From positions 1 through 18,284 of the forward strand of contig JAEORM010000163.1 of NCBI GenBank assembly GCA_016840905.1: a stretch of DNA of 18,284 nt. The letters are read 5' to 3'. Positions 1-18,284 of the stretch are shown piece after piece; positions within the stretch are counted from its first letter, which is position 1; each line of letters starts with the position of its first letter. The stretch is from Candidatus Gerdarchaeota archaeon (GTDB lineage: Archaea > Asgardarchaeota > Heimdallarchaeia > JABLTI01). Below the pieces are notes generated by a model, which saw only the letters and a list, made by a program, of their open reading frames with translations, had not been told where the DNA came from and ran no database searches. The translations under genes and the position numbers were made by a program.

Positions 1-768
1 TGCAACATGTGTTGGTGTTGTTTTTTTCTGCGCATATGTTTGAACTGCTAAAATCAGTGCTGTCGCACCCACACCTGTAACAATACTAGTGAATATAACT
101 TGATTTGTAAAATTTGTTGTAGTAAAAGCGAAATTTTCATCCCACCAAATTGCGCTTGCTATCCATGATAAAATAGTGACTGTAGCTGTCTGGAAAACTA
201 CTAATGAACTATAATGAACCTTCTCGTTAAATTTGTCTATAAAGATGATATGAAAAGTATAACCAAATGCGCCTATAAAAACAAGGAGATCGCCAATAAT
301 ATCTGAAAATTGTAGATTGAATGAATCAATTGATAGTAGAGCAAGACCTCCAAAGGCTACTAGTATACCTAACCATGATAAATAGTGAGGTGGTTTCTTT
401 AATAATAAAGCAGCAAAGATAGGCACTAAAACTACATAGAGACCTGTAATAAAAGCTGTTTTGCCAGGTTCGGTACCCTGCTCCATTCCAAAAGTTTGAA
501 AGCTATAACCAATGAAGAGAAATAAACCAATAATTACTCCACGCCAAACAGCTCCCCAAGTAATCTTATATTTATATAATTGATAACTAAAAACTAGCAA
601 AAGTATAACAAGAGCAATAGAGAACCGAAAGGCAAGAAAAGTCATTACATTAACAATTTCAATCGCTTGATCAACCATAAAAAAGGTACTTCCCCAAATT
701 ATCGTTATAACTAATAAAGCTAAATCTGCAAGAAGCCTATGACCAAGTGAGGGTTTATCTAATGACAT
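1..768 (-). CDS. EamA/DMT-family permease, C-terminus cut by the window edge
   Basis: Reading the minus strand from an ATG at 768 gives 256 uninterrupted codons running off the window start, so the C-terminus is missing. The protein is very hydrophobic, with about eight membrane segments visible. It carries drug/metabolite transporter signatures: WGSTFF at residues 25-30 at the end of the first helix, and a TEPGKTAFITGLY stretch (about 99-111) leading into a hydrophobic helix and a KKPP loop. EamA proteins are inner-membrane carriers of about 300 residues with two five-helix repeats, so roughly 45 residues (one or two helices) are probably lost. Substrates range from amino acids to metabolites and cannot be predicted here. 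No clear ribosome binding site precedes the ATG. A hairpin (TTTTCAA, 794-800; TTGAAAA, 809-815) lies just upstream and could be an operator. The family call is firm; the substrate is unknown. Confidence 0.9.
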   Translation of the reverse strand, partial: MSLDKPSLGHRLLADLALLVITIIWGSTFFMVDQAIEIVNVMTFLAFRFSIALVILLLVFSYQLYKYKITWGAVWRGVIIGLFLFIGYSFQTFGMEQGTEPGKTAFITGLYVVLVPIFAALLLKKPPHYLSWLGILVAFGGLALLSIDSFNLQFSDIIGDLLVFIGAFGYTFHIIFIDKFNEKVHYSSLVVFQTATVTILSWIASAIWWDENFAFTTTNFTNQVIFTSIVTGVGATALILAVQTYAQKKTTPTHVA

Positions 769-854
769 ATGGTAGATAAAATAACTATCGGTGTTTTCAA
801 GTTTTCTTTTGAAAAGCTAATAAAGCAAATAAAATTACTCAGAAAAGAATTAAT

Positions 855-950
855 GTCCCTCGGAAGGAGGGACAAATTGTCCAAAAGAATACAAGCTTTA
901 CAGCTTATATTGTTCAGAATCCCCGAGAAACGACATTTCTAATACCGGGG
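855..950. ncRNA. GC-rich hairpin cluster, candidate structured RNA
   Basis: This is a GC-rich island in a 391-bp AT-rich gap (769-1159) with no ORF. Three hairpins can be drawn. The first is GTCCCTC (855-861) with GAGGGAC (867-873), a perfect 7-bp stem with a 5-nt loop. The second is AAGCT (893-897) with AGCTT (902-906). The third is CCCCG (921-925) with CGGGG (946-950), capped by AGAAA (926-930) with TTTCT (936-940). Minus transcription looks slightly more likely: a TATA-like GTATTTAAG lies near 998-1006, and the 855-873 hairpin would be followed by a T-rich run at the 3' end. It could be a free RNA or the leader of the permease gene. I do not recognise a known RNA family. Confidence 0.4.
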
Positions 951-1106
951 GGCGATAAAAGAAAGATTTCTCGTTAAATTCTGTCTTAATAACCACACTT
1001 AAATACTACTTTTTAAACTTCTCATCACTATTAAATATTCTAAAGTTTCACTGAAGATTTTCTTTCGAATTGGAGACAAATCTTTTAAGAGAAACATTAG
1101 TAGAAA

Positions 1107-1117
1107 GTATATATAAT
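1107..1117 (+). promoter_or_regulatory. TATA box for the 1160 gene
   Basis: The sequence GTATATATAAT is preceded by the purine-rich AGAAA, as expected of a BRE/TATA element. Start of transcription would fall near 1138, leaving a leader of about 22 nt. That leader contains a GGTGA ribosome binding site (1150-1154) 5 nt before the ATG at 1160. Confidence 0.6.
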
Positions 1118-1159
1118 AACCAAAAATCTATAGAAAATTAATTGATATCGGTGAAATAA

Positions 1160-1480
1160 ATGGCAGAAGAAGTAGACTATTTTAAAGAATACATGACCGA
1201 AGCTGCAGGCGAACCAACCTTAATTGTCCGTGGCGTTCTCTTATTCTTCAAAAGCTCATTTAGTAACGAAGATCTAGACGCTTTAGAACAAGATATTTCA
1301 TATCAAGATTCCTATAATCTAGAAACAACCCAAGAGGTTCTCCTAAATCACAATGTCCCTGATGAAATTTCCAGACAGATCTTAGCTTTACTCAATAAAA
1401 AATTCAAAGAAGCTCTAGAAAAGAAAGAAATGACCGAAAAGAAGTTGGAATTCATTCGTACTATTAAAAAGAAGCATTAA
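1160..1480 (+). CDS. Small helical protein of unknown function
   Basis: A 106-residue protein that I do not recognise. It has its own TATA box and a GGTGA ribosome binding site, which together make it a convincing real gene. The N-terminal half is acidic and contains a hydrophobic stretch (LIVRGVLLFF, about residues 21-30) too short and isolated to be a membrane anchor. The C-terminal half (about 65-106) is strongly charged, lysine- and glutamate-rich, predicted helical or coiled, and ends in a basic cluster. There are no cysteines and no signal peptide. The mix of an amphipathic helix and a basic tail could suit a small binding protein, but no function can be assigned. It converges on the gene at 1579-2667 with a hairpin between them. 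Confidence 0.75.
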   Translation: MAEEVDYFKEYMTEAAGEPTLIVRGVLLFFKSSFSNEDLDALEQDISYQDSYNLETTQEVLLNHNVPDEISRQILALLNKKFKEALEKKEMTEKKLEFIRTIKKKH

Positions 1481-1503
1481 TTTTTTCACTTGAAATTAAT
1501 TAA

Positions 1504-1530
1504 GAGAAGAGTTCTTAATACTCTTTTCTC
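1504..1530. terminator. Hairpin between convergent genes
   Basis: GAGAA (1504-1508) and GAGT (1509-1512) pair with ACTC (1520-1523) and TTCTC (1526-1530), with a 2-nt bulge and a 7-nt loop. T-rich sequence lies on both sides. The site is in the 98-bp gap between the stop codons of two convergent genes, so it may end transcription from either side. Confidence 0.4.
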
Positions 1531-1578
1531 ACAATGCTTCATTCTTACTTTTACTAATCAGTATTATTTAAGAGTCTA

Positions 1579-2667
1579 TTAATTCATTTCTTCTGGGAAT
1601 AGTCCTAGCTCCTTTAATTTATTTCTTAGAGAGAATTCCGCCCAAAAAATAAACTTGAATGATCGTATTGGTACAGGTTTTGTTTTCGTATCACGATTTA
1701 TTTCTCTAACTAAGAATAAAGAGATCCAACCTGGAATATCTTCTGGATTTTTAAAATTAATACCAAATTTTTCATTTGCGAAATGTTTTGCTATAGAAGA
1801 AATGATTAGTCGTGCTGCAAAATCTTTGTCTTGATGTTTAATTAAAGCGGTAAGGGCTTTCTTATGATCTTTTGAAGTGGTAAAAGTTGTGATAAATCTC
1901 TGAGTCAAAGTTATTATTTCTAAATTCTCTTCGCTTGAATTAATGATTTCATTTTTCTTTAATTTGTTTAAATTATTGATTACATTCAAATAAAATAGCC
2001 GTAAATCATCATCTTCTCTTTCAGGTTTTCTCATAAGAAGATTCCATTCAATTAAATCATTTTCAGCCTTACTGACCTCAAACAATTTTATTCTTCGATC
2101 ATAATTGTATCTATTGTTAATTTCTTCTAACAAACGTTCTGTGAATTTTCTACCATTCTTTCTGCATACTGATTTGAATACTGCTAAAATATATCCTCTT
2201 CTTTTCCTTGGAGTCAATTTTGCTAATCCTTTATCAGTAACGATTTTCTCAACTTTTGGTATAAGTCTACTACAATAGTCTTCTACCTCTAAGACTAATT
2301 CTGAAGGAAAGAAATCTCTCAAAAAATCGAAATCTTCTTTTAGGGCCATAGTTGATTTGTCATTTTTTCTAACATACTCTAACATGCTATAGTAACTTCG
2401 ATCTTTTTGTTCTTTGTTTAGAATCTTTTGAAGGTTGTCTTTTGAGATATATGAGCCTAATTGGATTTTACTTTTGGTAGGTCTTATAGTTCGATCCACT
2501 CGAGTAAAATTGACTAATTCTGCTTTACCTTCTTCAATTTCATCTGATACTTTTTCTTGTTCAAAATCTAAGTAATTAACAGTTTTTGAATTTGAAAAAT
2601 CAATACCAATAGGTAATCTATTTGTACTGAAGGTTTTTTCTGAATAATCGATTTTGTTTTTTGACAT
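1579..2667 (-). CDS. Unknown basic helical protein, possible divergent cyclin-fold/TFB-like factor
   Basis: A 362-residue protein that I do not recognise with confidence. The ATG at 2667 is well supported by a GAGGAT ribosome binding site at 2673-2678. The protein is rich in Lys, Arg, Asp and Glu, has no membrane segment or signal peptide, and should be cytosolic. The first 70 residues look extended and polar; the rest is predicted helical. Residues about 150-195 (TPRKRRGYILAVFKSVCRKN and following) resemble the helix pattern of a TFIIB/TFB cyclin repeat. A second helical block lies at about 250-325. No N-terminal zinc ribbon is visible, and the only cysteines are C132 and C168, so it is not a standard TFB. 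An inverted repeat around its promoter suggests regulation, possibly self-regulation. The cyclin-like reading is a weak inference; hypothetical protein is the safe call. Confidence 0.7.
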   Translation of the reverse strand: MSKNKIDYSEKTFSTNRLPIGIDFSNSKTVNYLDFEQEKVSDEIEEGKAELVNFTRVDRTIRPTKSKIQLGSYISKDNLQKILNKEQKDRSYYSMLEYVRKNDKSTMALKEDFDFLRDFFPSELVLEVEDYCSRLIPKVEKIVTDKGLAKLTPRKRRGYILAVFKSVCRKNGRKFTERLLEEINNRYNYDRRIKLFEVSKAENDLIEWNLLMRKPEREDDDLRLFYLNVINNLNKLKKNEIINSSEENLEIITLTQRFITTFTTSKDHKKALTALIKHQDKDFAARLIISSIAKHFANEKFGINFKNPEDIPGWISLFLVREINRDTKTKPVPIRSFKFIFWAEFSLRNKLKELGLFPEEMN

Positions 2668-2701
2668 TTTTAATCCTCAAAATTTTGTTTCTAATTATTA
2701 C

Positions 2702-2753
2702 TTTTCGAATTTTCAACTTAAAATTTCCTCAAATCGACAAAAAAATTCGAAAA
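2702..2753. promoter_or_regulatory. Perfect 12-bp inverted repeat bracketing the 1579-2667 promoter
   Basis: TTTTCGAATTTT (2702-2713) and AAAATTCGAAAA (2742-2753) are exact reverse complements separated by 28 bp. On the minus strand the spacer holds a TATA-like ATTTTAAG (about 2718-2725), which would start transcription near 2695, about 28 nt before the ATG at 2667. Each arm centres on the palindrome TTCGAA. The arrangement suits a dimeric DNA-binding protein that covers or loops the promoter. Confidence 0.5.
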
Positions 2754-3151
2754 CGGCTCTTCTCCAACCTTTTTTTATCTTAAATAACCATTTTACAACT
2801 TATTTCCCTTTTTCGAGTTATTTTAATCAATTTTTTAAGAAAACAAACCTTCTAGTCCCTTATTTTTCATTAAAAAATCCATGCTAAACTTATGAGGTAA
2901 ACAAAACTTTGGTAAGGTATAAAAAAAATGTTGCAAGGCATTTGAAAAATATAGGTTGATTTTTAATAAAACCTTTGTTTATAAGAAGATCCTGCTAAAC
3001 CCAATAGTTATTGATATAATTTTCTTTATAAATTACTCAAAAAACAACAAATGATAAATTTACTACATAATTTCTCAATCATTATTAGTAGAAAGACATT
3101 TTAAATGCAAGTTAATAATTAAAAGTATCATATCATCAGAAGCTGAAAACT
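2754..3151. other. AT-rich intergenic stretch
   Basis: About 400 bp of very AT-rich sequence lie between divergent genes. No ORF here looks real. An open frame at 2654-2887 is low-complexity (Phe, Ser, Asn) and overlaps the start of the minus-strand gene, so I leave it out. The stretch must carry the promoter of the 3152 gene. TTTTAAATG near 3099-3107 and AATTAAAAG near 3116-3125 are candidates, but neither is decisive. Confidence 0.5.
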
Positions 3152-4060
3152 ATGTCTGAAAATAAGGTTACTTTATTCTTGTTTAGAATTATTTTCTTTA
3201 TGATCATAATCTTACTTGAACTCACCATGAGCATTCTTTTCCTAGTATTGCCCTATTATCCGTTAGAAGGAGCAATAATTACTGTTGGATACCAAACCAT
3301 CTTTGGTTGGCTTTTAACATCAAGTTCTATATTGATCATAATTGGTTCAGCTTTATTATTTTCTTCAGCTTTTACTTATACTAAAGATCGTTTAGATGAA
3401 TTCTTTACTTCAGAAAAAAACATTAGAATTATTGGATTTTCAACTATTTTCTTAGTATTTATACAAATAGTTTTACTTTCTACTAGCCAACTCTATTATA
3501 CCCTTTATAGCTCAACTATTGGCTATGTCTATTTGCAAATCATTATTTTAAGTATACTTCCCCCAATTTCGCTGTATTTCCTAGCTAATTTCTCTACTGA
3601 TCTAGATAAAAAATATTCACTCTCAAAAGATGCCCCTTTACGAATAAAACTAGCTACTATATGGATGATCTTTTTAACTATGGCTACACAAATTTTTGCT
3701 GCAAGTTGGGAATTTGTCATAATAGGTTTAGGATTACTTGTAACTAGTTATCTTCTATTTTATCTTTATCGTACAGGTGCAACACTTGCTCCTATCATGT
3801 TAATTGTTCATTTTGGTTTTAGTGTTCTGATGACTGTTCTATCTTTTGTCTTCATGGAAGAAACAATTCAAAACTTAATTGCAAGTGGTGAAGAAATAAC
3901 AGTACCACAAGCTATTATTTTGACCACCTTTGTCTTTATCATTCCAGGTATAATTTCAATTGTTTTAGCTCAATCATTTTTCAGAAAATGGGTTCTAGCT
4001 TGGATAAAGGAAGCTCGTCCTGAACCAGAAATGGCTATAAAATTAGAGATGGCTGATTGA
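3152..4060 (+). CDS. Polytopic membrane protein, about eight helices, unknown function
   Basis: A 302-residue, highly hydrophobic protein with roughly eight membrane-spanning segments, at about residues 8-33, 42-73, 92-113, 124-146, 164-184, 186-206, 211-234 and 252-276. Loops are short, and the first and last few residues are charged. The C-terminal tail after about 283 is acidic and probably cytoplasmic. No transporter, enzyme or receptor motif was found, and I do not recognise the family. No clear ribosome binding site precedes the ATG. The next gene starts 24 bp after its stop with a strong GAGGAG site, so the two are almost certainly cotranscribed. Its partner is a ferredoxin-nitroreductase fusion, so this protein could anchor or serve a membrane redox step, which is inference from context only. 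Confidence 0.85.
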   Translation: MSENKVTLFLFRIIFFMIIILLELTMSILFLVLPYYPLEGAIITVGYQTIFGWLLTSSSILIIIGSALLFSSAFTYTKDRLDEFFTSEKNIRIIGFSTIFLVFIQIVLLSTSQLYYTLYSSTIGYVYLQIIILSILPPISLYFLANFSTDLDKKYSLSKDAPLRIKLATIWMIFLTMATQIFAASWEFVIIGLGLLVTSYLLFYLYRTGATLAPIMLIVHFGFSVLMTVLSFVFMEETIQNLIASGEEITVPQAIILTTFVFIIPGIISIVLAQSFFRKWVLAWIKEARPEPEMAIKLEMAD

Positions 4061-4084
4061 GATAAATTAAGAGGAGAAATCACT

Positions 4085-4966
4085 TTGACAGACAATATTT
4101 TAGTTGATCATGATTTATGTTCTGGTTGTCGAACTTGTATTGAGGTATGCCCTCGAGATTGCTTTTCATTAAGCGAAGATAAGAAATCAGTTTTTACTCC
4201 TGCATATTGTCATAATTGTTGTCATTGCATTTCAACTTGCCCTGAAAATGCTATTAGCCATAGAGATTATCCTTCCTCTAATTTCTTACCAATTAAAGAT
4301 TTTCTTGACCCAAAGTTCCTTGATGGTGAACAGATGTACTATCTATTGAAATCTATTAGAAGCACTAGAAAGTATTTGAAAAAACCTATTGAACAAGAAA
4401 AAATTAACAAATTGGTTGATATTGTTAGATATTCTCCTACGGGTCATCATTCTCAAAATGTAGAGGTACTAGTCGTTACAGATCCAGTACTCTTTCAACA
4501 ACTTAAAGATGAAAGTGAACGAACTATCAAATCGTTTTATAAAAAAATAGCTAATCCTTTACTTGTTTTCTTTGCTAAGATTTTTGGTAAAGGTGCTGCA
4601 ATAAAGAAATTACGTGAAACAAAACCACGATTTGATAGAATGTTAAAAGGGTTTGAAACAGGTGAAGAGAATCTTTTTCATGGAGCACCTCTCATGATGA
4701 TTTTTCATGCTAATAAAAATAGTATTACTCCTTTAGATAATTGTACTATAGCTGCCACAAATGTTCGTCTATTAAGTCATACTTTTGGTCTAGGTTCGTG
4801 TTTTATAGGTTATGTTGCGCAATTCGGTAAATATAACACTCGTTTTTTGGAAATACTCAAAATACCAAAGAACAATAAAATCTATCAAACATTGGTAATT
4901 GGGTACCCAAAACACAAATTTAGAACTTTTATTGCCAGAAAAGAATTACAAGTAGTTTTTTACTAG
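4085..4966 (+). CDS. Ferredoxin-nitroreductase fusion (2x[4Fe-4S] plus FMN domain)
   Basis: A 293-residue fusion protein. The N-terminal ferredoxin domain (about 8-60) has two complete cluster motifs: C12, C15, C18 and C22, then C42, C45, C48 and C52, the last of each followed by proline. The nitroreductase domain (about 87-293) begins with IRSTRKYLKKPI, the usual FMN-phosphate-binding start, continues with SPTGHHSQN near 117-125, and has a glycine-rich GLGSCFIGY segment near 235-243. The family binds FMN and moves electrons to quinones, nitro-compounds or other acceptors. The fused ferredoxin suggests it takes electrons from a low-potential carrier. The true substrate is unknown. The start is TTG at 4085, set by GAGGAG at 4071-4076 with 8-nt spacing. 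It follows the membrane protein gene in one operon. The protein is cytosolic or membrane-associated, without a signal peptide. Confidence 0.92.
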   Translation: MTDNILVDHDLCSGCRTCIEVCPRDCFSLSEDKKSVFTPAYCHNCCHCISTCPENAISHRDYPSSNFLPIKDFLDPKFLDGEQMYYLLKSIRSTRKYLKKPIEQEKINKLVDIVRYSPTGHHSQNVEVLVVTDPVLFQQLKDESERTIKSFYKKIANPLLVFFAKIFGKGAAIKKLRETKPRFDRMLKGFETGEENLFHGAPLMMIFHANKNSITPLDNCTIAATNVRLLSHTFGLGSCFIGYVAQFGKYNTRFLEILKIPKNNKIYQTLVIGYPKHKFRTFIARKELQVVFY

Positions 4967-5183
4967 AAAAATAATTATTATTGCTTCTGCAGTGAAAAGA
5001 AGAAAATAGTTTCTATACACTAATTGATTACTCGAGATACTTCAAAAACAACTCCTTATTTTTTCTTTTCAAGTTTTTAAGTTATAATTATATTACTTTT
5101 TTTAGAATTTCAAGCATATGTTTAAAATCCACTTTAGTGAAGAGTGTTAAAATAGAGAATACTAAGAACTAGGTGATCCTATA

Positions 5184-5774
5184 ATGGAAGATTTGAGAAA
5201 ATTTCTTGATAAAAACAAGGATAAAATACATGATTTGTTGAATCACATGTGGCAAACAATTGAACAAATTGCTCTCCGTTTTGAAGAAGAAATTCCTGAT
5301 GTTGATTTAGATAATTCCCATGGCAATTTCATTGAGCTTAATGAAGGTTGGTCCGAGTCTTTTTATGCCAATCCTACAGTTACTTTTCCTTATGGTGAAA
5401 TAGGGTACTCATTAGATGGCTTATATTGCGTATTAGCAGTAGATGCTAAAAAATTGGATCAAGATTATTTGACTAAATTACTTGAACTCTCACAAGAGAG
5501 TGATGAATTAAAAATAGAGATTTACGGAGGAGATGATTGTTTTACAACTTTCTTTAATTCAAAAGAACCAACTGATTTTGATGAAATTTTAAAAATTATT
5601 GCAAAATCAAAAGAAGATGTTCTACAAATTGATCTCAATATACCTGCTTTTTCTGATGAAGATGATAAAGAAATACTCCTAAATCAATTTTTAACTTTGT
5701 ATAAATTTTTAGCCAGTAAAAACTCTCTAGCAAAATTACCTACTTATTTAACAAATGAAGAAAAAGAAGAATAA
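5184..5774 (+). CDS. Small acidic archaeal protein, possibly DUF3201-like
   Basis: A 196-residue, strongly acidic, soluble protein. The start is ATG at 5184, supported by AGGTGAT at 5171-5177. It opens with an amphipathic helix (about 1-36). An alternating strand region (about 60-90) includes NPTVTFPYGEIGYS and YCVLAVDAKK. It then runs through a helix, a strand ending in YGGDD (about 114-118), a helical segment, and a strand LQIDLNIP near 147-154. The order of elements matches my recollection of the archaeal family of unknown function DUF3201, but this is from memory and not a search result. No enzyme motif is visible. Its stop codon abuts the stop codon of the convergent membrane protein gene with no gap, so each mRNA 3' end must run into the other gene. 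Its role is unknown. Confidence 0.8.
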   Translation: MEDLRKFLDKNKDKIHDLLNHMWQTIEQIALRFEEEIPDVDLDNSHGNFIELNEGWSESFYANPTVTFPYGEIGYSLDGLYCVLAVDAKKLDQDYLTKLLELSQESDELKIEIYGGDDCFTTFFNSKEPTDFDEILKIIAKSKEDVLQIDLNIPAFSDEDDKEILLNQFLTLYKFLASKNSLAKLPTYLTNEEKEE

Positions 5775-6683
5775 TTAACTTGAATTTCTTTTATAACCTT
5801 GTTTAATTAATTCTTCTGATTTTTTTCTTTGTTCCATAATTTCTTCTTTAAAAGCTGACCGATTTAAAGCAAATTTATCTATATAGATATAATTTAGAGT
5901 GAAGCTTATATCAAATATCGGGTAGATTAAAGCTCGAGCTACTGCCATTAAAATTCCTATATAATTGAGTGGCATTTGAGTTTTAACATAGAAGCTTAAT
6001 GCATAAGGAGCAAATATACAAAGAACAGCTACAGTAAGATAAATTGACATAGATTTAAACCAATTTTCCTTGCTACCATATCTCCATGATTTTTGTAATG
6101 CTTCACCTATGTGTAAATTATCCCTTGTCATTCCAGGAATAAACGCTGTTAGTTTATTACCAAATAATAAAGGAAGAAATAATGCTGCGATAATCATTCC
6201 CAAAGCTATACCCGGCATTCGCAATTGCATTAAAAGACCTATAGTCAATAATATGATTGGAAAGACAGCTATTACTAACGTAAGTAAAGTAAATTGAATC
6301 AATTGTGGAATCTTTTTTGCCGTATTTTCTAATGCCCAAGCAAAGTTAGCTTTTCCGTTTTCAGCAGTTTTCCAAGTAACACTAGAAACATATGCACTTC
6401 TAAAAATGAATATTCCTAAGCCCATAACTAATAAAATATAGAACGCTGCTTGCCCAAAATCATTCGTGTAATCTATACTAATAGATGTAACAGGATGAGA
6501 ATCAAATATTATATTAGAAATGTTCAAGATTACTAATTTGAATATTGCGAAGAATAAGATTTCAGGGATTAATGATATTAGAAAAATCTTGAAGAATTGT
6601 TTGAAATATATCTTAAATGATTTACCTAAAATTCTGAAATAGTTGCCATCCCTTGGTTTAAATTCAAGTTCTAATTCAGACAT
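5775..6683 (-). CDS. Six-helix membrane protein resembling the GDPD/YciC-type membrane domain
   Basis: A 302-residue protein with about six membrane segments, near residues 33-56, 78-98, 128-152, 157-180, 212-234 and 240-262. The N-terminus (GNYFRILGKSFKIYFKQFFK) is a basic amphipathic helix. Residues about 186-207 (TRDNLHIGEALQKSWRYGS) match the loop typical of the DUF975/YciC/glycerophosphodiester phosphodiesterase membrane-domain superfamily, in which a GEALxxSW-like motif sits between helices. The C-terminal tail (about 270-302) is charged and helical. These proteins are poorly understood and appear to act in membrane organisation or as accessory subunits. The ATG at 6683 has a GAGGT ribosome binding site at 6691-6695. 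It follows two M50 protease genes on the same strand after an 80-bp gap, so it may be cotranscribed and share a role in membrane protein quality control. Confidence 0.8.
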   Translation of the reverse strand: MSELELEFKPRDGNYFRILGKSFKIYFKQFFKIFLISLIPEILFFAIFKLVILNISNIIFDSHPVTSISIDYTNDFGQAAFYILLVMGLGIFIFRSAYVSSVTWKTAENGKANFAWALENTAKKIPQLIQFTLLTLVIAVFPIILLTIGLLMQLRMPGIALGMIIAALFLPLLFGNKLTAFIPGMTRDNLHIGEALQKSWRYGSKENWFKSMSIYLTVAVLCIFAPYALSFYVKTQMPLNYIGILMAVARALIYPIFDISFTLNYIYIDKFALNRSAFKEEIMEQRKKSEELIKQGYKRNSS

Positions 6684-6763
6684 ATTACTACCTCACAGAT
6701 TAAAATACAAATAATTATTTTTCTAATTGATATAAAAATGATTTAATTGGTCTGGGATAAAAT

Positions 6764-8314
6764 TTACCCAAACCACGTTTGAAACATTTGTTTTAATAAT
6801 TCAATTGGTAATGGTAGACATAGGAACCCAATTACATATCCAATAGAAATGTAGACGTATTTTGACCAATGAACTTTTGAAACATCATCTATTGAACCTG
6901 GATGTTGCATGAAACTCATTACCAATACCAGAAAGCCAAAAATTCTTGTAAAGGGATTAACTACAAGCAATAATGATATTACTAATGAAACAATCCTATG
7001 TGCAGTTCCACCAAAAACAGCTCTTGCAGTGTGTCCACCATCTAATTGTGAAGCTGGCATGAGATTTAAACCTGTAATTAGCAATCCAACATATCCAGCA
7101 AACATCATTGGATGCATAGCAATAGTTTGCATTGTTGGATCAAAGTATGGAACTATTCGTAACCATTGTCCTATTATAATCATGAAATTCATGAAAAAGA
7201 CTGTTGGTATTTGAGTGGGATCATAATCCAGTAAATCAGGATTTATATCCACTACATAAGTCATTTTTAATCCTACAAGAAATACAGGAATTGTTACTAG
7301 AAATCCTGCAACAGGTCCTGCTATACCAATATCAAAGAGATCATCTCTTGTGGCAAATGGTTCTTTTTGTCTTATCAATGCACCAAAAGTCCCTAATGTT
7401 TGAAATCCTGGTATAGGTGGTACAGGAATAAAATAGGGTAATGAAGCATCTAATTTCTTCATCCTCGAAATTGAATAATGTCCTAATTCATGGGTACCAA
7501 GGATAGCGATCAATGAAAAGGTAAAAAGAAAAACATCTAAAGCTGGTCTTCCTTGAAAGAAATATGAGTCATAAATATTTTTTGCATATTGCCAACCTGC
7601 AATAGCAACAGTTACAATTGTAGCTACTAATAAGGCAAGATTTAAGGCGATATTCTTAAATTTATATCTATCTTTAGTAGCTTCTGGTTCCCAATAGAAA
7701 AATCTTAGAACGATATCCTTTATTCCTGGATTAACTTGTTCATTACGAATTATCATTTTGAGATTCCTATCATTCATAAGAGAGTCTTTTCTAAGTTTAG
7801 AAAACGTTAAATTAACATCTGCAGGACGATCTACTAAAAATACTGGCCCTGCTTCACTATTGTGTCCTTCTTTTACTTTTACATATTTATTAATGGTTAC
7901 TTCTAACTCATCAAAAGTAAGCTCAACAGCTTTGAACTGCTTGTCTTTTGGTGAGTATACTGCTAATCTCTGGGTTACATCTTTTTGAATTTCAATTGCA
8001 GGTGTTTTTTTCAAAACTTCTAAACCTTTATTTGTTAAGGGACTACCACAAATCCCACAATTATCACCAGATGTGGTACCACCACACCTCCAACATCGAA
8101 CATTTGTAGCTGGTTCTGAACGGCTAAAAATCTCTGATCTAATTTCTTCACTTAAGGGGGCATGACAATTAGCACAATATTCTCTTTGACTTTGATATTT
8201 AATATCTGCTCCACAATGCCAACAAAAGGTTATATCACTGTCTTTTACTGAGCCTGTAATTTCTTCCTTTTTATTTTCGTTTGCAGCAGATTCATCATTA
8301 TTTTCCTGTGGCAC
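6764..8314 (-). CDS. Site-2-type membrane metalloprotease (M50) with two N-terminal zinc ribbons
   Basis: A 516-residue intramembrane zinc protease. Two zinc ribbons come first (C31, C34, C47, C50; then C74, C77, C86, C89), followed by a soluble region with a conserved FYWEPE patch near 206-211. The membrane domain starts near 222. Catalytic motifs are complete: HELGH at 275-279 and N417-LMP with LDGG at 424-427, supplying the third zinc ligand. M50 proteases cleave membrane-spanning substrates, often to release regulators. The ribbons may recruit substrates or partners, which is inference. The start is GTG at 8314, supported by GAGGGA at 8320-8325; CTTTATATGA (8361-8370) is a likely own TATA box. 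It is a paralog of the next gene upstream on the same strand (8397-9953), with the same architecture throughout. Confidence 0.93.
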   Translation of the reverse strand: MPQENNDESAANENKKEEITGSVKDSDITFCWHCGADIKYQSQREYCANCHAPLSEEIRSEIFSRSEPATNVRCWRCGGTTSGDNCGICGSPLTNKGLEVLKKTPAIEIQKDVTQRLAVYSPKDKQFKAVELTFDELEVTINKYVKVKEGHNSEAGPVFLVDRPADVNLTFSKLRKDSLMNDRNLKMIIRNEQVNPGIKDIVLRFFYWEPEATKDRYKFKNIALNLALLVATIVTVAIAGWQYAKNIYDSYFFQGRPALDVFLFTFSLIAILGTHELGHYSISRMKKLDASLPYFIPVPPIPGFQTLGTFGALIRQKEPFATRDDLFDIGIAGPVAGFLVTIPVFLVGLKMTYVVDINPDLLDYDPTQIPTVFFMNFMIIIGQWLRIVPYFDPTMQTIAMHPMMFAGYVGLLITGLNLMPASQLDGGHTARAVFGGTAHRIVSLVISLLLVVNPFTRIFGFLVLVMSFMQHPGSIDDVSKVHWSKYVYISIGYVIGFLCLPLPIELLKQMFQTWFG

Positions 8315-8360
8315 AACTATCCCTCTGACATACAGCTTGTACGTACTATCGGATTAACAA

Positions 8361-8370
8361 TCATATAAAG
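8361..8370 (-). promoter_or_regulatory. TATA box for the 6764-8314 protease gene
   Basis: CTTTATATGA on the minus strand lies about 50 nt before the GTG start and would start transcription near 8339. The perfect 8-bp palindrome GTACGTAC (8339-8346) sits at that predicted start site and may be a small operator. The promoter suggests the two proteases are not strictly one operon. Confidence 0.45.
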
Positions 8371-8396
8371 ACTATCATTTACTTGGTAAATATTTT

Positions 8397-9953
8397 CTAC
8401 AAGAAAAATATAGAAATTGGCAGCGGTAAACAGCAAATAGCAATAATTATTGCCAATACTTCAAGAAGATACTTAGACCAGTGAGCTGGCGAAACTTCAT
8501 TTGTGACTGGTGTTTTATAACTGGTAGTTGGTATAAACATTATCAAAATTCCCAATAACCAAGTATTATAATTGATCATCACTAACAAAGCTGATATGAA
8601 TGAAAATACCTTTGTTAATCTATCACTGAACAAACTACGAAACATGAATCCCCCATCTAAGATACCTCCCGGTAAAAAGTTTAATCCGTTTATAATTATA
8701 CCAACTAATGCTGCATTGGCTACTGGATGAAGGAATAAAAATTGCGTTTCAGGGTCGAATGTTGGAGCAATCCTAACAATTCCAGTAAACCATTCTAGGA
8801 ATTTTCCTACTAATAGGTAGGGATCAAATTTTGTTAATAGAGTAATTTCATCTTGAATTTCTGGTGTTAGTACTGTTTTATTTTCAATATATGGAAATGC
8901 TGAACCAACCAAAAAAAGTATTATTGATAATGTTAATCCAACAGCTGGTCCAATAAAAAATAAATCAAATAAATCGTTTCTTTTTTTCACAGGATCGGTA
9001 ACTCGAACAAATCCTCCAGCTGTCCCGAGCATAAAAAAACTCAATAAACCTGGGATTGGTGGTAAAGGTATAAAGTAAGGGTTCGTTAATGTTATTTTCT
9101 TTTTATTCTGCATTAATATGTGGCTTAACTCATGTGCTACTAAAATTACAATAAGAGTGACAGTATAAAGTGTGGTATCAATAATGACATTTTTACTTAT
9201 TGAGAACAGTCTAAAGACTTCTCGATAATAAAGCCATCCTGTGATGATTATTGTAGTTAATGACAATGCTGCTAGTGCTAATTTCCATTGGTTTTTATTG
9301 AAAGCAAACCTTTTACTTGTATCTTCAGGTTCCCAATAAAAAAACTGGATTAAAGCTAGATTTTCACTACTCACAGCTGATTTTGATTTCTTAATTAGCA
9401 ATCTTATATTATTTTTTATCAATAATTCATCCATTTCTAAGATGGTATACTGTGAATCATCTTTTGGTGTTTCAACAATTACTTCAGGACCATAATTGGT
9501 AACAACAGAATTCATTACTTTGAGATTTTTTCCTATTAATGTTAACAATTCAGAAAATAGTATATTTACTCTCACAAATTGTTTATCTTTAGGAGAATAA
9601 ATAACGATTTTTTCTTTCTCTACACTATCCTCTTCTTCAATATAACGAGGTCTTCTTTTTGCCTGAGAAATTAGTTCTAATCCGATTTTTGTCAGAGGAC
9701 TTCCACATATTCCACATACATCACCTGATGTTGTTCCCTGGCATCTCCAACACTTAAAGGATTCAGAACTATTAGTTCGATTCATAATTTCTTCTATATC
9801 TTTCTTTTTAAGGGGAGCTTTACATTCATCACACCAATCACTGTTGTGTAATTGAGCGTTACAAAACCAACAAGTCTTTCCCGTTAAATCATTGATTTTC
9901 TTCGAATCATTTGAATTGGCTTTTTTCCCTTCTGAATCCAATAAAGGCACCAC
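8397..9953 (-). CDS. Site-2-type membrane metalloprotease (M50), paralog with zinc ribbons
   Basis: A 518-residue intramembrane protease with the same plan as its neighbour at 6764-8314. It has zinc ribbons C28, C31, C41, C44 and C68, C71, C80, C83; a soluble linker containing YSPKDKQF (119-126) and FYWEPE (205-210), both shared with the paralog; and then a membrane domain. Catalytic motifs are intact: HELSH at 274-278, and N425-FLP with LDGG at 432-435. The membrane region and linker have drifted clearly from the paralog, so this is an old duplication with probable division of substrates. The second ribbon is the best conserved part. The start is GTG at 9953, immediately followed by a second GTG; no good ribosome binding site is seen. 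TATA-like CTTATAAG (10008-10015) lies upstream. The protein is expected in the cytoplasmic membrane with cytosolic ribbons. Confidence 0.93.
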   Translation of the reverse strand: MVPLLDSEGKKANSNDSKKINDLTGKTCWFCNAQLHNSDWCDECKAPLKKKDIEEIMNRTNSSESFKCWRCQGTTSGDVCGICGSPLTKIGLELISQAKRRPRYIEEEDSVEKEKIVIYSPKDKQFVRVNILFSELLTLIGKNLKVMNSVVTNYGPEVIVETPKDDSQYTILEMDELLIKNNIRLLIKKSKSAVSSENLALIQFFYWEPEDTSKRFAFNKNQWKLALAALSLTTIIITGWLYYREVFRLFSISKNVIIDTTLYTVTLIVILVAHELSHILMQNKKKITLTNPYFIPLPPIPGLLSFFMLGTAGGFVRVTDPVKKRNDLFDLFFIGPAVGLTLSIILFLVGSAFPYIENKTVLTPEIQDEITLLTKFDPYLLVGKFLEWFTGIVRIAPTFDPETQFLFLHPVANAALVGIIINGLNFLPGGILDGGFMFRSLFSDRLTKVFSFISALLVMINYNTWLLGILIMFIPTTSYKTPVTNEVSPAHWSKYLLEVLAIIIAICCLPLPISIFFL

Positions 9954-10007
9954 TTTGAAAGCAAAATTTGCATTAAATCCATAATTCGGGTGAGGATTTT
10001 TAAGGTT

Positions 10008-10015
10008 CTTATAAG
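10008..10015 (-). promoter_or_regulatory. TATA box for the 8397-9953 protease gene
   Basis: The symmetrical CTTATAAG lies 55-62 nt upstream of the GTG start at 9953 in the divergent 196-bp gap. The predicted transcript would begin near 9985. Because the octamer is palindromic it reads the same on the plus strand, but the plus-strand gene has a better placed box at 10106. Confidence 0.45.
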
Positions 10016-10105
10016 ACTACATTTAATTTTGGAGTGATTTTTGAAGAAAATAGTTTGAATACATTTAGTAAAATCTATAAAACCTTTACAATTAGAAATT
10101 ATTTG

Positions 10106-10142
10106 TTTATAATAAATTAAATATTAAGTAACATATCTGGTG
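10106..10142 (+). promoter_or_regulatory. TATA box and ribosome binding site of the acetyltransferase gene
   Basis: TTTATAATA (10106-10114) would start transcription near 10137. GGTG (10139-10142) lies 7 nt before the ATG at 10150, so the leader is short but carries a ribosome binding site. Confidence 0.5.
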
Positions 10143-10149
10143 TAGTTGA

Positions 10150-10629
10150 ATGACTAACTTTCGAATAAGACGTTTTAATCCTGAAACAGATATTGATCAA
10201 GTACAAACTATCAATAGAACTTGTCTCCCCGAAAATTACCCGCGATTTTTCTTCACTGAAATCTATGAAAAATTCCCAGAAGGTTTTAATGTTGCAGTTA
10301 TAGAAGAAAATGGTGAGATTGCGGGGTATGAAATGACCCGAATAGAAAAGGGTTTATCAAATTTCGGTTATGGTATCTGTAAAAAAGGGCATATAATTTC
10401 AATAGCTGTCTTACCACAATATCGTCGCTTGGGTATAGCTAAAGAACTCATGAATGCTGCTAATGAATCTTTACGTCTTCGTGATGTAAAAGAAGTTTAT
10501 TTAGAAGTACGTGAATCAAATAATAAAGCAATAAACCTTTATCACCAATTAGGTTATACCACCCAAAAAATCTCCAAAAGATACTATAGTGATGGAGAAT
10601 CAGCTTTTATTATGATAACAAAAATCTAA
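10150..10629 (+). CDS. rimI: Archaeal N-alpha-acetyltransferase (Ard1/NatA-like, RimI family)
   Basis: A 159-residue GNAT acetyltransferase. It transfers acetyl groups from acetyl-CoA to protein N-termini; archaeal members such as Sulfolobus Ard1 act on exposed Ser, Ala, Thr or Met. Visible signatures are LPENYPRFFF (26-35), characteristic of the archaeal Ard1 group; the acetyl-CoA motif SIAVLPQYRRLGIA (84-97) with the R-R-x-G-x-A pyrophosphate loop; YLEVR with SNNKAINLYHQLGY (117-136); and YYSDGE (145-150). The length is normal. The protein is cytosolic. The start is ATG at 10150, set by GGTG at 10139-10142. It converges with the thermosome gene across a strong hairpin. Ribosomal-protein-specific RimI activity is also possible, but the family call is firm. 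Confidence 0.92.
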   Translation: MTNFRIRRFNPETDIDQVQTINRTCLPENYPRFFFTEIYEKFPEGFNVAVIEENGEIAGYEMTRIEKGLSNFGYGICKKGHIISIAVLPQYRRLGIAKELMNAANESLRLRDVKEVYLEVRESNNKAINLYHQLGYTTQKISKRYYSDGESAFIMITKI

Positions 10630-10642
10630 CCCCATAGTATTA

Positions 10643-10686
10643 TTTTCAAATTTCTTTGCTATTATGAAATAAAAGCAATTTGAAAA
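10643..10686. terminator. Long hairpin between the acetyltransferase and thermosome genes
   Basis: TTTTCAAATTTCTTT (10643-10657) pairs with AAAGCAATTTGAAAA (10672-10686): 14 of 15 positions match, with one T-C mismatch and a 14-nt loop. It lies in the 100-bp gap between convergent genes. T-rich runs follow on the minus strand after the thermosome stop (about 10690-10725), so thermosome transcripts probably end in these and the hairpin, while plus-strand transcripts meet the hairpin directly. It probably serves both genes. Confidence 0.55.
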
Positions 10687-10729
10687 AATAAGAAAAATTG
10701 TTTTTTAAAAAGAAAAGAAAAAGTATGGA

Positions 10730-12376
10730 TTAATAATCGTCCATACCTTCTGGCATACCACCAGGCATTCCACCACCAGGGGCACCACCAGATGCTCTAG
10801 CTGCGATGATATCATCAATTCGTAAAATCATTTGAGCTGCTTCACTTGCTGATGAAATTGCTTGTCGAGCTACGCTTATTGGTTCGAAGACTTTTAGTTT
10901 AACCATATCTGTTGGTTTGCCGGTAATTAAATCAACTCCAGCATTATCTTTGCCTTTGTCATGTTCAGCTCTAAGAGCAACTAAAACATCTATAGGATCA
11001 AGACCAGCATTTTCAGCTAAACTTCTAGGAATAATTTCTAAAGCCTCAGCAAATTTCTCAACTGCTAATTGTTCTCTACCTGCTAGGGTATTAGCAAATT
11101 CTCGTAATTTTCTTGATAAGAAAATTTCTGGAGCACCACCACCAGGTACGACAAGGTTATCTTGAATGATGTTTCTGATAACACAGAGTGCATCATGAAT
11201 TGATCTGTCAGCTTCATCTACAATTAAATCGCTGCCACCTCTAATCAAAATACTTACACTCTTTGGATTTGGACAGCCTTCAATGAAAACAAAATCATCG
11301 TCACCGATTTTTCGTTCTTCAACGATTTTAGCTTCACCTAAATCACTTGATTCAATACCATCAATTCTGGTTATTATGCTAGCACCAGTAGCCATAGCAA
11401 GTTTTTCTAAATCACTCTTTTTAATTCTGCGAACTGCTAGAATACCCTTCTTAGCTAGGAAGTGTTGAGCTAGGTCATCGATTCCTTTTTGAGAGAGGAT
11501 AACATTTGCACCAGAAGCGGTTACTTTTTTGACCATATCTTCGATCATTGTTTGCTCTTGATCCAAGAAGGATTTCATTTGCTCTGGATTAGTAATGTTA
11601 ATTTTAGCATCAAATTCGGTTTTAGTAACTTCAATAGCTGCATCAAGAAGCAAGATTTTAGCATTATCAATTTTCTTTGGCATACCAGAATGAACAACAC
11701 TTTTGTCAAGAATGATTCCTTTGATCAATTCGGTTTCCTTAATTGATTCGCCCTTTTTCTTCTCGATTTTAACATTTTCAATATCGCAAACTCTTTTGCC
11801 TTTTTCTTCGACGGTAACAGCTAATGCTGCATCGATTACTAGGTCAGCTAGATAATCACTATATCCTGAAATAACTTTGCTGCTCATAGAAGTTTGAACA
11901 CCTTGTTTGAGCATCTCTCGATCATTTAAATCGACTTTAATAGCTAATTTATCTAATGAACTAAGAGCTTTTTCAGTTGCTTTTCTGTAACCTTCAACAA
12001 TAATGCTTGCGTGGACATCTTGAGAAAGAAGTTCTTCAGCTTGTTTCAATAATTCGCCAGCAATAATCACAACAGTAGTAGTTCCATCACCAACTTCATC
12101 GTCTTGTACTTTAGCTAATTCAACGACAAATTTAGCTGCGGGATGCTGAATCTCCATTTCTTTAAGAATGGTAGCTCCATCGTTAGTGATAACTACATCG
12201 CCGAAAGAATCAACTAACATTTTGTCTAATCCTTTTGGACCGAGTGCTGATCTGATTGCTTCAGCAATAACTTTCGCTGCAGCAATATTATTTGCTTGGG
12301 CACTCTTACCAGTTGTTCGTTCGGTACCTTCTCTGAGTAGGAGGACTTGTTGACCTCCAATATTTACTAAACTCAT
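10730..12376 (-). CDS. thsA: Thermosome (group II chaperonin) subunit
   Basis: A 548-residue, full-length CCT/thermosome subunit, the ATP-driven folding chamber of the archaeal cytosol. Nucleotide-binding and catalytic motifs are intact: [11 protein letters not shown] (46-56), NDGATI (65-70), GDGTTT (96-101) and GGGAPE (412-417). The built-in lid/apical region lies between about 215 and 365. The tail (530-548) is the Gly-Met-rich repeat typical of thermosomes, with GGGMPGGMP. No frameshift or missing residue was found. The ATG at 12376 is fixed by AGGTGA at 12386-12391, with a minus-strand GATATAAAAA TATA box at 12425-12434. An inverted repeat just upstream of that box suggests regulation, fitting a heat-inducible chaperone. 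Only one subunit is in the window; archaea often carry one to three paralogs, so the alpha designation is a guess. Confidence 0.97.
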
Positions 12377-12385
12377 TTTACAATA

Positions 12386-12458
12386 TCACCTGTATGATTT
12401 TCTTTAAATTCAACTAGTTGTTGTTTTTTATATCAAAATGCTCGTCTTGAGCAATTTT
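12386..12458 (-). promoter_or_regulatory. Thermosome promoter: RBS, TATA box and upstream inverted repeat
   Basis: On the minus strand, AGGTGA (12386-12391) is the ribosome binding site and GATATAAAAA (12425-12434) the TATA box. Directly upstream, AAAATGCTC (12435-12443) and GAGCAATTTT (12449-12458) form a near-perfect inverted repeat around GTCTT with one unpaired base. An element abutting the TATA box and BRE region is well placed for a heat-shock regulator or other repressor or activator. Confidence 0.55.
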
Positions 12459-12618
12459 TCTGTGATTAGTATTGATATTTAAAGCTTTCCTATGAATTGG
12501 AATCTATATTTTGATAAATACCTCCAAATTCTTTTTACTTTGAATTCTTCATTCTCTCCACTAATTCACCTAGTTGAAAATTTTTATGAACCTAAAAATG
12601 TATTAGTACTTGACTTAA

Positions 12619-13623
12619 ATGTTAGTACCAAATAATCTGGAAAAATCACGAACTAACTTTGTTCGTATGTGTGGAGAATTAGCTTGCCTTTTAGAGGTTA
12701 GTGCTACCCCTAAACCAGGGAATGTTCATCGCTTTAGTGATTTTGAGGATTTAAGGTATGAGGATTTTCTTGGATCAGCAGTTTCTTTAGGTTATTTTGT
12801 TGAACAATTAGCTTTGAAAGGATTACTTCTTGCAGAAAATAAAATTTCATGGCAAGAAATTGAACTTGGAAAAACTATAAAGGATGCTATTAGTTACAGC
12901 AATCAATTTCACATGCATGGAAATACTAACCTGGGAATCATTCTACTTTTATGCCCTCTCAGTGTTGCTGCTGGTTTAAGTTTTAAAAATGATGATTTAT
13001 TTTGTAATCTTGCAGCACTTCGAGCTAATGTCCTTAAAGTTATGGATCATACAACTGTTGAAGATGCTATTCTTGTTTCCGATGGGATTAGCTCCATTTC
13101 TCCAGGTGGTCTTGGAAAAGTAGATGAATATGATGTAACTGATACTAAATATGCTGAGGAATTAACTTCAAATAATATCAATTTAATTCAATTAATGACC
13201 TATTGTAAAGAACGTGATAATATTTGTTTTGAGCTTTCACAAGGTTATCCTATTTCATTTGATACTGGTTTGGATATTTTACTGCAAACCTTGAAAGTTA
13301 CTCATGATATCAATTTAGCAATAATTAATAGTTATATTAGTATCCTAGCTAAATATCCTGATACTTTGATTAGTAGAAAATATGGCAAGGAAAAAGCTAA
13401 AGAGATTTCTTCCCAAGCCATGAACATAATTCGATTGGGGGGAGCTTTATCTCTTGAAGGTCGTCGTGAACTTGAAGGATTAGATATTGAACTCAGGGAG
13501 GAGGATGAAAAAGTTAATCCTGGAACAACCGCAGATATTGTTGCTGCTTCAATTTTCATTTATTTATTACTTGGTGGTAAATTCTGGCAAGTGCCTTCTT
13601 TTGAAAGAGGTGTAGTAAAATAA
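12619..13623 (+). CDS. CitG/MdcB-like triphosphoribosyl-dephospho-CoA synthase family protein
   Basis: A 334-residue protein of the CitG/MdcB family. The named members join ATP and dephospho-CoA to make the triphosphoribosyl precursor of the citrate lyase or malonate decarboxylase prosthetic group. Hallmarks present: ATPKPGNVHR (29-38), GNTNLGIILLLCPLS (101-115) and NPGTTADIVAAS (300-311). It is somewhat longer than bacterial CitG, with an insert around residues 160-200. No citrate lyase or malonate decarboxylase gene is nearby, and archaeal members are often found without these, so the true substrate may differ. The ATG at 12619 has no clear ribosome binding site; a weak TATA-like TTTTTATG near 12580 would give a very short or leaderless transcript. 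The protein is cytosolic. The family call is firm, the reaction is not. Confidence 0.85.
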   Translation: MLVPNNLEKSRTNFVRMCGELACLLEVSATPKPGNVHRFSDFEDLRYEDFLGSAVSLGYFVEQLALKGLLLAENKISWQEIELGKTIKDAISYSNQFHMHGNTNLGIILLLCPLSVAAGLSFKNDDLFCNLAALRANVLKVMDHTTVEDAILVSDGISSISPGGLGKVDEYDVTDTKYAEELTSNNINLIQLMTYCKERDNICFELSQGYPISFDTGLDILLQTLKVTHDINLAIINSYISILAKYPDTLISRKYGKEKAKEISSQAMNIIRLGGALSLEGRRELEGLDIELREEDEKVNPGTTADIVAASIFIYLLLGGKFWQVPSFERGVVK

Positions 13624-13756
13624 TTAGTCTCATTTTATTTTGATTATTTGTTATTTAGTGTCATATCGAAAATATTATTTTACCATATATTCCTATCAAA
13701 AACAAATAGTATAAATAATTACTTTAGGCAATATAAACAAAGGATGAACGATTAAA

Positions 13757-14680
13757 TTGAGCGAAGAAGAACAAAATAATTTTGATGATGTACAAAAAGA
13801 ATTGAGTTTTTACAAAAGCCAAACAAAAGTTTTACGAGAGAAAAATCGTGATTTAAGAAATGCACTATTACTAGCAGAATCCAAAAGTGGAACTGCAGTA
13901 CCACAAGAAACAACACAAGAAGCAGTATCTGATATTAGAAAAATAATTGCTGATTCTAAGAAACAAATTACTGAGAAATTAAGTCAGTTTAAGGAAACAA
14001 TTCATGATTCTAATGATGCAACAGCAAGTACTTCAGGCGCACCTGCTCCAGAAATTTCACAATCTACTCCCTCCATTGATGAATCTTCTTCTGCAAGTGC
14101 AACAGTAGATTCAGCTGAAGCTGAAACCTATAAAAGACAAGTTGAATATTTGAAGGAAGAAATAGATCGCTTAGAGGTTTTCTTAGAACAATCTGAAATG
14201 GTCAATAATAGATTACGTGACTTACTTACCAAGCATTCTATAGATGTATCTGAAATCAGTAAAGCAATTAATGAAGCATCTAAATCATCTGTTTCAGAGA
14301 AGGAAATTAAACAGCCAGTAGTTGCAACTGAGTCCGAGGAAAAAATCGAACCCGTAAAGCCAATAGCAGAACCAACACCACCTGTAGAGTCAAAGCCTGT
14401 AGTTGAGCAAAAAGAAGAATCAGTAGAGAAAAAATTAGATCCAGCACTAATAAAATTATTTGATGCTTTTCGTGAAAAATTAATTAGAAATCCAACTGCA
14501 GAAGAGATTAAGTTAGAAATTCTTAATTTCCGAGAACAATTAATGGAAATGATTCCACACTCAAGAGTTTTTTATGAGATGCAAGTTGAATATCGAAAAT
14601 GGAATAAAAACACTAGCTCAATTAATGCTTTAAGAGATGCCTTAAAAGAATGGGAAAAGACAATCGCTTTAACCTTGTAA
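13757..14680 (+). CDS. Coiled-coil protein with proline-rich linker, unknown function
   Basis: A 307-residue, strongly charged protein that I do not recognise. It has two predicted coiled coils, about 10-42 and 122-160, separated by a Ser/Thr/Ala/Pro-rich flexible stretch (about 84-120). A second Pro/Glu/Val-rich linker follows (about 180-225). A compact helical C-terminal domain (228-307) begins with DPALIKLFDAFREKL and carries the only aromatic-rich part (RVFYEMQVEYRKW, 270-282). There are no cysteines, signal peptide or membrane helices. The layout suggests a cytosolic scaffold or tether, with the C-terminal domain as the binding module. This is inference. The start is TTG at 13757 with GGATGA at 13742-13747, spacing 9 nt. 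It may be an Asgard- or lineage-specific protein. Confidence 0.75.
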   Translation: MSEEEQNNFDDVQKELSFYKSQTKVLREKNRDLRNALLLAESKSGTAVPQETTQEAVSDIRKIIADSKKQITEKLSQFKETIHDSNDATASTSGAPAPEISQSTPSIDESSSASATVDSAEAETYKRQVEYLKEEIDRLEVFLEQSEMVNNRLRDLLTKHSIDVSEISKAINEASKSSVSEKEIKQPVVATESEEKIEPVKPIAEPTPPVESKPVVEQKEESVEKKLDPALIKLFDAFREKLIRNPTAEEIKLEILNFREQLMEMIPHSRVFYEMQVEYRKWNKNTSSINALRDALKEWEKTIALTL

Positions 14681-14707
14681 GAATAACCGTTTTTCAGGTA
14701 TGAGATT

Positions 14708-14743
14708 AAAGGGGAGGGAGAAGAAGAAATGTTCCCTCCCTTT
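14708..14743. other. GC-rich hairpin after the coiled-coil gene
   Basis: GGGAGGGA (14712-14719) pairs with TCCCTCCC (14733-14740), extended by AAA with TTT after one bulged G. It lies 28 bp after the stop at 14680. It may be a transcription terminator or the first element of a structured RNA. No clean poly-T run follows on the plus strand. Confidence 0.45.
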
Positions 14744-14762
14744 CGGATGTAGTGGAGGACTG

Positions 14763-14781
14763 GTACCCAATTACTGGGTAC
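14763..14781. other. Hairpin GTACCC/GGGTAC
   Basis: GTACCC (14763-14768) and GGGTAC (14776-14781) form a perfect 6-bp stem with a 7-nt loop, extended by two pairs after a bulged G. It sits 19 nt after the previous hairpin and 7 nt before the tandem GAGGTGA. The two hairpins and the repeat together stand out sharply from AT-rich surroundings. Confidence 0.45.
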
Positions 14782-14788
14782 AGTTATC

Positions 14789-14802
14789 GAGGTGAGAGGT
14801 GA
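14789..14802. promoter_or_regulatory. Tandem GAGGTGA: double Shine-Dalgarno or, on the minus strand, double anti-Shine-Dalgarno
   Basis: Two exact, adjacent copies of GAGGTGA (14789-14795, 14796-14802) lie here. On the plus strand each is a full Shine-Dalgarno sequence, stronger than any in front of the large genes of this window. They precede an ATG at 14806 with spacings of 10 and 3 nt. On the minus strand the same bases read TCACCTC twice, the sequence of the 16S rRNA 3' end. A minus-strand TATA-like CTTTATAAT (14827-14835) would start an RNA close to 14805, placing the repeats at its 5' end. Neither reading can be settled here. Confidence 0.45.
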
Positions 14803-14805
14803 GGC

Positions 14806-14844
14806 ATGTTTATTGTTATCTTTCCTTATTATAAAGCAATATAA
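14806..14844 (+). CDS. Possible 12-codon leader ORF
   Basis: ATG at 14806 opens a 12-codon frame, MFIVIFPYYKAI, ending in TAA at 14842-14844. It directly follows the tandem GAGGTGA sites. The peptide is hydrophobic. It could be a translated leader or a membrane micropeptide, or a chance frame. It ends about 165 bp before the TrmB start, beyond a predicted TrmB promoter, so a leader role for TrmB is unlikely. Confidence 0.25.
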   Translation: MFIVIFPYYKAI

Positions 14845-15003
14845 TATCGAAATACTCGTAGAAGCAACTACAGCACTATATTAGCATATTACGTTCCTAT
14901 TACCAAAATATGATAATATTTTTCGCTATTTCTCCGCCTAATGCGAAATTATTTTAAACGAAAATGCTTTTATGCCTATGTTTCCATATACTACTGTGGT
15001 GGT
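14845..15003 (+). promoter_or_regulatory. TrmB promoter region with operator-like inverted repeats
   Basis: AAAATAT (14905-14911) and ATATTTT (14916-14922) form a perfect 7-bp inverted repeat around GATA. Overlapping it, TTTCGC (14921-14926) and GCGAAA (14943-14948) form a second repeat with half-sites centred 22 bp apart, about two helical turns. A TATA-like ATTTTAAA follows at 14951-14958, and the ribosome binding site is GGTGG (14998-15002), 7 nt before the ATG at 15010. TrmB proteins often control their own promoter, so these are candidate TrmB sites. Confidence 0.45.
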
Positions 15004-15009
15004 AAATGA

Positions 15010-15807
15010 ATGAGTTTCACCGAGGATATAATTGAAGAGCTGAAAAAACTTGGATTTAATGAATACCAAGCTAAAATCTACACAGCCCTAGTGGGATTAG
15101 GTGTAGCGACAGCTTCAGAAATATCCCAAGCAAGTGGAGTACCGCCAAATAAAGTATATTCAGTTATTGATAGCTTGAAAAGCAGAGGTTTGGTATTAGC
15201 TCAAGAGAGTGATACCAGCACAAACAGATATCGCCCTCGTTCTCCTGATTCAGTTATTAAAGATTTAAGGAATGAATATGAGAAAGCTTTTCAAAAAACA
15301 GAGAATAAACTTTTTGCTCTTTATGAGCGCAGTAAGAAAACATTTATCCCTGAGATGTGGATTCTTCGAGGATCACAAGCGGTTTTTAGTAAAATAAAAG
15401 AAATGGTAATGGATGCTAATTCAACTATCTCTATTGGTATTGATAGTCCCTTTGATTTACACTTACATGGTATTGATCAAGTGTTGCGGGATGCTCGAGG
15501 ACATTTGAAAAGTATCAAGATAATTACTGGTAAAGATGGTATAGATAATCCCGGAGAAGTCAATGTGTTAAATAGTCTAATAGATTCTGCTGAAATAAGA
15601 ATCTCTGAGAACTTTCATGCTATATGGGTAATAATTGATTCCAAAGAACTATTACAGGGAAGTTATGCTCAATTGGAAGGGGGAATCGAATTAGGGGTCA
15701 TGGCTACCTGGACAGATAATCAAGGATTTGCTCAATTATGGCAAAGATTTGTTGAATCTCTATGGGAGACTGCCACAAAATACGAAGATTTGAAATTAAA
15801 AGTGTAA
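15010..15807 (+). CDS. TrmB-family transcriptional regulator
   Basis: A 265-residue regulator. The N-terminal winged helix-turn-helix (about 4-76) carries the family pattern LKKLGFNEYQAKIYTAL, ASEISQASGVPPNKVYSVIDSLKSRGLV and a wing. A helical linker (about 80-112) is followed by the TrmB effector domain (about 115-265), starting EMWILRGSQAVFSKI and containing NFHAIWVIIDS (201-211), the degenerate phospholipase-D-like strand seen in many TrmB-like proteins. Family members bind sugars or other small ligands and repress or activate metabolic promoters; the ligand here is unknown. The full-length effector domain argues for ligand control rather than a simple DNA-binding stub. An ATG at 15006 is out of frame, so 15010 is the start. 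It is convergent with the small GTPase gene, with only 9 bp between stops. Inverted repeats upstream suggest self-regulation. Confidence 0.9.
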   Translation: MSFTEDIIEELKKLGFNEYQAKIYTALVGLGVATASEISQASGVPPNKVYSVIDSLKSRGLVLAQESDTSTNRYRPRSPDSVIKDLRNEYEKAFQKTENKLFALYERSKKTFIPEMWILRGSQAVFSKIKEMVMDANSTISIGIDSPFDLHLHGIDQVLRDARGHLKSIKIITGKDGIDNPGEVNVLNSLIDSAEIRISENFHAIWVIIDSKELLQGSYAQLEGGIELGVMATWTDNQGFAQLWQRFVESLWETATKYEDLKLKV

Positions 15808-15816
15808 AAGAAAAAA

Positions 15817-16401
15817 TTAGCTTGTTTGCCAGAAGCTAAAATCACTATCTTCTTCATCATCTTTTTTCGGTTCAGCTGATCGTTTGACTTCATTTTTAAG
15901 AATAACTTTAACTAACCCCTCAAAGAGATCAGGAACACTAACGCCTGTTTTAGCTGAAGTTTCAAGATAAATCAATTTCTTGTCTTTTGCAAATTGTTGA
16001 GCTTCTTCAGTGGAAACTTTACGTTGATCAGCAATGTCGAATTTATTGCCAGCCAAAACAACAGGAATATTACCAGCATTTTGACGGATTTGTTTTAACC
16101 AATAATCAAGAGAATTGAAGGAATTTCTATTGGTAATATCATAGACTAAAACACCACCCATTGCACCTTGGAAATAGAAAGGAAGGAGAGACATAACAAA
16201 TTCTTGACCACCGGTATCCCATAATTGCAATTTTATTTGTTTATCATCTATAGATAGATTTTTTGTCATAAAATCTACCCCTAGTGTTGGCAAATAAGAC
16301 TCTCTGAATCGATCTTCCGCGAATCTAATTGTTAGGCTTGTTTTCCCTACTTTTCCAGCACCAACTATTATTACTTTAAACAAATGTTGGTATCTTGGCA
16401 C
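15817..16401 (-). CDS. Rab/Ras-like small GTPase
   Basis: A 194-residue small GTPase with all five G-boxes: P-loop GAGKVGKT (14-21), switch I threonine in PTLGVDF (T39), WDTGGQE (61-67) with catalytic Q66, NKFD (119-122) and ETSAK (147-151). The overall order and LQLWDTGGQE, VLVYDIT and SAKTG segments are Rab-like, but DTGGQ has a glycine where Rab and Ras have alanine, as in Arf and Gtr types. The tail is acidic (DDEEDSDF) and lacks any prenylation cysteine, so membrane attachment must differ from eukaryotic Rabs. Such GTPases are greatly expanded in Asgard archaea. The GTG at 16401 is the listed start, but a strong GGAGGT (16424-16429) points to an in-frame ATT at 16416 that would add SRPG-type residues. 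The gelsolin-like gene lies 116 bp upstream on the same strand. Confidence 0.95.
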   Translation of the reverse strand: MPRYQHLFKVIIVGAGKVGKTSLTIRFAEDRFRESYLPTLGVDFMTKNLSIDDKQIKLQLWDTGGQEFVMSLLPFYFQGAMGGVLVYDITNRNSFNSLDYWLKQIRQNAGNIPVVLAGNKFDIADQRKVSTEEAQQFAKDKKLIYLETSAKTGVSVPDLFEGLVKVILKNEVKRSAEPKKDDEEDSDFSFWQTS

Positions 16402-16423
16402 TCCTGGTCTAGAAATTTTTATT

Positions 16424-16429
16424 ACCTCC
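16424..16429 (-). promoter_or_regulatory. Strong ribosome binding site that disagrees with the GTG start
   Basis: GGAGGT on the minus strand ends 22 nt before the GTG at 16401, too far for normal initiation, but exactly 7 nt before an in-frame ATT at 16416-16414. There is no ATG, GTG or TTG in frame between the two. An in-frame stop at 16437-16435 limits any longer form. Confidence 0.5.
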
Positions 16430-16517
16430 AGATTTTACTTTTCATTGTTTTGTTGTTTTTCTATTATTTATGTTATTCGATAGTTGATTTTTGTCCTTTT
16501 TTTGTTTCCACATCTTT

Positions 16518-17261
16518 TTATCTTCGAGTCCATAATTCTATTCCCAAGACTTTTTGGTTTGATACTAGAATTCTTGGGTAGTAATTTTCGGCTGGAAATA
16601 CTCCTTCTGGTAAGGTAGCTACTTCCTCTAATGTGAAATCCCCTTTTCGAAGGTCGGATTTATCATCACTCACAATAATATAGAGTTTGTTTTCTATTAT
16701 TACATAATCACAACTAGATACTTCAGGTGGGTCTAATGACATCATGGTTTTTACTACTTTAGCTAATTTAGGTGGTAACTCAGCTGTTTCCCCACTTTTT
16801 GTTTTTGTAGTTGTTGTTTTAGATTTCGTTGTTGATTTCGTTGTAGTTTTTGTTTCTTTTGTGTCTTTTTCTTTTTCTTCTGGGGTAGTTTTTGATTGAA
16901 CTTGAGTGGTTTCTTTCTTAGGTTCGACTTTTGCTGGAGCTTGTTTTGGAGCTTCTTTTTCATCTTCTTGCAAGCCTCCTAGAAAGTCTAAAATTGGTAG
17001 AAAGTCCTCATCTATTCCATCTTCTTGCTCAATATGTTTAATTCTATAACCTTGTTGTAAACGCATTGCAGAAGCACGTCTAGCAACAGCAAATTTCTGG
17101 ACAATGGATATTTTAGAACCTTTGAAAACATAGATACAATGGTCTGTATGAGAGACTATTATAGCACAAGTTTTGCTATTTATTTTCATATCACCTGTTT
17201 CAACTTTTATTTCTTCTCCATCATCAGTCATAGCATAGCAATCTAAAAGCATGGTGAACAC
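16518..17261 (-). CDS. Probable gelsolin-like domain protein with Lys/Thr-rich linker
   Basis: A 247-residue, three-part protein. Residues about 1-96 fit the gelsolin repeat: a strand ending TCAIIVSHTD, then CIYVFKGSKISIVQKFAVAR with the aromatic-x-x-G-x-x-S pattern before the long helix, then GYRIKHIEQEDGIDEDFLPIL matching the conserved strand, acidic turn and final helix. Gelsolin domains bind and sever or cap actin; Asgard versions are known. A low-complexity Lys/Thr/Glu linker (about 100-160) follows. The C-terminal domain (about 165-247) is mixed alpha/beta, with strands DYVIIENKLYIIVSD and ILVSNQKVLGIELWTRR, and may be a degenerate second repeat or something else. The listed start is GTG at 17261; ATG at 17252 fits the domain start equally well. 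The small GTPase follows downstream. The domain call is by pattern only; a longin/roadblock-type fold is the main alternative. Confidence 0.75.
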   Translation of the reverse strand: MFTMLLDCYAMTDDGEEIKVETGDMKINSKTCAIIVSHTDHCIYVFKGSKISIVQKFAVARRASAMRLQQGYRIKHIEQEDGIDEDFLPILDFLGGLQEDEKEAPKQAPAKVEPKKETTQVQSKTTPEEKEKDTKETKTTTKSTTKSKTTTTKTKSGETAELPPKLAKVVKTMMSLDPPEVSSCDYVIIENKLYIIVSDDKSDLRKGDFTLEEVATLPEGVFPAENYYPRILVSNQKVLGIELWTRR

Positions 17262-17290
17262 TAACTCATTTTTTAGTAATTGATATGAAA

Positions 17291-17310
17291 TTTGTTTTTA
17301 TTTAAACAAA
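17291..17310. promoter_or_regulatory. Palindrome over the gelsolin-like gene TATA box
   Basis: TTTGTTT (17291-17297) and AAACAAA (17304-17310) form a perfect inverted repeat around a 6-bp AT core. On the minus strand the middle reads TTTAAATAAA (17297-17306), a good TATA box that would start transcription near 17275, about 23 nt before the ATG at 17252. A palindrome exactly on a TATA box suggests a repressor site. Confidence 0.45.
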
Positions 17311-17437
17311 AGACTTTCGGAAGTGACATATTATTAAAACTATTCATCTTTTGTTATTAGTTCTATTAATTAAAGATTAATTATGATTCATATCATTAAA
17401 GGAACCTTTTTCAATTGTTTGCTTTATACTTCATAGG

Positions 17438-18280
17438 GTGAACATACTAATGAAAGTCGTCGATCGAGAAAAAGTAATTGCTGATGTCACTAATGCTCTG
17501 GATGCATCTTCGTTTAAAAAAGCAAAGGATATGTGGAATTTCCTAATCTCAGATGAAGAAATACAAGGGTCAATAAAAGCAGCAAATCGTCTTGCAGTAA
17601 AATATCTCCACTATACTGATCATGGTCTTGATCATGTCACTATTGTCTGTCGGAATGTCTTAGAAATAATAAATATAGTAAAAGATGAAATTATCCCAGC
17701 CATAATAAGACAAAATATTGGCGATATAGATGATGTTGTATTAGTTTGCTTAGCTGCATGTTATTTACACGATATAGGTCATATTATTCATCGTAATTTC
17801 CATGAATTAACATCTTCGATTTTGGCAAAAGATTTACTCTATCCGAAACTAAAGAAAATTTATCCTGAAGCTGAGAAACGCCTTGACATTTTATCCCATA
17901 TTCAACATGCAATCCTTGCTCATGACGAAGAAATAGAATGTCTAACACCAGAAGCTGGTTTTGTTACAATAGCTGATGGTTTAGATATGTGTGAAGGTCG
18001 TAGTCGTAAACCATATGATCTTGGTAAAGTTGATATTCATTCTATCTCTGCTTTGAGTATTTCTTCTGTTGAAATAAGTAAAGGCTCTAAAAAGAAACCA
18101 CTTAGGTTGGATATTCTTATGGTATCAGAAGCAGGTATCTTTCAAGTTGAAGAAGTTTTTCTACCCAAGCTTGAGAGTTCTGGTTTAGCTGATGATGTTG
18201 AAATAAACACTTTGGTTAATGGTAAACCAATTGCTTTATCCCAAGTTTTGAAAATGTACAAAAAATATGATGAGATTTAA
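17438..18280 (+). CDS. HD-domain metal-dependent phosphohydrolase
   Basis: A 280-residue HD-superfamily protein. Metal ligands are visible in order: H62 and H66 in YTDHGLDHV, the HD pair H111-D112 in YLHDIGH, H157 and H162-D163 in IQHAILAHD, and D180 in ADGLDM. The extra histidines suggest a two-metal site. The region after about 195 is a mixed alpha/beta C-terminal domain (VDIHSISALSISSVEISKG and following) seen in archaeal HD proteins. HD enzymes hydrolyse nucleotides, cyclic dinucleotides or other phosphate esters; the substrate is unknown. The longest frame starts at GTG 17438, but GGGTGA (17436-17441) looks like the ribosome binding site of the ATG at 17450, 8 nt later, which is the better start. 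TATA-like CTTTATAC (17422-17429) lies just upstream. The protein is complete, with its stop 4 bp before the window end. Confidence 0.9.
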   Translation: MNILMKVVDREKVIADVTNALDASSFKKAKDMWNFLISDEEIQGSIKAANRLAVKYLHYTDHGLDHVTIVCRNVLEIINIVKDEIIPAIIRQNIGDIDDVVLVCLAACYLHDIGHIIHRNFHELTSSILAKDLLYPKLKKIYPEAEKRLDILSHIQHAILAHDEEIECLTPEAGFVTIADGLDMCEGRSRKPYDLGKVDIHSISALSISSVEISKGSKKKPLRLDILMVSEAGIFQVEEVFLPKLESSGLADDVEINTLVNGKPIALSQVLKMYKKYDEI

Positions 18281-18284
18281 TCCA

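Follow-up and report, generated by a model that had tools for sequence, protein, structure and literature searches.

The analyzed stretch of 18,284 nucleotides from a Candidatus Gerdarchaeota archaeon, termed the window, carries on its minus strand a gene (16518-17252) for a 244-amino acid protein that is a probable 1DGelX. The protein is composed of an N-terminal gelsolin domain (residues 1-95; 16968-17252), a low-complexity Lys/Thr linker (residues 96-156; 16785-16967) delimited from the model and the composition, and a C-terminal domain, termed the CTD (residues 157-244; 16521-16784), delimited from an 87-row alignment and from a model of the CTD alone. The stop codon follows the CTD directly at 16518-16520. 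The start is placed at the ATG at 17252, where the database copy of the protein (244 amino acids) also begins and whose methionine is almost invariant in 36 aligned rows; a GTG at 17261 is an alternative start that adds three codons and gives an open reading frame of 247 codons (16518-17261, minus strand). An intergenic stretch of 116 bases (16402-16517, minus strand), with a GGAGG located ~26 bases ahead of the next start codon, leads to a gene on the same strand for a Ras/Rab-type small GTPase of 194 amino acids (15817-16401; Pfam Ras PF00071, 6.1e-55), confirming the spacing and strand given in the original prediction. No terminator-like site is reported on the minus strand within 15700-17500. 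The GTPase has the motifs GAGKVGKT (G1), DTGGQE (G3), NKFD (G4), and TSAK (G5), and its last 10 residues contain no cysteine, in contrast to eukaryotic Rabs with their C-terminal prenylation cysteine, so that it is Rab-like and not a classical Rab. The gelsolin gene is divergently transcribed from a gene for an HD-domain protein (17438-18280, plus strand), copies of which, 71-77% identical, occupy the same place in loci L001-L006 and L023.

The N-terminal domain has the gelsolin fold, with a mixed sheet and two helices, one long and one short, and the gelsolin core that had been claimed from the primary sequence is borne out for residues 1-95 by the AlphaFold2 model, Foldseek, VIA, and a profile comparison with the PDB. 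The closest solved folds in Foldseek and VIA are actin-binding gelsolins with ProGel at the top, and the A4 profile matches PDB codes 7c2f (1e-17) and 7whg (2.3e-17) and human gelsolin (PDB code 6jeh; 7e-9), the matches being confined to the N-terminal part of the protein. The search with the Pfam gelsolin model (PF00626) proposed at the outset succeeds only in part, with P0130 (26.4 bits) above the cut-off of 21 bits, P0103 (19.7) and P0086 (15.5) below it, and the window protein absent from the matches at E up to 10. The type II calcium ligands of gelsolins are a strand aspartate and a helix glutamate. Helix position 52 aligns with the glutamate of 7whg, and an acidic residue is found there in none of 44 rows, Lys, Ser, Arg, Gln, Ala, or Leu occupying the position in all 44; at the strand position an acidic residue is common among family members, but the window protein has a threonine. 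Judged from these alignments, the gelsolin-CTD family does not have the type II calcium ligands of the 2DGel type. By homology, the domain most likely contacts actin in the manner of the related ProGel and 2DGel, and calcium at the type II site is probably not needed for this contact.

The third part of the protein (residues 165-247 in the earlier numbering) had been set apart from the known two-repeat gelsolins. It is indeed not a second gelsolin domain, and its conservation now marks it as a distinct domain. Residues 157-244 are conserved to the same degree as the gelsolin domain and can be aligned in 87 rows spanning many Asgard lineages; at least 70 residues of the CTD are present in 86 of 86 aligned homologous rows, and both domains can be made out in each of the 43 rows displayed. 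Modeled alone, the CTD (pLDDT 90.1, pTM 0.80) consists of one helix followed by five strands, and no convincing match to it was found among solved structures, either by sequence or by fold. An assignment of the window protein as a 2DGel was considered and rejected, the helix and five strands of the CTD having no long helix within the sheet and the profile matches being N-terminal only. P0115, identified together with P0137 (444 amino acids) as a CTD-bearing protein in a CTD-only search, has the CTD at its N terminus and no gelsolin domain by sequence and Pfam scan, indicating that the CTD is able to stand alone; a paired-cysteine region follows the CTD in this protein.

The linker is disordered over residues 100-146 in the AlphaFold2 model of the window protein, and its composition varies freely in the family, with 6% proline in the window compared with 35% in some others. 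With 33-35% proline, the linkers of L061, L057, L074, and L062 are possible ligands of profilin; the title of PMC8410842 claims that Heimdall profilin binds polyproline. In the linkerless paralogues of L013 (1504-2085) and L014 (1504-2085), the gelsolin domain and CTD nearly abut, and no GTPase or roadblock gene is present among the open reading frames within ~1.5 kb; both paralogues lie near a TPR-like open reading frame.

Among the known Asgard gelsolins, the Thorarchaeota ProGel (PDB code 7c2f) is a 94-residue chain and, unlike the window protein, lacks both linker and CTD. The 2DGels (PDB codes 7whg from Loki, 7whf from Heimdall, and 7c2g/7c2h from Thor) have a gelsolin domain homologous to that of the window protein but carry two such domains in tandem where the window family has one, and genomes with the window family encode canonical 2DGels in genes of their own (e.g. 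G001, G002, G004, and G061). The name 1DGelX, for proteins reportedly first described in Akil 2020 (PNAS), denotes one gelsolin domain joined to a part X of undefined nature, and such proteins are distinct from both 2DGel and ProGel, as is the case here; the architecture fits, and the window family is likely 1DGelX. In its accessible text, PMC9433394 lists two 1DGelX for MK-D1 and three for Loki GC14_75, giving the name and counts without sequence, X-domain, or neighbor detail; some 2DGels are described there as having C-terminal extensions, which unlike the CTD are a tail or a zinc domain.

A 38-row profile matched 206 of the 227 genomes of the phylum at E <= 1e-3, a count that includes other gelsolins. 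From the listed places 80 were fetched, from 76 genomes, selected by the gelsolin-protein match and not by the neighbor, and a family open reading frame is present at all 80; together with L001, L002, L004, L005, and L006 these form the set of 85 loci. Of 16 genomes examined, 15 have actin. One genome, G174 (L067, chromosome of 1,418,269 bases), has no PF00626 match despite encoding a gelsolin-CTD protein with a roadblock neighbor. This genome is probably Odinarchaeum LCB_4, so a gelsolin protein is found in what is probably an organism from which gelsolin was reported absent in the part of PMC8813620 available.

On the 3' side of the gelsolin gene, 19 of the 85 loci have a GTPase gene (9 same-strand and 10 tail-to-tail pairs) and 43 have a gene for a roadblock/LC7 protein (40 same-strand and 3 tail-to-tail pairs); the other 23 have neither. 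Conservation of the neighborhood in relatives, on which the original prediction hinged, is thus found; the gelsolin fold and the conserved pair stand, but the pair with a GTPase is only one form of a wider association. The GTPase neighbor is characteristic of the window and its Heimdallarchaeota relatives and the roadblock neighbor of most other Asgard lineages. In gene order, position +1 is a GTPase or roadblock gene in 61 of 83 cases (19 and 42, respectively), compared with 9 of 638 at all other offsets of the same loci (7 GTPases and 2 roadblock), a background in which other roadblock proteins are undercounted because the profile used for this control was built from the neighbors themselves; at position -1 none of 82 genes is of either kind. 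Pfam Robl_LC7 (PF03259) scores above its cut-off in five of five cluster-c1 members scanned, and among the matches listed an over-cut-off match falls exactly at the neighbor place in six of the seven scanned genomes whose fetched locus has such a neighbor; whole genomes have 5-17 Robl_LC7 matches.

The 23 loci with neither neighbor comprise two contig ends (L052 and L112), one with an intervening gene (L055), two second copies (L085 and L098) for which the other fetched copy in the same genome has a roadblock neighbor, and 18 true exceptions with readable flanks, which include whole lineages (G175-G178; G078, G079, G160, and G075; G036-G038). At L055 the GTPase is at +2, tail-to-tail, with an open reading frame (5731-6675) in between that by eye resembles a DDE transposase. 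Close homologues of the neighbor-type roadblock protein are present but unlinked in the GTPase-type genomes. In the relatives of the window (L157-L162), the closest homologue of the roadblock neighbor of the other lineages lies in a block with an open reading frame that by eye is prolyl-tRNA synthetase-like and with another, larger GTPase open reading frame, the block being present in five of the six loci. Around the gelsolin gene itself, the order HD gene, gelsolin gene, GTPase, TrmB, coiled-coil gene, and citG is kept in five of six close-relative loci, the sixth stopping at a contig end, and conservation of the pair among these relatives therefore says little by itself. Beyond the pair, the (-1,+2) neighbors form 7 different combinations where the partner is a GTPase and 17 where it is a roadblock gene, a contig end being the sole difference between some of them.

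On the gelsolin-protein tree (86 rows), the neighbor label changes 10 times in all compared with a shuffled mean of 36.9. The side containing the window has GTPase neighbors or nothing, and the other side has mostly roadblock neighbors, with three GTPase rows (G047, G049, and G059) branching first on the roadblock side as drawn with the midpoint root. The GTPase tree contains 39 rows, 20 of which are adjacent GTPases (one of them at +2), and these are clustered, with 4 label changes compared with a shuffled mean of 13.3 and none of 500 shuffles as low. One GTPase clade (support 98/93) brings together same-strand (G041) and tail-to-tail (G044, G045, and G014-type) pairs, and the occurrence of both gene orders within one supported clade indicates that adjacency outlived rearrangement. 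All adjacent GTPases may form one orthologous family of common origin, the deep branch that bears on this having support of only 47/74. In 8 of 13 genomes no GTPase matches that of the window better than the adjacent one does, and in the other 5 the adjacent GTPase ranks second or third.

The best explanation, to which an even chance of being correct is given, is that the protein acts in Asgard archaea as a single-gelsolin adaptor that would couple a GTPase/roadblock switch to actin, with both contacts suggested by homology and gene order. It builds on what has been observed: a domain homologous to gelsolins and of their fold, a CTD that is conserved, and a pairing of genes that recurs. The N-terminal gelsolin domain would sit on actin, and the flexible linker would tether it to the CTD, which would most likely dock on a Ras/Rab-type GTPase or on a roadblock/LC7 protein controlling such a GTPase; the nucleotide state of the GTPase would then decide where or when capping, severing, or sequestration of actin takes place. 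The chief rival to the adaptor is a gelsolin fold that serves a GTPase, as in COPII, where Sec23 uses the gelsolin module at its C terminus to bind Sar1 and supply it with an arginine. By this analogy the gelsolin domain could be a GTPase-binding module that does not act on actin, the protein being a GAP, a GEF helper, or an effector of the GTPase/roadblock pair, and the nature of the neighbors and the helix residue Arg-58, invariant in 36 close relatives, are consistent with such a role. However, of 44 diverse rows 27 have Arg at position 58, 10 have Lys, and 7 have some other residue, so there is no strict arginine finger, and with actin-binding gelsolins (ProGel first) as the nearest solved folds and actin encoded in nearly all genomes examined, a GTPase-binding module is considered unlikely.

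It is also improbable that the neighbors are merely co-regulated or held together for expression while their proteins serve separate processes. Shared regulation alone can maintain operon-like distances, and the whole six-gene block is kept in the close relatives of the window; the pairs in tail-to-tail order (with a GTPase in 10 loci and a roadblock gene in 3), however, persist where no shared transcript is possible, and both alternative neighbors belong to the same signaling module. A further point in favor of expression-only linkage is that, as a rule, small GTPase genes of MK-D1 do not share operons with genes for roadblock, longin, or TRAPPC3 proteins, for which reason the matching of Asgard GTPases and regulators from genome layout is called difficult in the accessible part of PMC10933270. 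The neighborhood is very unlikely to be a functionless frozen accident of ancestry with related genomes counted many times, for although the neighbor label does track the gelsolin-protein tree, the genes beyond the pair differ among lineages, orientation has switched with adjacency kept, and no such excess occurs at other positions of the same loci.

Asgard archaea are the archaea closest to eukaryotes, and the origin of actin control by GTPase switches is among the unsettled problems of eukaryogenesis. The recurrent pairing hints that GTPase-to-actin wiring predates eukaryotes. A broader proposal, made tentatively and with rather less than an even chance of holding, is that the GTPase, its roadblock regulator, and an actin adaptor with one gelsolin domain and a new type of CTD form an ancient Asgard signaling unit that would have coupled GTPase state to actin dynamics before eukaryotes; the Asgard lineages sampled would probably have inherited it from their last common ancestor. 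The association names candidate partners in many lineages, each time one gelsolin protein with one GTPase or one roadblock protein, and so makes the GTPase-actin question directly testable; it also highlights a conserved domain, the CTD, that has no convincing match among solved structures. The neighbors belong to the same families as the known modules of Ras/Rab-type GTPases and roadblock/LC7 proteins (MglA/MglB; Asgard Rab, roadblock, and TRAPPC3; PMC10933270), and the word gelsolin does not occur in the available text of that paper, where neither these modules nor MglA/MglB are tied to a gelsolin protein. No earlier report of a gelsolin protein paired with a GTPase or roadblock gene was found in the literature searched; subscription papers lay outside the search, and priority is therefore not proven.

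Elsewhere in the window, two adjoining paralogues of an M50 membrane metalloprotease are encoded on the minus strand (6764-8314 and 8397-9953), both with N-terminal cysteine-rich pairs of zinc-ribbon-like appearance, and a plus strand gene (4085-4966) encodes a nitroreductase with a ferredoxin-type 4Fe-4S domain at its N terminus.
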